From Ahrensia marina (GTDB lineage Bacteria; Pseudomonadota; Alphaproteobacteria; Rhizobiales; Rhizobiaceae): a stretch of 64,000 nt of DNA. The notes beneath the pieces were generated by a model. The model ran no database searches. It was not told where the DNA came from and saw only the letters and a list, made by a program, of their open reading frames with translations. Both the position numbers and the translations under genes were made by a program. The stretch lies in contig NZ_JXMU01000017.1 in assembly GCF_001293565.1 (NCBI RefSeq), positions 1 through 64,000 of the forward strand. The letters are read 5' to 3'. Positions 1-64,000 of this stretch are shown here, piece by piece. Position 1 is the first letter of the stretch, and every line of letters begins with the position of its first letter.

Positions 1-391
1 CACCGGAGAATGTCGCTGATTCAGCAATGCTTGTTAGCTGGTTTTGAAGTTCACCAATTTCAGACTGGATTTTAGAACGGTCAACACCAGGCTCACTGGC
101 AGCAACAAGCTTCGACTTGATTTCGTCAACAACGTCCAAAGTCGCGTTGATACCTGTGTAGGCAACGTCAACTTTCGCAGCACCAAGACCCAAAGCGTCC
201 TGAACTGTGCCAAGAGCTTTTGTGTCTGAGCGCATTGTTGTCGCGATAGACCAATAAGCAGCGTTGTCACTGGCTTGAGCAACCGCTTTACCTGTAGAAA
301 TACGGGCCTGTGTTGTTTCAATAGCAGAATTTGTAGACTGCAGGGATTTAAGCGCAGTCATCGCTGCAGTGTTCGTCAAAATACTGGACAT
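1..391 (-). CDS. Flagellin, N-terminal 130 residues (partial)
   Basis: This is the start of a flagellin, the subunit of the flagellar filament exported through the flagellar type III apparatus. Reading the minus strand from the ATG at 391 gives MSSILTNTAAMTALKSLQ followed by STGKAVAQASDNAAYWSIAT, which is the conserved D0/D1 helical region that mediates subunit polymerisation and chaperone contact in flagellins. The frame stays open to the window edge, so the central and C-terminal domains lie outside. A good ribosome-binding site (AAAGGGA) sits about six bases before the ATG. The gene follows fliP in the same direction after a 191-base gap whose transcript can fold (see the leader entry). 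Rhizobiales usually carry several flagellin paralogues, so no specific gene symbol is given. The family call is certain. Confidence 0.95.
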   Translation of the reverse strand, partial: MSSILTNTAAMTALKSLQSTNSAIETTQARISTGKAVAQASDNAAYWSIATTMRSDTKALGTVQDALGLGAAKVDVAYTGINATLDVVDEIKSKLVAASEPGVDRSKIQSEIGELQNQLTSIAESATFSG

Positions 392-582
392 AAATTGTCC
401 CTTTCAAAAGATACTCAAAGAAGGGACATGCCGGATATCCCGGTTCGATGGACAGGCATCATGCCATAGCCAACCGGGCCACCATCGATGCTTGGGAAAA
501 TGGTGGATAAAGTTTAACAAAAACAGAATGGGAAAAGCCTTGGGAGAGAAAAAAGCTCAAGCAAGGCAATCGTGGTAAACAG
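392..582 (-). promoter_or_regulatory. Structured flagellin 5' leader
   Basis: The gap between fliP and flagellin can form two hairpins on the flagellin transcript. The proximal one pairs TGTCCCTT (minus strand, plus coordinates 421-428) with AAGGGACA (396-403), an 8-bp perfect stem that includes the flagellin ribosome-binding site. The distal one pairs 439-445 with 472-478 (CCCGGTT/AACCGGG), with an inner GGCAT-ATGCC pair at 455-459/461-465. In related bacteria FlbT is known to act on flagellin 5' leaders; that this leader is an FlbT target is inference. A weak 6-bp inverted repeat (537-542/562-567) might end the fliP transcript. No confident promoter was picked. Confidence 0.5.
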
Positions 583-1317
583 TTAGATAACGGATCGCAC
601 CAGATTACCAACCAAAATATTCCACCCGTCAATCATCACAAAAAACAATATTTTAAACGGCAGTGACACAACCGACGGCGGTAACATCATCATGCCCATT
701 GCCATAACAATGGTTGCAACAATCAGGTCGATCACCAGAAACGGCAAAACAACAAGAAATCCAATTTCAAAGCCGCGGCGAATTTCCGAGATCATAAAGG
801 CGGGAATCAGCACACGGATATCAACGACTCCGGCAGAATTTTGCACATTCTGTCCGCGTTCTTCGGCGAGTTCGGTAAAAAGACCAATGTCCTTGTCGCG
901 AACGTTTTTTTCCATGAAGCCGCGAAATGGTTCAATCGTGCGCTGGAACGCTGTTTCTTCGTTAATCTGCTCGGCCATCAAAGGTTGAATACCCGTTTCC
1001 CAGGCCTCGTCCAGAACTGGAGACATCACATAGAATGTCATGAATAGTGAAAGGCTGATCAGAATAATATTCGCCGGCGTTGATTGTAGTCCGATACCGG
1101 CACGCAGAATGGAAAACACAATAACAAAGCGCGGAAAACAGGTGACCATCACCAGAATACCCGGCGCAATAGCAAGCACCGACAACAACCCGAAGAGCTG
1201 GATGATCTGACCGCTCGTCTGTCCGCCCACAGGACCAAGAACATTCTGCGCAAAAGCAGCACTGGTCATCGCCATAAAGGCAAAAAAGGTCAGAAGAAAT
1301 GTGTTAAGGTTGCGCAT
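583..1317 (-). CDS. fliP: Flagellar export gate protein FliP
   Basis: FliP is a core membrane subunit of the flagellar type III secretion gate, where it forms the export pore with FliQ and FliR. The 244-residue product begins with a cleavable-type signal sequence (MRNLNTFLLTFFAFMAMTSA, then AFAQ), as FliP proteins do, followed by hydrophobic segments near residues 45-75 and 80-105 and two more in the C-terminal third (FLVVLPFLVIDLIVATIVMAM). The PAFMISEI stretch before the last pair of helices is typical of FliP. Its start codon overlaps the fliL stop codon as TAATG. It closes the long minus-strand basal-body operon, and the next gene on that strand is flagellin. Confidence 0.96.
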   Translation of the reverse strand: MRNLNTFLLTFFAFMAMTSAAFAQNVLGPVGGQTSGQIIQLFGLLSVLAIAPGILVMVTCFPRFVIVFSILRAGIGLQSTPANIILISLSLFMTFYVMSPVLDEAWETGIQPLMAEQINEETAFQRTIEPFRGFMEKNVRDKDIGLFTELAEERGQNVQNSAGVVDIRVLIPAFMISEIRRGFEIGFLVVLPFLVIDLIVATIVMAMGMMMLPPSVVSLPFKILFFVMIDGWNILVGNLVRSVI

Positions 1318-1835
1318 TATTGAACAATGAAAGCCCTGACCAAAACACGGCCCGCTTCTCCGCCGCTAATCAGCCGGGCCCGTTCATTCAAATCCTCAAG
1401 CATGTGCTCGAATCCGATAGCGCCTTCCAGATTACGCAGCTTAACTGTTTTCATATAACGTAGAAAATTATCGTGAATTTCAGCGGTTACATCGGCAGAA
1501 GGCGCATCGTTGAACAGCACTGAAAATTCCGCCCTTACCCAGACTTCCGACGGATCACTTAAATTCGTCAAAATCGGATCAAGCGCAACAACCGCCATGG
1601 CGGGTTCATCAGACTTTCGTATGGCGGCAGCAGCATTGGCGGTGTTGGCAGCTTGAACATCAACAGGTGCAGCGCTCGCATTCGCCTCTATCATCGGCGA
1701 CACATAAAATTTCGAGAAGCTGAAACCCAAACCGCCCGATAAAGCCAACAAAAGAACCGGCACAATGATCGCTGAAACCATTGACTTCTTTTTCTTCGGC
1801 TGCTCGTCCGTCTCGATCAACAAAGGATCTGCCAT
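1317..1835 (-). CDS. fliL: Flagellar basal body-associated protein FliL
   Basis: FliL is a single-span inner-membrane protein that sits around the stator ring and supports torque or stator stability. The product has a short cytoplasmic N-terminus, one membrane helix (about residues 20-42, IIVPVLLLALSGGLGF) and a periplasmic stomatin-like domain with the family pattern FLRYMKTVKLRNLEGAIGFE in the second half. The open frame extends to a GTG at 1844, but the ATG at 1835 is preferred because AGGTGGG lies about five bases ahead of it. The gene follows flgH with almost no gap and its stop overlaps the fliP start, so translation is probably coupled. Confidence 0.93.
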   Translation of the reverse strand: MADPLLIETDEQPKKKKSMVSAIIVPVLLLALSGGLGFSFSKFYVSPMIEANASAAPVDVQAANTANAAAAIRKSDEPAMAVVALDPILTNLSDPSEVWVRAEFSVLFNDAPSADVTAEIHDNFLRYMKTVKLRNLEGAIGFEHMLEDLNERARLISGGEAGRVLVRAFIVQ

Positions 1836-1844
1836 GTCACCCAC

Positions 1845-2552
1845 CTATAACGGAAGCAACATGTCGAGTGCCTGCTGGCCATAAGGTGGCTGCTGGACCT
1901 CGGTGATGCGGCCTTGACCGCCATAACGGATACGGGCTTCGGCAATTTTTTCATATGGAACAGAGCTGTTCGGTAAGATGTCAGACGGACGCACAATACC
2001 TTCAACCGTCAAAATGCGTTTCTCCGCATTCACAACGATTTCCTGTGTGCCGCGAATAACCAGATTGCCGTTAGGCAGCACTTCCATCACAACCGCCGCA
2101 ACGGCAACACTTAACTTCTCCTGACGCGTAGTACCGCCACTGCCGTCAAAAGTTGTGCCTGAATTCAAGCTGCCGTCAATTGAACCGGAAAATCCACCGC
2201 TGGTGCTTGCGCCAAGGCCAAGCGATTTGCTGGATGTGCGCTGCCGGTCCGAACGGTTATCAAATTGCGCCCTGTCATTAACAACAATGTTAACGGTCAA
2301 AATGTCACCGCGGTTCATGGCTTGGCGCCCGGTAAACAGCGAGGCCGCGCTTCTGTTCCACGTCGAATATTTGCGCGGCGTATCAGGATACATTGCACCG
2401 AGTTCTTCTTTGGTATGGGCCTGATATTGCGCATCAACGCTCATCGGGCTGAGATCCGGTGTCCGCCCGATTGTCTTTGGCTGAACCATGCAACCGCTCA
2501 GAGCCACAGTAACTGCGACAGCTCCCACCATATGCGCGCTAAGTTTTATCAT
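1845..2552 (-). CDS. flgH: Flagellar L-ring lipoprotein FlgH
   Basis: FlgH forms the L ring, the outer-membrane bushing for the flagellar rod. The 235-residue product starts with a lipoprotein signal ending in the lipobox LSGC (cysteine near residue 21), which fits outer-membrane anchoring. The body contains the FlgH pattern GDILTVNIVVNDRAQFDN and the C-terminal segment VEGIVRPSDILPNSSVPYEK. The length matches the family. The start codon overlaps the preceding motE-like gene by four bases (ATGA), within the same operon. Confidence 0.96.
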   Translation of the reverse strand: MIKLSAHMVGAVAVTVALSGCMVQPKTIGRTPDLSPMSVDAQYQAHTKEELGAMYPDTPRKYSTWNRSAASLFTGRQAMNRGDILTVNIVVNDRAQFDNRSDRQRTSSKSLGLGASTSGGFSGSIDGSLNSGTTFDGSGGTTRQEKLSVAVAAVVMEVLPNGNLVIRGTQEIVVNAEKRILTVEGIVRPSDILPNSSVPYEKIAEARIRYGGQGRITEVQQPPYGQQALDMLLPL

Positions 2553-3088
2553 TGACGTACTGCTGTTGTTTTATCGCTGGACGCAGCCATAATACTCGTG
2601 ACCATGGAAGCTTTTCTCGGCTCCATTTCACTTAAAATAGCAGCCGCCACGCGTGATTTTAATTTCATCAGAAGCGCAGCCGACAGACCGCCTTCCATAT
2701 TGGCCAGACGTTCAGCCGCAGAATCAGGCGGCATATTGGCATAGACGTCGACCACCGAAGAACTTGCCATGCGCGCAAATTCTTCGCGTTTTTCAACCCA
2801 GACCTTCAGTTCGCTCTGCTTGTCATCAAGAAGTTTGATGCGCTCTTCCAGCTCGGCTTTCAGCTCTTCGAGCTGCGCCCGTTGCAACGCATAGCGGCGT
2901 TCACGCGCTGAATCTTCAATATTGGCGCAGAAAAGTTCGAGTTCCTTGTCAGAGCCGGGTGCGACATTGGACACAAGGCTTTTTTGCACTGTGTTCACTG
3001 TCGGCTTTTCTTGCGCTTGCGCTGTTAACGCCAGCCCTGCAAATACCACCGGTGCAATAAGAAGTGATTTTGTCAGAGAATTAAACAT
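2549..3088 (-). CDS. motE: MotE-like periplasmic motility chaperone
   Basis: This 179-residue protein has a signal peptide (cleavage near AQAQ, residue 25), a charged coiled-coil region (about residues 60-105, LQRAQLEELKAELEERIKLL) and a C-terminal segment resembling the MgtE/MotE intracellular-like domain (YANMPPDSAAERLANMEGG). In Sinorhizobium, MotE lies between flgI and flgH and acts as a periplasmic chaperone for the motor protein MotC; the same position here supports the name. The start shares a base with the flgI stop (TAATG) and the end overlaps flgH by four bases. The exact function in this organism is inferred from position and architecture. Confidence 0.82.
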   Translation of the reverse strand: MFNSLTKSLLIAPVVFAGLALTAQAQEKPTVNTVQKSLVSNVAPGSDKELELFCANIEDSARERRYALQRAQLEELKAELEERIKLLDDKQSELKVWVEKREEFARMASSSVVDVYANMPPDSAAERLANMEGGLSAALLMKLKSRVAAAILSEMEPRKASMVTSIMAASSDKTTAVRQ

Positions 3089-4194
3089 TACTGCACCACC
3101 AAATCCGCCTGCAATGCGCCGGCATTTTTAATCGTTTGCAAAATGGCGATTGTTTCACGCGGGCCAACGCCGAGCTGGTTAAGCCCTTCGACAAGTGAAT
3201 TGAGGCTTGCGCCATTGACAATTCCCATGCCGGTGCCCTCTTGCGTAACCTCGATATTGGTCAATGGCTCAACGGCTGTCTCACCAAGCGTAAACGGATT
3301 TGGCTGGCTGATTGTCGGTGTCTCGGTTACCCGCACAGTCAAGGCGCCATGGCTGACCGCTACCGGCGTGACACGCACATCCTGACCAATAACAACTGTA
3401 CCCGTGCTTGAATCCAGAACAACACGCGCCGGTGAATCAATGGCGATCGGCAGCGCCTCGATAGAGGCCACGAAACGCGCTGACGTAATGTTTTTAGGCT
3501 TGGTCACCAATACGGTCCGCGCATCAACTTCGCGCGCGGTGATACCGCCATAATTGTTGCGCGAAAACTGGTTGATTGCATCAGTAATTGCCACAGCTGT
3601 GGTGTAGTCGGGATTGCGCAATTGCAACGTAATCTGGTGCACTTCGTGCCCGTTCGATTGCACTTCTTTTTCAACAATCGCCCCGTTGACAATACGGCCC
3701 GAAGTCGGTGTTCCTTGTGATACAGATTCGGCCTGCCCACGGGCAAAAAAGCCGCTCGTTGAAACCGGTCCTTGCGCTACAGCGTAAATTTCGCCGTCAC
3801 CGCCGCGCAAAGGTGTCATCACAAGCTGCCCGCCTTCAAGCGAAGAAGCATCACCAAGCGATGACACATCAACATCAATGCGCGATCCGTGGCGCATAAA
3901 TGCCGGAAAGTTGGCGGTTACGATAACAGCCGCAACATTGTTAAGCCGTGCCCGTCCGCTTTCGGTTGCGATACCAAGCGAATCCAGCATCGAGCGCATG
4001 GACGTTTCCGTAAATGGCGCATTGCGCAGGCTGTCGCCTGTGCCGGGCAAACCGACCACAAGGCCATAGCCGATAAGCTGGTTGTCACGCGCACTTTGCA
4101 ACGTCACGATGTCTTTAATACGCGACTGGGCAAATACCTGCGAGGCGAGAGCAACAACAATGAATGTGGCGGCAACCCATTTGAACATTTTCAT
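3088..4194 (-). CDS. flgI: Flagellar P-ring protein FlgI
   Basis: FlgI assembles in the periplasm around the rod to form the P ring at the peptidoglycan layer. The 368-residue product has a signal peptide (to about residue 22, ASQVFAQ) and the strongly conserved N-terminal block SRIKDIVTLQSARDNQLIGYGLVVGLPGTGDS (quoted here only as residues about 24-55, beginning SRIKDIVTLQ). The C-terminal SLNSLVEGLNQLGVGPRE is also typical. Length matches the family. It overlaps flgA by four bases, and flgA encodes its assembly chaperone, so the two are made together. Confidence 0.97.
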   Translation of the reverse strand: MKMFKWVAATFIVVALASQVFAQSRIKDIVTLQSARDNQLIGYGLVVGLPGTGDSLRNAPFTETSMRSMLDSLGIATESGRARLNNVAAVIVTANFPAFMRHGSRIDVDVSSLGDASSLEGGQLVMTPLRGGDGEIYAVAQGPVSTSGFFARGQAESVSQGTPTSGRIVNGAIVEKEVQSNGHEVHQITLQLRNPDYTTAVAITDAINQFSRNNYGGITAREVDARTVLVTKPKNITSARFVASIEALPIAIDSPARVVLDSSTGTVVIGQDVRVTPVAVSHGALTVRVTETPTISQPNPFTLGETAVEPLTNIEVTQEGTGMGIVNGASLNSLVEGLNQLGVGPRETIAILQTIKNAGALQADLVVQ

Positions 4195-4661
4195 AGGGCA
4201 CTCACATAGATTGTACCGTCATCGGAAATACGGCCGGTAATAATACGCGCACTATCTTGGTTGCGGATGCGGATAACATCGCCAATGATACCGTCCTGAA
4301 GCGCAACGCCCACCAATGAAATGCTTATTGTTGCGGTCTCATATACAACGCGTACATTCTGACCGGCTTCAACAATATTGCCTTCGATAACAGCACTTGG
4401 AAGGATCAGGCGGTTGGGAAGAATAGTTTTGGTTGCAACCTTGCCCACAAGAGCATCAAGAGTTTGTATTGAGCGGGCCGCATTGGGCATTTCGCGCTTT
4501 AGTTCAACAATCTTGACCATATCCGCTTCAATGGTCTGACCCGGATAGATTACCCGAACGGCAGTGGCAACGCGTTCAACAGAATATGCCGGCATGACAG
4601 CCAGCAATCCTGTGAGAACACATAGGGATAAACGCGCAATACCGCTCCGGCGCATAATCAT
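4191..4661 (-). CDS. flgA: P-ring assembly chaperone FlgA
   Basis: FlgA is a periplasmic chaperone required for FlgI polymerisation into the P ring. The 156-residue protein has an N-terminal signal sequence (about residues 1-27) and a SAF-type domain with the family pattern VIYPGQTIEADMV and, near the C-terminus, GVALQDGIIGDVIRIRNQDS. It is shorter than the enterobacterial form (about 220 residues), as is usual in Rhizobiales. Its start overlaps the flgG stop (TAATG) and its stop overlaps the flgI start (ATGA). An alternative start two codons downstream is possible. Confidence 0.93.
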   Translation of the reverse strand: MIMRRSGIARLSLCVLTGLLAVMPAYSVERVATAVRVIYPGQTIEADMVKIVELKREMPNAARSIQTLDALVGKVATKTILPNRLILPSAVIEGNIVEAGQNVRVVYETATISISLVGVALQDGIIGDVIRIRNQDSARIITGRISDDGTIYVSAL

Positions 4662-5449
4662 TATCTCAATCCGTTAGAAACAACACCGGCCATTTGGTCG
4701 GCAGCCTGAATAACTTTCGAGTTCATCTCGTAGCCGCGCTGTGCAGCGATCAGCTCGGTAATTTCCTTGACCGGATCAACGTTGGAACCTTCAAGATAAC
4801 CTTGCTGGATTGTCGCATAGCCAGGATCACCCGGCACGCCCACAAGCGCCTCGCCGGAGGCTTCAGTTTCTGCAAACTGGTTGCTGCCCAGTGCTTTGAG
4901 GCCGGCATCATTGGCAAAAGTTGCCAGTGTCAATTGACCCAGTTCCTGCATCTGGATCTGGTCATCAAGGCGGGCAAAAACCTGACCCGACTGGTTGATG
5001 ACCACTTCAACAGTGTTTTCCGGAACGGTAATATTCGGCTGAACCGTATAACCGTCTGAAGTAACAAGCTGGCCCTCGGCATTGGTATTAAACGCGCCTG
5101 CGCGGGTATAAACTGTTTGCCCTCCCGGACCATCGACCTGAAACCAGCCATTGCCTGTCAACGCCACGTCCAATCGGTTGCCGGTGCTTTGAAGCGCGCC
5201 TTGAAGATGCACGTTACGCACCGCTGCTGTGCGCACACCAAGACCGATATTGGTACCTTCCGGCACAATGCCCGCATTGGCGCGTGTTGGCGTTCCTGCC
5301 GCACGCTCCGTTTGATAAAGCAGGTCAGAAAATTCCGCCCGCGCGCGCTTAAAACCGGTTGTGTTCACATTGGCAATATTGTTGGCAATCACTTCAAGAT
5401 TGGTCTGCTGGGCATTCATACCGGTTGCAGCAATAGAAAGGGCTTTCAT
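4661..5449 (-). CDS. flgG: Flagellar distal rod protein FlgG
   Basis: FlgG builds the distal rod of the basal body. The 262-residue product begins [20 protein letters not shown] with the rod/hook-family pattern [18 protein letters not shown] and ends with the family C-terminal helix [20 protein letters not shown]. Both ends form the coiled D0 domain in rod proteins. Length matches FlgG (about 260). It lies between fliE and flgA in the minus-strand operon, with a 10-base gap to fliE. Confidence 0.97.
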
Positions 5450-5459
5450 GAAATATTCC

Positions 5460-5759
5460 TCAGATCGACATTCTTGAAATTTCGAGATAGGCGGTCACGA
5501 TTTTATCGCGCACGGCAATGGATGCCTGAAGCGCCTGTTCGGCCTGCATAACAGCATCAACAACCTGGCGCGTATCGGCATTGCCCATCAAACCCTGAAC
5601 CGCGGTTTTATCGGCTGTGCGAACAGATGAAATCGTATTGGCCGCCATGTCGGACAGAACTTCACCGAACGACATTTGCGAGCTGATGCTAATTGTTTTG
5701 GCTTGGCCTGTGGCAGCACTGGATGCGCTGTCCCCAATTTGACCGATTGCTTCAATCAT
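5460..5759 (-). CDS. fliE: Flagellar MS ring-rod junction protein FliE
   Basis: FliE links the MS ring to the proximal rod and is an early export substrate. The 99-residue product carries the family C-terminal pattern [20 protein letters not shown] followed by [12 protein letters not shown]. Length (about 100 residues) matches the family. The start overlaps the flgC stop by four bases, and flgB-flgC-fliE is the expected order of proximal-rod genes. Confidence 0.95.
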
Positions 5760-6175
5760 CGTCCTGACCTCATAAGTTCAATAGTCATACCGATCAGGTC
5801 ACGTGCCTGTTTGAACACTTCCAGATTGGCCTGATAGGAGCGGTTGGCTTCACGCATATCCGCCATTTCAATAATCGGATTCACGTTGGGCATTTTGACA
5901 TAGCCTGCATCGTCTGCTGCCGGATGCCCGGGATCAAACGTTGTTTGAAATTCGCGCCTATCGCCGGAAATACCGCTGATACCGACGGAAGAAGCGTCGC
6001 TTTCACGAAGCAAAATAGTTTCAAAATTGACCAGTTTGCGCTGGTAAGGATCGCCGCCTTTAACCTCGCTGGTCGATTGTGCGTTCGCAAGGTTTTCAGA
6101 AACAACCCGCATACGCAGCGATTCAACATCAAGACCGGCTGATGCGATTTTCAGACTTACTGCTAGATTATCCAT
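5756..6175 (-). CDS. flgC: Flagellar proximal rod protein FlgC
   Basis: FlgC is a proximal rod subunit. The 139-residue product shows the rod-family N-terminal pattern LRMRVVSENLANAQST and the C-terminal MREANRSYQANLEVFKQARD helix. Length fits FlgC (about 135-140). The start codon shares a base with the flgB stop (TAATG), and the stop overlaps fliE (ATGA), so flgB, flgC and fliE are tightly packed. Confidence 0.96.
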   Translation of the reverse strand: MDNLAVSLKIASAGLDVESLRMRVVSENLANAQSTSEVKGGDPYQRKLVNFETILLRESDASSVGISGISGDRREFQTTFDPGHPAADDAGYVKMPNVNPIIEMADMREANRSYQANLEVFKQARDLIGMTIELMRSGR

Positions 6176-6528
6176 TATGGTTTCACCGTCATGAGAAGCA
6201 TCCGGTGGAAAGAGGATGTGATCGCTGTGTTCAGTTCCGTCTGGCTACGCACCTGAGAAGATTTTGCCAGTTCAGCTTCAAGTGAAACGCCTTTACCCGA
6301 ACTTTCAATCGCAACATCACCAATGCTGCGCGTACCGGTCAGATGGTTGACGTTTGTCAGTTCCATCTTGTTGGTTACGTCGTTCAGCGTGTCGGCAAAA
6401 GAAGCCGTATCAAGCGCTTTGTAGGTTGTGACATTCGCATTAGCGATATTACCTGCCACGGTCGCTTGACGCGCAGAAAGCCATTGCGCATTCGTGGAGG
6501 CAATTGAAAATATGGATGTTGTTTCCAT
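6175..6528 (-). CDS. flgB: Flagellar proximal rod protein FlgB
   Basis: FlgB is the proximal rod subunit next to FliE. The 117-residue product has the pattern LSARQATVAGNIANANVTTY characteristic of rod proteins near residues 18-37 and a short C-terminal helix. Length is slightly below the enterobacterial form (about 138) but usual for Rhizobiales. A 64-base gap separates it from the upstream hypothetical gene, the widest gap in this part of the operon, which could hold an internal promoter; none is obvious. Confidence 0.94.
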   Translation of the reverse strand: METTSIFSIASTNAQWLSARQATVAGNIANANVTTYKALDTASFADTLNDVTNKMELTNVNHLTGTRSIGDVAIESSGKGVSLEAELAKSSQVRSQTELNTAITSSFHRMLLMTVKP

Positions 6529-6592
6529 GACATTCCTCTTAAACTATGAAGAATGTAGCTGAATGAACTTGTCTGTAGCTTGTCGCCGGAGT

Positions 6593-7126
6593 TTATTTTT
6601 TTTGTCCGGCGCGCAGCACCACATACCGATTCGTCACAAGGCGGCTTTCACCGTCCTCTTCAATCAGCGCCCGCACCCGCGCACCGCCCGGCAAACGTGA
6701 TTGCCGGCTGACAATATAGATGCCGTCATCGCTCATAATCATGGCGCGGCGTTTATCACCGGCGAGTAACTGCACATCCTTGGCGATAATCTTCGGCATT
6801 GGCGTGTCGACAGCCTTGACCGTTTCACCGCCAACGGTTCCGGTCATAATCTGATCGACCTCCGGCAGCGGATTGGCAGGCTTAAAGCGCCCATCCGCCA
6901 GATCAAACAAGGCACGTCCGCCGGCCATATAGGCCAGACTGTCTTCCGCGCCCGGCTGCTGACGCGAGAATACCATTTCAGGCGGCGCATAACGGGTTGG
7001 ATTGGTATAAGCGTCAAACGGCAGGAACAGCGACCAGCCTGTGACGGTAACAAGAAACACGCCCAGCCCCACATCACCGCGGTCAAACCAGGGCTTTTTA
7101 TTTTTTGATGAGCGGTTAGACATCAT
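6593..7126 (-). CDS. Conserved flagellar-operon membrane protein, function unknown
   Basis: I do not recognise a characterised family. The 177-residue product has a polar N-terminus, one predicted membrane helix (about residues 18-38, GVFLVTVTGWSLFLPFD) and a soluble, probably periplasmic remainder with a basic C-terminal half (RQSRLPGGARVRALIEEDGE). There is no signal cleavage site, so it should be an anchored protein. It overlaps the fliI stop by four bases (ATGA) and precedes flgB. That tight coupling suggests a role in rod or export assembly, but this is inference from context only. A second ATG lies one codon in. Confidence 0.75.
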   Translation of the reverse strand: MMSNRSSKNKKPWFDRGDVGLGVFLVTVTGWSLFLPFDAYTNPTRYAPPEMVFSRQQPGAEDSLAYMAGGRALFDLADGRFKPANPLPEVDQIMTGTVGGETVKAVDTPMPKIIAKDVQLLAGDKRRAMIMSDDGIYIVSRQSRLPGGARVRALIEEDGESRLVTNRYVVLRAGQKK

Positions 7127-8463
7127 TCGCTTCCCGTTTCCTGCTTAAGATGAGCCGCCATATCGGCAAACACGTCGCTTGATACCGGATCATCAATACC
7201 CTGTTTTAAAAACTCATAGATGACCGGAACAAGCGAGACCGCATGATCAAGGTCCGCATCAGCGCCCGGTTGATAACCGCCCATCATTCGCAGATCGCGG
7301 CTTTCCTCATACAATGTGACCATCGCCTTTAATTTACTGACAAGTCCGCGCTCGCTATTGCTCCACACCTTCGTGGCCAGCCGCGAAATAGAAGCCGCCG
7401 GATCAATCGCCGGAAGCCTGCCGCGATTGGCCAGGCCGCGGTCCAGCACCAAATGTCCGTCCAGAATACCGCGCAAACAATCCGAGACCGGATCATTGTG
7501 ATCATCACCATCAACCAGAACCGTGGCAATCAGCGTCACCGAACCGTCCGATCCGGTTTCGCTCGGACCGGCCATTTCAAGCAGACGCGGCAGTTCGGTA
7601 AACACCGATGACGGATAACCGCGCGAGACCGGCGGCTCTCCCAATGTCACCGCAACCTCGCGCAAGGCATGGGCATATCGCGTCAGCGAATCAACAAGGC
7701 AAAGCACCCGCTTGCCTTCGCGCGCTAAATCCCGCGCAATTTCCATTGCGGTCAGCGGCGCACGTTTACGCATCACTGCGCTTTCATCGCTTGTCGCCAC
7801 CACGATAATGGATTTTTGCAAACGCTCCGGGCCAAGCGTATCTTCCACAAATTCGCGAACCTCGCGGCTGCGCTCGCCAACCAGCGAAATAACAACAGCC
7901 TGAAAATCATCCGTTTTGGCAAACATGGCCAGAAGTGTTGATTTTCCAACGCCGGAACCGGCAAAAATGCCGAGCCTCTGGCCAACGCAAATCGGCGTAA
8001 AGATATCAACAAGGCGGATACCCGTCTTGATCGGCTGGTCCACTCGGCCGCGTTTCATCGGCGAGAAATCGTTGACTACCTCTTCGCGCGCCGGAGCAAG
8101 CGAAATCCTGCCGCCTTCATCAATCGGCTCTCCGAGCGCGTTGACGACACGTCCGAGCATTTCTTTCGCGTTACGCTTTTTTACACCGTGATCAATCAGC
8201 GCGGCAGCGCCCGGCGAGATACCGCCCATCGGCTCACAGGGAACACCAAGCGCGCTTTCATCCGAAATTTTGACGACTTCAACACGTGTGCTGCCACCGC
8301 TATGCAGCAGCTTGACCATATCACCCAGCTGCAAGTGGGAAGGCATGCCTTCAAGAAGAGCGCTATTGCTATGAAGGCTTTTTACCCGCCCGCCAAAGGC
8401 AACCGGTTCGCTTAGAAAATTTCCCGCCGCGACTGTATCAGCAAGCTCTGTCAGGCTGGCCAT
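7123..8463 (-). CDS. fliI: Flagellum-specific export ATPase FliI
   Basis: FliI is the hexameric ATPase of the flagellar export apparatus and resembles the F1 beta subunit. The 446-residue product has the Walker A motif GSGVGKST at residues 169-176, the FliI-typical GRVVNALGEPIDEGG upstream and VVVATSDESAVMRKRAPLTA downstream. Length matches the family. The last four bases overlap the next hypothetical gene, and only six bases separate it from flgF upstream. fliH is not seen next to it in this window. Confidence 0.97.
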   Translation of the reverse strand: MASLTELADTVAAGNFLSEPVAFGGRVKSLHSNSALLEGMPSHLQLGDMVKLLHSGGSTRVEVVKISDESALGVPCEPMGGISPGAAALIDHGVKKRNAKEMLGRVVNALGEPIDEGGRISLAPAREEVVNDFSPMKRGRVDQPIKTGIRLVDIFTPICVGQRLGIFAGSGVGKSTLLAMFAKTDDFQAVVISLVGERSREVREFVEDTLGPERLQKSIIVVATSDESAVMRKRAPLTAMEIARDLAREGKRVLCLVDSLTRYAHALREVAVTLGEPPVSRGYPSSVFTELPRLLEMAGPSETGSDGSVTLIATVLVDGDDHNDPVSDCLRGILDGHLVLDRGLANRGRLPAIDPAASISRLATKVWSNSERGLVSKLKAMVTLYEESRDLRMMGGYQPGADADLDHAVSLVPVIYEFLKQGIDDPVSSDVFADMAAHLKQETGSE

Positions 8464-8469
8464 AATTTA

Positions 8470-9189
8470 TCAGCGTCCAAAGCTACGGATCAGTTGCTGC
8501 AAAGACTGGTCTGACTGTTCGGACAGAGCAACCGATTGTTCAAAGCTGCGCTGCACCGTGATCAGGCGGGTGATCTCCTGTATGGGATTGACATTTGACT
8601 GTTCCACATAGCCCTGCATGACGCCTGCTTTGGACTGGTCCACCAAAGGTTCAGTGGTTGCATTGGCGCGAAAACCGGACGGACCATAGCGTTCAAAATC
8701 AATACCCGGTTCAAAGCTGAACAGGCCGACACCGCCGACAATATTACCGTTTTGTGAAATAACACCATCACCGGCAATATCAATCTCACCGGCAGCAATG
8801 TTAATCTGGATAGGTGCGCCGCCACCATCAAGAACCGCATCACCGCCCAGAGTGACCAAAGCGCCCTGATCATCCACTTTAAAGCGGCCATCACGCGTCA
8901 TGACATTAACGCCGTTGGATCGCACCTGAAACCAGGCATCACCCGAAATAGCCAAATCAAGCGTATTGCCTGTTTTTTCAAGTCCGCCTGCGCGGTCGCT
9001 GATGATTTCGTCACCTTTGGAGACCATTGATATGCGCTGATCGTCAACGCTCTTTAGCACTTCGTCAAACGTGATTTGCGTTGCACGAAAGCCAACGGTC
9101 CGGCTGTTTGCCACATTGTTCGCAAGGCTCGTTAGCCGTTCTTCCATGGCCACTTGCCCGGTAAGGCTGACGGTTAGTCCATCTTGCAT
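8470..9189 (-). CDS. flgF: Flagellar proximal rod protein FlgF
   Basis: FlgF is a proximal rod subunit related to FlgG. The 239-residue product begins MQDGLTVSLTGQVAMEERLT with LANNVANSRTVGFRATQITF, and ends with NPIQEITRLITVQRSFEQSV, both D0 signatures of the rod/hook family. It has the shorter central domain of FlgF relative to FlgG. It is the second gene of the minus-strand operon, one base after the DUF1217 gene, which is the usual rhizobial arrangement. Confidence 0.95.
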   Translation of the reverse strand: MQDGLTVSLTGQVAMEERLTSLANNVANSRTVGFRATQITFDEVLKSVDDQRISMVSKGDEIISDRAGGLEKTGNTLDLAISGDAWFQVRSNGVNVMTRDGRFKVDDQGALVTLGGDAVLDGGGAPIQINIAAGEIDIAGDGVISQNGNIVGGVGLFSFEPGIDFERYGPSGFRANATTEPLVDQSKAGVMQGYVEQSNVNPIQEITRLITVQRSFEQSVALSEQSDQSLQQLIRSFGR

Positions 9190-9190
9190 A

Positions 9191-9964
9191 TTATGTACGC
9201 CTCAATTGTTGGATTTGCAGCATCGTGTTCATATCAATACCAATTGCACCGGCCTGTCCGAACAGCAGACCAACGCCGCCTGCGTCTGTTGTTTGCGGAT
9301 TGTTGATGTCATAAAGTGCGGTGAATTTTTGCAGGAATTTCTCAATGCCTTCGGCGCTTTGAAACTCTTCCAGATCGAGTTTCTCGGATATCATTTCTAC
9401 TTGCTTATCCAGATCAAGCGCGGCTGTTGATTGTGGTATACCAAGGGCCGTACGAACCACTGTGGCAATGGCCGGTTCGGCCAGTATTTGTAGATAGGAT
9501 GTTATGTTTGGTGCTTTGCGCTCGAAATAAAGAGCGAGACGGACACCTTCATTATCCTGGCTTTCTTCCAGAGTCTGGCGCAGATATTTATCAACGACCT
9601 CACCTTGCGCTCTATCAAAAGAGGTCGCAGCGCTGCCAAATGATTCAAAGTTAAATGCCTTTGCAAATTCGCGGTAACGGGGGTCGGATAATGAATTGGC
9701 GAAGCTGTCATCATCGCTGATGCCTTCGTTCAACACCTTCTCCATAAACGCTGTCGCATAGGTCATTTCACCAAGACCGAAAGCCTGCATGGCAAATGCG
9801 AATACCCGCCGGTCGGCTACAAAGTCTTCCACGTTCTTGATAGTCTGGATTGTCTTGCTGAAATATTCAACTTCCCGCGCTTCAAAAGGCTGCGCAGCAA
9901 CGCGCGATATCGCAGAAGGTATATCGCGGCTTAAATTTTGATAGGACGTAAGGGTGCCAACCAT
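9191..9964 (-). CDS. DUF1217 flagellar-cluster protein
   Basis: This protein of about 257 residues matches my recollection of the DUF1217 family, an alphaproteobacterial family found with flagellar genes. Visible marks are YQNLSRDIPSAISRVAAQ near the start, repeated helical segments rich in phenylalanine (FAFAMQAFGLGEMTYATAF) and a conserved end naming small residues GAIGIDMNTMLQIQ. No signal peptide or membrane helix is evident, so it is probably cytoplasmic or an export substrate. The ATG at 9964 is chosen over an upstream TTG at 9982 because GGAG lies seven bases ahead of the ATG. It is the first gene of the minus-strand flagellar operon. Function is not established to my knowledge. Confidence 0.82.
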   Translation of the reverse strand: MVGTLTSYQNLSRDIPSAISRVAAQPFEAREVEYFSKTIQTIKNVEDFVADRRVFAFAMQAFGLGEMTYATAFMEKVLNEGISDDDSFANSLSDPRYREFAKAFNFESFGSAATSFDRAQGEVVDKYLRQTLEESQDNEGVRLALYFERKAPNITSYLQILAEPAIATVVRTALGIPQSTAALDLDKQVEMISEKLDLEEFQSAEGIEKFLQKFTALYDINNPQTTDAGGVGLLFGQAGAIGIDMNTMLQIQQLRRT

Positions 9965-10109
9965 GAAAGCGCTCCGGTTCAAACTGCCGGCAGGCTAGCG
10001 GCATCTGCTTGCGCGTAGCTGAACTGATAAAAGCGCTGGCACGACTACCTAAAAACAGTTTGAAGCAAGGTTTGCGTGTCATCTTGCGGCGAAACCATTG
10101 GAGATAGAT
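9965..10109. promoter_or_regulatory. Divergent flagellar promoter region
   Basis: This gap separates the divergent DUF1217-flgF-fliI operon (minus) from the motA-fliM operon (plus) and must hold promoters for both. A short G+C-rich inverted motif (GCCGGCAGGC) lies near 9980-9990. I could not assign convincing -35/-10 boxes by eye on either strand. Confidence 0.5.
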
Positions 10110-10964
10110 GTGGGCATTTTAATCGGCATGATCGTTACTCTCGGCTGCGTGCTGGGCGGTTATATGGCGATGGGCGGCAAATTGGGCGTCCTCAATCAAC
10201 CTTTTGAATTCGTAATTATTGGCGGTGCGGCAATCGGCATTTTCCTGATTGCCAACCCAATGTATGTTGTTAAAGACACAGGCAAATCGCTGGCCGAAAG
10301 TTTTAAAAACTCGGTTCCGACGAGCGAGAAATATCTTCAGCTTCTTGGCCTTCTTTACCAGCTGCTTCGCGAACTGAAGAACAAGCCACGCAACGAAGTT
10401 GAAACTCATATCGACAATCCGGATGATTCGGAAATCTTTCAGGGTTATCCGCTGATTCTCCAGGAACCTGATCTAACGGGCTTCATCTGTGACTATGTGC
10501 GCCTTATCATTGTCGGCAATGCCAGACCGCACGAAGTCGAGGCGCTGATGGAAGAGGAAATCGACACCATCAAGCACGACAAGATGAAAGCCTATCACGG
10601 CCTGCAGGCAATGGCGGACGGCCTGCCCGCTCTCGGCATTGTTGCCGCGGTGTTGGGCGTGGTCAAAGCGATGGGCGCCATTGACCAGAGCCCGGAGATT
10701 TTGGGCGGCCTAATCGGTGCGGCTTTGGTTGGTACATTTGTGGGTATCTTCCTGTCCTATGCGGTTGTCGGCCCGATTGCGACAAGCGTTAAAACCGTTC
10801 GTGAAAAGAACATCCGTTTGTACTTCGTCGCCAAGCAAACCCTTATTGCCTATATGAACGGCTCACTGCCTCAGGTGGCGCTGGAATTCGGACGCAAAAC
10901 AATTTCGCACCATTACCGGCCAACACTTGATGATGTTGAAAACGTCTCCATGGGTGGTGGTTAA
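10110..10964 (+). CDS. motA: Flagellar motor stator protein MotA
   Basis: MotA pairs with MotB to form the proton channel that drives flagellar rotation. The product of about 284 residues has four membrane helices: two at the N-terminus ([18 protein letters not shown] and [20 protein letters not shown]) and two around residues 170-225 ([17 protein letters not shown] and [20 protein letters not shown]), with the cytoplasmic loop between. The GTG at 10110 is preferred to an upstream TTG at 10098 because GGAG lies directly ahead of it. motB is not next to it, as in other Rhizobiales. It begins the plus-strand motor/switch operon. Confidence 0.95.
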
Positions 10965-10969
10965 GATCA

Positions 10970-11857
10970 ATGTCTATTGCAGTGGCGACCCCTATCAATA
11001 GCGACATGCCGGATGTGTATAAACGCATCCTTCGGCAAAAAGGCGAGCACGAACACATTGACAAGCTGGTCAGTGCGGTGTCCTCGCGCTTTCAATCTGC
11101 GCTCAACACCAATTTTAAAACCTTAGGCTATGAAATTAAATGGCGCGTTGAAGGCACAGCCAAAAGCTTTGATTTCCGCAATTCAAACGATACTGCGTTT
11201 TTCGGCTTTAAGTCCGACAAGGGCAGAGTTCCGGCGGCAATGTGTGTGCTGCCTCAACAAGGATCAATGCTTGTCGACATGATGCTGGGATCAGATCCCG
11301 AGCTTGAAAGCGACGCCAGCGCGACAGCCCTGACAGAATTTCAGGAAACCATTCTTATCGAGTTCGGTAATTTGATGGCAGCAACCATTGAATCCGTACT
11401 CGACCTGTCATCGCGGTTAAGTCTTGATAAAATGACCGGCCAGACGACACAAAACGGACTTGGCGATCACGCAAGCTTTGCCATGACAGTTCAACATGGC
11501 AACCAGTCCTACACATTTGAGGTTTTGCTGTCTCAGAGCGCGATACTGAAATTGAATTTCCGGGAAAAGGAACCAGAGCCCCCGCGTGAAAACAAACGTG
11601 AAATATCGCCGGAAAAAGACATCGATATCGAAATTCTTGGTGTTATCCACCTTTCCGAGATGACATTGAGAGATGTTGCCAAGTTAAAACCCGGTGCAAC
11701 GCTTTCTTTGGGGGATAATAAAAAGTGCCAAACCACACTTTCCTCTAAGGGACGCAAGCTTCACAAATGCCAACTCGGGCAAGATGAAACTTCATACGCA
11801 TTACTGGTCGAAGAAGCGCACGAGCCGATTCAGTCGATTATAACTTCAGCCGTTTAG
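10970..11857 (+). CDS. fliM: Flagellar motor switch protein FliM
   Basis: FliM forms part of the C ring and binds phosphorylated CheY to switch rotation. The 295-residue product is shorter and more divergent than enterobacterial FliM (about 334). The middle domain is visible (ALTEFQETILIEFGNLMAAT), and the C-terminal SpoA-type domain (about residues 215-290) begins near DIDIEILGVIHLSEMTLRDV. The N-terminal CheY-binding helix typical of FliM is not obvious by eye. Position between motA and fliN supports the call over a generic SpoA protein. Confidence 0.87.
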   Translation: MSIAVATPINSDMPDVYKRILRQKGEHEHIDKLVSAVSSRFQSALNTNFKTLGYEIKWRVEGTAKSFDFRNSNDTAFFGFKSDKGRVPAAMCVLPQQGSMLVDMMLGSDPELESDASATALTEFQETILIEFGNLMAATIESVLDLSSRLSLDKMTGQTTQNGLGDHASFAMTVQHGNQSYTFEVLLSQSAILKLNFREKEPEPPRENKREISPEKDIDIEILGVIHLSEMTLRDVAKLKPGATLSLGDNKKCQTTLSSKGRKLHKCQLGQDETSYALLVEEAHEPIQSIITSAV

Positions 11858-11873
11858 AAGGCGAACAAATATT

Positions 11874-12317
11874 ATGGCAGATTTAAAGGCAGATAGCCCC
11901 CTCGATATGGACCTGGAACCACTGGAGCCGCTGGAAGAGCCAAGCGTGCTTGCAGATGCCGAAGAGCCGGCATCCTTTGTTGAATCCGATCCGCTGAATG
12001 AGGCAATCAACGAATTGCAAAAATCAATTTCTGATGATGAACTTGATGGTGCGGCGAGGAAATATACAGGCAAAGCCAATTATAATAAGAGCGTCTTTGA
12101 TGTTCCTGTTGAAGTGCAGGTGATCATTGGCTCAACACGCATGTCTGTATCGCAACTCATGGCACTGGAACCAGATACCGTTGTCACGCTCGACTCCAAA
12201 GTCGGCGAACCGGTTGATATTGCTGTGAACGGCAAAAAAATTGGTGAAGGCGAATTGGAGATCGACAGTCATGATCCTAATTCGCTTTGCGTCCGTATCG
12301 TAAAACTTGGCTCGTAA
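11874..12317 (+). CDS. fliN: Flagellar motor switch protein FliN
   Basis: FliN is the base of the C ring and with FliM forms a switch and an export docking site. The 147-residue product has an acidic, low-complexity N-terminal extension (about residues 1-60) and a C-terminal SpoA domain with the pattern VPVEVQVIIGSTRMSVSQLM and LDSKVGEPVDIAVNGKKIGE. The SpoA portion is of normal length. It follows fliM by 16 bases and precedes fliG by nine. Confidence 0.95.
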   Translation: MADLKADSPLDMDLEPLEPLEEPSVLADAEEPASFVESDPLNEAINELQKSISDDELDGAARKYTGKANYNKSVFDVPVEVQVIIGSTRMSVSQLMALEPDTVVTLDSKVGEPVDIAVNGKKIGEGELEIDSHDPNSLCVRIVKLGS

Positions 12318-12326
12318 GATTTACTC

Positions 12327-13325
12327 ATGGTAAAAGTTTACACACTCAGCAGACCACAACGCGCCGCTGCCATTCTCGTAGCAATGGGTAAAGAGCGTGC
12401 CGGCGTTGTTTTGAAAACATTCAAAAGCGACGAGCTGCGTGTGATGATTGACGCCGCCCATACATTACAGACAATCCCGCAGCCTGATCTGGAAAAGCTG
12501 GTTCAGGAATTCGAGGCAGAATTTACCAAAGGTGTCGGCCTGATTGATTCGGCTGACACGATGAAGAATATCCTCAATGACTTTATGAGCGATGATGAAC
12601 TGAAAGATTTCATCAAGCGCGAGCAAATGGATAATTCTGAAAAAGAAACCATCAACATTTGGGAACAGCTGGAAGAGACAGAACCGGAAAAGGTTGTTGC
12701 TTATCTTGAAAAGCAGCCGGCCCAGCTTGCATCCATTATTCTGAAACGTCTTCAACCCAAGACGTCGGCGTCTTTGCTCAAACAATTGCCTGAAGACAAG
12801 CGCAAAAAGACAGTGGCGCGTATGCTTTCTTCGCGCGACATCAGCGACCGTATGCTTGAGGCTATCGAGAAAAATCTGCGTGAAGAGTTCAAGCCTAATC
12901 CAAATGCGGGCGGAATGCGTGAGTCAGCATCCAAAATGGCTGACATTCTCAACGAGATGGACAGCGAGACATGCGATATGATGCTGGCGCAGATGGAAGG
13001 TCAGATCGATGACAAGAAGCTGGCGCTGGTTAAATCTATGATGTTCCGCTTTGAAGATGTGGTGCGCATGGCTACCGAAGACCGCACCAAGCTTTGTGAC
13101 GGCCTACCGCAGGAGCTGCTCACAAATGCATTGTACAAAGCAGATAAAAGCGTCATGGAAGCTGTGCTTTCCAGCCTTGGTCAACGCACACGCCGGATGA
13201 TCGAATCCGAAATAAGCGACGACGTGAAAATACAGGAAAACACCGTTCTCCAAGCCCGTAAATCAATCGCGACACTAGCCCTGAAAATGGCCGCTGAAGG
13301 CCAGATTACTCTGCCGGAAAAGTAG
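12327..13325 (+). CDS. fliG: Flagellar motor switch protein FliG
   Basis: FliG connects the MS ring to the switch and contacts MotA to generate torque. The 332-residue product has the N-terminal domain LSRPQRAAAILVAMGKERAG, the middle domain (QPAQLASIILKRLQPKTSAS) and the C-terminal torque domain with charged helices (FEDVVRMATEDRTKLCDGLP). Length matches the family. It lies between fliN and flhB in the motor operon. Confidence 0.96.
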   Translation: MVKVYTLSRPQRAAAILVAMGKERAGVVLKTFKSDELRVMIDAAHTLQTIPQPDLEKLVQEFEAEFTKGVGLIDSADTMKNILNDFMSDDELKDFIKREQMDNSEKETINIWEQLEETEPEKVVAYLEKQPAQLASIILKRLQPKTSASLLKQLPEDKRKKTVARMLSSRDISDRMLEAIEKNLREEFKPNPNAGGMRESASKMADILNEMDSETCDMMLAQMEGQIDDKKLALVKSMMFRFEDVVRMATEDRTKLCDGLPQELLTNALYKADKSVMEAVLSSLGQRTRRMIESEISDDVKIQENTVLQARKSIATLALKMAAEGQITLPEK

Positions 13326-13338
13326 GGGTCGCTAGGTC

Positions 13339-14427
13339 ATGTCCGACGATCAAGACAAAGAACAGAAAACCGAAGACGCTTCAGAACAGAAGATCAAAGA
13401 CGCATTGGAAAAAGGTCAAACCCCTGTTTCCAAAGAGCTGTCGATCTTTTTCAGTCTTCTGGTCATACTGGCCGTTACCGTGTTCACCATGTCGGGCAAT
13501 ATGGCGGCAACTGGCGAACAGCTCGCCGGGTTGCTTGACCGCTCAGGTGAAATCCATCTTGTGTCCAGTGACGATATTATGGAGCTTGCCAATGTCTGCA
13601 TCTCCATCGGCATCATTATCGCCGCCCCGTTCTTTGTCGGCTTGATGCTCGCCGGTATTGCCAGTTCTGTTTCCCAGAACCCGCCGTCAATCGTATGGAA
13701 ACGCGTAACCCCGCAACTATCCAGAATTTCATTGAGCAAGGGCCGCGAGCGTATTTTCTCCGGCAAGGGTTTCATCGAGTTTTTGAAATCCGTTGCCAAG
13801 GTCGGCATCTCTATCTTTATCGTTTACCTCCTCACATCCAATTTTATCGAAGGTTTGATAACCGGTCTTTATACGCGGACCGCCGATTTTCTGAACCACC
13901 TCCAGATTGAGCTGATCGGCATCGTTTCAGCGATTTTGGTGACCATGACCGCCATCACTGCGGTTGATATTTTCATATCGCGCAAACAATGGCTCGATGA
14001 TTTGAAGATGACCAAGCAAGAGGTCAAAGACGAAATCAAGCAGGCAATGGGCGACCCGCTGCTGCGTTCACGCCAGCGCTCTATGGCTCTGGACCGCTCG
14101 CGCAATCGAATGATGGCGGCAGTGCCGACAGCAACTGTCATCATCGCCAATCCGACACACTTTTCTGTGGCCCTGCGCTACCGGCCGGATGAAGATCCCG
14201 CGCCTATGGTTGTCGCAATGGGACAGGACATCATCGCGTTGCGCATTCGTGAAATTGCAAAAGATCATGAAGTGCCTGTCATTGAGAATGTGCAGCTCGC
14301 ACGCGGTCTTTATAAAATTTCGAAGGTCGACCAGCCAATCCCGCCAGAATTTTTCCAGTCCGTTGCGCAAATTATCGCATTTCTTAGAAATCAAACCGCC
14401 AAAAGCCAGAAAATGGGTCTCGCTTAA
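13339..14427 (+). CDS. flhB: Flagellar export switch protein FlhB
   Basis: FlhB is the export-gate component that switches substrate specificity from rod/hook to filament. The 362-residue product has four membrane helices in the first 215 residues and the cytoplasmic autocleavage motif NPTH (within ATVIIANPTHFSVALRY, about residues 265-281). Length and order match the family. The stop overlaps the next gene's start (TAATG), implying coupled translation. Confidence 0.97.
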   Translation: MSDDQDKEQKTEDASEQKIKDALEKGQTPVSKELSIFFSLLVILAVTVFTMSGNMAATGEQLAGLLDRSGEIHLVSSDDIMELANVCISIGIIIAAPFFVGLMLAGIASSVSQNPPSIVWKRVTPQLSRISLSKGRERIFSGKGFIEFLKSVAKVGISIFIVYLLTSNFIEGLITGLYTRTADFLNHLQIELIGIVSAILVTMTAITAVDIFISRKQWLDDLKMTKQEVKDEIKQAMGDPLLRSRQRSMALDRSRNRMMAAVPTATVIIANPTHFSVALRYRPDEDPAPMVVAMGQDIIALRIREIAKDHEVPVIENVQLARGLYKISKVDQPIPPEFFQSVAQIIAFLRNQTAKSQKMGLA

Positions 14428-14897
14428 TGAATGAAATGACGCTCCATTCCAAGATTGAAGCCCAGCTAGCGGCGACATTGCGCGGGTTTATAGCCGAGCT
14501 CAGGCTCGTCGATCTGTCCCACTATATCGGCTATATTCAAATGGAGCGTTTCGATTGCCTGACCGATATTGTCGAAGAGGCCTCGCAGCTGTTTTTTGCG
14601 CCTGGCTTTCTGCATTTAGAAGAAGTCGCGTCAGCAACATCGGATTGGGGCACAGAACCCTATGTGTCGCTGAATATCAGCTTTAACGGTGCCCGCGCAC
14701 GCAACATAACCAACATCGTGCTGTACGACACTTATGCGACCGTTAAGCTGCTCCACACATCGTCAGCCGACAGCGGTTTGAGCGATGAGGAAATTGAAGA
14801 TTCTTGTCGCCGCGAGATTGAAGAAAATTATCTGGGCAAGGTGCCGCTGGGCGCCTTGGGCCGATTGCCTGCATTGGGCAGTTCCGGTTTGCTGTAA
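14427..14897 (+). CDS. Conserved hypothetical protein after flhB
   Basis: I do not recognise a named family. The 156-residue product has no signal peptide or membrane helix and appears to be an alpha/beta cytoplasmic protein (YIGYIQMERFDCLTDIVEEA, then GTEPYVSLNISFNGARARN). Its start is fused to the flhB stop as TAATG, so it belongs to the motor operon and is the last gene in it. A role linked to the flagellar switch or polar placement is possible, but only from position. Confidence 0.72.
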   Translation: MNEMTLHSKIEAQLAATLRGFIAELRLVDLSHYIGYIQMERFDCLTDIVEEASQLFFAPGFLHLEEVASATSDWGTEPYVSLNISFNGARARNITNIVLYDTYATVKLLHTSSADSGLSDEEIEDSCRREIEENYLGKVPLGALGRLPALGSSGLL

Positions 14898-15155
14898 GCC
14901 AGAACAGCAGGCATTAATACCACCGGCTACAACCCTGAGACGTCTTTGCACGCTAACATTTTCCTAGTGTAAAATCGCCTATTACTCTTAATACTACAAT
15001 AACGATTGTAGGTGACGGTTCTAATTGCCGGCCAAGATGTATTGGCTCTGTCCTATCTACTCAGATCATGAGGATTGCGGTGGAAGGCCCTGTCGCGACG
15101 GGCGCCTGACGGCGATACGCGGCATCAATAATTCTTCATTTCTACGGAGATATTC
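14898..15155 (+). promoter_or_regulatory. Intergenic leader of PAS chemoreceptor
   Basis: This gap lies between the motor operon and the PAS chemoreceptor gene. It holds a G+C-rich hairpin around 15085-15105 (GCCC-GTC/GAC-GGGC with one bulged base) and a good ribosome-binding site (ACGGAGA) before the ATG at 15156. No T-run follows the hairpin, so it is not a clear terminator. No other gene is apparent. Confidence 0.4.
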
Positions 15156-17021
15156 ATGATCGCGTTTAGCTCAAAACACAGTAACAATGCCGTATCAATT
15201 CTGGCTGCCATTGATAAATCAGCCGCGTGCATCGAATTTGACCCACAAGGCAATATTCTCGACGCTAATGAAAATTTTTGCAAAGTTACCGGCTATGATC
15301 TGAAAGAGATCGTCGGCAAACATCACAGCATGTTTGTTGATAAAGCATATGCAGAATCTAAGGAGTATCAGGATTTCTGGCAAGATCTGCGCAATGGTAA
15401 CTTTAACAGCAGTGAGTTCAGCCGCTTTGATAAAAACGGCAAAGAGTTTTGGATCAGAGCGACCTATAATCCGGTGACGGACAACCGTGGCAGAACGAAA
15501 AAAGTTGTCAAACTCGCCTACGATATCACCAAGGAAAAGAATGAAGCGTTCGACAATGCCGCGCGGCTGGACGCCATGTCGAAATCCTCCGCGATTATCG
15601 AGTTTAACATTGACGGCACAATTTTGTGGGCCAACGAGCCGTTTTGCCAAACGCTCGGCTACAGCCTTGAGGAAATTGTCGGCAAGAAACACTCAATGTT
15701 CGTGCATCCCGAGTTTGCGCAGTCACAGGAATATAAGGATCACTGGACAACGCTTCGCAGTGGTCAATGTGTAAGCGGTGAGTTCAAGCGCATGGGTAAA
15801 GGCGGGAACGACGTTTTCATCCAAGCCAATTATCACCCGACAAAAGATTCCCGAGGCAATATTGTCAAAGTCATCAAGTTTGCAACCGACATTACACCGC
15901 GCCTTTCTGCAATTGAGAGAATTGGTCAAAGCCTTCAGGCGCTGGCGACCGGCGATCTAACGGCAAACATTGACGATGTGACATTTGAAAATGACATGGA
16001 AGGTTTGCGTCAAAACCTAAACCATGCACTGTCCCAATTTTCTTCGGCGTTCAACGGGGTATCTGGCGCATCAGGCTCCATTCGCACAGGTATTCGAGAA
16101 TTTGTGACGGCATCGGACGATCTTTCCCAGCGCACCGAACGCCAGGCGGCTACACTTGAAGAAACAGCTGCCAATCTCAACAATATCACCGAGAATATTC
16201 GCCTGTCGTCCAAAAGCGCCGAAGAAACACAAACCGTGGCAAAAGAAGCGACCAAAGACGCCAAGCGTAGCGGAGAAGTTGTGGAGCGCGCTCTGGATGC
16301 GATGCGATTGATCGAAGGGTCAGCGACGGAAATCAGCAAGATCATCTCTGTTATCGACGAAATTGCTTTCCAGACCAATCTATTGGCGCTCAATGCCGGC
16401 GTTGAAGCGGCGCGCGCGGGTGATGCAGGGCGCGGTTTTGCGGTGGTGGCAACCGAGGTTCGCGATCTTGCCCAGCGTTCGGCCAGTGCTGCCAAGGAGA
16501 TTGAAGCACTCATCTTGAAATCCGGCCAACAGGTGAAGCAAGGCTCCAAGCTGGTCGATGAAGCCGGCGGCGCCTTGAAACGGATCTCGCAGCAGGTTGT
16601 GCAGATCAGTGAGGCCATTGACGGTATTGCTGCGCGCAGTTCCGAGCAGGCGGGCACTATTAGCGAGATCAACCTTACCGTAGGCGAAATTGAGAAAGGT
16701 ACACAGCAGAACGCTGCAATGGCGGAAGAAGCAACGGCGGCCTGTCACTCTCTCAACACCGAAGCGACGGAACTTGAGAAACTGGTTTCCAAGTTCAAAA
16801 GCGGACAGACTGTAAGCCACCGTGCGGTTTCACTTGCTGCCGTCGCTGCGCCCAAGCCTCAGGCAAAACCAATTGCTGTCAGCGAAAAAGTGCCAGTAAA
16901 AGGTGCAGAAACCCGATCAGAAAAACCGCAGGTCAGGCACAGTGAAAAACCGGCGCCAGTACCCGAGAACTATGTGTCAGGCAATGCGGCGGTTGATATG
17001 GACAATTGGGAAGAATTCTAG
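15156..17021 (+). CDS. Soluble PAS-PAS methyl-accepting chemotaxis protein
   Basis: This 621-residue chemoreceptor has two PAS domains in tandem (about residues 18-130, [17 protein letters not shown], and 140-252, [17 protein letters not shown]), a HAMP-like linker (about 255-305) and a full signalling domain with the conserved hairpin tip [20 protein letters not shown]. There is no membrane helix, so it should be a cytoplasmic receptor for redox or an internal ligand. The C-terminus ends in DNWEEF, resembling the NWETF-type pentapeptide that tethers CheR/CheB in other receptors. It probably signals to the flagellar switch encoded upstream. Confidence 0.94.
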
Positions 17022-17038
17022 ACCGGCACACTCGGCAC

Positions 17039-17818
17039 CTAGGAAATAATGGTCAGGTCAATCAAGCCCAGCTTTATTGCTTTCGATACGGCATGGGGCC
17101 GGTTGACCGCATCCAGTTTGTCGCAAACCATACCCAAATAACGGTTCACCGTGTGCTCTGACAACGTTAAAATCTTTGAGATTTCATAGCTGGATTTTCC
17201 GTTCGCGCACCACAGCAAACATTCGCGCTCGCGCATTGATATCTTCTTTTTCAATGCGCCATCATTTTCACCGGCCGCATTCGCTTTGGCTTTTATAGCC
17301 GCGAAACGCCCGGCAACAGCCATAAAGAAATGCGACACCAGCGATTTCAATCGTTCATAGGTCGGCTCATCCAAACGCTCGGCATCTGTACCTATGAAGA
17401 AATTAAGCTGCATGTCATCAAGACGCACCGGCACCATCACCACCCGGCGATATTCTAATGTTGCAAAATCACTTAAATATTTTTGCAAATCCGCATCGGT
17501 GTTATCGCCATAAATGCTTTTGAGAGCGTCTATATCAATAGGTTCGAATGCTTCCGGACGATTGATAGGCAGGCGTCCGGCCGCACACATGCGCAGTGTT
17601 TCGATTTCGAATGATTGCTCTAACGCACAATAATGAACCGTGGCGCTGTCTTCCGCTTTCGGGCTAGTTCCTGCAACAATCAGGGCCTGCCATCCATACT
17701 CGCTTAATGTGTCGGAGAACGCGTTAAATGCTTTGGATAAGTCTGACGTTTCCGTCACGCAGGCCGCAGCGCTTTGTATGTCTTTGGATGTTACGATGGA
17801 AGTCACATGCGCAGTCAT
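17039..17818 (-). CDS. LuxR-family transcriptional regulator
   Basis: The 259-residue product has a C-terminal LuxR helix-turn-helix (about residues 190-252, MRERECLLWCANGKSSYEIS and ILTLSEHTVNRYLGMVCDKL) and an N-terminal domain of the size of autoinducer-binding domains, whose ligand cannot be told by eye. In rhizobia the LuxR-type pair VisN/VisR controls motility from within the flagellar region; only one gene is here and the pair is absent, so no symbol is given. No acyl-homoserine lactone synthase is seen nearby. The gene is convergent with the PAS receptor and lies beside a second receptor, so a motility role is plausible. An inverted repeat lies just upstream. Confidence 0.85.
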   Translation of the reverse strand: MTAHVTSIVTSKDIQSAAACVTETSDLSKAFNAFSDTLSEYGWQALIVAGTSPKAEDSATVHYCALEQSFEIETLRMCAAGRLPINRPEAFEPIDIDALKSIYGDNTDADLQKYLSDFATLEYRRVVMVPVRLDDMQLNFFIGTDAERLDEPTYERLKSLVSHFFMAVAGRFAAIKAKANAAGENDGALKKKISMRERECLLWCANGKSSYEISKILTLSEHTVNRYLGMVCDKLDAVNRPHAVSKAIKLGLIDLTIIS

Positions 17819-17858
17819 ATCGGCAAACGGTGTCTTTTATCCTTCAGTGATAAACACA

Positions 17859-17889
17859 AACCATTATTACACATGGTGCAATAACGGTT
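17859..17889. promoter_or_regulatory. Inverted repeat upstream of luxR-type gene
   Basis: AACCATTATT (17859-17868) and AATAACGGTT (17880-17889) match as an inverted repeat in nine of ten positions with an 11-base spacer. It lies 41-71 bases upstream of the LuxR-type gene start (minus strand) and just beyond the end of the large chemoreceptor gene. It may be an operator for self-regulation; this is inference. Confidence 0.4.
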
Positions 17890-17953
17890 CATGTTTGAAC
17901 AGATATAGCGAATCTTTATGACACTAACTTACGCCCATAGTCGAAATGGTCAA

Positions 17954-20722
17954 CTATGAAGCCTTTTGCCACTCTTCATCATCAGAATGCGTCTGCGCAT
18001 CGCCTGAAACATTAAAGCGTGAAACCATGGTCAATAGGTCCGAAGCCAGTTCCGCCACTGTTTGCGTAGCTGCATTGGTTTCTTCAGCCATTGCCGCGTT
18101 TTGCTGTGTGGATTGATCGAGCTGCCCGATAACGCTGTTTACTTCTTGCAAATCTTCCGATTGCGCCGTTGATGTGGAAGCAATCAATTCAATCAAGGCA
18201 TTAACCGACGCAATGTTTTCTTCGATTGCTGTGATTGATGTACCGGTCGACTGAACAAGGCGGACACCGTTTTCAACTTCCTGACCGGATGTTGAAATCA
18301 AACCATCAATCTCTTTGGCCGCAGTGGATGCACGTTGGGCGAGCTCGCGCACCTCCTGTGCCACGACCGCAAAGCCAAGTCCGGCTTCACCGGCACGGGC
18401 AGCTTCCACACCCGCGTTAAGAGCGAGCAGGTTGGTCTGGAATGCAATGTCTTCGATCATGGAAACAATAGTCGCAATCTTGGCGGATGTATCTTCAATA
18501 CGGCCCATAGCCTCAATTGCTTGAGAAACCACATCTGAAGCCTTGCGGGCATGATCTTGCGACTGAACACCCATCTGGCTGGCTTCCAGCGCACGTTCGG
18601 ATGAAGCTTTAACCTTATTGGTCACCTCGCCCAATGTACGCGCAGCGCCTTCAATATGGTTTGCCTGATTTTCGGTACGCTCGGCAAGTTGTGACATTGC
18701 GGAACGCAATTGTGTGGTGCCTGAGCTTATATCGCCGGTATTATGAGCAACACGCAGCATCACAGACTGCAAAGTTTCCTGAGACTGGTTAAAGTCACAA
18801 CGCACAGCATCAAGCGAGCCGTAAAACGGTTTTTCCAGACGGGCACTGAGATTTCCTGCCGCGAGCTCCTTAAGGCCAAAGCCCAGATCATCGACAGCGG
18901 CCTGGATTTTACGCGCCTCTTCGGCCTTGGCATTTTCGTTTTCAACGCGCTCTTCTTCAACTTCCTGACGCACTTTTTCAGAGTTGCTTTCAACCTGAAT
19001 TTTCTCAAGCGCGTTATCACGGAAAATCAACAAGGCTTTGGCCAGCTGGCCAAGTTCGTCGCCGCGGTTGGTATAATTAATCTCTGCGTCAAGTTGCCCT
19101 TCAGCCAGCGACCGTGTGGAACCGATGAGTTTGGAAAGCGGGTTCACAATACCGCGATTGATAACGATAAAGGCAACCAGCAATAAGGTGACAAGTGCCG
19201 CGACACCAATGGCGATCAGAACATTCGTGCTCCATGTGAGCTGTTCGTTGAGTTGCGATGATGAAGTGGCGATTTCAGCACGTTCGGCAGTCAAAATATC
19301 GAAGATGATGCTGTTGATAAGCTTTGTCTCGCGGTAAACATCCGCAACAAGCCCTTCAACCGCTTCGCTGGTATTCAGAACTGATTTTCTAAGCGCAATC
19401 AGACCCGTGTCTTCATGGACAAACGCTTTTAGTTTAACCGCATTTTCAGCAGCGTCTTTGTTGCCAACGGCCTCAAGCAATTTAGTCAAACGCGTCACAA
19501 TAAAGCCGACGCTTTGCTGCATTGTATCGACTACTTTCGGATCGTCCGTCAATGCGCCCTGAACCACCATAGCAGTAAATTGGCGTAATGTGGACATTGC
19601 TTCCAAGCTGCTGCGCACCTGCTTCATCTGGATGTCGACCAGATCGTTGATAATGCCTTTGTTTTCCTGCGCCGCTTTCTGTGCGTTCAGGAGCATACCG
19701 TTATATTTTTCATCGACAGCTCTTGCGAGTTCTTTTTCTACATCGTCCTTAAGCGCATTAATGCCATCAAGAAATGTTTGTACAGAGCCGGATTTAGGGA
19801 AAAAGCTTGCCAGTTCACGCATTTTAATGGCTTCTTCACCGCGATTGGCAAGCAGGTTTAGTTTGCTGGCCGTCTCTTCTGGCAGGTCACCATTTGCAAG
19901 AAGTCTCTTTGTTGTGTTGCGAATGCGGATGGAAGCACGGCCCAAAATGGACTTGAACTTACCTTCAAGTTCCGGTTCGCTGAGAGTCAGGAATGTTGAA
20001 GCAGCCCCGCCCAATTGTCCGACTTCGATTTGAACGTCCATCAATGTGCGGAATGCGAAAACTTCTGTTTTCATCAACCGGTCAACCAGAGCGCCGGCTT
20101 CACGGCCAGCTGTTTGACCACCTTCCTGCAACTCTGAATAAGCCTTACTGATAGCAGGCGACAGCAGAGAGCCAATAAGCGTGTCTGTCTTAAACAATTC
20201 CAGCAATAATTTTGATGACTGCGCTTTGATCGACAAATTGCCATCTGTCATTTCGTCCAGCGCGGTCAGCTGTCCGCTAAATCCCTCCACCGCATTGCGT
20301 AACTTGGCTATATCTTCTGCTGCAGGTCCTTCCTGAACGCCCGCAGGCACTCTGTCCAACAGGTTTTCAACTGTCAGTGACAACGTATCAAAGGCTTCCT
20401 GACGGGTTTCCTGCTGGTCTGCACCAATCAGCTCTGAAGCGGCGATTGTCAATTCCGTGCTCTGGATAGCCAGTGTACCTGCATCCACAAGTGAAGGAAC
20501 ACGTTCTTCATTAATGGCCTTGAATTGGTTGCTTGCTGAGTTGAAGGCATAAACCGCGATGGTAATCGCTACAATCGTCAACAAACCAACAATGGCGATG
20601 GAAGCACTGAGCTTTGCCCTCACCCCAAGACTGCTACGATCTGGTTTTTCAGCTGGTTTCTGTGCCTGAGCATTGCTTTTAGATTTACGAGCAAATTTGA
20701 ACAGATTTTTTGTCAAAGCCAT
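17954..20722 (-). CDS. Membrane methyl-accepting chemotaxis protein, large sensor domain
   Basis: This receptor of about 922 residues has a basic N-terminus, a first membrane helix (about residues 45-67, SIAIVGLLTIVAITIAVYAF), a long helical periplasmic region of about 430 residues, a second membrane helix (about residues 500-525, VLIAIGVAALVTLLLVAFIV), a HAMP domain, a second HAMP-like segment and a signalling domain with [20 protein letters not shown]. The periplasmic part resembles TorS-type four-helix sensors in its start (LVDAGTLAIQSTELTIAASE), a low-confidence comparison. The C-terminus lacks an NWETF-type tail. The ATG at 20722 is preferred over an upstream GTG at 20734. Confidence 0.93.
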   Translation of the reverse strand: MALTKNLFKFARKSKSNAQAQKPAEKPDRSSLGVRAKLSASIAIVGLLTIVAITIAVYAFNSASNQFKAINEERVPSLVDAGTLAIQSTELTIAASELIGADQQETRQEAFDTLSLTVENLLDRVPAGVQEGPAAEDIAKLRNAVEGFSGQLTALDEMTDGNLSIKAQSSKLLLELFKTDTLIGSLLSPAISKAYSELQEGGQTAGREAGALVDRLMKTEVFAFRTLMDVQIEVGQLGGAASTFLTLSEPELEGKFKSILGRASIRIRNTTKRLLANGDLPEETASKLNLLANRGEEAIKMRELASFFPKSGSVQTFLDGINALKDDVEKELARAVDEKYNGMLLNAQKAAQENKGIINDLVDIQMKQVRSSLEAMSTLRQFTAMVVQGALTDDPKVVDTMQQSVGFIVTRLTKLLEAVGNKDAAENAVKLKAFVHEDTGLIALRKSVLNTSEAVEGLVADVYRETKLINSIIFDILTAERAEIATSSSQLNEQLTWSTNVLIAIGVAALVTLLLVAFIVINRGIVNPLSKLIGSTRSLAEGQLDAEINYTNRGDELGQLAKALLIFRDNALEKIQVESNSEKVRQEVEEERVENENAKAEEARKIQAAVDDLGFGLKELAAGNLSARLEKPFYGSLDAVRCDFNQSQETLQSVMLRVAHNTGDISSGTTQLRSAMSQLAERTENQANHIEGAARTLGEVTNKVKASSERALEASQMGVQSQDHARKASDVVSQAIEAMGRIEDTSAKIATIVSMIEDIAFQTNLLALNAGVEAARAGEAGLGFAVVAQEVRELAQRASTAAKEIDGLISTSGQEVENGVRLVQSTGTSITAIEENIASVNALIELIASTSTAQSEDLQEVNSVIGQLDQSTQQNAAMAEETNAATQTVAELASDLLTMVSRFNVSGDAQTHSDDEEWQKAS

Positions 20723-21068
20723 TGATAAAACCACATACGTTCTTGGAATATATAAGGTGAAAAACCGAACGTAAGAGCCTGATCATCCGGCAAGACGGTT
20801 TCACAGCCTCATTAGCATCTGATTTCCGGAGGGACATGCTGCGTAAAGCGAGCGTTTGGCGAAGGTCATCGTCAACTTTACAGTTGCCGCCATGACAGAC
20901 GCTGCCATCGAAGCACTAAAAATTAGTTAAAATTGATCATGCCCTGTTAACATTTACGCTGGTCAACGAACGGAAATGTACTGACACAGAATTTCAGGAA
21001 CCCCGTGAGTTTTCGCAGTAAATATGTCATATTGTTAAAGTATGGGGTTTTAACAAACGGGCTTTACT
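20723..21068. other. Divergent intergenic region, no clear gene
   Basis: This stretch separates the minus-strand chemoreceptor and the plus-strand GNAT gene and must hold both promoters. It has an ACGTTC/GAACGT inverted pair near the receptor start and is A+T rich toward the GNAT side. A 19-codon open frame (20836-20895) with GGAGG three bases ahead of its ATG is present, but its start spacing is short and nothing else supports it. I see no RNA gene. Confidence 0.4.
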
Positions 21069-21572
21069 ATGATCCTCGACAAAACAGTTTTTGCACCGAC
21101 GACACATGCGCAAATGACAGCAGTGAAAATTATTCACGAACGTGCGTTTGAGCGCAGCTTTGAAGCTGAATTAGTCGAATCTCTTTTATTTGATAAACGT
21201 GCCACACTGGACATGGCGGCAATTATTGACGGGCAGATCGTCGGCCATGCTTTGCTGACGGCGCTGGACGGACAGGACGGTGCATTGGCTCTGGCGCCAT
21301 TGGCAGTGGACCCCGACTGGCGCGATTTTCTGATTGGCACCGAACTGGTTCGCCGTTTGATTGATGATGCGAAAGACCAAGGCTGGAAAAGTATCTTTGT
21401 CCTTGGCGATCCGGTGTATTACGGACGCTTCGGCTTTAGCTCAGAACTTGCCGACTGTGTGGACTGTGTTTTTCAATGCCGCGAGCTTCAGGCTCTCGAG
21501 CTTGAAGAAGGCGCACTGGCCAATGTTTCCGGCCCTTTGATCTATCCGCCGCAATTCAGCGCGGAGCCTTGA
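21069..21572 (+). CDS. GNAT-family N-acetyltransferase
   Basis: The 167-residue product belongs to the GNAT acetyltransferases of the YhbS-like group, which transfer acetyl from acetyl-CoA to an unknown acceptor. Visible features are LAPLAVDPDWRDFLIGTELV (the acetyl-CoA binding region) and the late motif GDPVYYGRFGFSS. The usual Q/RxxGxG/A pyrophosphate loop is altered here (DWRDFLIG), so the nucleotide grip may differ. No signal or membrane segment is present. It is a single-gene unit, convergent with the ATP synthase operon. The substrate is unknown. Confidence 0.87.
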   Translation: MILDKTVFAPTTHAQMTAVKIIHERAFERSFEAELVESLLFDKRATLDMAAIIDGQIVGHALLTALDGQDGALALAPLAVDPDWRDFLIGTELVRRLIDDAKDQGWKSIFVLGDPVYYGRFGFSSELADCVDCVFQCRELQALELEEGALANVSGPLIYPPQFSAEP

Positions 21573-21582
21573 TCACACGCAT

Positions 21583-21605
21583 AAAAAAGCCGCCCGGTGG
21601 GCGGC
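21583..21605 (-). terminator. Rho-independent terminator of atp operon
   Basis: A 7-bp G+C stem (GCCGCCC 21589-21595 with GGGCGGC 21599-21605, three-base loop) is followed on the minus strand by six T residues (21588-21583). It lies 28 bases after the atpC stop and 11 bases after the end of the convergent GNAT gene. Confidence 0.9.
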
Positions 21606-21632
21606 TCAGATAAAGCATATCGCTTGAAACGC

Positions 21633-22040
21633 TTATGCAGGCAGAATTTGCTGGTTAAGGGTAGTCAATTGGGCAAGATAGCTATTTGCTTTTGCTTTGG
21701 CCTCGCCCTCGGCAGCAGAGGCAACCTCTGCTTTCGCAGCCTCAATACGCGCATCAAGATCAGCTTTGTTGACATCGGCAACAGAAACCGCGGATTCTGC
21801 CAGAACTGTGCAGGATGTCGGCAGCACGTCGATGAAACCGCCAAAAATGACATATTCTTCTTTTTTGCCTTCAGCAGTTGTCACTGTGGCAACGCCGGGC
21901 TGCAACGTTGACATTGTCGGCGCGTGGTTAGCCATAACAGTGAAATAGCCGTCGCTGCCAGGCACAACAACTTCCGTTACCTGTTCTGACAGTAGCAAGC
22001 GCTCTGGTGAAACCAACTCGAATGTAAATGCGTCAGCCAT
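21633..22040 (-). CDS. atpC: ATP synthase F1 epsilon subunit
   Basis: AtpC is the rotor-stalk subunit that inhibits hydrolysis in F1. The 135-residue product has the N-terminal beta domain (FELVSPERLLLSEQVTEVVV, PGSDGYFTVMANHAPTMSTL) and a shorter C-terminal helical part rich in alanine. Length matches alphaproteobacterial AtpC. It is the last gene of the minus-strand atp operon and is separated from atpD by a small membrane-protein gene, which is unusual. Confidence 0.96.
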   Translation of the reverse strand: MADAFTFELVSPERLLLSEQVTEVVVPGSDGYFTVMANHAPTMSTLQPGVATVTTAEGKKEEYVIFGGFIDVLPTSCTVLAESAVSVADVNKADLDARIEAAKAEVASAAEGEAKAKANSYLAQLTTLNQQILPA

Positions 22041-22045
22041 AAAAA

Positions 22046-22246
22046 TTACTCAGTTTCATGTCGTGGCAAAAATGAACCCAGCAGTCCTAGTGAGGCACCG
22101 GCCAAGGTACCGACAATCAGATTAACCGCCACTGAATTATTGTAGGTCAAACCGAAAAACTGGTCGAGCGTATCCGGTCCGATAAGTAGTCCGATAAGGA
22201 AACCGGCGAATGCAAGTTCAGCAATTAATTGCAACTTATTACCCAT
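22046..22246 (-). CDS. Small membrane protein inserted between atpD and atpC
   Basis: I do not recognise a family. The product of 66 residues has two membrane helices (about residues 8-25 and 42-60, VNLIVGTLAGASLGLLGSFL) and a short polar tail. It sits five bases before atpC and 26 bases after atpD on the same strand. AAGGAAAC lies ahead of the ATG at 22246, which is preferred to a GTG one codon earlier. Its size and place recall AtpI-like helper proteins, but atpI normally lies at the start of the F0 genes, so this is only a guess. Confidence 0.68.
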   Translation of the reverse strand: MGNKLQLIAELAFAGFLIGLLIGPDTLDQFFGLTYNNSVAVNLIVGTLAGASLGLLGSFLPRHETE

Positions 22247-22272
22247 CACCGTTTCCTTTCGAATTTTTCTAA

Positions 22273-23832
<1,560 letters not shown>

Positions 23833-24084
23833 CTATACAATACAGGCTGCAAACCAGCCTGGAAAAATCCATTTAATATATCCCAAGTCACCAATGTAAG
23901 TAACGTATAAACCATACGGCCAAAATAAGAGCTTCAGCACATATGAGACTAAACCAATCCCTACACCATATACTTGGGCTGTTACAAAACCCCAAAGACC
24001 ATAACAACCGCTAAATGCTAACTTCCAAGGCATCGTAAAATAAGAGAGGCCTGAGAATAGCCCAAGTATCGTTCCGATTGCCAA
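23833..24084 (-). CDS. Small membrane protein inserted between atpG and atpD
   Basis: I do not recognise a family. The minimal 83-residue frame from a TTG at 24084 holds about three hydrophobic segments rich in Gly, Tyr and Phe (AIGTILGLFSGLSYFTMPWK; KLAFSGCYGLWGFVTAQVYG). No ribosome-binding site precedes the TTG. The same frame extends upstream to a CTG at 24120 overlapping the atpG stop (CTGA), adding [12 protein letters not shown]-like residues, and there GGAGG lies at good spacing inside the end of atpG. A non-ATG start (CTG, or the ATT next to it) is therefore likely. The region is more A+T rich than its neighbours. Confidence 0.58.
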   Translation of the reverse strand: MAIGTILGLFSGLSYFTMPWKLAFSGCYGLWGFVTAQVYGVGIGLVSYVLKLLFWPYGLYVTYIGDLGYIKWIFPGWFAACIV

Positions 24085-24116
24085 ATATGAGGTTAGTATG
24101 GTCTTAAAAAATTTAA

Positions 24117-25001
24117 TCAGAGAGCCTCCGCGCCCGAGATAATTTCAATAAGTTCTTTAGTGATTTGCGCCTGACGCTGGCGGTTATAGCTCATTGTCAG
24201 CTTGTCGATCATTTCACCGGCATTGCGGGTCGCATTGTCCATCGCAGACATTTTCGCACCCATTTCACCGGCAACATTTTCCAGCAATGCGCGGAAAATC
24301 TGAACCGAAATATTGCGCGGGATGAGATCATCCAGAATCGCATTGGCATCCGGCTCATATTCGTACAAGGCTGACGCCGCATCGACATTTTCTGCCTCAT
24401 CAACTTCCGGCGCAGCTGCCGGGATCAGTTGCAGACCTGTCGGCACCTGACTGATAACCGAGCGGAACTCGGAATAGTAAAGCGTACAAACGTCAAATTC
24501 ACCCGCTTCAAACATCGACATAACGCGCTTGCCAATGGCATCGGCGTTCGAAAAGCCGATATGTTTGACTTCACGCAAATCGATACGGTCGATAATCAGG
24601 GCTGAAAACTCACGACGCAGAATGTCGTAACCTTTTTTGCCGACACAAAGGATTTTGACTTCCTTGCCTTCTGATTGAAGCTTGCGCACATCATCGCGCA
24701 CAAAACGCGCAATGTTGGAGTTAAAGCCGCCGCAAAGGCCGCGTTCAGACGTACAAGCGATAAGCAAATGCGTCTTGTCACTTCCCGTACCGGTCATCAG
24801 CTTCGGTGCGTCATCACCGGAAACAGTGGCTGCAATGTTAGCAAGCACCGCGCCCATACGCTGTGAATAAGGACGTGCAGCTTCGGCAGCATCCTGCGCA
24901 CGGCGCAATTTAGCCGCGGCCACCATCTGCATGGCCTTGGTGATTTTCTGCGTTGCCTTAACCGACGAGATGCGGTTTCTAAGGTCCTTCAATGAAGGCA
25001 T
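24117..25001 (-). CDS. atpG: ATP synthase F1 gamma subunit
   Basis: AtpG is the central rotating shaft of F1. The 294-residue product shows the N-terminal coiled coil ([24 protein letters not shown] region), the [12 protein letters not shown] block near residues 80-91 and the C-terminal [20 protein letters not shown] helix, all diagnostic. Length matches the family. It lies 32 bases after atpA. Confidence 0.97.
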
Positions 25002-25033
25002 ATCTTATAACCCTTACCTAAGAGCCCCGCGAA

Positions 25034-26566
25034 TTATGCGAAGCTCTTTGCGAATGATTCGATTGCAGACTTCAGCGCTTCTTCTGTTGAATCAGTCAGC
25101 TTCTGTTCTTTTGCGATCGTTTCGAGAATTGATTTTCCTTCGCCGCGCATATGCGTCAGAAGGCCTTGCTCAAACTCACCAACTTTGTTGACCGGAAGGT
25201 TATCGAGGTAACCTTTCACGCCAGCGAAGATAACAGCAACCTGCTCTTCGGTTTTGAGTGGCGAGAACTGTGGCTGTTTCAGCAATTCTGTCAAACGGGC
25301 ACCACGGTTCAGCAAACGCTGCGTAGAAGCATCAAGGTCGGAACCGAACTGCGCAAACGCAGCCATTTCACGATACTGGGCAAGCTCACCTTTAATAGAG
25401 CCGGCAACCTGCTTCATCGCTTTGATCTGCGCGGCAGAACCAACGCGGGAAACCGATAGACCAACGTTCACCGCCGGGCGGATACCTTGGAAGAATAGGT
25501 CAGTTTCAAGGAAGATCTGTCCGTCCGTGATCGAAATCACGTTTGTCGGAATATAGGCAGACACGTCGTTCGCCTGTGTTTCAATAACCGGCAAAGCAGT
25601 CAAAGAACCAGAACCTTCGTCTTCGTTCAGTTTCGCCGCACGCTCGAGAAGACGTGAGTGAAGATAGAAAACGTCACCTGGGTAAGCTTCACGGCCCGGA
25701 GGACGGCGAAGAAGAAGTGACATCTGACGATAAGCAACCGCTTGTTTTGAAAGGTCGTCATAACCGATCAGCGCGTGCATGCCGTTGTCACGGAAATATT
25801 CACCCATTGTACAGCCTGCGAATGGTGCAAGGAACTGCAATGGTGCCGGATCAGATGCTGTCGCAGCGATCACGATTGAATATGGAAGCGCGCCGCGCTC
25901 TTCAAGAACCTTCACGAACTGCGCAACAGTTGAACGCTTCTGGCCAACCGCAACATAGATACAGTAAAGCTTGTCGCTTTCCGAACCTGATTCATGCGCA
26001 GGCTTCTGGTTCAAGAACGTATCAAGAATGATCGCTGTTTTACCTGTCTGGCGGTCGCCAATCACAAGCTCACGCTGGCCACGGCCAACAGGGATCAAAG
26101 CGTCAATCGCTTTAAGACCGGTAGACATTGGCTCATGCACGGATTTACGCGGGATAATGCCCGGCGCCTTAACGTCCACACGTGCACGCTGCTTTGCCTT
26201 GATCGGGCCTTTGCCGTCGATCGGGTTGCCAAGCGGGTCAACAACACGGCCAAGAAGCTCTTTTCCGACAGGAACATCCACAATCGCGCCTGTACGCTTA
26301 ACTGTGTCGCCTTCTTTGATGTCACGGTCAGAACCGAAGATAACAACACCGACATTGTCTTCTTCAAGGTTAAGCGCCATGCCGCGAATGCCGCCTGGGA
26401 ATTCGACCATTTCACCGGCCTGAACTTTGTCCAAGCCGTAAATACGGGCGATACCGTCACCGACAGATAGAACCTGTCCAACTTCTGAAATCTCGGCTTC
26501 TTTACCGAAATTCTTGATTTGGTCTTTAAGTATTGCAGAAATCTCTGCCGCGCGAATGTCCATCAT
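25034..26566 (-). CDS. atpA: ATP synthase F1 alpha subunit
   Basis: AtpA is the non-catalytic nucleotide-binding subunit of F1. The 510-residue product has the start [20 protein letters not shown], the P-loop [15 protein letters not shown] and [20 protein letters not shown]. Length matches the family. Two ATG codons are adjacent (26566 and 26563); the first overlaps the atpH stop (ATGA) and GAGG lies four to seven bases ahead, so either may be used. Confidence 0.98.
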
Positions 26567-27126
26567 CCGACCTCTTTGAGCGAAATCTTAAGTGAGGAGA
26601 GTTTGGTTTTTAGTGATGTATCGATCTGGCGTGAGCCGATCTTCACTATCAAACCTCCGAGAATTGACGGATCAACAGTAATGTTGAGCGTCACGTCTTT
26701 GCCGGCAACATCTTTCAATGCAGCCTTCAATTCTTTTTCCTGTGCAGCTGTCAGCTTTGCGGCGACCGTCACATCAGCAGAAACTTCACCGCGGCCTTCG
26801 GCTGCGATTTCGCGAAATGCTTTAATGATGGAAGGCACTGCAAAGAGGCGGCGGTTGCCGGCAACAACTTTGAGGAAATTGGTAACAAGCGGGTGGAAGC
26901 TTGCCTTTGCGGTAATACCGTTAACGGCAGCAACCTGATCGTCCGAAGAAAACACAGGGCTTTCGATGAGACGTTTAAGGTCGGCACTGCCGGAAACCAT
27001 AGCTTCGAATGCATCTAATGATGCTTCAACCTTGGATGTTGCTTTTGCGTCAACGGCAAGTTCGTACAAAGAACCCGCATAACGCGCTGCAACTTGTGAG
27101 GTAGGAGACGATGTAGCCACAGGCAA
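26563..27126 (-). CDS. atpH: ATP synthase F1 delta subunit
   Basis: AtpH (delta) joins F1 to the peripheral stalk. The 187-residue product has the N-terminal six-helix domain ([20 protein letters not shown]) and the C-terminal segment [30 protein letters not shown], of which [20 protein letters not shown] is the diagnostic part. The first codon is a TTG at 27126 with AGAGAAG ahead of it; a GTG two codons later is an alternative. It begins the operon, and the F0 genes are outside this window, as usual in alphaproteobacteria. Confidence 0.95.
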
Positions 27127-27316
27127 TCACTTCTCTTAGCTAGACATTGTGAAGAGCTCCTAAGTGGATTAAAGCCCTAACACGTTGATTAAATTGTTTT
27201 TTTCTGAGCGCCTAAGATCCACAGACCGCGACCCCCAAGCAAGATGAGGGCGCTCTAGCATAGCGTTTGTCGCCGTGCAAGGTGTTGGCACTACTCTTTT
27301 GTCGCATATGGGGCGC
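27127..27316 (-). promoter_or_regulatory. Putative atp operon promoter region
   Basis: The gap upstream of atpH contains no gene. A possible promoter on the minus strand reads TTGCAC, then 17 bases, then TAGAGC, about 130 bases upstream of the start; the match to consensus is only partial. A short T-run near 27194-27200 lies in the leader. Assignment is tentative. Confidence 0.3.
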
Positions 27317-27709
27317 TCAAAACAGCGCTGTATAGCCATATATGAGCGGTCCGGCGGCCAAAGCCGCCTCCATTGCAATGGAGATCCAGTTAAATTTGGT
27401 ATTGCCGCCGTCGAAGAGAATCGAAACCAGACGGCCAAATGCGGTAAACGCCCAACTGACACCCAGTGCCAGCCAAAGCAGTGGCTGGGCAAAGGCAATC
27501 GCCAGAATTCCGACACCAAAATAGAATCCTGACATAGTCGCACGGCTTTCCGACAAAGCCTGCGGAACACCTTCGGCGGTACGCAGCCGCAATATGCGGA
27601 ATGTAAGGCGCGGCATCAAAAGACAGATAAATCCGAAGCCAACCGTAATAATAGCCGATGCCAGCGCAAACCATTCGCCCACCGGCTCATTGATAATCAC
27701 CTCTTGCAT
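27317..27709 (-). CDS. Four-helix membrane protein (DUF4345-like)
   Basis: This 130-residue protein has four hydrophobic segments (about 12-32, 55-75, 78-98, 105-128) and the pattern WAFTAFGRLVSILFDGGNTK, which resembles the DUF4345-type small membrane proteins. Function is unknown. The open frame reaches 27745, but the ATG at 27709 is fused to the stop of the transporter gene (TAATG) with AAAGAGG ahead, so this start is chosen. It is the second gene of a two-gene unit with the DMT transporter. Confidence 0.72.
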   Translation of the reverse strand: MQEVIINEPVGEWFALASAIITVGFGFICLLMPRLTFRILRLRTAEGVPQALSESRATMSGFYFGVGILAIAFAQPLLWLALGVSWAFTAFGRLVSILFDGGNTKFNWISIAMEAALAAGPLIYGYTALF

Positions 27710-28611
27710 TACATCCTCTTTCCAAGTTTGTGCTCGCGGTACCACAGATACAGCCCCGATCCGGCAACGACGATCATTCCCAATACGGTCCAGCTGTCCG
27801 GCAGATCACCAAAAAGAAGAAAGCCGAGCAAAGTCATCCAGATGATTTGCGTATATAAAAAGGGTGTTACCTTCGACGCATCGGCAAGCTTACTCGCCTT
27901 GATCAAACCCATATGGCCGACCATGCCCGCCAAGCCCGCCATGGCAAATGCAAACCAGTCCGATAATTGTTGCGGCATCTGTGCTTCGGGAATGGCAAGC
28001 GGCGCGAACAGCACTACGGCGAAAAAGCACGAATAGAAGATCAGGCTTTCCGGCGTTTCAACAGAAGCCAGTTTGCGCGTCAGCACCAGATAAAAAGAAT
28101 TGCACAACATGGAGCCGAGAATCAGCAGGACCGGCCATGTAAAAACATCGGTGCCGGGGCGCACGACAATCAGCACGCCGATAAACCCGATAAAGATCGC
28201 GACCCAGCGCCTCGGCCCTGCCCATTCACCCAGCATCGGTCCTGCCAGCACGGCAACAACGATCGGGGCAGCAAGCAATACGGAAATTGTTTCGGCCAGT
28301 TGCAGATATTGCAAAGCAAGAAAATTGAAACATGTCATGCCCGGCAATAAAAGGCCGCGGCAGATCTGAAGCACAGGGCGCTCCATTTTCCAAAGCCGCT
28401 TGTTTTTCCAGCCTTTGAAAAAGACAACCAGAAACAGAGCCTGAATTGCAAACCTGACCCAGACAACAAACATCACCGCCTGACCGCCAACCACCAGCCA
28501 TTTGGCCGACGCATCAAGCAGCGAAAAGCAGAAAAACGAAAACAAAGCGATACCAATGGCAGCCGGCGGCATCGACATTTCAACTATGGGTGATTTGGCT
28601 TGCAAGTTCAT
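27709..28611 (-). CDS. DMT-family transporter (EamA domains)
   Basis: The 300-residue product has about ten membrane helices arranged as two EamA repeats, typical of drug/metabolite transporters that export small metabolites. Marks include the first helix SFFCFSLLDASAKWLVVGGQ, the middle AETISVLLAAPIVVAVLAGP and the repeat-2 segment LAGMVGHMGLIKASKLADAS. The substrate cannot be predicted. It is followed by the DUF4345-like gene with a TAATG overlap and lies 42 bases after the XRE regulator gene, which may control it. Confidence 0.88.
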   Translation of the reverse strand: MNLQAKSPIVEMSMPPAAIGIALFSFFCFSLLDASAKWLVVGGQAVMFVVWVRFAIQALFLVVFFKGWKNKRLWKMERPVLQICRGLLLPGMTCFNFLALQYLQLAETISVLLAAPIVVAVLAGPMLGEWAGPRRWVAIFIGFIGVLIVVRPGTDVFTWPVLLILGSMLCNSFYLVLTRKLASVETPESLIFYSCFFAVVLFAPLAIPEAQMPQQLSDWFAFAMAGLAGMVGHMGLIKASKLADASKVTPFLYTQIIWMTLLGFLLFGDLPDSWTVLGMIVVAGSGLYLWYREHKLGKRM

Positions 28612-28653
28612 ATGTCCGGTTAAGCGCTTCCATCGCTCTGACAGATTTCGCGG

Positions 28654-29490
28654 TTAAAGAAAAGACCGGATAACCTCTGGCGCCGATCGTGCATCAACAC
28701 TGGACGCACGCACCAGTTCATCAAAATGGCGGGTTAAACCCTGCACCTGCTTGCGTTCGCGAAACACCATATAAAATTGCCCGACATAGACCGCCGCAAT
28801 CAGCGGTCCGAAAATCATCAACGGCGCGGAATGAACTTTGCGGCTGGAAAACAGATAAAGCCGGACAGAGGGATAAAGATCACCGCATTGCTGCGCCATA
28901 TGCCGAATTTGCTCAACCCGCACCTCTTCGGGAATGCCCTCAAAATACCCCTCGCCGCGCGCCAGTGATTTTACGGTCTCAATGGGCACACAAATCTCAT
29001 AATCCGATCCCGGTGCCTGCAACCAGTCCGCCGTGTCGCGCATGGCCGCATTGGCCTGCTCGGGCGTTTTGTCCTGAAAAAGCGCATATTCCCAATTCAG
29101 CATGGCGCTGGTTTTCAAAATATCCGGCAATGTTGTCGGTACGGCGCGTATCTTATGACCCGCCGCTTCGCGGTGCCAGGCAATCAATTGCTCGTCGGCC
29201 GGCGTGCGCTGCGCGTCTGCAAAGTTCAAACCGGCGCTTAGCAATTGCGCTGCCCGCTCGGAGCGGTCAGACAGGCCAAGCAGCCAGTCGGCGCTTACAC
29301 CGAGGGCGGCAGCAAATTCCGCCGCAATATGAGCATTGGGCAGACGCGCATCCTCGCCATTGAGAATTTGCGCCACTGTGGAACGGTCAATGCCCGCATC
29401 CCGCGATAATTGTGAGCGTGTCACCTCAGTGGCATTTAAGCGCTCAATCACACGGTCCCGAAATAAAGCCGCCCGCTCCAACTTGTTCAT
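28654..29490 (-). CDS. XRE-family transcriptional regulator with C-terminal sensor region
   Basis: The 278-residue product starts with an XRE helix-turn-helix (about residues 12-70, ATEVTRSQLSRDAGIDRSTV and AAALGVSADWLLGLSD) and continues with a domain of about 200 residues I cannot name, containing KIRAVPTTLPDILKTSAMLN, which looks like a small alpha/beta ligand domain. It probably regulates the transporter genes immediately downstream on the same strand. In its upstream region TTTCACT (29534-29540) and AGTGAAA (29558-29564) form an inverted repeat that could be its operator. Confidence 0.85.
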   Translation of the reverse strand: MNKLERAALFRDRVIERLNATEVTRSQLSRDAGIDRSTVAQILNGEDARLPNAHIAAEFAAALGVSADWLLGLSDRSERAAQLLSAGLNFADAQRTPADEQLIAWHREAAGHKIRAVPTTLPDILKTSAMLNWEYALFQDKTPEQANAAMRDTADWLQAPGSDYEICVPIETVKSLARGEGYFEGIPEEVRVEQIRHMAQQCGDLYPSVRLYLFSSRKVHSAPLMIFGPLIAAVYVGQFYMVFRERKQVQGLTRHFDELVRASSVDARSAPEVIRSFL

Positions 29491-29621
29491 TTTTTAAACC
29501 TTGGTGATTTTTGTAAACAATCAGGTGTTAATGTTTCACTCTTTCTAAATTCCGGCAAGTGAAAATTTTCGATAGGCAGAGCGCATAAGATGACAACATA
29601 ATCGACCTGAAGGAGGTATCA

Positions 29622-29828
29622 TTGGAATCGCCGCGCAGAACATTTGTCAAAGCCGTTACATGGCAATTGCTTGGCATCGCGACCATGACCCTGCTTGCGC
29701 TATTTCAATCCGGCAGTCTGATCGACGCCGTCATGCTGGCGCTGTCCGCCAGCGCAACAGGCTTTGTATTTTATTTTGTCCATGAGCGTTGCTGGTCAAA
29801 AATCAATTGGGGAAGAAAAACGATTTAA
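29622..29828 (+). CDS. DUF2061 small membrane protein
   Basis: This 68-residue protein matches the DUF2061 family: an R-x-x-x-KA-x-TW start (RRTFVKAVTWQLLGIATMTL), two membrane helices and the end pattern FVHERCWSKINWGRK. Function of the family is not known to me. The start is a TTG preceded by an excellent ribosome-binding site (AAGGAGG). It stands alone, with the structured noncoding region downstream. Confidence 0.86.
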   Translation: MESPRRTFVKAVTWQLLGIATMTLLALFQSGSLIDAVMLALSASATGFVFYFVHERCWSKINWGRKTI

Positions 29829-30235
29829 AAGCTCCACCCTTGAAAACAAAACAGGAACATTCTATATTTCGAGTGCTAATCGTTTTTGAAAGGAGTATTT
29901 CCTTGGAAGCGTTTTTCTATAACCCAACCCATGATGCTTGAGCACTACATCACTCAGGCTCTTTAAAGGGGATAAAGGATTAGCAATGAATGAAAAGCCT
30001 CAACCGTAGTGGGGTGAGGTTCGCAGAAAGTCGGGCGATGCCCTGAGGAGTTTAATGTAGTTTTGAAGCAATGCTTCTTGCTTCGGCAAACCAACCTCAC
30101 CATAGCTGGTTGCGAATAAGTTGTGAGATGGCGGTGCTATGAGCCGCATGAATTTGTTTAACACTTATGGGCTCAATGTCCCATCTGGATCCTTAAACTA
30201 TTCATGCTCATGGGGGCCCGCCATCGCATCCACAC
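29829..30235. ncRNA. Structured noncoding region, candidate RNA of unknown family
   Basis: No convincing gene lies in these 407 bases. The plus strand folds into two domains. Domain 1 (30013-30101) closes with a 9-bp stem GGTGAGGTT/AACCTCACC and holds two inner hairpins: GGGC-GCCC (30033-30043) and GAAGCAA/TTGCTTC (30065-30071/30078-30084), the latter extended by GTTT/AAAC (30060-30063/30088-30091). Domain 2 (30127-30225) is a long nested hairpin of five helices: 30127-30134/30218-30225, 30141-30143/30207-30209, 30147-30153/30200-30206, 30156-30161/30193-30198 and 30167-30171/30180-30184. Hairpins fold on either strand, so direction is open. Two tiny frames lie ahead: 12 codons from the TTG at 29903 with AAAGGAG, and 7 from the ATG at 29986. 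Domain 2 begins seven bases after the priA stop. I recognise no Rfam-like family. Confidence 0.5.
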
Positions 30236-32434
30236 TCATAAAAAACTCTGCGGATCGACATCGATCTGCACTTTCACCGACCCGCGCGGTCGCGGCGCCT
30301 TGCCGATCATTTCGCGCAAATAGGCCTGCACATTGGTACGCGGATCACCATGCACCAGAATACGGAACCGGTGCCGGCCCCGCACCATGGCAATGGGCGC
30401 TTCGGCAGGGCCGAGCACCATCACATCCTTGGCCTGAGGCGCGGCCCCGCGCAAAGCGCGGCCATGCTGCTCGGCTTCCATACGGGTCGCCGCCGAAATG
30501 ATCAGCGATGCCAAACGGCCGAAGGGTGGCATTTTCCCCCGCTCGCGCTCATCGATCTGCTTTTCATAAAATGTATCAAGATCACCGGACACAATTGCCT
30601 GCATCACCGGATGCTCCGGCTGAAAAGTTTGCAGCAATCCGACAGATTTTTTGCCGGTGCGGCCCGCGCGGCCTGTTACCTGTGATAAAAGCTGGAAGGT
30701 CCGTTCGGCCGCCCGCGGATCACCATTGGCAAGCCCCAAATCAGAATCCACCACGCCCACCAGCGTCATATTTGGGAAGTTATGACCTTTGGCAACCAAT
30801 TGCGTACCGATCACGATATCGGCCTCGCCTTTGGCGATGGCATCCATTTCCAGCCGCAAACGCTTTACACCGCCCATCATATCCGATGACAGCACAATGA
30901 TCCGCGCATCAGGGAAATGCGACAGCGTTTCTTCGGCAATGCGCTCGATACCCGGCCCGCAGGCAACCAGATGGTCGAAGGTTCCGCATTCAGGGCATGA
31001 TTCGGGCACATGTTCATGATGCCCGCAATGGTGGCAGACAAGCTGTTTGCGAAAACGGTGTTCAACCAGCCACGCCGAACAATTACCGCACGCGAAACGA
31101 TGCCCGCAAGCACGGCAAAGTGTCAGCGGCGCATATCCGCGCCGGTTCAGGAACAAAAGACTTTGTTCGCCGCGATCCAGCGTTTCCTGCATCGCCTCGA
31201 TTAATGCCGGTGATAAAAACCCGCCGCGCTGGGGCGGCGATTTACGCATATCAATCGCTTTGAGTGTCGGCAGTGCCGCATCGGCATAGCGCTTGTCGAG
31301 ACGCTCATATTTATACCGGCCCTCTTCGGCATTATGCCGTGTTTCAACCGATGGCGTGGCAGAAGCCAGCACAACCGGATAACCGCCCAGATGCGCGCGC
31401 ACGACAGCCATGTCCCGCGCATTATAAAAGACGCGGTCCTCCTGCTTATAGGCCGCATCATGTTCTTCATCGACGATAATCAGACCCAGATTTTGAAACG
31501 GCAGAAACAGCGCCGAGCGCGCACCGGCAACAACCTGTATTTGCCCTTCGGTGACCTGCCGCCAGATACGTTCACGCATTCGCGGTGCAAGGTCGGAGTG
31601 CCACGGTGCCGGTTCGGCACCGAAACGATCGTGAAAACGCTCAAGGAATGCTTGCGTCAGCGCAATCTCCGGCAAGAGCACAAGCACCTGCTTGCCTTGG
31701 GCGACCGCTGCGGCAATCGCTTCGAAATAGACTTCCGTTTTTCCCGAACCGGTAACGCCTTCCAGAAGCGTCACGGAAAATTTCTCCTCCGAAACAGTCG
31801 CCGCCAGCCCTTCAGCCACATCGCGCTGATCGCCCATCAGCTCCGGTTTGCCAAATGATATGTCCGGTTTGGCAACCACCGGACGCGCCGGAATCTCAAT
31901 TTCAGAGAACACGCCCTGCTTGCTTAAACCATCGATTACCGAGGTCGTTACGCCTGTAGCATGGGCAAGACCACTGCGCGTCCACGCCATTTGCGGTTCT
32001 TCCGCAATCTGCTCCATGACACGTTTGCGCGCATCGGTTAAACGTTCCGGCTGCGTACCGGTTGCGATAATGCCTTTGGTCGGCGGTTCGGGATCAAACG
32101 CTGTGGGTGAGCGCAGCACCATGCGCGCCACCATGCCGGGCGCGGACAATGTATATTTGGCAACCCAGTCAATAAAGCGTAACATGTCGCCGGTGACCGG
32201 CGGGCAATCAAAAACCTGGGTCACTTCGCGCAGCTTTGCAGGATCAACCGGTTTGGCATCTGGCAGATCCTCTACCACGAGACCAGAAACCTGACGCGGC
32301 CCAAGCGGCACCTGCACGATAGAGCCCAGACCAGCCTTTTGGTCAGCGCGCAACGCATAAGTGTATGGCACCGGTGATGGTGTCGGCACCAAAATACTAA
32401 TCGTTTTAATTTTATTTTCCGAATCGCTCACCAT
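30236..32434 (-). CDS. priA: Primosomal helicase PriA
   Basis: PriA restarts stalled replication forks by loading the primosome. The 732-residue product has an N-terminal DNA-binding domain (VPYTYALRADQKAGLGSIVQ), the helicase Walker A GVTGSGKTEVYFE, the DEEH box, and the zinc-binding region with cysteine pairs CRACGHRFACGNC and CHHCGHHEHVPESCPECG. C-terminal helicase motifs such as VTGRAGRTGKKSVGLLQTFQ follow. A longer frame starts at 32599, but it would run into the divergent transaldolase-like gene. The ATG at 32434 with AAGGTC ahead is preferred. A position near the atp operon is typical of Rhizobiales. Confidence 0.97.
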   Translation of the reverse strand: MVSDSENKIKTISILVPTPSPVPYTYALRADQKAGLGSIVQVPLGPRQVSGLVVEDLPDAKPVDPAKLREVTQVFDCPPVTGDMLRFIDWVAKYTLSAPGMVARMVLRSPTAFDPEPPTKGIIATGTQPERLTDARKRVMEQIAEEPQMAWTRSGLAHATGVTTSVIDGLSKQGVFSEIEIPARPVVAKPDISFGKPELMGDQRDVAEGLAATVSEEKFSVTLLEGVTGSGKTEVYFEAIAAAVAQGKQVLVLLPEIALTQAFLERFHDRFGAEPAPWHSDLAPRMRERIWRQVTEGQIQVVAGARSALFLPFQNLGLIIVDEEHDAAYKQEDRVFYNARDMAVVRAHLGGYPVVLASATPSVETRHNAEEGRYKYERLDKRYADAALPTLKAIDMRKSPPQRGGFLSPALIEAMQETLDRGEQSLLFLNRRGYAPLTLCRACGHRFACGNCSAWLVEHRFRKQLVCHHCGHHEHVPESCPECGTFDHLVACGPGIERIAEETLSHFPDARIIVLSSDMMGGVKRLRLEMDAIAKGEADIVIGTQLVAKGHNFPNMTLVGVVDSDLGLANGDPRAAERTFQLLSQVTGRAGRTGKKSVGLLQTFQPEHPVMQAIVSGDLDTFYEKQIDERERGKMPPFGRLASLIISAATRMEAEQHGRALRGAAPQAKDVMVLGPAEAPIAMVRGRHRFRILVHGDPRTNVQAYLREMIGKAPRPRGSVKVQIDVDPQSFL

Positions 32435-32508
32435 AGGCGTGACCTTGCCGCGAGTTTGGTCTAAACGACAAGTAAGAACCTTCATCTTGAAACACAAAGG
32501 ACAGAAAT

Positions 32509-33165
32509 ATGAAATTCTTTGTAGACACAGCCGATATTGGCGACATCCGTGAATTGAATGCAACTGGCCTTCTGGATGGCGTGACGACAAACCCGTCACT
32601 CATTCTTAAATCCGGCCGTGACATCATCGAGGTCACCAAAGAAATTTGCGCGGAAGTAGACGGTCCTGTATCAGCCGAAGTTGCTGCGACCGATTATGAA
32701 ACCATCATGAAAGAAGCGGCGGTATTGTCCAAAATTGCGGACAATATCTGCATCAAGCTTCCGCTGACCATGGACGGTTTGAAAGCCTGTAAAGCGCTGA
32801 CTTCCGACGGTTATAAAACAAATGTCACCCTTTGCTTCTCTGCCAATCAGGCATTGCTTGCGGCAAAGGCAGGCGCGACCTTCATCTCGCCGTTCATTGG
32901 CCGCCTTGATGATATGAACATCAACGGCATGGAGCTGATCGGCGAAATTCGCACGATCTATGATAATTACGGTTTCTCAACCGAGATCCTTGCCGCCTCA
33001 ATCCGCACTGTGAACCATGTCAAGGAAGCAGCGCTGATCGGCGCTGATGTGGCAACCGTTCCGCCAGCGACACTTAAAGCGCTGGTCAAACATCCGCTCA
33101 CAGACAAAGGCCTTGAGCAGTTCTTGGCTGACTGGGCAAAAACCGGACAAAATATCGCCGGCTAA
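32509..33165 (+). CDS. fsa: Transaldolase / fructose-6-phosphate aldolase-like protein
   Basis: The 218-residue product belongs to the small transaldolase (TalC/Fsa) family, which uses a Schiff-base lysine in class I aldol chemistry on sugar phosphates. Visible family marks are [30 protein letters not shown], the lysine-containing [15 protein letters not shown] and [12 protein letters not shown]. Whether it acts as transaldolase or as fructose-6-phosphate aldolase cannot be told by eye. A good ribosome-binding site (AAAGGACAG) precedes the ATG. It diverges from priA. Its terminator-like hairpin overlaps the ribosome-binding site of the next gene. Confidence 0.94.
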
Positions 33166-33193
33166 GGGCGGTCTTAAATCTCGGAACTTAAAC

Positions 33194-33240
33194 AAGCTTC
33201 GGTCGTTGCATGAATATCCTGCAATAACCGGAGCTTTTTT
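33194..33240 (+). terminator. Terminator hairpin overlapping SDR ribosome-binding site
   Basis: AAGCTTCGGT (33194-33203) pairs with ACCGGAGCTT (33227-33236) with one G-T pair; an inner TTGCA/TGCAA (33206-33210/33220-33224) extends it. A run of six T residues (33235-33240) directly follows and touches the next ATG (33241). The GGAG ribosome-binding site of the SDR gene (33230-33233) is inside the right arm. It can act as an intrinsic terminator and as an SD-masking hairpin. Confidence 0.75.
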
Positions 33241-33930
33241 ATGAAAACCTTTCTCATCACAGGTGCATCTTCCGGCATTGGTGCAGCCACAGCGCGCCGC
33301 GCACGCAATGCAGGTTACCGTGTTGTTCTGGCCGCGCGGTCAAAAGCAAAATTGGAAGAACTCGCCAAAGAGCTTGGCGGACCTGAATACGCGCTTCCCG
33401 TTGCCTGCGATGTGACACAGGACGGCGATCAGGAAGAACTGATCAATATCGCTGTCGAAACTTTCGGCTCGATTGATGTGGTTTTTGCCAATGCAGGTTT
33501 CGGAGCCACTGGCGCAGGAACAGCAGGCGGCGATCCGGAAAACTGGAAAGACATGATTCTGACCAATATTTACGGTTGCATCATGACGTGCCGCGCAGCG
33601 CTTGATGAAATCAAAAAATCCAAAGGCCACTTTATTTTAACCTCATCGGTCGCCGGACGGGTATCGCTCAAAGGCTCTGTTTACGGAGCCACAAAATGGG
33701 CGGTTACCGGATATGGGCGCAATTTGCACGAAGAGGTAAAGGATGACGGCATACGGGTGACATTGATTGAACCCGGCAAAGTCGACACACCATTTTTCGA
33801 CGAAGGCGCAACCGAAGCGCTGCACGCCGAAGACATTGCCCAAGCGGTCATGTATGCCGTCTCACAGCCCGATCACGTCAATGTTTCGGAAATCATGGTG
33901 ATGCCGAATTACGCCAAGCAAGACGACTGA
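33241..33930 (+). CDS. Short-chain dehydrogenase/reductase
   Basis: The 229-residue product is a classical SDR with NAD(P)-binding TGASSGIGAATARR (about residues 7-20), FANAGFG, the catalytic SS...Y-x-x-x-K set (TSSVAGRVSLKGSVYGATKW) and a short C-terminal substrate part. It oxidises or reduces an alcohol or ketone substrate; which one is unknown. Its expression probably depends on readthrough or on unfolding of the hairpin that covers its ribosome-binding site. It is convergent with the acyltransferase, and the two stop codons are adjacent with no gap. Confidence 0.93.
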   Translation: MKTFLITGASSGIGAATARRARNAGYRVVLAARSKAKLEELAKELGGPEYALPVACDVTQDGDQEELINIAVETFGSIDVVFANAGFGATGAGTAGGDPENWKDMILTNIYGCIMTCRAALDEIKKSKGHFILTSSVAGRVSLKGSVYGATKWAVTGYGRNLHEEVKDDGIRVTLIEPGKVDTPFFDEGATEALHAEDIAQAVMYAVSQPDHVNVSEIMVMPNYAKQDD

Positions 33931-34839
33931 TTAAAAAGGCGATGCCGCATCGGGATCATCGCGCAGCGTGATCTCGCAATGTTTTTGCAGCGTGACAGTC
34001 AAATCCTGAACATCCCCGTCGAGCACTGACGTATCAATCGGCTGGCCGATTGTCATCTCGAAGGTTTTGCCCTTTTTATTGAGCAGTTCGTGAAAAATCG
34101 TCATGTCACGCAGTTCTGTGTTGCGGTGTGCCAGAAGATAGAACAGCCCCGAATTGCGCGCCTTCATATTCATCGGAATAATCGGCACTTTATAGCGTTT
34201 GGCCATTTGCAGGGCCGTTGCCATCCACGGGCGTTCCGTCAGTCCGGTTTTGGACCAATAGGCAATACGACCTGATGGAAACAGCATAATGGCGCGTTCG
34301 TCCTTGAACGCATTATTGGTCTGCACCAAAGTCTGGCGGCTTTTCGCCATTGATTTCTGGTCGGCACGCCATTCCACGGGAATAATGATTTCGGACAGCC
34401 GCTGGTTGACACGGATCGCATCGCGGTTGGCAAAGAACACCAGATCATCGCGCTTGTTCTTGATCATGTCATAAACGGCAATACCGTCGGCAATGCCGGT
34501 TGGATGGTTTGAAACAAGAATAAACCCGCCCTTTTCGGGAATGTTTTCCATTCCGCGCACAGGCACATCCAACTTGAGAAGCTGACTGACATATTCAAAG
34601 CAATCAAGACCGCTCATGCCCTGCACTTCATCAGCCATTTTCACGGCTTGCTTGTAGTGTAAAACGCTATGCAGCGGCTTTTTGATAAAAGGCCATATCC
34701 AGTGTTTAATCAGTGTGTGACCGCGTTCATTGATCAGTTGGTCAACAATGTGCAGGTCCTCGTGGCGCGCCACGCCCGCGCTACGCTGTGCCAGCATGTC
34801 GAAGAACGCCACTGAAGTCGTCTGATTTTCCATAGCCAT
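33931..34839 (-). CDS. Lysophospholipid acyltransferase family protein (PlsC domain)
   Basis: The 302-residue product has a PlsC-type acyltransferase domain: the first motif is NHPTGIADG (an H-x5-D form rather than the common HX4D) and the glycerol-phosphate binding motif is FPSGRI. It has no clear membrane helix, although a hydrophobic stretch precedes the first motif, so it is peripheral at the inner membrane. It likely acylates a lysophospholipid or an ornithine- or amino-lipid acceptor; which cannot be told. Two in-frame ATGs are close (34839 and 34833). The stop abuts the convergent SDR gene. Confidence 0.86.
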   Translation of the reverse strand: MAMENQTTSVAFFDMLAQRSAGVARHEDLHIVDQLINERGHTLIKHWIWPFIKKPLHSVLHYKQAVKMADEVQGMSGLDCFEYVSQLLKLDVPVRGMENIPEKGGFILVSNHPTGIADGIAVYDMIKNKRDDLVFFANRDAIRVNQRLSEIIIPVEWRADQKSMAKSRQTLVQTNNAFKDERAIMLFPSGRIAYWSKTGLTERPWMATALQMAKRYKVPIIPMNMKARNSGLFYLLAHRNTELRDMTIFHELLNKKGKTFEMTIGQPIDTSVLDGDVQDLTVTLQKHCEITLRDDPDAASPF

Positions 34840-34912
34840 GTGTTCCGGTTGGCATATGGTCCCCTATCGCTAATTAATGTCACAGCCTTATGACACAAGC
34901 GCATAAGCGGGA

Positions 34913-34948
34913 AAAGCACCTTGCGTCAATCAGAGCGAAAGGTGCTTT
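34913..34948 (-). terminator. Terminator downstream of msrA
   Basis: AAAGCACCTT (34913-34922) and AAGGTGCTTT (34939-34948) form a perfect 10-bp stem with a 16-base loop. On the minus strand the stem is followed by TTTTCCC, so it most likely ends msrA. On the plus strand it is followed by TTTAAAATTTTATTT, so some bidirectional function is possible. Confidence 0.7.
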
Positions 34949-34973
34949 AAAATTTTATTTCAAGCGTTTAGCT

Positions 34974-35621
34974 TTAGCTGCCGTAGCCGGAAACACCTTG
35001 ATAGGCAGCATTACCCCATATTTTTTTGACCGTTTCATCGCGCCCGCAGGCCTTACGGTATTTTTTATAGGCATCGGCTCGTTTAATAATACCAAAGCGC
35101 GTCAGTTGCTTTTCCTGGCTACGGTAATAATTCTGATGAAAGTCCTCGGCTGCCGTAAAGTTCGGCGCGCCTTTCACTGGTACCGGCAAGTTCTGGCCAA
35201 GCTGGTTTGACGCTTCCGCCAAAGCTGCTTCTGCGGCAGCTTTCTCATTCGGTGTGGAAGCAAATAATGCGGGCGCATACGTCATGCCGCGGTCACAAAA
35301 CTGCCCGCCGCCATCGGTCGGATTGATGGTGCGCAGAAAAGTTGTCACCAGCGTTTTATAATCGGTCACATTGGAATCATAGTCGATTTTAACAACCTCA
35401 TAGTGACCGGCATGGCTTTTATAGGTTGGGTTGGGCGATGTGCCGCCGGCAAAGCCCGATGTCGTGGCGACAACGCCATTTACCTTGTCAAAATCTGCTT
35501 CAACACACCAGAAACAGCCGCCCGCAACGACCACTGTTTTTGTCTCGGCAAGGGCAGCACTTGTTGCGCCCGCCGTAAAAACGGCACCGATGAGCGCCGT
35601 TCTAATCGTTGATTTAAGCAT
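34974..35621 (-). CDS. msrA: Secreted peptide-methionine (S)-S-oxide reductase
   Basis: MsrA reduces methionine S-sulfoxide in oxidised proteins. The 215-residue product has the catalytic GGCFWC (catalytic Cys at residue 36) directly after a signal peptide (residues 1-25, ending AALAE), so it is a periplasmic form. The motifs DPSxGGQFCDRG-like (NPTDGGGQFCDRG), and AEDFHQNYY follow. A conserved C-terminal cysteine region (KACGRDE) may resolve the sulfenic acid. It is a single-gene unit with a hairpin terminator. Confidence 0.94.
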   Translation of the reverse strand: MLKSTIRTALIGAVFTAGATSAALAETKTVVVAGGCFWCVEADFDKVNGVVATTSGFAGGTSPNPTYKSHAGHYEVVKIDYDSNVTDYKTLVTTFLRTINPTDGGGQFCDRGMTYAPALFASTPNEKAAAEAALAEASNQLGQNLPVPVKGAPNFTAAEDFHQNYYRSQEKQLTRFGIIKRADAYKKYRKACGRDETVKKIWGNAAYQGVSGYGS

Positions 35622-35734
35622 ATTGGCCTCCCTTGGGAATTTGTATCTGTCTGATTTACGTTCACCCTATGCTTTAAGTTTCGCAGCGCAATTAAACTTG
35701 GTCTCAAACAAATGTGATCATGCGCCGGAGCCAC

Positions 35735-36196
35735 CTATTTGGCGGCGGCATCCGTCAGCTTGTTCAAGGCACCGTTCATCATTTCAAAAACCTTGTCCGC
35801 ACCTTCAACATCATAGCGGTCTTTAAGTTCGTCCGGTTCCAGATAGCCGATCTTGGTGGTGCCTTCAGCTTCCCAGATCAAAACCCGCAATGGCAAGTCC
35901 AGCCCGGTTTTGGGTTCAGCCTGCAAAATTGGCGTTCCAAGTTTCGGATTGCCAAAAATGACCAGCGTCATAGGGGCTAGCTCGGCATCAACGCTTTGAG
36001 CACCCGCTGCATGGTCAACACGGGCAAATACCGTTGCGCCAGCCTCATCAATCGCCGCAATCAATTGGTCCGCGGTTGTAACGACATCGGACGCGCTATC
36101 CTTGATAACCCAGTCATCGGCAAAACTGTGCCCTATCACGGCCAAGCTCATAATGCCGCTCATTGCTGCGGTTTTCAGAAATGTTTTGATCGGCAT
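35735..36196 (-). CDS. Exported DUF302 domain protein
   Basis: The product of 153 residues has a signal peptide (about residues 1-25, ending SFADD) and a DUF302 domain with the pattern TLVIFGNPKLGTPILQAEPK and the hydrophobic DLPLRVLIWEAEGTTKIGYL. DUF302 proteins are small alpha/beta domains of unclear function, often linked with stress. The ATG at 36196 with GGAGAGA ahead is chosen over the longer frame to 36307. It is divergent from the arsR/SRPBCC pair; a TCACAC-TG-GTGTGA inverted repeat (36261-36274) lies between. Confidence 0.88.
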   Translation of the reverse strand: MPIKTFLKTAAMSGIMSLAVIGHSFADDWVIKDSASDVVTTADQLIAAIDEAGATVFARVDHAAGAQSVDAELAPMTLVIFGNPKLGTPILQAEPKTGLDLPLRVLIWEAEGTTKIGYLEPDELKDRYDVEGADKVFEMMNGALNKLTDAAAK

Positions 36197-36313
36197 TTTT
36201 CTCTCCATTTGAACATAGGAACTTTGCCATGAACATGGAGCGCACGTCACTGAAATCAAATCACACTGGTGTGAAGAGAAGGATGAAAGATAAATGGCGC
36301 ACCACACAAACCA

Positions 36314-36362
36314 TTAGGTATTGACCTAACTATTGATAAGTGATAGTTAGGCATATGCCTAA
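36314..36362 (+). promoter_or_regulatory. arsR promoter with nested palindromic operators
   Basis: A -35 box TTGACC (36321-36326) and a -10-like TAGTTA (36344-36349) are 17 bases apart. Three inverted repeats of a CCTAA/TTAGG half-site overlap them: TTAGGT-ACCTAA (36314-36319/36324-36329), CCTAACTAT/ATAGTTAGG (36325-36333/36343-36351) and the perfect 16-bp palindrome TTAGGCATATGCCTAA (36347-36362) that contains the start codon. The geometry puts the transcript start at or next to the ATG. Confidence 0.72.
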
Positions 36363-36699
36363 ATTAGATCAGCCTATAGAACATACTTTCAACGCACTTT
36401 CCGACCCGACGCGGCGTGCAGTGATTCAGACATTAAGCAACGGTCCGGCATCAGTCTCGCAACTCGCCGGTTCATTCAGCATGGCGTTGCCATCATTCAC
36501 CCAGCATCTCGGTGTTCTGGAAAATGCAGGTCTTATTGTGTCGCACAGAGAAGGACGCTCACGTATCTGCTCGTTAAATCCCGCAGCTTTGCAAAATGCA
36601 GAAGATTGGCTCGCTTCATCGCGGCGTCAGTGGGAGGCGCGTCTGGATCGCTTTGAAGCCCATTTAGCGAATATGAAAGAGGAAAAATCAAATGAGTGA
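36355..36699 (+). CDS. ArsR-family repressor
   Basis: The 114-residue product is an ArsR/SmtB winged-helix repressor of the type paired with SRPBCC proteins: FNALSDPTRRAVIQTLSNGP, SVSQLAGSFSMALPSFTQHL and a C-terminal helix. No metal-binding CxC motif is seen, so it is probably not a metal sensor. The ATG at 36355 is favoured; an in-frame codon at 36340 falls inside the promoter. The transcript may be leaderless. The stop overlaps the next gene by eight bases. Confidence 0.92.
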   Translation: MPKLDQPIEHTFNALSDPTRRAVIQTLSNGPASVSQLAGSFSMALPSFTQHLGVLENAGLIVSHREGRSRICSLNPAALQNAEDWLASSRRQWEARLDRFEAHLANMKEEKSNE

Positions 36700-37198
36700 A
36701 CACGCAAACAGTGCCGCATCAGCATGGGCCACATGGCCTTTAGAGAGAGAAGTTGTCATTGCGCGTGTCGTGGATGCAGACCGGCAAACCGCTTTCCGCG
36801 CGTGGTCGGATCCGACACAAATCGTCAAATGGTTCGGCCCCGAAGGTTTTGAACTTGAAACCCATGAGATCGACATATGTGCGGGCGGCGTATGGCGGTT
36901 TGATATGAAGGCACCGGACGGAACGCTATATCCAAACCGCATGGAGTTTCTACGTATTAAAGAGCCAAACCTGATCGAACTAAGCCACGGTACCGACAGC
37001 GATGACGATCCTGATCGTTTCCAGATGCTTGTGACCTTTGACGAACAGAGCAACGGCAAAACGGTCGTTACATTACGCCAGATGCATCCGACAGCGGAGC
37101 GTCGTAACATTGTTATCGGATTTGGCGCGGTTGAATATGGTGCCCAGACACTGGATAAGCTTGCTGGTCACATTGCGAGAAAATCTGCCGCTGCATAG
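36692..37198 (+). CDS. SRPBCC / AHSA1-like domain protein
   Basis: The 168-residue product has a START/Bet v1-like fold of the AHSA1 group: REVVIARVVDADRQTAFRAW, then SDPTQIVKWFGPEGFELETH and a C-terminal helix. Such proteins usually bind small hydrophobic ligands; the ligand is unknown. It overlaps the arsR gene by eight bases and forms a standard ArsR-SRPBCC operon. It is the last gene before the sdhB repeat array and is convergent with sdhB. Confidence 0.92.
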   Translation: MSEHANSAASAWATWPLEREVVIARVVDADRQTAFRAWSDPTQIVKWFGPEGFELETHEIDICAGGVWRFDMKAPDGTLYPNRMEFLRIKEPNLIELSHGTDSDDDPDRFQMLVTFDEQSNGKTVVTLRQMHPTAERRNIVIGFGAVEYGAQTLDKLAGHIARKSAAA

Positions 37199-37592
37199 CA
37201 GCGACGGCAAAAAATACGATTATGAACGCCGTTTACACGCGGCGTTCAACCATCATCTTTTTGAGCTCAGTACACGCGACGCCCGCAGCAGCAACGCTGC
37301 GAGGACGCGCAAACAATAAATTGCGATTGCCTTTTATACGCGCCGCTCGACCATCATTTTCTTGACTTCCGCGATCGCCTTCGTCGGGTTCAGGCCTTTC
37401 GGACACGCTTGGGCGCAGTTCATACATGCAGCGCCCGCAGATACGAAGTATCGAGGACGTGCAAATCAAAAACAAAGATTATGAACAGCGCTTACACGCG
37501 GCGCTCGACCATCAGCCTTTTGACTTCGGCACACGCGGCGCCCGCAGCAGCAACGCTGCGAGGACGCGCAAACAATAAATTGCGATTGCCTT
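37199..37592 (-). repeat. Array of sdhB 3'-end copies and covarying hairpins
   Basis: Downstream of sdhB, a block of about 209 bp is repeated at a period of 259 bp (37214-37422 and 37473-37681; the second copy is the true sdhB end and its trailer). Four tails ending in V-E-R-R-V-stop can be read on the minus strand: the true one at 37593, one ending at 37334 (29 codons, [13 protein letters not shown] and [11 protein letters not shown]), and shorter ones near 37491 (AEVKRLMVERRV) and 37229 ([11 protein letters not shown]). The long copy differs from sdhB mainly at third codon positions, while the adjoining spacer of about 54 bp is identical. Hairpins lie at 37288-37300, 37440-37452 and 37547-37559. 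No integrase or transposase gene is in the window. Confidence 0.85.
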
Positions 37593-38372
37593 TTATACGC
37601 GCCGCTCAACCATCATTTTCTTGACCTCCGCAATCGCTTTCGCCGGGTTCAAGCCTTTCGGGCACGCCTGCGCGCAGTTCATGATCGTATGGCAACGATA
37701 CAAACGGAACGGGTCTTCCAGATCGTCCAGACGTTCACCGGTTGATTCGTCACGTGAATCAATCAGCCAGCGATAGGCTTGCAGCAGTACCGCAGGGCCG
37801 AGATAGCGGTCGCCGTTCCACCAATAGGACGGGCAGGACGTTGAACAGCAAGCACATAAGATACATTCATAAAGGCCGTCCAGTTTCTGGCGGTCTTCAT
37901 GGCTCTGCTTCCATTCTTTTTCAGGCGCAGGCGTCGTTGTTTTAAGCCACGGCTCGATTGAACGGTGCTGGGCGTAAAAATTTGTCAGGTCCGGCACAAG
38001 ATCTTTGACAACCGGCAGGTGCGGCAAAGGATAGACTTTCACCGTACCGTTAACTTCGTCCATACCCTTGGTACAGGCGAGCGTGTTGGTGCCGTCAATA
38101 TTCATCGCGCAGGAACCGCAAATACCTTCGCGGCATGAACGGCGCAGCGTCAACGTCGGGTCGATCTTGTTTTTGATATATAAAAGACCGTCGAGCACCA
38201 TCGGGCCGCAATCATCCATATCAACATGATAGGTGTCGATTGTCGGATTGGCATCATCGTCCGGCGACCAGCGATAGATACGGAATTCACGAATATTCTT
38301 CGCACCTTCCGGCTTCGGCCATGTCTTGCCTTCCGACATGGTGGAATTTTTTGGAAGTGTCAGTTCAGCCAT
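37593..38372 (-). CDS. sdhB: Succinate dehydrogenase iron-sulfur subunit
   Basis: SdhB carries electrons from FAD to quinone through three Fe-S clusters at the cytoplasmic face of the inner membrane. The 259-residue product has the [2Fe-2S] ligands [21 protein letters not shown] written across about residues 70-90 (CREGICGSC is the core), and the second set [12 protein letters not shown] with [14 protein letters not shown]. The ATG at 38372 with GAGGACG ahead is chosen over a longer frame to 38423. It is the last gene of sdhCDAB. The last 11 codons read [11 protein letters not shown], and these are repeated downstream. Confidence 0.97.
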
Positions 38373-38382
38373 TAATTCGTCC

Positions 38383-40230
38383 TCAATACACCCGTGCTTT
38401 CGGCGCGATTTTCGCCAGATCAATGCCAGGCTTCAAAAGATCAGTGTGAACGCCGCGATATTTAAGCGTCACCTCGCCGCTGTCAGAAACCCAGCTAAGT
38501 GTGTGCTTGCGCCAGTTTTCATCATCACGTCCCGCAAACGGGCCATCCACATAGTCTTCACGCGCATGGCTACCGCGGCTTTCTTTACGCGCTTCGGCGC
38601 CGTAAACCGTCGTGATCGCATTGGCCATCAGGTTTTCAAGCTCCAGCGTTTCCACCAGATCAGAATTCCAAATCATAGAGCGGTCCGTGACCTTCAGATC
38701 GGTAAGACCTTTATAGGCTTCGTCCATCCGGCGGCATCCGCTTTCCAATGTTTCCTGCGTGCGGAACACGGCTGCGTCTTCCTGCATGATTTTCTGCATG
38801 GTCAGGCGCAGTTCGGCCGTTGGTGTGCCGCCATTGGCATGGCGCAGACGGTCAAAACGCTCCATGATTTTATCGCAGGATTTCTCATTGATGTCAGGGA
38901 TTGCGCTTTCGCGGTCAATCACTTCGCCCGCACGGATCGCCGCTGCACGGCCAAACACAACGAGGTCGATTAGTGAGTTGGAACCCAAACGGTTCGCCCC
39001 GTGAACAGAGGCACAGCCCGCTTCGCCCACAGCCATAAGGCCCGGTGTGACACGGTCCGGTTCGTCAGCGGTCGGATTGAGCACTTCGCCCCAATAATTG
39101 GTCGGAATACCACCCATATTATAGTGAACCGTCGGCAGAACCGGGATCGGCTCTTTGGTCACATCCACACCGGCAAAAATCTTTGCGGATTCAGAAATGC
39201 CCGGCAAACGTTCATTTAGAACCGCAGGGTCAAGGTGATCGAGATGCAGGAAGATATGGTCCTTGTCTTTGCCGACACCACGCCCCTCGCGGATTTCCAT
39301 TGTCATACAGCGCGACACAACATCGCGTGATGCCAGATCTTTCGCCGATGGCGCATAGCGCTCCATAAAGCGCTCGCCTTCAGAGTTGACGAGATAGCCG
39401 CCTTCGCCGCGCGCGCCTTCGGTAATCAGACAGCCCGCGCCATAAATGCCGGTCGGGTGGAACTGGACAAATTCCATATCCTGAAGCGGCAGACCCGCAC
39501 GCGCAATCATGCCGCCGCCGTCACCGGTGCAGGTATGCGCCGATGTTGCCGAGAAATAGGCGCGGCCATAACCGCCAGTCGCCAAAACAACCATTTTGGC
39601 CGAAAAGCGGTGGATCGTGCCGTCATCAAGGTTCCATGCGACAACGCCTGTGCATGTGCCGTCATCATCCATGATCAGATCAAGCGCGAAATATTCAATA
39701 AAGAACTCCGCATTGTGCTTGAGGCTCTGGCCGTAAAGTGTGTGCAAAATCGCGTGGCCGGTCCGGTCAGCCGCAGCACAGGTGCGCTGTACGGGCGGTC
39801 CCTCGCCGTAATTCTGCATATGGCCGCCAAACGGGCGCTGATAGATTTTGCCTTCTTCATTTCGGCTGAACGGAACGCCGTAATGCTCCAGCTCGTAGAC
39901 CGCCTTTGGCGCTTCCATGGCCAGATATTGCATGGCATCGACATCGCCAAGCCAGTCTGAACCTTTGACCGTATCATACATATGCCACTGCCATGAATCC
40001 GGCGTCATGTTTTTGAGCGATGCGGCAATACCGCCCTGCGCGGCAACAGTGTGCGAGCGTGTCGGGAACACTTTTGAGATACAGGCCGTTTTAAAGCCTT
40101 GCTCGGCCATGCCGAGAGCTGCGCGCAAACCTGCGCCGCCGGCACCGACAACAACAACATCAAATTTATGATCTTCAAACTTATAGGCCTTGCCGGTGCT
40201 TCCGGCCGCCTTTGTTTCCTGCTTGCTCAT
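38383..40230 (-). CDS. sdhA: Succinate dehydrogenase flavoprotein subunit
   Basis: SdhA oxidises succinate to fumarate with covalent FAD. The 615-residue product has the FAD-binding [20 protein letters not shown], the FAD-histidine region [14 protein letters not shown] and active-site segments [20 protein letters not shown] and [20 protein letters not shown]. Length matches the family. Its start overlaps the sdhD stop (TAATG), and sdhB follows 10 bases later. Confidence 0.98.
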
Positions 40231-40610
40231 TAGTTGGCGAAACCCATTTTTAGAATGGCAAAGATGCTCGCGGCACCGATGACAAAAGTGAAAAAGATAT
40301 TGAAGATCAACAGCGCGAATTTTGTGCTTTCTGTATGAATATAATCTTCAATGACAACCTGCATACCAAGCTTGGCATGATACAGGCCGCTCAAAACAAC
40401 GAGCAGTAGAACGATCGCAACAAACGGGCTGCCAAGCGTTGCCCGCACAGCTTCATAGGGCTGCCCGATGGTTGTTATGACAATCCAGATAAAAGCCAGT
40501 AGCAAGGGCAGATTGGCAAGGGCTGTCAGGCGCTGGCGCCAGAAGTGTTCGGTACCGGACTTGGCCGCACCAAGGCCGCGAACGCGTTTAAGAGGTGTTA
40601 GCATGCTCAT
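40230..40610 (-). CDS. sdhD: Succinate dehydrogenase membrane anchor SdhD
   Basis: SdhD anchors the enzyme and contributes heme b and quinone sites. The 126-residue product has three membrane helices (about 33-52, 60-80 and 97-120) and the family pattern [17 protein letters not shown], with the histidine typical of heme/quinone region. It follows sdhC by 11 bases and overlaps sdhA (TAATG). Confidence 0.94.
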
Positions 40611-40621
40611 ATCTTATCCCC

Positions 40622-41020
40622 TCAAGTAACGCTGTAACCCACGATCCAGATCAGGACCGTAATGACGATGGATGCGACCATCGATGCATACGCAAGCTTG
40701 GTTGATGTCTGTTTCGACATTAGCGAGCCCGTATCCCAGACAAAGTGACGAAGGCCGCCAAGCATATGAAGCACCAAAGCCCATGTGTAGCCGAACATGA
40801 CAAGAATGCCGAACCATGAAGCAAAAAAGCCGTTTACCCAGTTAAAATAGGCTTCACCGGTTGCAGCGGCAATCAGCCACCAGGCAACCAACAGCGTGCC
40901 GGCGTAAAGCGCACATCCGGTAATACGGTGCATGATCGACATGACCATTGTCGGAATAGGCTTATAAATAGAAAGATGCGGTGATAGCGGCCGCTTGGAC
41001 TGCGCAGACGTCGAAGACAC
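40622..41020 (-). CDS. sdhC: Succinate dehydrogenase cytochrome b556 subunit
   Basis: SdhC is the larger cytochrome b anchor. The 132-residue product has the diagnostic start RPLSPHLSIYKPIPTMVMSI, HRITGCALYAG, three membrane helices and the heme-ligand histidine region LHMLGGLRHFVWDTG. The start codon is a GTG preceded by GGGGGAT. It is the first gene of the sdhCDAB operon. A possible promoter (TTGACG with 16 bases to TTAAAG) lies within 41021-41238, tentative. Confidence 0.95.
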   Translation of the reverse strand: MSSTSAQSKRPLSPHLSIYKPIPTMVMSIMHRITGCALYAGTLLVAWWLIAAATGEAYFNWVNGFFASWFGILVMFGYTWALVLHMLGGLRHFVWDTGSLMSKQTSTKLAYASMVASIVITVLIWIVGYSVT

Positions 41021-41238
41021 GAGAAATCCCCCGAGTTAAACCATAAGGGCAATCACAAAATTGCCACCTTTGTTGCAGTCTTTAACCCCGATATTCGAGC
41101 GCGTCAAAGACCTGAACCGTTTGAAACCGCACAATCGGTAAAAAACCGCACCAAAGTATATAATACCAATCGTTAATTTAGGCGCGGAATAGCAAAATCA
41201 AGGACATAAACACCCGTGATTATTGCCTAAACATGCAT

Positions 41239-41568
41239 TTAGCGTCGGCAGTCCGTCGGTACTTTGCCGCTGACAAACCAACTCGCAGTACGGCCCGCAA
41301 AAACAAGCGCATAGCCCGCCTTGCCATAACGTTCGCGCTGGCCGGGGGGATCGGCGGGCAATTCTGTATCAACGCCGCGCGAATCTGTGACATGCAAATT
41401 GGAGCCTGAACGGCGCACTGTCATGCTGACACCGTCGGTACAGCGCCACGTCGCTTGAGCAGGCTGCGCAGAGGTCGAAATGCCACTGCCTGATGAAGAA
41501 CAAGCAGCAAGACCCAGTAAAGGCACAAGAACGGCCAAAGGAGCGAATTTGATAGATATGCGATTCAT
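41239..41568 (-). CDS. MliC-like lipoprotein
   Basis: The product of 109 residues has a lipoprotein signal with lipobox LAAC (cysteine near residue 22) and a compact domain with WRCTDGVSMTVRRSG, YGKAGYALVFAG and a C-terminal cysteine, resembling the C-type lysozyme-inhibitor (MliC) family. The match is by pattern only. It is probably an outer-membrane lipoprotein that may blunt lysozyme. The ATG at 41568 is preferred to a long frame starting at 41655. It is divergent from the AEC transporter and shares a strand with the sdh operon. Confidence 0.62.
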   Translation of the reverse strand: MNRISIKFAPLAVLVPLLGLAACSSSGSGISTSAQPAQATWRCTDGVSMTVRRSGSNLHVTDSRGVDTELPADPPGQRERYGKAGYALVFAGRTASWFVSGKVPTDCRR

Positions 41569-41691
41569 CCGGTCAAAATATAATTTTGTATAGCGTGGCG
41601 CAATAGGCGGATCGCCGCAAGCAGACATAAGATTAAAAGCTTGCGGTTTGCGCAATAAATCTTAGTTTGGCGTCGTGTAAAGGAAATCAGT

Positions 41692-42639
41692 TTGCTCTCC
41701 ATCTTCCTCGCCGTTTTACCGGTCTTTATCCTGATTGCCGTTGGTTATGGCGCCGTGCGTTTGAACTATGTTCCGGACACGGTGGGCGATGCCCTTAACA
41801 GTTTTGCCGTAAAAGTTGCGGTGCCAGTGCTGTTGTTTCGCGCCATGCTCAATCTTGATTTTGCGGCAGCGTTTTCACCCCCCGCACTGGTCGGATTTTA
41901 CACCGGCGCTTTTTGCTGTTTTGTCCTTGGCATTATTCTGGCGCGTAAAATTTTCAAGCGCCGCCCGGGCGAAGCCGTATCGGTTGGCTTTGCAGCGACA
42001 TTTTCCAATTCGGTTCTCCTCGGGCTTGCCATTATAGAGCGCTCTTTTGGATCGGACGCATTGACGCCGGCATTTGGTATTATCGCCTTTCACGCACCAA
42101 GCATTTACATTCTTGGCATGGTGACAATGGAGTTGATGCGCCGTGATGGCAAAAGCCTGGGCAGCACACTTGTAACCGCAGGCAAATCCATTCTCGCCAA
42201 TTCCCTGATGATCGCCATATTGATCGGCGCGGCCTTTAATTTAGTTGGCATCACCCTGCCCGAGCCGGTCATGTCAGCCGTCGATATGATCGCAACAGCC
42301 GCCATTCCCGTCGCACTGGTCGGCATTGGCGCGGCCATGACCCGCTATAAAATCAGCGCCGGCCTGTCTGAAAGCATGCTGGTGGCCTGCCTGTCATTGA
42401 TGGTGCATCCGGCCATTGCATTTGGCTTGACGCATTATGTCTTCGCGCTGGAGCCGCAGACGGTACGCGCCGTCGTCGCGCTTGCTGCCATGCCGCCCGG
42501 TATGAATATCTATATTTTCGCGGTGATGTATGATCGCGCGGTTAATCTGGCCGCATCAGCCTTTTTGGTCTGCACAGCATTATCGGTGTTTACCGCAACG
42601 CTCTGGCTTTATGTTCTCAGCGTGACCATTCCGGCCTGA
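41692..42639 (+). CDS. AEC-family transporter
   Basis: The 315-residue product is an auxin-efflux-carrier (AEC) type transporter with about ten helices: the start FLAVLPVFILIAVGYGAVRL, VPVLLFRAMLNLDF, and a second half with AIPVALVGIGAAM and PPGMNIYIFAVMYDRA. Substrate unknown (organic acids in some homologues). The start is a TTG with AAGGAAAT ahead. Its 3' end overlaps the convergent diguanylate cyclase gene by 31 bases. Confidence 0.9.
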   Translation: MLSIFLAVLPVFILIAVGYGAVRLNYVPDTVGDALNSFAVKVAVPVLLFRAMLNLDFAAAFSPPALVGFYTGAFCCFVLGIILARKIFKRRPGEAVSVGFAATFSNSVLLGLAIIERSFGSDALTPAFGIIAFHAPSIYILGMVTMELMRRDGKSLGSTLVTAGKSILANSLMIAILIGAAFNLVGITLPEPVMSAVDMIATAAIPVALVGIGAAMTRYKISAGLSESMLVACLSLMVHPAIAFGLTHYVFALEPQTVRAVVALAAMPPGMNIYIFAVMYDRAVNLAASAFLVCTALSVFTATLWLYVLSVTIPA

Positions 42640-43829
42640 TTACTGCGGCGGTCTTTGCCCCGAACCTGATACGGGCCGGATTGCATATGCGCAAGACGTA
42701 CACAATTGCGCCCTTCCGATTTGGCACGATAAAGCGCGATATCGGCTAGCCGTGCCGCATCTGAAAAACTGGAGCGTGCACTCCACAATGAGACGCCGAT
42801 ACTCACCGTTACCGCTTTGTCATCAATAACCGGGTGCGTGAGTTGCGAAAACGCGCCGCAGACATAATCAGCGGCCAGCTTGGCTGTTTCGTCATTGGCA
42901 TTATACAAAATGAGGTTGAATTCTTCTCCGCCCATGCGCGAGACGATCGATTGCTCGATATCCAGCTTTTTCAGCAATCGCGCGCAGGCGATCAGAACCT
43001 CGTCACCCGAGTTATGGCCATAAGTGTCATTGACCTGTTTGAAATGATCAATATCCAGAGCGAGAACCGCGTGACTATTTACGCCCTCTGCCAGTGCTTC
43101 TTCAAATTTTGGCAGCTTTGCTTCAACGCCGCGCCGGTTGAGCAGACCAGTTAAGGTATCAGTTTCACTCGTGCGCCGCAGACTAAAAACAATTGTCGTC
43201 ATAAACATTGTTAGCAATGCCATTGCGATACACAGCCCCGCGACTGAAGACGTAAATTGCAATGTGAGCGATGTCATTGAGTTGGCATAATTCTCTACGG
43301 TAAGACGGTCACTTTCAATCCATAGAATTGCCCCTGCACGAAGCGGAAAATGCAGCGCGGTAACAATGGTCAGCCCATAAATTATTTGGTCAATCTTGCG
43401 TTTTTTAACTTTCCAAATGGAGACAATCGGATAGCCCAGAATGAATGTTCCAAAGACATTAACCGCAAATGTCCGCTTGAAAATATGGTCGTCGATATAT
43501 GAGTAATATGCGGAAATAAGAATTGAGCACACAAACATGGTCACAAGCGGCAAAAATTGCGTTCGCTTGGTATAATGCAGCGACAGTGCCGAGGCAAAAA
43601 GTGCCGCCATAGCCATATAGGCAATATTAGCGGGCATGTAATTAAGGGTTTCTGGAAACAGATTTCGCAGGAAGTCGAAGATAAAGCCGAAAGCGCCAAA
43701 CAGATAGGACGCGGAAAAAACCAAAGCTGATACGTGCTCTCTTGCATAATGATACACAAGATAGAACCCAAGTGAAAACACCAAGAATATTAGTGGGCTT
43801 ATAAGTTGGAAATATGATTGGTCGTCCAC
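42609..43829 (-). CDS. Membrane diguanylate cyclase (GGDEF)
   Basis: The product of 406 residues has an N-terminal membrane region of about seven helices (about residues 8-235) that I cannot assign to a named sensor family, and a C-terminal GGDEF domain: TLTGLLNRRGVEAKL, DIDHFKQVNDTYGHNSGDEV and the active site MGGEEF. The catalytic residues are intact, so it probably makes c-di-GMP. The RxxD inhibitory site expected five residues ahead is not seen. The GTG at 43829 with GGGGG ahead is preferred to a TTG at 43865. It overlaps the AEC gene tail-to-tail by 31 bases. Confidence 0.91.
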   Translation of the reverse strand: MDDQSYFQLISPLIFLVFSLGFYLVYHYAREHVSALVFSASYLFGAFGFIFDFLRNLFPETLNYMPANIAYMAMAALFASALSLHYTKRTQFLPLVTMFVCSILISAYYSYIDDHIFKRTFAVNVFGTFILGYPIVSIWKVKKRKIDQIIYGLTIVTALHFPLRAGAILWIESDRLTVENYANSMTSLTLQFTSSVAGLCIAMALLTMFMTTIVFSLRRTSETDTLTGLLNRRGVEAKLPKFEEALAEGVNSHAVLALDIDHFKQVNDTYGHNSGDEVLIACARLLKKLDIEQSIVSRMGGEEFNLILYNANDETAKLAADYVCGAFSQLTHPVIDDKAVTVSIGVSLWSARSSFSDAARLADIALYRAKSEGRNCVRLAHMQSGPYQVRGKDRRSNQAGMVTLRT

Positions 43830-43964
43830 AATTACCCCCGCTTCTATTACCGGAGAGTAACGCAAAATCCTGCATTAGGTTTTAACGATTGCAGATAATT
43901 AACATGTACCGATCAACATGGTTTACACTTTCTAAAAGAAAACACCGCGATGCACTACGGGCAA

Positions 43965-44001
43965 TAAAAAAAACCCGCTTCGCACGGGGCAAAACGGGCT
44001 T
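43965..44001 (-). terminator. Terminator of leuC
   Basis: On the minus strand AAGCCCGTTTTGC pairs with GCGAAGCGGGTTT (43989-44001 with 43971-43983, some G-U pairs, five-base loop), and a run of T follows (43973-43965). It lies about 25 bases after the leuC stop. Confidence 0.85.
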
Positions 44002-44025
44002 TCTTAAACGTCAAATCACAAAGTT

Positions 44026-45432
44026 TTAAATCTTGCGGATATCCACAAAGTGGCCCGCAATCGCCGCCGCTGCTGCCATTGCAGGCGACACAAGGTGCGT
44101 GCGGCCCTTAAAACCCTGACGGCCTTCAAAGTTTCGGTTGGATGTCGACGCGCAGCGCTCTTCCGGTTTCAAGCGGTCATCGTTCATCGCAAGACACATT
44201 GAACACCCCGGCTCACGCCAGTCAAAACCGGCCTCGATAAATATCTTATCAAGCCCTTCGGCTTCCGCCATTTCTTTAACGATACCAGAGCCCGGAACGA
44301 TCATCGCATCAACGCTTGATGCGACTTTCTTGCCTTCAACCACTTTGGCAACGGCGCGCAAATCTTCAATACGCCCATTGGTGCAGGATCCAATAAAGAC
44401 ACGGTCCAGTGTGATGTCCGTGATTTTGGTGCCCGGCTTAAGACCCATATATTCCAAGGCACGCCATTTGGATGCACGTGCATTGGCATCCTTGATGTCA
44501 TCCGGATTAGGCACTTCACCTTCAACCGAAATCACATCTTCAGGCGAAGAGCCCCAGGAAACGATTGGCGGCAAATTGGCCGCGTCCAGCACAACAACCT
44601 TGTCGTAATGCGCACCTTCATCGGTGTGCAATGTTTTCCAGTAATCCATAGCCATGTCGAGCGCGGCACCTTTCGGTGCGCGTGGCTTGTCTTTGATATA
44701 ATCAAAAGTCTTCTGATCGGGCGCGATAAGACCGGCGCGCGCACCGCCTTCGATCGTCATATTACAAACGGTCATGCGGCCTTCCATGGAAAGCGCTTCA
44801 ATCGCCTCACCGGCAAATTCAATCACATGGCCGGTACCGCCGGCTGTGCCGATTTCACCGATGATTGCCAGGATAATGTCTTTTGCGGTTACATTTTCCG
44901 GTGCTACGCCATCAACACGCACCAGCATGTTTTTGGCCTTCTTCTGGATCAGCGTTTGCGTCGCCAGCACATGCTCGACCTCTGACGTACCGATACCGTG
45001 CGCAAGCGCGCCGAATGCGCCATGCGTGGATGTGTGGCTGTCACCGCAAACAATGGTCATGCCCGGCAGTGTAAAGCCCTGCTCCGGTCCGACAATGTGA
45101 ACAATACCCTGACGCCTATCATTTTCCGAATAATATTCAACACCGAAGTCGGCAGCATTTTTCGCAAGTGCTTCCACCTGAATGCGGCTCTGTTCGTTCT
45201 TGATACCAAGATGACGGTCCGGCGATGTCGGCACATTGTGGTCCACAACAGCCAGTGTTTTATCCGGAGCGCGCACCGTGCGGTTCGTCATGCGCAAGCC
45301 TTCGAAAGCCTGCGGGCTTGTTACTTCATGCACAAGATGGCGATCAATATACAGAAGGCATGTGCCATCATCTGCCTGATGAACAAGGTGATCATCCCAA
45401 ATTTTATCATAAAGCGTGCGCGGTCCGGCCAT
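44026..45432 (-). CDS. leuC: 3-isopropylmalate dehydratase large subunit
   Basis: LeuC isomerises 2-isopropylmalate to 3-isopropylmalate in leucine biosynthesis with a [4Fe-4S] cluster. The 468-residue product has [38 protein letters not shown], the cluster motif CTNGR and the later pair CSMCLAMN. Length matches. leuD is not adjacent. In Rhizobiales leuC usually lies next to rplS; here several transporter genes separate them. It ends at the hairpin terminator noted separately. Confidence 0.97.
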
Positions 45433-45579
45433 AGCGTGTCGTCCTGAATATACAGTGAATTAATTAGCGCTGATATGCACCCTAGTTAAGGGGTCGGTCA
45501 AGGCCACCAAGAGCACTTGACGTGCATGTGATAATTGGAGCATGAGCAGTTTTTAAGGCACTTGTGAGGCAGGCGATTT

Positions 45580-46473
45580 ATGTTCATTTTTGAAGCTGCT
45601 GCTATGCTTGCCGCCTTGGCATGGGCCTTTACCAGCATTTTATCTGCCGATCCGGCCAAACATTTAGGCGCAATCGCGTTTAACCGCTGGCGCATGACAA
45701 TGGTGTTTATCGCGCTTGCCACATGGGTCACATTGTTTGGCAGTTGGTCCAGCATTACCGGTGAAACATTCTGGCCCTTATTCTGGTCCGGCTTTATCGG
45801 CATTTTCCTTGGCGACACGGTTTTGTTTTTGACCATGAACCGCATGGGCCCGCGCCGGACTGCGATTTTGTTTTCGATGAACGCGCCAATGTCTGTTGTG
45901 CTCGGCTATCTTTTTCTGGACGAAGCATTGGCACCGCAAACCTTTTTGGGGGTCATCATCACCATTTGCGGCGTGATTTTAGCCATCATTTTTGGCAAGC
46001 GTAAAACCCAGCTCCACAAATGGGAAAGTGTCACCGGTTCGCTTTGGGTCGGCATATTGTTCGGCACGTTGGCCGCATTGGCTCAGGCACTTGGCGCACT
46101 GATCGCACGGCCGGTTATGGAAAGCGGCGTTGACCCTGTCGCCGCATCCGCTTTGCGGGTGGGTACCGCATCACTCGGCCTGCTGGCTTTGATGTTTCTG
46201 CCTTACAAGAACTTGAAGCAAACAAACCCCGGCACAGTTTCAATCTGGGCGCAGGTCGCTCTGTCCGGCCTCCTTGGCATGGGACTTGGCATGACGCTGT
46301 TGCTGTTTGCGCTGTCAGGCGGGAAAGTCGGCGTTATCACAACATTATCGGCCACCACGCCCGCGCTCCTGTTGCCTATTTTATGGTGGCGCACAAAAGA
46401 GGCACCGGCGCTTGGCGCGTGGATTGGCGCCATTCTTGTGGTGCTTGGCAGCGCCCTTATCTTTAACGGCTAG
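45580..46473 (+). CDS. DMT-family transporter (EamA domains)
   Basis: The 297-residue product has ten hydrophobic segments in two EamA repeats: first repeat with SADPAKHLGAIAFNRWRM and PRRTAILFSMNAPMSVVLGY, second with ALSGGKVGVITTLSATTPAL. The substrate is unknown. GAGG precedes the ATG by about ten bases. It is convergent with the ABC permease, and the 27-base gap holds nothing notable. Confidence 0.88.
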   Translation: MFIFEAAAMLAALAWAFTSILSADPAKHLGAIAFNRWRMTMVFIALATWVTLFGSWSSITGETFWPLFWSGFIGIFLGDTVLFLTMNRMGPRRTAILFSMNAPMSVVLGYLFLDEALAPQTFLGVIITICGVILAIIFGKRKTQLHKWESVTGSLWVGILFGTLAALAQALGALIARPVMESGVDPVAASALRVGTASLGLLALMFLPYKNLKQTNPGTVSIWAQVALSGLLGMGLGMTLLLFALSGGKVGVITTLSATTPALLLPILWWRTKEAPALGAWIGAILVVLGSALIFNG

Positions 46474-46500
46474 GCTGAGAGTTTTCCCTGCCGGAATTGT

Positions 46501-47328
46501 TCAGCGTTCTTGCGATTTACGCATTTTCTTTTCGATCTGGCGCAAGCCGAGGGACAATCCGATTGTCAGTACCAGATAGATATAGGCAACAATCGAATAG
46601 GTTTCGAAAAACCGGAAAGAGCCGGACGCATAGACCTTGCCCATCTGCGTCAGATCAGCAACGCCAAGCACGGACACAAGCGAAGAATCTTTCACCATTG
46701 CAACAAAATCATTGCCGAGCGGCGGCAAAATAGTGCGGATGGCCTGCGGAAAGACAATCAGGCGAAACCGCTGCCAGGGCGACAGGCCAAGCGCTTCGGC
46801 CGCTTCTACCTGCCCTTCATCAACCGAAAGAATACCGGCGCGAAATACTTCGGCAATAAAAGCGGAATAGCCGATCATCAGCGCCAGAATTGCCCGCCAT
46901 ATCAGCGGAATATCGCGGGTGCGGAACTCGCTTGTTATGCCGGCCTGCTGCAAGGGCTGTGTGACCGTATCGATAAGCCAGGCAAGAGCAGGCGCGCCGA
47001 CAAAGGCAATATAAAAAAGCAGAACCAGCATCGGAATGCCGCGGATGACCTCGACATAAAACCGGGCGATTTGCCTGAGGACAATCGATTTTGAGAGCCC
47101 CATCAGCGCGAAAATCAAGCCCAGCAATGTCGCCAGCGCAAAGCCGACCAGCGTGACAAAGACGGTAATATATACGCCTTTGGAAACAGCATTGGCGATT
47201 TGCGTATAAAGACCATTGGTTGCAATGACATAGGCGATCGCAACGGCAATCAGCCCGAGAGCAACCAGCCAATAGGGAAAGTCGCCCGACTTTTTGCCCG
47301 GCGACTTGTGTTTTTCAGGGTTCAACAA
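46501..47328 (-). CDS. Amino-acid ABC transporter permease
   Basis: The 275-residue product is a polar amino-acid ABC permease of the His/Glu/Gln type: the segment SKGVYITVFVTLVGFALATL, YVEVIRGIPMLVLLFYIAFV, and the EAA-type loop VEAAEALGLSPWQRFRLIVFPQ that contacts the ATPase. About five to six helices. It follows the binding-protein gene by 18 bases on the same strand. No ATPase gene is adjacent, so one from elsewhere must be used. Confidence 0.92.
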   Translation of the reverse strand: MLNPEKHKSPGKKSGDFPYWLVALGLIAVAIAYVIATNGLYTQIANAVSKGVYITVFVTLVGFALATLLGLIFALMGLSKSIVLRQIARFYVEVIRGIPMLVLLFYIAFVGAPALAWLIDTVTQPLQQAGITSEFRTRDIPLIWRAILALMIGYSAFIAEVFRAGILSVDEGQVEAAEALGLSPWQRFRLIVFPQAIRTILPPLGNDFVAMVKDSSLVSVLGVADLTQMGKVYASGSFRFFETYSIVAYIYLVLTIGLSLGLRQIEKKMRKSQER

Positions 47329-47346
47329 TTGCGGCTATATCCGGCT

Positions 47347-48150
47347 TTATTCGCCAAGCTTGTAGTCAAGGAACCATTTTTTATTAAGCGCATCAATCGT
47401 GCCGTCGGCCTTCATGGACGCAATCGCCGCGTTGACCGGCTCCACATATTCAGAGCCTTTCGGGAAAATAAAACCGAAATTGTCTGTGCCGAGTGCTTCG
47501 TCATAGAGCTTCAAACCACCGTCAGAGGCTTCGACATAACCTTTACCGGCAACACCGTCGGTTAGAACCACATCAACATCACCGGCGCGCAATGCCTGCA
47601 CCGTTGCGCCGAATGTTTCCATCAACTTGATACGCGGGTTGGCTTCATCGCCGTCAAGCACGTCATAAACCGCGGTGTAAAACGGTGTTGTGCCGGGCTG
47701 TGCGCCCACCAAACCGTCTTCAAATGCGGCAAAGCTTTTAGAATCGGTAAAACGGTCTTCGTCGGCGCGAACCAGCATGAACATTTCAGACACCATGTAG
47801 GAATCCGAAAAGTCGACTTTTTCCTTGCGGTCTTCTTTGATTGAAATGCCTGTCATGCCCATGTCGTACTGGCCGTCGGAGACAGCCTGAATCATCGCAT
47901 CCCATGAGGTATTCTGATATTCGATAGTAGCGTTCAGACGCTTGCCGATTTCTTCAACAGCATCATATTCCCAGCCGATCTGCTCGCCCGTTTTCGGGTC
48001 AATAAACTGAAGCGGCGGATAGGCATTTTCAGTCACAACAGTGATTGTCTTGCCGCCAAGATCAGGCAGGTCCTGCGCTGAAACACTGGGTACAACGGCA
48101 AGGGAAACAGCCAGAGCTGCCATAGATAAAAATAGGCGTTTGGTAATCAT
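47347..48150 (-). CDS. Amino-acid ABC substrate-binding protein
   Basis: The product of about 267 residues has a signal peptide (cleaved after VSAQ, residue 26) and a family 3 periplasmic binding domain: [32 protein letters not shown]-like [20 protein letters not shown] and [11 protein letters not shown]. It delivers a polar amino acid to the permease downstream. The ATG at 48150 with GGAG ahead is preferred to a TTG one codon before. Confidence 0.92.
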
Positions 48151-48250
48151 CAATAGTCTCCATCTGTCACAAAGAGAGTGGCTGTTTTCAGCTTATGCAC
48201 AAAATGGACCGCGATGATATTCTGCGCAAGGTCTAACACCCGGATTCAAC

Positions 48251-48278
48251 AAAAAAGGCGAACCTTTCGGTACGCCTT
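48251..48278 (-). terminator. Terminator of rplS
   Basis: AAGGCG (48255-48260) pairs with CGCCTT (48273-48278), extended by ACC/GGT around a GAAA tetraloop (minus strand), and a T-run follows (48256-48251). It lies about 30 bases after the rplS stop and about 100 bases before the binding-protein start. Confidence 0.88.
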
Positions 48279-48306
48279 TCTTTCAAATTCGCAATTTACA
48301 AAAGAC

Positions 48307-48837
48307 TTATGCGTCTTTGTTTTCTGCCGCTGCATTTGCTTCAGCTTCGGCTGCTGCGGCATCTGCTGCTGCTTTTTCAGCCGCAAGTGCTTCTGCTGCG
48401 GCAACTTTTTCCGCTTCCAAAGCCGCTTTCTGGTCAAGCATCGCCTGACGCTCAAGATCATTCAAACGCTTGGCGCGAACGCCGGTATTTTCTGTAATAC
48501 GGGCTTTCTTACCGCGCAGGTTGCGCATGTAGTAAAGTTTCGCACGGCGTACTTTACCGCGGCGGACAATCTCAACAGCCTCAACCAAAGGTGAGTACAT
48601 CGGGAACACACGCTCCACGCCTTCACCGTAAGAAATCTTGCGTACTGTGAAGTTTTCAGAAAGGCCGGCACCTGAACGGGCAATGCAAACGCCTTCGTAA
48701 GCCTGCAAACGTGTGCGCTTACCTTCTGTAACGCGAACCTGTACGCGAACAGTATCACCTGGAGAAAATTCCGGGAATGTGCGTTTTTCTTCGATCTTGG
48801 CGCGCTGCTCTTTTTCGAGCTGCTGAATGATATTCAT
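48307..48837 (-). CDS. rplS: 50S ribosomal protein L19 with Ala-rich C-terminal tail
   Basis: L19 sits at the 30S-50S interface. The first 120 residues are a normal L19 ([70 protein letters not shown]). An additional tail of about 55 residues is rich in Ala, Glu and Lys and probably helical, with repeats such as [20 protein letters not shown]. The ATG at 48837 is chosen; the longer frame to 48993 has no support. It lies 180 bases after trmD. Confidence 0.96.
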
Positions 48838-49017
48838 CTGTCTATTCCTGTTCTTTTGAACCGCCAGAGCGCTCGACGAACGGCCCACAATAATCTTATC
48901 GTGCAGCCTGACCTTAAGGGTCGGAGCGGTAGTCATGCTCGTAATTGCTAAATGACGTAATACCGGATCTTTGCCCGATTTGAGCGCGCACATACATCAG
49001 TTAAGTGGCTTTGTCAC

Positions 49018-49725
49018 CTATTTAGCTGCATTTTTATTGCGATAGGCTTGCCAAAGGTCCGGACGGCGTTCTTTGGTGAGCTCTTCGGCCTGTTTGCGCC
49101 GCCATTCTTCCACTTTGCCGTGGTTGCCCGATGACAATATATCCGGAATATTCAAACCCGCCCAGATGGCAGGCCGCGTATAATGCGGATGTTCCAACAA
49201 GCCGGTCTCAAAGCTTTCAGTCTCGCCGGAAATGTCATTGCCCATGACGCCGGGCAACAGCCGCACAACAGCGTCGAGCAGTACCTGAGCTGCCACTTCA
49301 CCGCCCGATAAGATATAATCGCCGATTGAAACCTCTTCGAGGTCACGCGCATCAATCACCCGCTGGTCAAGTCCTTCAAAACGCCCGCAAACGATCACCA
49401 CGCCCGGCCCGTCCTTGATTTCGCGCACACGCTCCTGTGTCAGCGGCTTGCCGCGCGGGCTCATCATCAGGCGCGGACGCGGATCATCCGGCAGGGACAC
49501 GCTGTCGATCGCGCGGCCCACAACATCGGCGCGCAAGACCATGCCCGCCCCGCCGCCTGACGGCGTGTCATCCACATTCTTGTGTTTGCCTTCGGCAAAA
49601 TCGCGGATTTGCGTGACCTCCAGATCCCACACACCGTTTTCCAGCGCCCGCCCCGCCAGTGAATGGCCAAGCGTGCCGGGAAACATGTCCGGATATAGCG
49701 TGAGAACCGATGCACGAAAGCTCAT
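49018..49725 (-). CDS. trmD: tRNA (guanine-N1)-methyltransferase
   Basis: TrmD methylates G37 of tRNAs reading CNN codons. The 235-residue product has the SPOUT-fold marks [20 protein letters not shown] (start [20 protein letters not shown]), [12 protein letters not shown], and [20 protein letters not shown]. Length matches. It overlaps the rimM stop by four bases, and lies upstream of rplS, the usual order. Confidence 0.97.
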
Positions 49726-50333
49726 TGCTTTGCACCTTCGCCGTCAAAGCCCTCATTATCCGAATCGTTTTCACGTTCCTTGGAGCCTTCCGGCGGAACA
49801 ATGATCTCCTTCGGCGGCATAAGCGTAATCGCCCAGCGCTCCATATCAATGGTCGGCACAACCGCTTTGGTGAACGGATAAAGCTCTGTTTTGTTTGAAA
49901 GACCACCATTCTCATTCAGCATGGCGATTTCAACCATATCGCCTGCCCCGAAATTCGGCACTGCCATGACCGCCCCGATATGATTGCCCTTGGCGTCAAG
50001 CACATCCATGCCGATCAGATCGTCGACATAAAACTCATCATCGTCCAGCGCATCATCGGGTAATTGCGACCGGTCGATAAAAAGCTCGGTGCCGTTGAGC
50101 GCTTCGGCAGCCGTGCGGTCTTTGACCTGCTTGAACGATACAACGACGACATTTTTCGCCATCCTTATATCGCTTACATCAAACGCACGGCCATCTTCGG
50201 CATATAAAGTGCCGTAATCACCCAGCGCTTCTGGGTCGGCCGTATAGCTTTTCACACGGCACTGGCCTTTGATACCATGCGCGGCACCAATGACGCCAAG
50301 AAGAACCGGATTTTCAAGATCGTTTTTACTCAT
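49722..50333 (-). CDS. rimM: 16S rRNA processing protein RimM
   Basis: RimM assists 30S head assembly. The product of 203 residues has the N-terminal pattern [20 protein letters not shown] and a PRC-barrel C-terminal part with [20 protein letters not shown]. An unusual acidic C-terminal tail follows. The ATG at 50333 is chosen over a TTG at 50363, though its ribosome-binding site is weak. In most Rhizobiales rpsP precedes rimM; here it does not, and the upstream gene is divergent. Confidence 0.94.
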
Positions 50334-50499
50334 ACCGACCGGATAATGGTTTTTGAGGTTCAAGCCAATAGAGCAGATTTCAAAATGGTGAATAGCAAGA
50401 AAGTTTAAATATTCGGCACTCTTTAAAGCACTTCATCATAAAGCTGTGCCAATTGCAGTATGCGATATCAGGAAGCAACAGTGTGAAAGGAGGGCCAAT

Positions 50500-51339
50500 A
50501 TGATTTTATTTACAGCATTTGTCGTAACGGTAGCGCTCTTGCTTACACCGCTTGCTGCCGCGTTCCGTGTGGCTTTGTTTTATGCATTGATCATCTACAT
50601 AATCTTGTGGTTGGAACCGCCATCGCGCCATGAAGGCGTCAATTATACACTCGGAATGCTGTTTCTTGGACTCATCCTTTTCGCGCAGTTTTCCCTCATT
50701 ATAATTCGCGTACTTGTGCGTGAGTTTCGCGCTAAAGGTATGGTAGAACTCAAACCATACCCTGCTTCACCAATATTCTTCTATACCGACCTTTTGCTTG
50801 CCTGCAGTTTGGGCGGGCTCATCGGCGCCAAGATTTTCATTGCCATCGCGTGGACTTTGAGTACGGGTGACGGCGGCTTCAATGCACATTATTTGGTTAC
50901 ACTAATCGGCTTCACCCTCTTCTCGGGCACGTTGTGGCTGCTGGTGGTGATGTTCAAAAAGCATGGCCAATCACAATCAATTCTCATTGTTTCAGTATTT
51001 GCCGCGATATTTTTCTACCTGGCTATATTGTCGGTACTGGGTTCATTTTATCCAAGATATGTTGTCGGCAACGCAGCGAAAATAGCACGTGATAATCCTT
51101 ACTGCATAATCCTCGAAAAACGGGGAACGACCGCCGAAGCGCTGGAAGAGTTTACCTTTTTCACGATGGACAAACAGCGGTACAACTACCATGCGACACT
51201 GACTGTGCATCGTGATGGTGAACGCTCACAATATTACTGGTCATACAGGTACGGGCGGTTCGTCAAAGACAAATTCACAACCCAACGCCAATGTAGTCCA
51301 ATTCTTCACTTTGGCGAAAAACTCACCAAATACTCTTAA
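50500..51339 (+). CDS. Hypothetical multi-span membrane protein
   Basis: I do not recognise this 279-residue protein. It has six or so membrane helices: about 5-20, 25-42, 55-85, 100-122, 135-158 and 165-190, then a soluble C-terminal region of about 90 residues with no clear motif (NPYCIILEKRGTTAEALEEF). A strong ribosome-binding site (AAAGGAGG) precedes the ATG at 50500; the longer frame to 50446 lacks one. It is divergent from rimM and is followed, 76 bases later, by xerC. Confidence 0.72.
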   Translation: MILFTAFVVTVALLLTPLAAAFRVALFYALIIYIILWLEPPSRHEGVNYTLGMLFLGLILFAQFSLIIIRVLVREFRAKGMVELKPYPASPIFFYTDLLLACSLGGLIGAKIFIAIAWTLSTGDGGFNAHYLVTLIGFTLFSGTLWLLVVMFKKHGQSQSILIVSVFAAIFFYLAILSVLGSFYPRYVVGNAAKIARDNPYCIILEKRGTTAEALEEFTFFTMDKQRYNYHATLTVHRDGERSQYYWSYRYGRFVKDKFTTQRQCSPILHFGEKLTKYS

Positions 51340-51415
51340 AGCGAGTCATCCGCTTCAAAAGAAGAGCCAGTAAAATTGCAACGATGCGGTAACCTTGCTG
51401 CGGTAGATTTGGCTC

Positions 51416-52369
51416 ATGAACAAAGACCTGACCAACGCATCGCTTCTGCCCGCATCGCCAAAGCTTTTGGCGCATCGTTCCGCATGGCTAAAAAAACTGG
51501 CTCAGGAAAGGCGGCTGTCCGGCCATACAATTGAGGCCTATGAGCGCGACACACGCCAGTTTCTGTTTTTTATATCGGAACATGTCGGCGACACTGCTGA
51601 TTTAAAATCAGTTGCCAATTTAAAGCCTATGGATTTGCGCGCTTTCCTCACGCGCCGCCGCCAAAATGGTGCAGGCGCACGCACATTGGGACGCGGCCTT
51701 GCCGGTGTGCGCTCGTTTCTGCGTTATCTGGAAAGCGCCGGTCTTGCCAATGCGACAGCAGCAAGCGCCATGCGCGCGCCGCGCCAGCCAAAATCCCTGC
51801 CCAAACCACTGACCGCATCCGATGCCATGCGTGTTGTTGCGGACGCCGACCAACTGGTTGAAGAGCCATGGGTGCGGGCGCGCAACATCGCTGTCTTGAC
51901 GCTGCTTTATGGCTGTGGCCTGCGCCTTGGCGAAGCGCTTTCGCTCGATGGCACGGCCTTGCGCGACAGCACGGCAAAATCCATCGCGATCACCGGTAAA
52001 GGCAGCAAAACCAGAACCGTGCCGCTATTGCCGGTCGTGTTTAAAGCCGTCGAACAATACCGGCAGCTTTGCCCCTATAATCTTCATGAAGGCGCGCCAA
52101 TGTTTCGCGGCGTTCGCGGCGGGGCTTTACAGCCCGCTGTCCTGCAACGTGATATGCGGCGTCTGCGCGGCGCACTGGGTTTGCCCGATAGCGCGACGCC
52201 GCACGCTTTGCGCCACTCCTTTGCAACCCATCTTTTGGCATCGGGGGGAGATTTGCGTACCATTCAGGAGCTTTTGGGCCATGCCAGCCTATCAACAACA
52301 CAGGTCTATACCGGCGTTGACACCAAACATTTGCTCGATGCCTATCGCACCGCTCATCCGCGCGCCTGA
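51416..52369 (+). CDS. xerC: Tyrosine recombinase XerC
   Basis: XerC, with XerD, resolves chromosome dimers at dif. The 317-residue product has the SAM-like N-terminal domain and the full catalytic set: R170 (GLRLGEAL), K195 (GKGSKTR), H263 and R266 (HALRHSF), H289 (LGHASLS) and Y298 (TQVYTG). Length matches Xer proteins. XerC is preferred to XerD by the gene neighbourhood and length, but the two cannot be separated by eye with certainty. No dif-like site is recognised here. Confidence 0.9.
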   Translation: MNKDLTNASLLPASPKLLAHRSAWLKKLAQERRLSGHTIEAYERDTRQFLFFISEHVGDTADLKSVANLKPMDLRAFLTRRRQNGAGARTLGRGLAGVRSFLRYLESAGLANATAASAMRAPRQPKSLPKPLTASDAMRVVADADQLVEEPWVRARNIAVLTLLYGCGLRLGEALSLDGTALRDSTAKSIAITGKGSKTRTVPLLPVVFKAVEQYRQLCPYNLHEGAPMFRGVRGGALQPAVLQRDMRRLRGALGLPDSATPHALRHSFATHLLASGGDLRTIQELLGHASLSTTQVYTGVDTKHLLDAYRTAHPRA

Positions 52370-52441
52370 TTTTTTGAAGTTCAGACAATCGAAGCTTTTG
52401 CTTTAACCAAATAATCGTCTTTTCATGCGTAATGTGCTTCC

Positions 52442-53536
52442 ATGAAAACACATCATACACGCACCGCCGCGATTGCAGATCGCCTGTCAGACGCCTCAAT
52501 CATTATCATAGGCGCCATTCATGCGACTGTCTTTGCGATCACCATGCTGCTGGCATTTACTGTCACACAGGCAAAAGCCGAGGCTTCAGAAAAAAGCTGC
52601 GGCGGCAATAATCTCATGCAAAAAATCGCTGCGCAAAACCCTGAGCGCTTTAAAGCCATTGAAGATGAAGCGTCAAAAGTGCCGTTTGGCGAGGGGCTTT
52701 TGTTCAAGCTGGAAAAAGACGGTGTTGCCCCCTCTTATCTGTTTGGCACGATGCATATGACAGATCCGCGTGTTGTCTCATTGCCGCCCGCGGCCGATGC
52801 GGCGCTTGATGATGCTGACATCGTCGCGATTGAAAGCACAGAAATTCTCGACCCTGCGGCTGCACAGATGGCCTTAATGTCCAAGCCTGAACTGACCATG
52901 TTTGTCGGCGAAAAACGTCTTTCTGATTTTCTGGATGAGGCAGGCAAAGCTGTTCTGACCAAGGGGCTGGCCGAGCGCGGGATGCAGCTTGCCTTGATTG
53001 AACGGATGAAACCCTGGTTACTGACCGGCATGTTTGCCCTGCCCGAATGTGAGTTTGAACGCAAACAGGCAGGCGAATCCTTCCTTGATCTTGCGCTGGC
53101 AGAGCGTGCTGAACGCGATGGCAAGGAACTTGTCGGCCTTGAAACCCTGCTGGAACAGTTCAACGCGATGGCATCCCTGCCGATGGAGTTTCACGTTCAG
53201 GGCCTTATCGACACATTAGCGCTTGGCGATACGGTCAAGGATGTTACCGAGACAATGATCGTCCTTTATACTGAAGGCAAAACCGGCACCGTGTGGCCGA
53301 TGCTGCGCGCTGTGGCGGAAGATGCCGGACAAGCTGATATTTCTGCCAGCGAAGGCTATGCGAAATTTGAAGAAACCATGGTCACCACGCGCAATAAAAC
53401 AATGCTGGAACGTTCAATGCCACTTTTGGAGCGCGGCAATGCTTTCATCGCGGTGGGCGCACTGCATTTGCCGGGCGCAGAAGGTTTGGCCCAGCTTTAT
53501 CAGGATGCCGGCTACACAGTCACAGCCATTCGATAA
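52442..53536 (+). CDS. TraB/GumN family protein
   Basis: The 364-residue product belongs to the TraB/GumN family, whose members are putative metalloproteases with GxxH motifs. Visible are a hydrophobic N-terminal anchor or signal (about residues 17-45), SYLFGTMHMTDPRVVSLPPA, DIVAIESTEILDPAA, a central EFERKQAGESFLDLAL and the C-terminal AVGALHLPGAEGLAQLY. It should face the periplasm. Function is unknown in this family. No strong ribosome-binding site precedes the ATG. Confidence 0.86.
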   Translation: MKTHHTRTAAIADRLSDASIIIIGAIHATVFAITMLLAFTVTQAKAEASEKSCGGNNLMQKIAAQNPERFKAIEDEASKVPFGEGLLFKLEKDGVAPSYLFGTMHMTDPRVVSLPPAADAALDDADIVAIESTEILDPAAAQMALMSKPELTMFVGEKRLSDFLDEAGKAVLTKGLAERGMQLALIERMKPWLLTGMFALPECEFERKQAGESFLDLALAERAERDGKELVGLETLLEQFNAMASLPMEFHVQGLIDTLALGDTVKDVTETMIVLYTEGKTGTVWPMLRAVAEDAGQADISASEGYAKFEETMVTTRNKTMLERSMPLLERGNAFIAVGALHLPGAEGLAQLYQDAGYTVTAIR

Positions 53537-53617
53537 ACTCCGATTCACTCCCAAAAGTTGAAAATTGGGAACCTTTTTATCCAGCCGCTGTTATTGGGGC
53601 ATAAAAAGGAGAATATC

Positions 53618-53833
53618 ATGGTTGACGAAAAGCGGGATACAACAGTCGTAAAGTCAGGCGGTAGCGGCGGATGGATCGTTGCTGTGCTTATTTTGCTCGC
53701 TGTCATTGGTGTCGGCGCCTATTTTTATACCGGTGGCGGTGCTGACGGAACACAAGACGTAAATATCAGTGTTGATGTGCCCGATGCAGTTGAAGAAGCT
53801 GTGCCGGACGCTCCGGCTCCGGATTCTAATTAA
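53618..53833 (+). CDS. Small single-span membrane protein
   Basis: I do not recognise this 71-residue protein. It has a polar N-terminus, one membrane helix (about residues 17-38, GGWIVAVLILLAVIGVGAYF) and an acidic, Asp/Pro/Val-rich C-terminal tail (VDVPDAVEEAVPDAPAPD). AAAAGGAG precedes the ATG at 53618 by six bases, and a strong terminator follows. It looks like an independent gene. Confidence 0.72.
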   Translation: MVDEKRDTTVVKSGGSGGWIVAVLILLAVIGVGAYFYTGGGADGTQDVNISVDVPDAVEEAVPDAPAPDSN

Positions 53834-53856
53834 TCAGCGCAATACATTTATGTATC

Positions 53857-53890
53857 AAAGGCCCGTATCTGCAAAGATATGGGCCTTTTT
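53857..53890 (+). terminator. Rho-independent terminator
   Basis: AAAGGCCCGTATC (53857-53869) pairs with GATATGGGCCTTT (53876-53888), one G-U pair, six-base loop, then TTTTT. It ends the small membrane protein gene on the plus strand. Confidence 0.9.
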
Positions 53891-54002
53891 GTATTGTCAG
53901 ACATTTCAAAACCGATAATCCGCCGAGCCTACAAACGCCTCAGTTTTTCATTTGTTGCTGTGGGCAGACACGAGGCTGTAGCAATTTATAGTTCACGCCT
54001 AA

Positions 54003-54024
54003 CAATCATTTCGATAAATGATTG
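54003..54024. promoter_or_regulatory. Palindromic site upstream of TetR-family gene
   Basis: CAATCATTT (54003-54011) and AAATGATTG (54016-54024) form a perfect 9-bp inverted repeat with a four-base spacer, a typical size for a TetR-family operator. A probable promoter for the tetR gene lies downstream (TTGACT 54068-54073, then 17-18 bases, then TATGT at about 54092). The rest of the 293-base gap holds nothing else notable. Confidence 0.55.
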
Positions 54025-54126
54025 ACCTCTACACATTCGGCTCCCCAGTTCCCTTAATTTTGCAGACTTGACTATTCCATCAGTTTTCCTCTATGTAAAT
54101 TATAAATATTATGACTGGTCTACATA

Positions 54127-54732
54127 ATGAGTGACACCAAATTAAAGCCGCGCAGCAAAAGAAAAGGTGCAGAGACGAAGGCTAAAATAATAGCCATCGC
54201 CATGGATTTGTTTCAGCGAAAGGGTTTTGCCGCCGTTGGGTTGAACGAACTTTGCGCTCAAGGCGATCTGCCAAAAGGCTCGCTTTATTTTCACTTCCCC
54301 AATGGCAAGAACGACATTGCTGTCGCGGTGATTAATGGCGCAAAAGATGCAATCGGCAATCGCATCGTGCAGATTGGAGATACCAGTGCCACACGGCAAG
54401 CTTTTGTCTCGGCTTTGGTTCAGGAATTCGCAGACGGCCTTGTCAATTCAGACTATGCAAAAGGGTGCCCCGTTGCCACTTTGGCTTTGGAAATGGGCGC
54501 TCAGGAACCAGACATCACCGCTGCTATTTCACAGTGCTACGGCCATTGGCAAAAACTGGTGGCAGAGAGACTGGTCGTTTTCGGTGTGGCTGACGATAAA
54601 GCGCCCGATCTGGCACAGTTTTGCTTTTGCGCTCTTGAAGGGGCGCTTATTCTGGCGCGCACGCAAAAATCGCTCCAGCCGCTTGAGCAAACAAAAAATC
54701 AACTGAACCTTATTTTGGGACTGGAGCAGTAA
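54127..54732 (+). CDS. TetR-family regulator
   Basis: The 201-residue product has a TetR helix-turn-helix (about residues 15-60, AKIIAIAMDLFQRKGFAAVG and LPKGSLYFHFPNGKNDIAVA) and a C-terminal ligand domain of the LmrA/YxaF type (CPVATLALEMGAQEPDITAA). It probably represses itself and the metallo-hydrolase gene directly downstream. Ligand unknown. A perfect inverted repeat lies about 100 bases upstream. Confidence 0.9.
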   Translation: MSDTKLKPRSKRKGAETKAKIIAIAMDLFQRKGFAAVGLNELCAQGDLPKGSLYFHFPNGKNDIAVAVINGAKDAIGNRIVQIGDTSATRQAFVSALVQEFADGLVNSDYAKGCPVATLALEMGAQEPDITAAISQCYGHWQKLVAERLVVFGVADDKAPDLAQFCFCALEGALILARTQKSLQPLEQTKNQLNLILGLEQ

Positions 54733-54733
54733 T

Positions 54734-55402
54734 ATGCACAAAATCGCAGACGATGTATTTCACATCCCGCTTATGCCGCGAAATCTCATTAATTGTTATG
54801 TCATTGACGGGGTTCTAATAGATGCAGGTATCCAAGGTTCAGGCCGAAAAATACTAAAATCCATTGAAGGGCATAATGTTACCAAACATGCATTAACCCA
54901 CGCCCACGCCGATCACCAAGGTGCGAGCAAAAAGATTTGCAAAAAATTAAATATACCCCTGCTGACCTCACAAATTGAGCAAAGTAATGCGGAAACGGGT
55001 TTTGCCACGCGCAATTATCCGAATCCTAATGCGCTTATTCCACGTCTTCAGCAAAAACTCTGGGCAGGACCCGGCCACAAGGTGGGCCAAATTCTTCACG
55101 AGGGCGACATGGTTGGTGGTTTTGAAGTGATCGACACCCCCGGTCATGCGCCCGGACACATTTCATTCTTCCGGCGACGCGACGGCGTATTGATTGCGGG
55201 AGACACAATGATCAATATGAGCTTTTTAACCACTCTGGCTGGCTTGAGACTACCGCCTGCGGCCTTCACGACAGACAGAGAGCAAAATATCGCATCCATC
55301 AAAAAGCTACACGCATTAAAGCCGCGCATTATTTGCTTCGGCCACGGCCCTGTATTGAGGGATATGCAGAAATTCGATGATTTTGTCGGCAAACTTGCCT
55401 GA
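54734..55402 (+). CDS. MBL-fold metallo-hydrolase
   Basis: The 222-residue product is a metallo-beta-lactamase-fold hydrolase with the metal motif THAHADHQG (HxHxDH, about residues 55-62), a later TPGHAPGH and GDTM (about residue 158) and a C-terminal FGHGP. All metal ligands appear present. It probably acts on a thioester, lactone or glutathione-like substrate. It lies one base after the TetR gene and is likely under its control. Confidence 0.92.
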   Translation: MHKIADDVFHIPLMPRNLINCYVIDGVLIDAGIQGSGRKILKSIEGHNVTKHALTHAHADHQGASKKICKKLNIPLLTSQIEQSNAETGFATRNYPNPNALIPRLQQKLWAGPGHKVGQILHEGDMVGGFEVIDTPGHAPGHISFFRRRDGVLIAGDTMINMSFLTTLAGLRLPPAAFTTDREQNIASIKKLHALKPRIICFGHGPVLRDMQKFDDFVGKLA

Positions 55403-55567
55403 ATGAATATTCTGGAAATAGAGACCGGCAATCAAGCGTTCTTGAAGGCATTAGAAACTACGTGCAGCGTCCTGCCGCAAAATAATATTGTCTTAAGGAA
55501 CGAACCGGGCCATTGCGCGTTTAACAGGTACAAAACGCCAAATAATATCGCTTTGACCTCCAGTTAA
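55403..55567 (+). CDS. Candidate small ORF abutting the MBL gene
   Basis: A 54-codon frame begins with the ATG that directly follows the MBL stop (TGAATG) and ends at 55567. It starts MNILEIETGNQAFLKALETT. No ribosome-binding site is obvious other than by coupling, and I recognise no homologue. It could be a real small gene of the TetR operon or chance. A strong plus-strand terminator lies 43 bases downstream. Confidence 0.33.
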   Translation: MNILEIETGNQAFLKALETTCSVLPQNNIVLRNEPGHCAFNRYKTPNNIALTSS

Positions 55568-55609
55568 AAGCTAAAACAAAATTGGCTCAACAAGAAGCCA
55601 TAGGCGTTA

Positions 55610-55643
55610 AACCCGGTGATCTTCCCCAATCACCGGGTTTTTT
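55610..55643 (+). terminator. Terminator between TetR/MBL unit and BCCT gene
   Basis: AACCCGGTGAT (55610-55620) pairs with ATCACCGGGTT (55629-55639) with an eight-base loop; TTTTTT follows on the plus strand (55638-55643). The minus-strand side has only TTT, so it mainly ends plus-strand transcripts but could also end the BCCT gene, which stops at 55648. Confidence 0.85.
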
Positions 55644-55647
55644 GTTG

Positions 55648-57282
55648 TTATTTTTTGTCTTCGCGCAAACTCTGCATCAGGCCGATAAACAAGCTGACAC
55701 ACATTACAAGCAGAACGATTGCAAACGGGAAGCCGGTTGAAACCGCCATGGCCTGCAAGGCATTGAGCGCTTGACTGCCGCCCACCAGCAACAATGTCGC
55801 AGCAACGATGCCCTCGAATGTACACCAGAATACGCGCTGGGATACGGGCGCATCGGTCTTACCGCCGGCCGTAATGGTATCAATGACCAAAGAGCCAGAG
55901 TCAGACGAGGTGACAAAGAATACCAGCACAAGCACGATACCGATGAAGGATGTAATCCCTGCCAATGGCAATGGCTTGAGCATTTCGAACAGTTTCAGCT
56001 CCAATGCGGCATCTTTTACCGGTGCGGAAGCATCGGCCAGAACCTGACTGATTGCTGTGCCGCCAAATGCGCCCATCCACAACACGCTGATCGCGGTTGG
56101 AATGATAATCACGCAGAAGACAAACTCACGGATTGAGCGTCCGCGTGATACGCGGGCAATAAACATGCCCACAAATGGAGACCATGAAATCCACCATGCC
56201 CAGTAAAATGCCGTCCAGCCCTGACTGAAATTGGCATCCTCACGGCCAAACGGATTTGACAGCGGAATGAACTCTTTCACATAGGCTGCACCACCGGCAA
56301 TCACTGTTTCAAAAATCGTCGCTGTCGGACCAACGAGAATGATGAACAGCAGCAGCAGGGCCGCCAGGCCGATATTGATTTCGGAAAGCAATTTAACGCC
56401 GCCATCCAGTCCGCGAAGAACAGATATAAGCGCAAGCGCTGTAATCGCCGCAATCAGGATAACTTTCGCAGCGCCGCCCGTTCCCCAGCCGAACAGATAG
56501 TTCAAGCCGGCAAGTGCCTGCTCTGTGCCAAATCCAAGCGATGTGGCAAGACCGAACAGGGTCGCAAATACCGCGGTAATATCAATGATATGGCCAGGCC
56601 AACCCCAAACGCGTTCACCCAGTACCGGATAAAATGCCGAACGCAATGTCAGCGGCAAACCACGGTTATAGGTAAAGAACGCGAGCGATAATGCCACAAC
56701 CGCATAGATGGCCCACGGATGCAGCGCCCAGTGATAAATCGTTGCCGCCATACCAAGATTGCGTGCGGCAATCTCATCGCCCGCCGCAGCACCGAGCGGT
56801 GCCCAGTCTGTGCGCGCTCCGCCTTCTGCGGCTGTACCGCCAAGCGCGGATGCAAAGTGTGACATCGGTTCGGACACGCCAAAGAACATCAGGCCGATAC
56901 CCATACCGGCAGCAAACAACATCGCAAACCAGCCAAGATAGCTGTAATCGGGCGTTGCCTCAGCGCCGCCCAAACGGATTTTGCCAAGCGGCGTCACCAT
57001 TAAGACAATGCAGAAAAGCACAAAAATATTGCCGGCCAGCAGGAAGAACCAGTCAAATTGAGATGTTAATGCCGGACGCAACCAGCCGAAAAACTCAGCC
57101 GCACCTTCCTGAAACATTAATGTGACTAAGACAAAAGCCACCACCGAAAGGCCGGAAATAAGAAAAACCGGATTGTGAATATCCAACCCGAACGGATTGA
57201 TGTTGTTTTGGCCAATTTCGTAATCAGTATCCACCGGGTGTGGAACGTCTTCTACGATTTCGCCAGCAGTTGGTTCTGCCAT
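55648..57282 (-). CDS. BCCT-family betaine/choline/carnitine transporter
   Basis: The 544-residue product has 12 membrane helices and the family motifs GMGIGLMFFGVSEPM and the Trp-rich FYWAWWISWSPFVGMFIARV plus SRGR. BCCT proteins import betaine, choline or carnitine driven by Na+ or H+; which substrate is used cannot be told. A polar N-terminal extension of about 40 residues is present. GAGGAGGG precedes the ATG. It is a single-gene unit. Uptake of compatible solutes would suit a marine or osmotically variable habitat. Confidence 0.95.
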   Translation of the reverse strand: MAEPTAGEIVEDVPHPVDTDYEIGQNNINPFGLDIHNPVFLISGLSVVAFVLVTLMFQEGAAEFFGWLRPALTSQFDWFFLLAGNIFVLFCIVLMVTPLGKIRLGGAEATPDYSYLGWFAMLFAAGMGIGLMFFGVSEPMSHFASALGGTAAEGGARTDWAPLGAAAGDEIAARNLGMAATIYHWALHPWAIYAVVALSLAFFTYNRGLPLTLRSAFYPVLGERVWGWPGHIIDITAVFATLFGLATSLGFGTEQALAGLNYLFGWGTGGAAKVILIAAITALALISVLRGLDGGVKLLSEINIGLAALLLLFIILVGPTATIFETVIAGGAAYVKEFIPLSNPFGREDANFSQGWTAFYWAWWISWSPFVGMFIARVSRGRSIREFVFCVIIIPTAISVLWMGAFGGTAISQVLADASAPVKDAALELKLFEMLKPLPLAGITSFIGIVLVLVFFVTSSDSGSLVIDTITAGGKTDAPVSQRVFWCTFEGIVAATLLLVGGSQALNALQAMAVSTGFPFAIVLLVMCVSLFIGLMQSLREDKK

Positions 57283-57501
57283 GATTAAACCCTCCTCAGT
57301 TTAACGCGGATGGGCTTTCCAAAGGATCTGAACAAACCCACCATCTACGAGGTTAGTGTATTATGCAGCCAACCCTTAACACCAGAATGCGAAGAATGAG
57401 ACCCTCTGTGCGACAATTTGGTGGAAAAAAGGCAAGAAAACACGGTTTTGACACAAATCTAGTAAGCACGAACTCTTGCGCCCGGAATTTCTTACGCACA
57501 G

Positions 57502-57985
57502 TCAGGAGCTGTTTCGGCCCAAATTTGCGAGCGCGGACTTAATGATTCTGCGGTGAAACGGTAAAACCAACTGTAAATAATTGCGCCCCAGAGCATTATG
57601 GCGCCTAATAATGGTTTTAAGGCTGACTTCCTGGGCTTGTCCGTGCGGCTTTATCTCGATGACAATTCTGAAATCCAGATGCTTGTCATCCAAGCCTGCA
57701 TAAACAACATTATCAGCCTCATGGATTACCGGGAAAATACCGATGCGGTCCTGCTCACTATTGTTACGCGCCCCTTTCAAACCAAAAGGGGCCACAAGAA
57801 TTTGGCGCAAAAACAGCGCGGGATATGTCCATTTTTGGAAAAGCGACGATGATTGCATCACCGGCAGCACGTGCTGTATCAAAGGGCTGGTCCACAATGA
57901 CGCTGTAGCCATCGGCCCAATCCCCATCCGGCAAAGCAGGATGGGGCAGGCCAACATCAATTTCGTGAACCTTATGGCGCGCCAT
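57502..57985 (-). pseudogene. DUF2867-like gene split by a one-base frameshift
   Basis: Two overlapping frames together give one DUF2867-type protein. The first (from the ATG at 57985, sharing its A with the lpdA stop, TAATG) reads MARHKVHEIDVGLPHPALPD and AGDAIIVAFPKMDISRAV; the second carries on with LRQILVAPFGLKGARNNSEQ, NVVYAGLDDKHLDFRIVIEI and ends at 57502. One extra base in an A5 run on the plus strand (T5 in the gene; 57809-57813) explains the shift; without it the frame is continuous over about 160 residues. It may be a real disruption, a recoding site or a sequencing error. Confidence 0.8.
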
Positions 57986-59394
57986 TACATATGTATCGGC
58001 TTGCCAAATGCTGTTGCCAATGCGGCTTCACGCACAACTTCGCTCATCGTCGGGTGGGCATGGCATGTGCGCGCCAGATCTTCCGAAGACCCGCCAAATT
58101 CCATCAGCACAGCGGCTTCATGAATGATTTCACCGGCACCCTTACCGATAATATGAACACCAAGCACACGGTCGGTTTTCTTGTCAGCGAGGATTTTCAC
58201 AAAACCGTCTGTCGCCAGCATGGCGCGGGCGCGGCCATTGGCCGTAAACGGGAACTTGCCGGCTGTATATTCAACGCCGTCGCTTTTCAGTTCTTCTTCG
58301 GTTTTACCGACAGAAGCCACTTCCGGCTCGGTGTAAACAACAGATGGAATGACGTCAAAATTCACATGGCCTTTCTGGCCTGCAAGAATTTCCGCAACGG
58401 CCATGCCTTCATCTTCGGCTTTGTGCGCCAGCATAGGGCCGACCACCACATCGCCTAGTGCATAGATGCCATCGACATTGGTTTTCCAATGACCGTCAAT
58501 CGCCACGCGGCCACGGTCATCAAGCTTGACGCCTGCTTCTTCCAGCCCGAGATTTTCAGTATAAGGTTTGCGGCCTGTTGCAACCAGAACAATATCGGCT
58601 TTCAGTGTTTCAGCATCACCGCCTTTTGCCGGTTCGAACGTTACTTCCGCGCCTGATTTGCCTTTTTCAATACCGGTCACTTTAGCGCCCATTTTGAAAT
58701 TCATGCCCTGTTTTTCAAGCATTTTCTGGAATTGCTTGGAAACGCTTTTGTCCATGCCGCCCAAAATCGTATCAAGATATTCAACAACGGTCACATTCGC
58801 GCCAAGACGCTGCCAGACAGAGCCAAGCTCAAGACCGATCACGCCGCCCCCGACAACGATAAGATTTTCCGGCACTTTTGCCAATTCCAGAGCGCCCGTT
58901 GATGACACGATGATTTTCTCGTCGATATCAACGTCCACGCCCGGAATACCGGCAACATCGGAACCGGTTGCGATGACGATATTTTTCGTTTCAAGGTTTT
59001 CATCCTTGCCGTCATCGCCGGTCACAACCACTTTGCCCGCACCGGCAATTTTGCCCGCGCCGGTAAACACATCGACTTTGTTTTTCTTCATCAGAAAAGC
59101 GACACCGTCGACATTGGCTTTAACGGTCGCATCCTTATGCGCCAGCATTGCTTTGAGATCGAGCTTTGGCTTGCCGACATTAACGCCGAGCGCAGCCATT
59201 GAATGGCCAGCCTCATGAAACACTTCAGAAGCGTGCAGCATCGCCTTGGATGGGATACATCCAACATTAAGGCAGGTGCCGCCGAGCGTTGCGCGTTTTT
59301 CAACAATCGCGGTTTTCAGGCCCAATTGTGCCGCTTTGATTGCACAAACATATCCGCCGGGACCGGAGCCGATTACAACCACATCATATGACAT
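57985..59394 (-). CDS. lpdA: Dihydrolipoamide dehydrogenase (E3)
   Basis: LpdA reoxidises dihydrolipoyl groups of E2 with NAD+. The 469-residue product has the FAD motif GSGPGGYVCAIKAAQLG, the redox disulfide GGTCLNVGCIPSKAM, the NAD motif GGGVIGLELGSVW and the C-terminal HAHPTMSEV active-site segment. Length matches. It belongs to the sucA-sucB operon, with an exported protein gene between sucB and lpdA, and is followed directly by the broken DUF2867 gene. Confidence 0.98.
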   Translation of the reverse strand: MSYDVVVIGSGPGGYVCAIKAAQLGLKTAIVEKRATLGGTCLNVGCIPSKAMLHASEVFHEAGHSMAALGVNVGKPKLDLKAMLAHKDATVKANVDGVAFLMKKNKVDVFTGAGKIAGAGKVVVTGDDGKDENLETKNIVIATGSDVAGIPGVDVDIDEKIIVSSTGALELAKVPENLIVVGGGVIGLELGSVWQRLGANVTVVEYLDTILGGMDKSVSKQFQKMLEKQGMNFKMGAKVTGIEKGKSGAEVTFEPAKGGDAETLKADIVLVATGRKPYTENLGLEEAGVKLDDRGRVAIDGHWKTNVDGIYALGDVVVGPMLAHKAEDEGMAVAEILAGQKGHVNFDVIPSVVYTEPEVASVGKTEEELKSDGVEYTAGKFPFTANGRARAMLATDGFVKILADKKTDRVLGVHIIGKGAGEIIHEAAVLMEFGGSSEDLARTCHAHPTMSEVVREAALATAFGKPIHM

Positions 59395-59421
59395 ATCAAA
59401 ATCCTTTCGCGCTTTTGCGCT

Positions 59422-59922
59422 TTATTCCATACAGCCCGAAAGCTGAAAAACTTCTGCCGGGCGCTTCGGCCCGCCTGTTTCTTTCCAAGCCGCGTGCATC
59501 CACACATCGGCGGTAAAATTCGGTAAAACAATTGATTCTGCGGCAGGCTTTCCCGTCGCAGGCAGTTCACTGATCAGGCCGTTACTATCAGCGCCGTAAA
59601 CGACACTTTGATAAATGGTACAGCCATCCAGATCATCGAGCGGGATATCCCCGTCAGGACAGCCATAGCGCACGGTCATTTCCGCCTGCCCCAACCCATG
59701 GGTTTTCTCGACAAAAGCATCCAGAATAATAGGTGGTTCTTGTTCATCATGGGTTTGCAGTAAAAGACCGATCTGGTGGAAATCAGCGCTGCTATTGCCG
59801 CTGAACTCCAGAAGATTGCCATTGGCGGCTTTATAAACCGCCAGTTGCTGCGGGCAGGCAGCAAAGCTAGCGGACGGCACAATAGCCATCCAGAACCCAG
59901 CCATACCCGCAAGAAACTTCAT
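59422..59922 (-). CDS. Exported hypothetical protein between sucB and lpdA
   Basis: I do not recognise a family. The 166-residue product has a signal peptide (about residues 1-22, ending SFAACP) and a mature part with about four cysteines (C23, and CPDG, DGCTIY, SGCME regions), probably forming disulfides in the periplasm. A gene of this type is often seen between sucB and lpdA in Rhizobiales by my recollection. Function unknown; being inside a TCA-cycle operon is the main clue. Confidence 0.75.
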   Translation of the reverse strand: MKFLAGMAGFWMAIVPSASFAACPQQLAVYKAANGNLLEFSGNSSADFHQIGLLLQTHDEQEPPIILDAFVEKTHGLGQAEMTVRYGCPDGDIPLDDLDGCTIYQSVVYGADSNGLISELPATGKPAAESIVLPNFTADVWMHAAWKETGGPKRPAEVFQLSGCME

Positions 59923-59931
59923 GACAATGCC

Positions 59932-61173
59932 TTACAGATCAAGCACCAGACGTTCAGGGTCTTCTAGGCTTTCCTTGACACGCACAAGGAATGTCACCGC
60001 TTCCTTGCCGTCCACGATCCGGTGGTCATAGGAAAGCGCCAGATACATCATCGGGCGGATAACAACTTCACCGTTGATAGCAACAGGACGCTCCTGAATT
60101 TTGTGCATACCCAGAATACCGGACTGCGGTGCGTTCAGGATCGGCGATGACATCAGCGAGCCGTAAACGCCGCCGTTTGAAATCGTGAAAGTACCACCTT
60201 GCATGTCGCCCATGCCAAGCTGCCCGTCGCGTGCCGCTTTACCAAGGCGTCCGATTTCCTTTTCAACATCGGCAATACCCATCTGGTCGGCATCACGCAC
60301 AACCGGCACCACAAGACCTTTTTCCGTACCCACGGCAACGCCGATGTGACAGAAATGCTTGTAGATAATGTCCGTGCCGTCAATCTCGGCATTCACTGCC
60401 GGAATTTCCTGCAATGCGTGGCAAACTGCTTTTGTAAAGAAGCCCATGAAGCCAAGCTTCACACCGTGTTTTTTCTCAAACAGGTCTTTGTACTTCTTGC
60501 GCATCTCCATAACGGCAGTCATGTCGACTTCATTGTAAGTCGTCAGCATTGCTGCGCTGTTTTGCGCGTCCTTCAAGCGCTTGGCAATTGTCTGGCGCAA
60601 ACGTGTCATTTTCACACGCTCTTCACGCGAGGCATCATCACCGGAATCTGCACGGGGTGCCTTTGGCGCAGGTGCCGATGTTTCCGGCGCACGGTTCAAC
60701 GCTTCAAGCACATCGCCTTTGAGCACCTGACCGCGCTTGCCCGATCCTTCAACGTCATCTTTGGACAGGTCATTTTCGTTCATCAGCTTGGCAGCGGAAG
60801 GCGCCGCCGGCATATCACCGGATTTGGCTTCCTTCATCGATTCAGTCTCGGTCTCTGAGCCTGATTTTGCAGGTTCCGCCTTTGCAGCCGCTTCTTCTTT
60901 CTTGTCGTCTTTTGGCGCATCAGCCGCCTTGCCGTCACCGGCTTCCATCATGCCAAGCAGGGCATCCACTTCAACAGTGTCGCCTTCCTGAGCGGTGATT
61001 TCAGTCAATGATCCCGCAGACGGTGCAGGCACTTCAAGTGTCACCTTGTCGGTTTCAAGTTCAACCAGTGTCTCGCCATCGCTGAACGCTTCACCGACCT
61101 TTTTGAACCATTTGCCAATTGTCGCTTCGGTAACAGATTCACCGAGGGTTGGTACGCGAATTTCTGTGGCCAT
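59932..61173 (-). CDS. sucB: 2-oxoglutarate dehydrogenase E2 (dihydrolipoyl succinyltransferase)
   Basis: SucB is the succinyl-transferring core of the 2-oxoglutarate dehydrogenase complex. The 413-residue product has one lipoyl domain at the N-terminus with the lipoyl lysine in [13 protein letters not shown] (about residues 39-51), an acidic/Lys linker, a peripheral-subunit-binding domain ([20 protein letters not shown]) and the catalytic domain with [11 protein letters not shown]. Length matches. It follows sucA by 37 bases. Confidence 0.97.
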
Positions 61174-61210
61174 TATTCTATCTCTCTTAAATTAAAATAA
61201 GTTGGTCAGC

Positions 61211-64000
61211 TTACTCAGACAAAGCATCATCAAGGAAAGCCGCAAGTTGCGCTTTATGCGTGGACATCAAGCCGGTTGCCGTGGAGGCCGATGCGGCACG
61301 CCCCGTGTAGCGGATACGCTGGTGCTTGGCATTGATATGCGCCAGCACCCATTCCAGATACGGGTCAATGAACGACCATGCGCCCATATTCTTCGGTTCT
61401 TCCTGACACCAGACCATTTCTGCGTTTTTAAAGCGTGACAATTCATTGATCAGCGCTTTGGCAGGGAACGGGTAAAGCTGCTCGATGCGTAGCAAATACA
61501 CATCATTGATGCCGCGCGCTGTACGCTCTTCCTCAAGATCGTAATAAACCTTGCCCGAACAAAGAACGACACGGCGTATCTTGCTGTCGGTGACCAGCTT
61601 GATCTCATGGTCCTTGCGGTATTCCGCATCATCCCAAAGCAAGCGGTGGAACGCGCTTTCACCGGACATTTCCGCCAGCGTCGACGTTGCCTTTTTATGA
61701 CGCAGCAATGATTTCGGCGTCATCAAAATCAGCGGCTTGCGGAAATTACGCTTCATCTGGCGGCGCAGAATATGGAAATAGTTTGCCGGTGTCGTACAGT
61801 TCGCCACCTGCATATTGTCTTCCGCACACATTTGCAGAAAACGCTCCAGACGCGCCGATGAATGCTCCGGTCCCTGACCTTCATAGCCATGCGGCAACAG
61901 GCAAACGAGACCGCACATACGCAGCCATTTGCGCTCGCCCGAAGAGATGAACTGGTCAAAGACCACCTGCGCACCATTGGCAAAATCACCGAACTGCGCT
62001 TCCCACAATGTCAGACCGTTCGGCTCTGCCAGAGCATAGCCATATTCGAAACCAAGCACGGCTTCCTCGGAAAGCATGGAGTTGATGACTTCATAGCGCG
62101 CCTGTCCGGCTTTGATATTGTTCAAAGGCGTGTAGCGGGTTTCATTTTCCTGATCGTAAAGCACCGAATGGCGCTGCGAGAATGTACCGCGCTCGCAATC
62201 CTGACCGGAAAGGCGCACGCCATAGCCTTCAAGCGCAAGCGATCCGAAGGCCAGCGCTTCGCCCATGGCCCAGTCGATACCTTCGCCGGTATCAACCATT
62301 TTCGCGCGGTTATCCATGAAGCGCTGAATGGTTCTGTGGACCTTCAGATCATCGGGAACCACAGAGAGCTTTTTGCCGATCTCTTTAAGCGTTTTCATCG
62401 CCACGGCAGTCTTGCCGACGCGGCGCTCATCTTCATTGTTAGCACGTGCCAAACCGGACCATGCCCCGTCCAGCCAGTCCGCCTTGTTCGGTTTGTACTC
62501 GTCGCCCGCCTGAAACTCCTGTTCCAAATGCTCGCGCCATTCGGTTTTAAGCTTGTCGACGCCATCTTTTGACAGAACGCCGTCAGCGGCCAGCTTTTCA
62601 GAGTATAGCGAAACCGTTGTCTCGTGACTGCGGATGTTCTTGTACATCAACGGCTGCGTGAACGAAGGCTCGTCACCTTCATTGTGGCCAAAGCGGCGGT
62701 AACAGAACATGTCGATCACCACCGGCTTATGGAACTTCATGCGGAATTCGATCGCAATCTTGGCCGCATAAACCACCGCTTCGGGATCATCGCCGTTCAC
62801 ATGGAAAATCGGCGCTTCGATCATCTTTGCGACATCGGACGGATAAGGCGACGAACGCGAGAAATACGGGTTCGTTGTAAAGCCGATCTGGTTGTTGACG
62901 ATGAAATGGATTGTACCGGCAACACGGTGACCGCGCAGCGCCGACAGACCAAGACATTCAGGCACAACACCCTGTCCGGCAAAAGCCGCATCACCATGCA
63001 GCAGCAATGGCAGAACTTTTACACGTTCAACAAGCGGTACGATTTCAGCACGGTGCGAACCGCCCGCCAACTGGTCCTGCTTGGCACGGGCTTTGCCCAT
63101 CACCACAGGGTTGACGATTTCAAGGTGCGACGGGTTGGCGGTCAGCGACAAATGAACGGTATTGCCGTCAAATTCGCGGTCCGACGAAGCGCCGAGGTGA
63201 TATTTCACATCACCTGAACCTTCCACATCATCGGTCATGAACGAGCCGCCCTTGAACTCGTTAAACAGCGCGCGGTGCGGTTTGCCCATCACTTGTGTCA
63301 GCACATTGAGACGGCCGCGGTGCGGCATACCCAGAACAATGTCCTGAAGCCCAAGCTGGCCGCCGCGCTTGATGATCTGCTCCAGTGCAGGAATCAGCGA
63401 TTCACCGCCATCAAGGCCGAAACGTTTTGTGCCCTTGTAACGCACATCCAGAAACTGTTCGAAGCCTTCGGCCTCGACCAATTTTTGCATAATCGCCTTT
63501 TTGCCTTCATCGGTAAAATGAGCGCCCTTGTCCGGTCCTTCGATGCGCTCCTGCAACCAGAGCTTTTCTTCAGGATTGGACATATGCATGAACTCGACAC
63601 CCATAGTGCCGCAGTAAGTGCGCTTACAAATATCGACGATCTCGCGCACGGTCGCATATTCAAGCCCGAGCACATTGTCGATGAAGATTTTGCGGTCGTA
63701 GTCTTCTTCTTTGAAGCCGTAAGACGCCGGATGCAACTCCTGATAATCTTCACGTGTACCGGCAATACCCAGCGGGTCGAGATTGGCGTGCAAATGCCCG
63801 CGCATCCGGTATGCACGGATCATCATGATCGCGCGTACAGAATCGCGTGTCGCGCGCAAAACATCTGTGTCGGACAATTTGCCCGGAGCCACTGCCGCCT
63901 TGTCTTTAATTTTCTTTTCTATCTGCGCTTCAACCGCACTCCAATTGCCATCAAGCGCGGAGGTCAGTTCACCATTGGGGTCAACCGGCCAGTTATCGCG
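61211..64000 (-). CDS. sucA: 2-oxoglutarate dehydrogenase E1 (partial, N-terminus beyond window)
   Basis: SucA is the thiamine-diphosphate E1 that decarboxylates 2-oxoglutarate. 929 residues are visible; the frame stays open at the right edge (DNWPVDPNGELTSALDGNWS near the visible start), so only about 50-70 N-terminal residues are missing. Marks include GMPHRGRLNVLTQVMGKPHR, the thiamine region GDAAFAGQGVVPECLGLSAL, RRFGHNEGDEPSFTQPLMY and the C-terminal VVLCSGKVYYDLEEER. It starts the sucA-sucB operon in this window; mdh and sucCD would be expected upstream. Confidence 0.98.
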   Translation of the reverse strand, partial: RDNWPVDPNGELTSALDGNWSAVEAQIEKKIKDKAAVAPGKLSDTDVLRATRDSVRAIMMIRAYRMRGHLHANLDPLGIAGTREDYQELHPASYGFKEEDYDRKIFIDNVLGLEYATVREIVDICKRTYCGTMGVEFMHMSNPEEKLWLQERIEGPDKGAHFTDEGKKAIMQKLVEAEGFEQFLDVRYKGTKRFGLDGGESLIPALEQIIKRGGQLGLQDIVLGMPHRGRLNVLTQVMGKPHRALFNEFKGGSFMTDDVEGSGDVKYHLGASSDREFDGNTVHLSLTANPSHLEIVNPVVMGKARAKQDQLAGGSHRAEIVPLVERVKVLPLLLHGDAAFAGQGVVPECLGLSALRGHRVAGTIHFIVNNQIGFTTNPYFSRSSPYPSDVAKMIEAPIFHVNGDDPEAVVYAAKIAIEFRMKFHKPVVIDMFCYRRFGHNEGDEPSFTQPLMYKNIRSHETTVSLYSEKLAADGVLSKDGVDKLKTEWREHLEQEFQAGDEYKPNKADWLDGAWSGLARANNEDERRVGKTAVAMKTLKEIGKKLSVVPDDLKVHRTIQRFMDNRAKMVDTGEGIDWAMGEALAFGSLALEGYGVRLSGQDCERGTFSQRHSVLYDQENETRYTPLNNIKAGQARYEVINSMLSEEAVLGFEYGYALAEPNGLTLWEAQFGDFANGAQVVFDQFISSGERKWLRMCGLVCLLPHGYEGQGPEHSSARLERFLQMCAEDNMQVANCTTPANYFHILRRQMKRNFRKPLILMTPKSLLRHKKATSTLAEMSGESAFHRLLWDDAEYRKDHEIKLVTDSKIRRVVLCSGKVYYDLEEERTARGINDVYLLRIEQLYPFPAKALINELSRFKNAEMVWCQEEPKNMGAWSFIDPYLEWVLAHINAKHQRIRYTGRAASASTATGLMSTHKAQLAAFLDDALSE

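What the first reader, a model, noticed from the sequence alone, without database searches (positions are those of the whole stretch)
37280..37570. Covarying stem-loop repeated between the sdhB tails
Three copies of one hairpin lie between the tails. Two read GCAGC-AAC-GCTGC (37288-37300, 37547-37559) and one reads GATAC-GAA-GTATC (37440-37452). Three of five base pairs change on both sides at once, so the stem is kept while the sequence differs. Flanks are shared (GCCCGCAG on one side, CGAGGACG on the other, plus coordinates) and can add outer pairing. Such matched changes suggest selection on RNA or single-strand DNA structure, as in palindromic mobile repeats, or attC-like recombination sites.
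Basis: partly seen in the sequence, partly recalled or inferred. Interest (0 to 1): 0.72.

Follow-up and report, generated by a model that had tools for sequence, protein, structure and literature searches.

The report
Tiny gene-end integrating elements with phage hairpin
The hairpins are the ends of tiny (about 100-125 letter) mobile DNA units that insert precisely into the ends of essential bacterial genes, hand the gene a replacement end, and carry a hairpin otherwise found in filamentous single-stranded-DNA phages, which points to a gene-less phage-related parasite that has, to my knowledge, not been described.

Summary
The three hairpins are real. Copies 1 and 3 lie in one 216-bp repeat, so the window holds two independent ones. 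Beyond the window the stem is kept by covariation: 26 distinct copies, mostly Rhizobiaceae, 10 of 14 pairs changed on both sides. Each hairpin ends a unit, usually ~100-125 nt (larger where nested, as here): gene end X, an arm complementary to the target core, a T-rich linker, the hairpin. Units sit at a core inside the end of sdhB, glyS, hisF, hisA, ilvC, mmsA, citramalate synthase or tRNA genes. X rebuilds the gene end; the displaced native end X' follows the hairpin. Congeneric empty glyS sites show a clean 115-123-nt insertion. The arm fits its own core in 46 of 49 loci. Units form tandem arrays. The same mismatch-and-bulge hairpin occurs in filamentous phages (18 Zot-bearing contigs found by pattern; 35 of 78 Zot loci, always on the strand opposite to Zot). 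Best reading: non-autonomous, inovirus-related integrative units inserting as folded single-stranded DNA. Insertion is shown; gene-end repair and phage kinship are strongly supported; the ssDNA route and recombinase are inferred. No integron integrase was found, and Y1/RAYT is absent from most hosts.

The parts
37593..38372 (-). sdhB (succinate dehydrogenase iron-sulfur subunit), the target gene; its 3' end is the present X
   Evidence: start codon position
37668..37688 (-). core 2 inside sdhB, ACGATC^ATGAACTGC (insertion point of the type-2 unit, about 37683/37682)
   Evidence: same core used in Mesorhizobium, Jiella and a Rhizobiaceae MAG
37626..37640 (-). core 1 inside sdhB, AAAGCG^ATTGCGGAG (insertion point of the type-1 unit, about 37635/37634)
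37582..37591 (-). armR1 AGGCAATCGC, complementary to core 1, about 9 nt before hairpin 1
37534..37572 (-). hairpin 1 (type 1)
37492..37530 (-). displaced short sdhB tail 1 (AEVKRLMVERRV*)
37477..37486 (-). armR2 GTTCATAATC, near-complementary to core 2
   Evidence: for position; complementarity read from the sequence, and shown for the same core in L056, L057, L059
37427..37465 (-). hairpin 2 (type 2; GATAC-GAA-GTATC variant)
37334..37423 (-). displaced long sdhB tail starting at core 2 ([29 protein letters not shown])
37323..37332 (-). second copy of armR1
37275..37313 (-). hairpin 3 (type 1)
37233..37271 (-). displaced short sdhB tail 3 ([12 protein letters not shown])
37218..37227 (-). second copy of armR2
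37187..37208 (-). possible decayed fourth hairpin, overlapping the stop codon of the convergent gene; weak
   Evidence: folds, but no better than shuffles: z -1.06

Best explanation
The hairpins belong to a family of tiny, gene-less integrative elements. One unit is [replacement gene end X]-[armR, usually 7-13 nt complementary to the target core from about -4 to +6 around the insertion point]-[T-rich linker, usually 7-10 nt]-[39-nt hairpin]. It enters at the core inside a conserved gene end. The crossover joins the gene to X, so the gene keeps a complete end, and joins the hairpin's 3' foot to the displaced native end X'. Renewed insertion at the same core (or recombination between copies) gives tandem arrays. 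In the window a type-2 unit (core ATC^ATGAAC) carries a nested type-1 unit (core GCG^ATTGC), a 259-nt composite present in about two diverged tandem copies. The hairpin matches a conserved intergenic hairpin of filamentous phages, so the units are most likely non-autonomous derivatives or satellites of integrating inoviruses. I infer that they travel and insert as folded single-stranded DNA, like the hairpin attP of CTXphi, with a tyrosine recombinase (host Xer or phage-coded) joining the folded site to the core. SHOWN: insertion, arrays, covariation, arm-core match. STRONGLY SUPPORTED: gene-end repair; identity of the hairpin with the phage one. INFERRED: ssDNA form, helper phage, recombinase.
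For: Empty sites in three genera differ from filled ones by a 115-123-nt block, native flank resuming directly after X'. Tandem arrays of fixed period. Stem covariation over 26 copies. Arm complementary to own core: own mean 8.3 versus 4.4 for cores of other targets, 46 of 49 at or above the 95th percentile, total 406 versus at most 262 in 200 permutations, own allele preferred 34 to 9. X runs from core to gene boundary in every target class, and X/X' similarity stops there. X/X' differences favour third codon positions, 65/57/148. Phage link: 18 of 32 pattern-matched viral contigs encode Zot, some with secretin and G2P-type Rep; 35 of 78 Zot loci carry the hairpin, all on the strand opposite to Zot. 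ssDNA rather than RNA: the hairpin strand always points out of the gene, so it is antisense for 5'-end targets and sense for 3'-end targets.
Against: No autonomous parent found: every verified locus is the mini form and no gene end was found in inovirus contigs. The enzyme is unknown. In genera g92 and g17 X resembles X' more than the empty alleles, so a local origin of X is not excluded there. X' decay also inflates codon-position counts. Packaging-signal function rests on position in three contigs and on my knowledge of Ff phages. Phage hairpins lack the TTTG/T-rich linker and a target-matched arm was not shown for them.
Confidence: 0.66

Rival explanations
1. REP/BIME-type or IS200/IS605-derived palindromes mobilised by a Y1 (TnpA/RAYT) transposase; armR would be a long version of the guide that lies 5' of the hairpin foot and pairs with the cleavage site.
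For: Hairpin with a bulge, a guide 5' of the foot and a junction 3' of it match the logic of IS200/IS605 ends (PMC6006769).
Against: Y1_Tnp absent from 18 of 22 hairpin-bearing genomes; arm 7-13 nt and 7-10 nt away from the hairpin instead of a tetranucleotide at the foot; no second hairpin at the left end; gene end carried along; filamentous-phage association.
Confidence: 0.1
2. Integron-like cassettes: the hairpin is an attC-type folded site and X-armR-hairpin is a cassette inserted by an integron integrase at secondary sites.
For: Folded strand with extrahelical base, cassette-like tandem growth, insertion at weak genomic sites (attC features: PMC3518468).
Against: No integron integrase above its cut-off in 28 genomes of hairpin-bearing genera; no conserved R' core seen; recombination at the hairpin foot rather than in the stem.
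Confidence: 0.05
3. Local duplication: a hairpin inserted beside the gene and X was copied locally (template switching, or a very long target-site duplication), followed by unequal exchange to arrays. No gene end is brought in from outside.
For: X and X' share lineage-specific bases in g92 and g17; several pairs are identical.
Against: Duplication length equals the distance from core to gene boundary in each target class, which local copying does not predict; in g98 X' is closer to the empty allele than X (39-40 versus 35 of 45); differences in sdhB and mmsA are mostly synonymous.
Confidence: 0.14
4. Scars of ordinary large integrative elements (ICE, IME or prophage with a double-strand tyrosine integrase) that decayed to their ends.
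For: tRNA and gene ends are classical attachment sites; several inovirus loci also carry tRNAs.
Against: Near-constant arm-linker-hairpin spacing and no larger version among verified loci; identical tandem copies.
Confidence: 0.05

Closest known systems
Inoviruses integrating as ssDNA (CTXphi type) and their satellites (RS1, TLCphi; from my own knowledge)
   Same: Shared conserved hairpin; a folded attachment site whose basal stem equals the target would work like CTXphi attP; tandem arrays.
   Different: No genes, about 100-125 nt instead of kilobases; targets are many gene ends rather than dif; a replacement gene end is carried.
IS200/IS605 and REP/RAYT
   Same: Bulged hairpin, guide 5' of the hairpin, junction 3' of it (PMC6006769).
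   Different: Long separate arm, one hairpin only, gene end carried, Y1 enzyme missing in most hosts.
Integron gene cassettes with attC
   Same: Folded strand with extrahelical base; cassette-like arrays.
   Different: No integron integrase, no attC core consensus, crossover at the hairpin foot.
ICE/IME/prophage integration into tRNA and gene 3' ends
   Same: Attachment core inside a conserved gene end, gene end restored, old end displaced, tandem accretion.
   Different: No coding capacity; a hairpin and an inverted copy of the core in the element; 5' ends used as well.
CGTC-tagged REPs of Alphaproteobacteria (Di Nocera 2013, PMC3733652)
   Same: Short palindromes with CGTC, Alphaproteobacteria, no known transposase.
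   Different: Those have an unpaired CGTC tag, 8-9 bp stems, 4-5 nt loops, CCA tail and high copy number; here CGTC is paired inside the stem, copies are few per genome and tied to gene ends.

Membership tests
Inovirus-related element | Conserved noncoding hairpin of inovirus genomes | tested here: met
   18 Zot-bearing contigs by pattern, 35 of 78 Zot loci by model, all on the strand opposite to Zot
Inovirus-related element | Inovirus genes (Zot, coat, Rep) in the element | tested here: not met
   Units are about 100-125 nt without genes; hence not an inovirus, at most a derivative or satellite
Inovirus-related element | ssDNA form packaged by a helper | not testable with these tools
   needs experiment
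Site-specific integrative element (gene-end type) | Precise insertion at a core inside a gene end, empty sites known | tested here: met
   glyS empty versus filled in three genera
Site-specific integrative element (gene-end type) | Gene end restored by the element | tested here: met
   X completes the gene in every target class, X' is downstream of the hairpin
Site-specific integrative element (gene-end type) | Own integrase | tested here: not met
   no coding capacity
IS200/IS605 or REP/RAYT | Y1 (PF01797) transposase available in the genome | tested here: not met
   absent from 18 of 22 hairpin-bearing genomes
IS200/IS605 or REP/RAYT | Tetranucleotide guide at the hairpin foot (GTAG/GTGG in REPs) | tested here: not met
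   conserved foot is TTTG; the complementary arm ends 7-10 nt upstream
Integron attC | Integron integrase in the host | tested here: not met
   TIGR02249: 0 of 28 genomes over cut-off
Integron attC | RYYYAAC / GTTRRRY ends | tested here: not met
   position composition of 53 copies shows no such ends
CGTC-REP | Unpaired CGTC tag followed by an 8-9 bp stem, high copy | tested here: not met
   CGTC is paired; three copies in the genome
Rfam RNA families | Match at gathering threshold | tested here: not met
   none in the window; only rRNA/tRNA in 10 loci

The most novel reading that the evidence does not exclude
A new class of gene-less mobile DNA of about 100-125 nt whose target is set by a short complementary arm beside a phage-type hairpin: single-stranded, self-guided, gene-repairing insertion, redirected to a new gene when the arm and the carried gene end change.
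Probability: 0.35. Interest if true: 0.93.

Novelty: new variant of a known kind. Interest (0 to 1): 0.8.

Why it matters
It would be among the smallest integrating mobile elements described, would link filamentous phages to the remodelling of essential gene ends in Rhizobiaceae, and offers a natural case in which a short complementary DNA arm appears to set the insertion site. It gives a testable model for how gene-less parasites exploit a phage hairpin, and explains unannotated repeats beside glyS, hisF, ilvC, sdhB and other genes.

Tried and rejected
Rfam: no RNA family. Exact pattern in the own genome: only three copies, so spread within the genome is low; (with mismatches) returned nothing although it should have covered the known copies, so I give it no weight; one search used a wrong gap length. 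A generic CGTCCTCG..CTGCGG pattern is mostly chance at high G+C. Treponema hit L058: chance. Class-wide model search: one clear copy outside the order (L167, tRNA-fMet); the other class hits (L168-L176) have no X duplication and look like chance. Plasmid and phage BLAST: mainly the target genes, no whole unit; a Paracoccus plasmid hairpin (L178) has no unit around it. Strict TTTG patterns in viral contigs: none, or matches without the fold and without Zot-type context. RAYT and IntI: rejected as resident enzymes. Gene ends inside inovirus contigs: none convincing. Polarity of X at sdhB from G002 alone: inconclusive. The 46-nt array L157: hairpin-like, no X, left out of the family.

Full report
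Observation. The three hairpins lie at the stated places. Copies 1 and 3 belong to a 216-bp repeat, 89% identical, so the window holds two independent hairpins and is weak evidence alone. On the minus strand each reads TTTGNN-CGTCC-T-CG-stem-C-T-GCGG and folds to one general shape: outer stem, T.C mismatch, C-G, bulged T, inner stem, short loop (the shape is clearest in five of the seven sequences folded).

The same thing elsewhere. sdhB is followed by the hairpin and then a copy of its own 3' end in Mesorhizobium sp. Z1-4, Jiella endophytica and a Rhizobiaceae MAG; a congener of the window genome (G002) lacks it. A covariance model of seven copies finds it in 46 of 151 relatives at E <= 0.05, often in head-to-tail arrays of fixed period, 46-124 nt; about 49 of these loci were verified by a flanking X/X' pair, the weakest hits were not. 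It occurs in 22 of 38 further genomes, nearly all congeners. Only one clear case came from the rest of the class. 26 distinct copies give 10 of 14 pairs changed on both sides.

Targets. The units sit at a short list of gene ends: sdhB, mmsA and ilvC 3' ends; glyS, hisF, hisA and citramalate synthase 5' ends; tRNA-fMet 5' end; tRNA-Ile and tRNA-Gln 3' ends and a tmRNA-like 3' end (ARAGORN did not call the tmRNA). In each, gene sequence X runs from an internal core to the gene boundary; after a spacer comes the hairpin, and usually 0-3 nt after it a second copy X' that starts at the same core position. Similarity of X and X' stops at or near the gene boundary. Hairpins always point away from the gene, so they are sense for 3' ends and antisense for 5' ends.

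Insertion shown. For glyS, congeners without the unit give empty sites in three genera; the filled alleles differ by a 115-123-nt block, and the native flank resumes directly after X'. X' is therefore the displaced native end and X the end that now serves the gene. X/X' differences favour third codon positions, 65/57/148, as expected if X came from another functional allele, though decay of X' contributes; in genus g98 X' is closer to the empty allele than X is, in g92 and g17 the comparison is neutral. For 5'-end targets the spacer often brings a purine-rich stretch before the restored start codon (visible; reading it as a Shine-Dalgarno is mine).

The complementary arm. In 49 loci the spacer holds an arm complementary to the target core from about -4 to +6 around the crossover, usually ending 7-10 nt before the hairpin. 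Own-target scores average 8.3, other targets' cores 4.4; 46 of 49 are at or above the 95th percentile; the total is 406 against at most 262 in 200 permutations; and the arm prefers its own allele of the same target in 34 against 9 cases. The right half of the core lies in X, inside the unit, so only the left few bases test pairing with the host gene itself. In the window hairpin 1 has an arm for GCG^ATTGC and hairpin 2 an arm close to the complement of ATC^ATGAAC, two cores in one gene end. I read the layout as a 259-nt type-2 unit with a nested type-1 unit in about two diverged copies, the outermost hairpin perhaps decayed at 37187-37208.

The phage link. The pattern CGTCCTCG-N-CTGCGGGCG-NN-CGG/GCG in viral contigs gives 32 loci; 18 encode Zot, with secretin pIV and a G2P-type replication protein in those scanned, i.e. 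filamentous phages. Most of their hairpins fold the same way; three begin within 40 nt of the end of the secretin gene (L243, L249, L245). The other 14 contigs lack these genes and look like chance matches. Starting from a Zot alignment, 35 of 78 loci carry the hairpin at a threshold where less than one chance hit is expected, every one on the strand opposite to Zot. The seeds of that alignment carried the hairpin, so 35 of 78 is not an unbiased frequency, but the strand constancy does not depend on that. In several phages the hairpin caps a longer inverted repeat, as armR and the start of X' can do around the hairpin of a unit. In Ff phages the packaging signal lies just after gene IV (my knowledge), so this may be a packaging signal; an origin function is not excluded.

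Mechanism. Best supported: a gene-less integrative unit joins its hairpin foot to a core matched by armR and supplies a new gene end. Inferred: the substrate is folded ssDNA, as for CTXphi, which integrates its single-stranded genome through the dimer-resolution system (PMC3089051, abstract), and for integron integrases, which recombine single- with double-stranded partners (PMC4792948, abstract). The helper is probably an inovirus, the enzyme a tyrosine recombinase. Y1 transposases are absent from 18 of 22 hosts and no integron integrase reaches its cut-off. No full-length parent was seen.

Novelty. Searches of the open literature found no description, but they are narrow and miss subscription papers. 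REP families of Alphaproteobacteria tagged CGTC differ in structure, copy number and context. I file it as a new variant of integrating, inovirus-related elements; if the arm is a true guide it would deserve a class of its own.

Noticed in passing
37187-37208: A stem-loop after the outermost armR2 copy overlaps the end of the convergent gene (stop 37196-37198); it may be a decayed fourth hairpin absorbed into the neighbour's coding end.
   Followed up: partly
36340-37198: A regulator-like ORF (36340-36699) overlaps a second ORF (36692-37198) that runs convergent to sdhB; by eye an ArsR-type repressor with an SRPBCC/Aha1-like partner, not tested.
   Followed up: no
L099, L111, L114, L132, L133, L139, L167: The 5' end of the initiator tRNA-fMet is a recurrent target; in L133 it lies beside 5S and 23S rRNA, so some units may sit in rRNA operons.
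   Followed up: partly
L157 1174-1578: Array of the hairpin core alone with a 46-nt period and no gene end (order-level relative G286): either a further derivative or an unrelated tandem repeat.
   Followed up: no
L202/L229 (G144): A unit at glyS whose displaced X' has been lost, an intermediate of decay.
   Followed up: partly
L178 8004-8028: A similar hairpin in an intergenic region of a mobilizable Paracoccus albus plasmid, without a recognisable unit.
   Followed up: partly
L280, L283, L286, L288, L289, L292: In one phage group the hairpin follows a strongly conserved TACGTTAAGTGTCCCTGATATAAAT-like stretch that could be a dif-like attachment site; not tested.
   Followed up: no
L097 1501-1591 (G018): Two hairpins only 51 nt apart with a single gene end after them, i.e. 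an array step without X.
   Followed up: no
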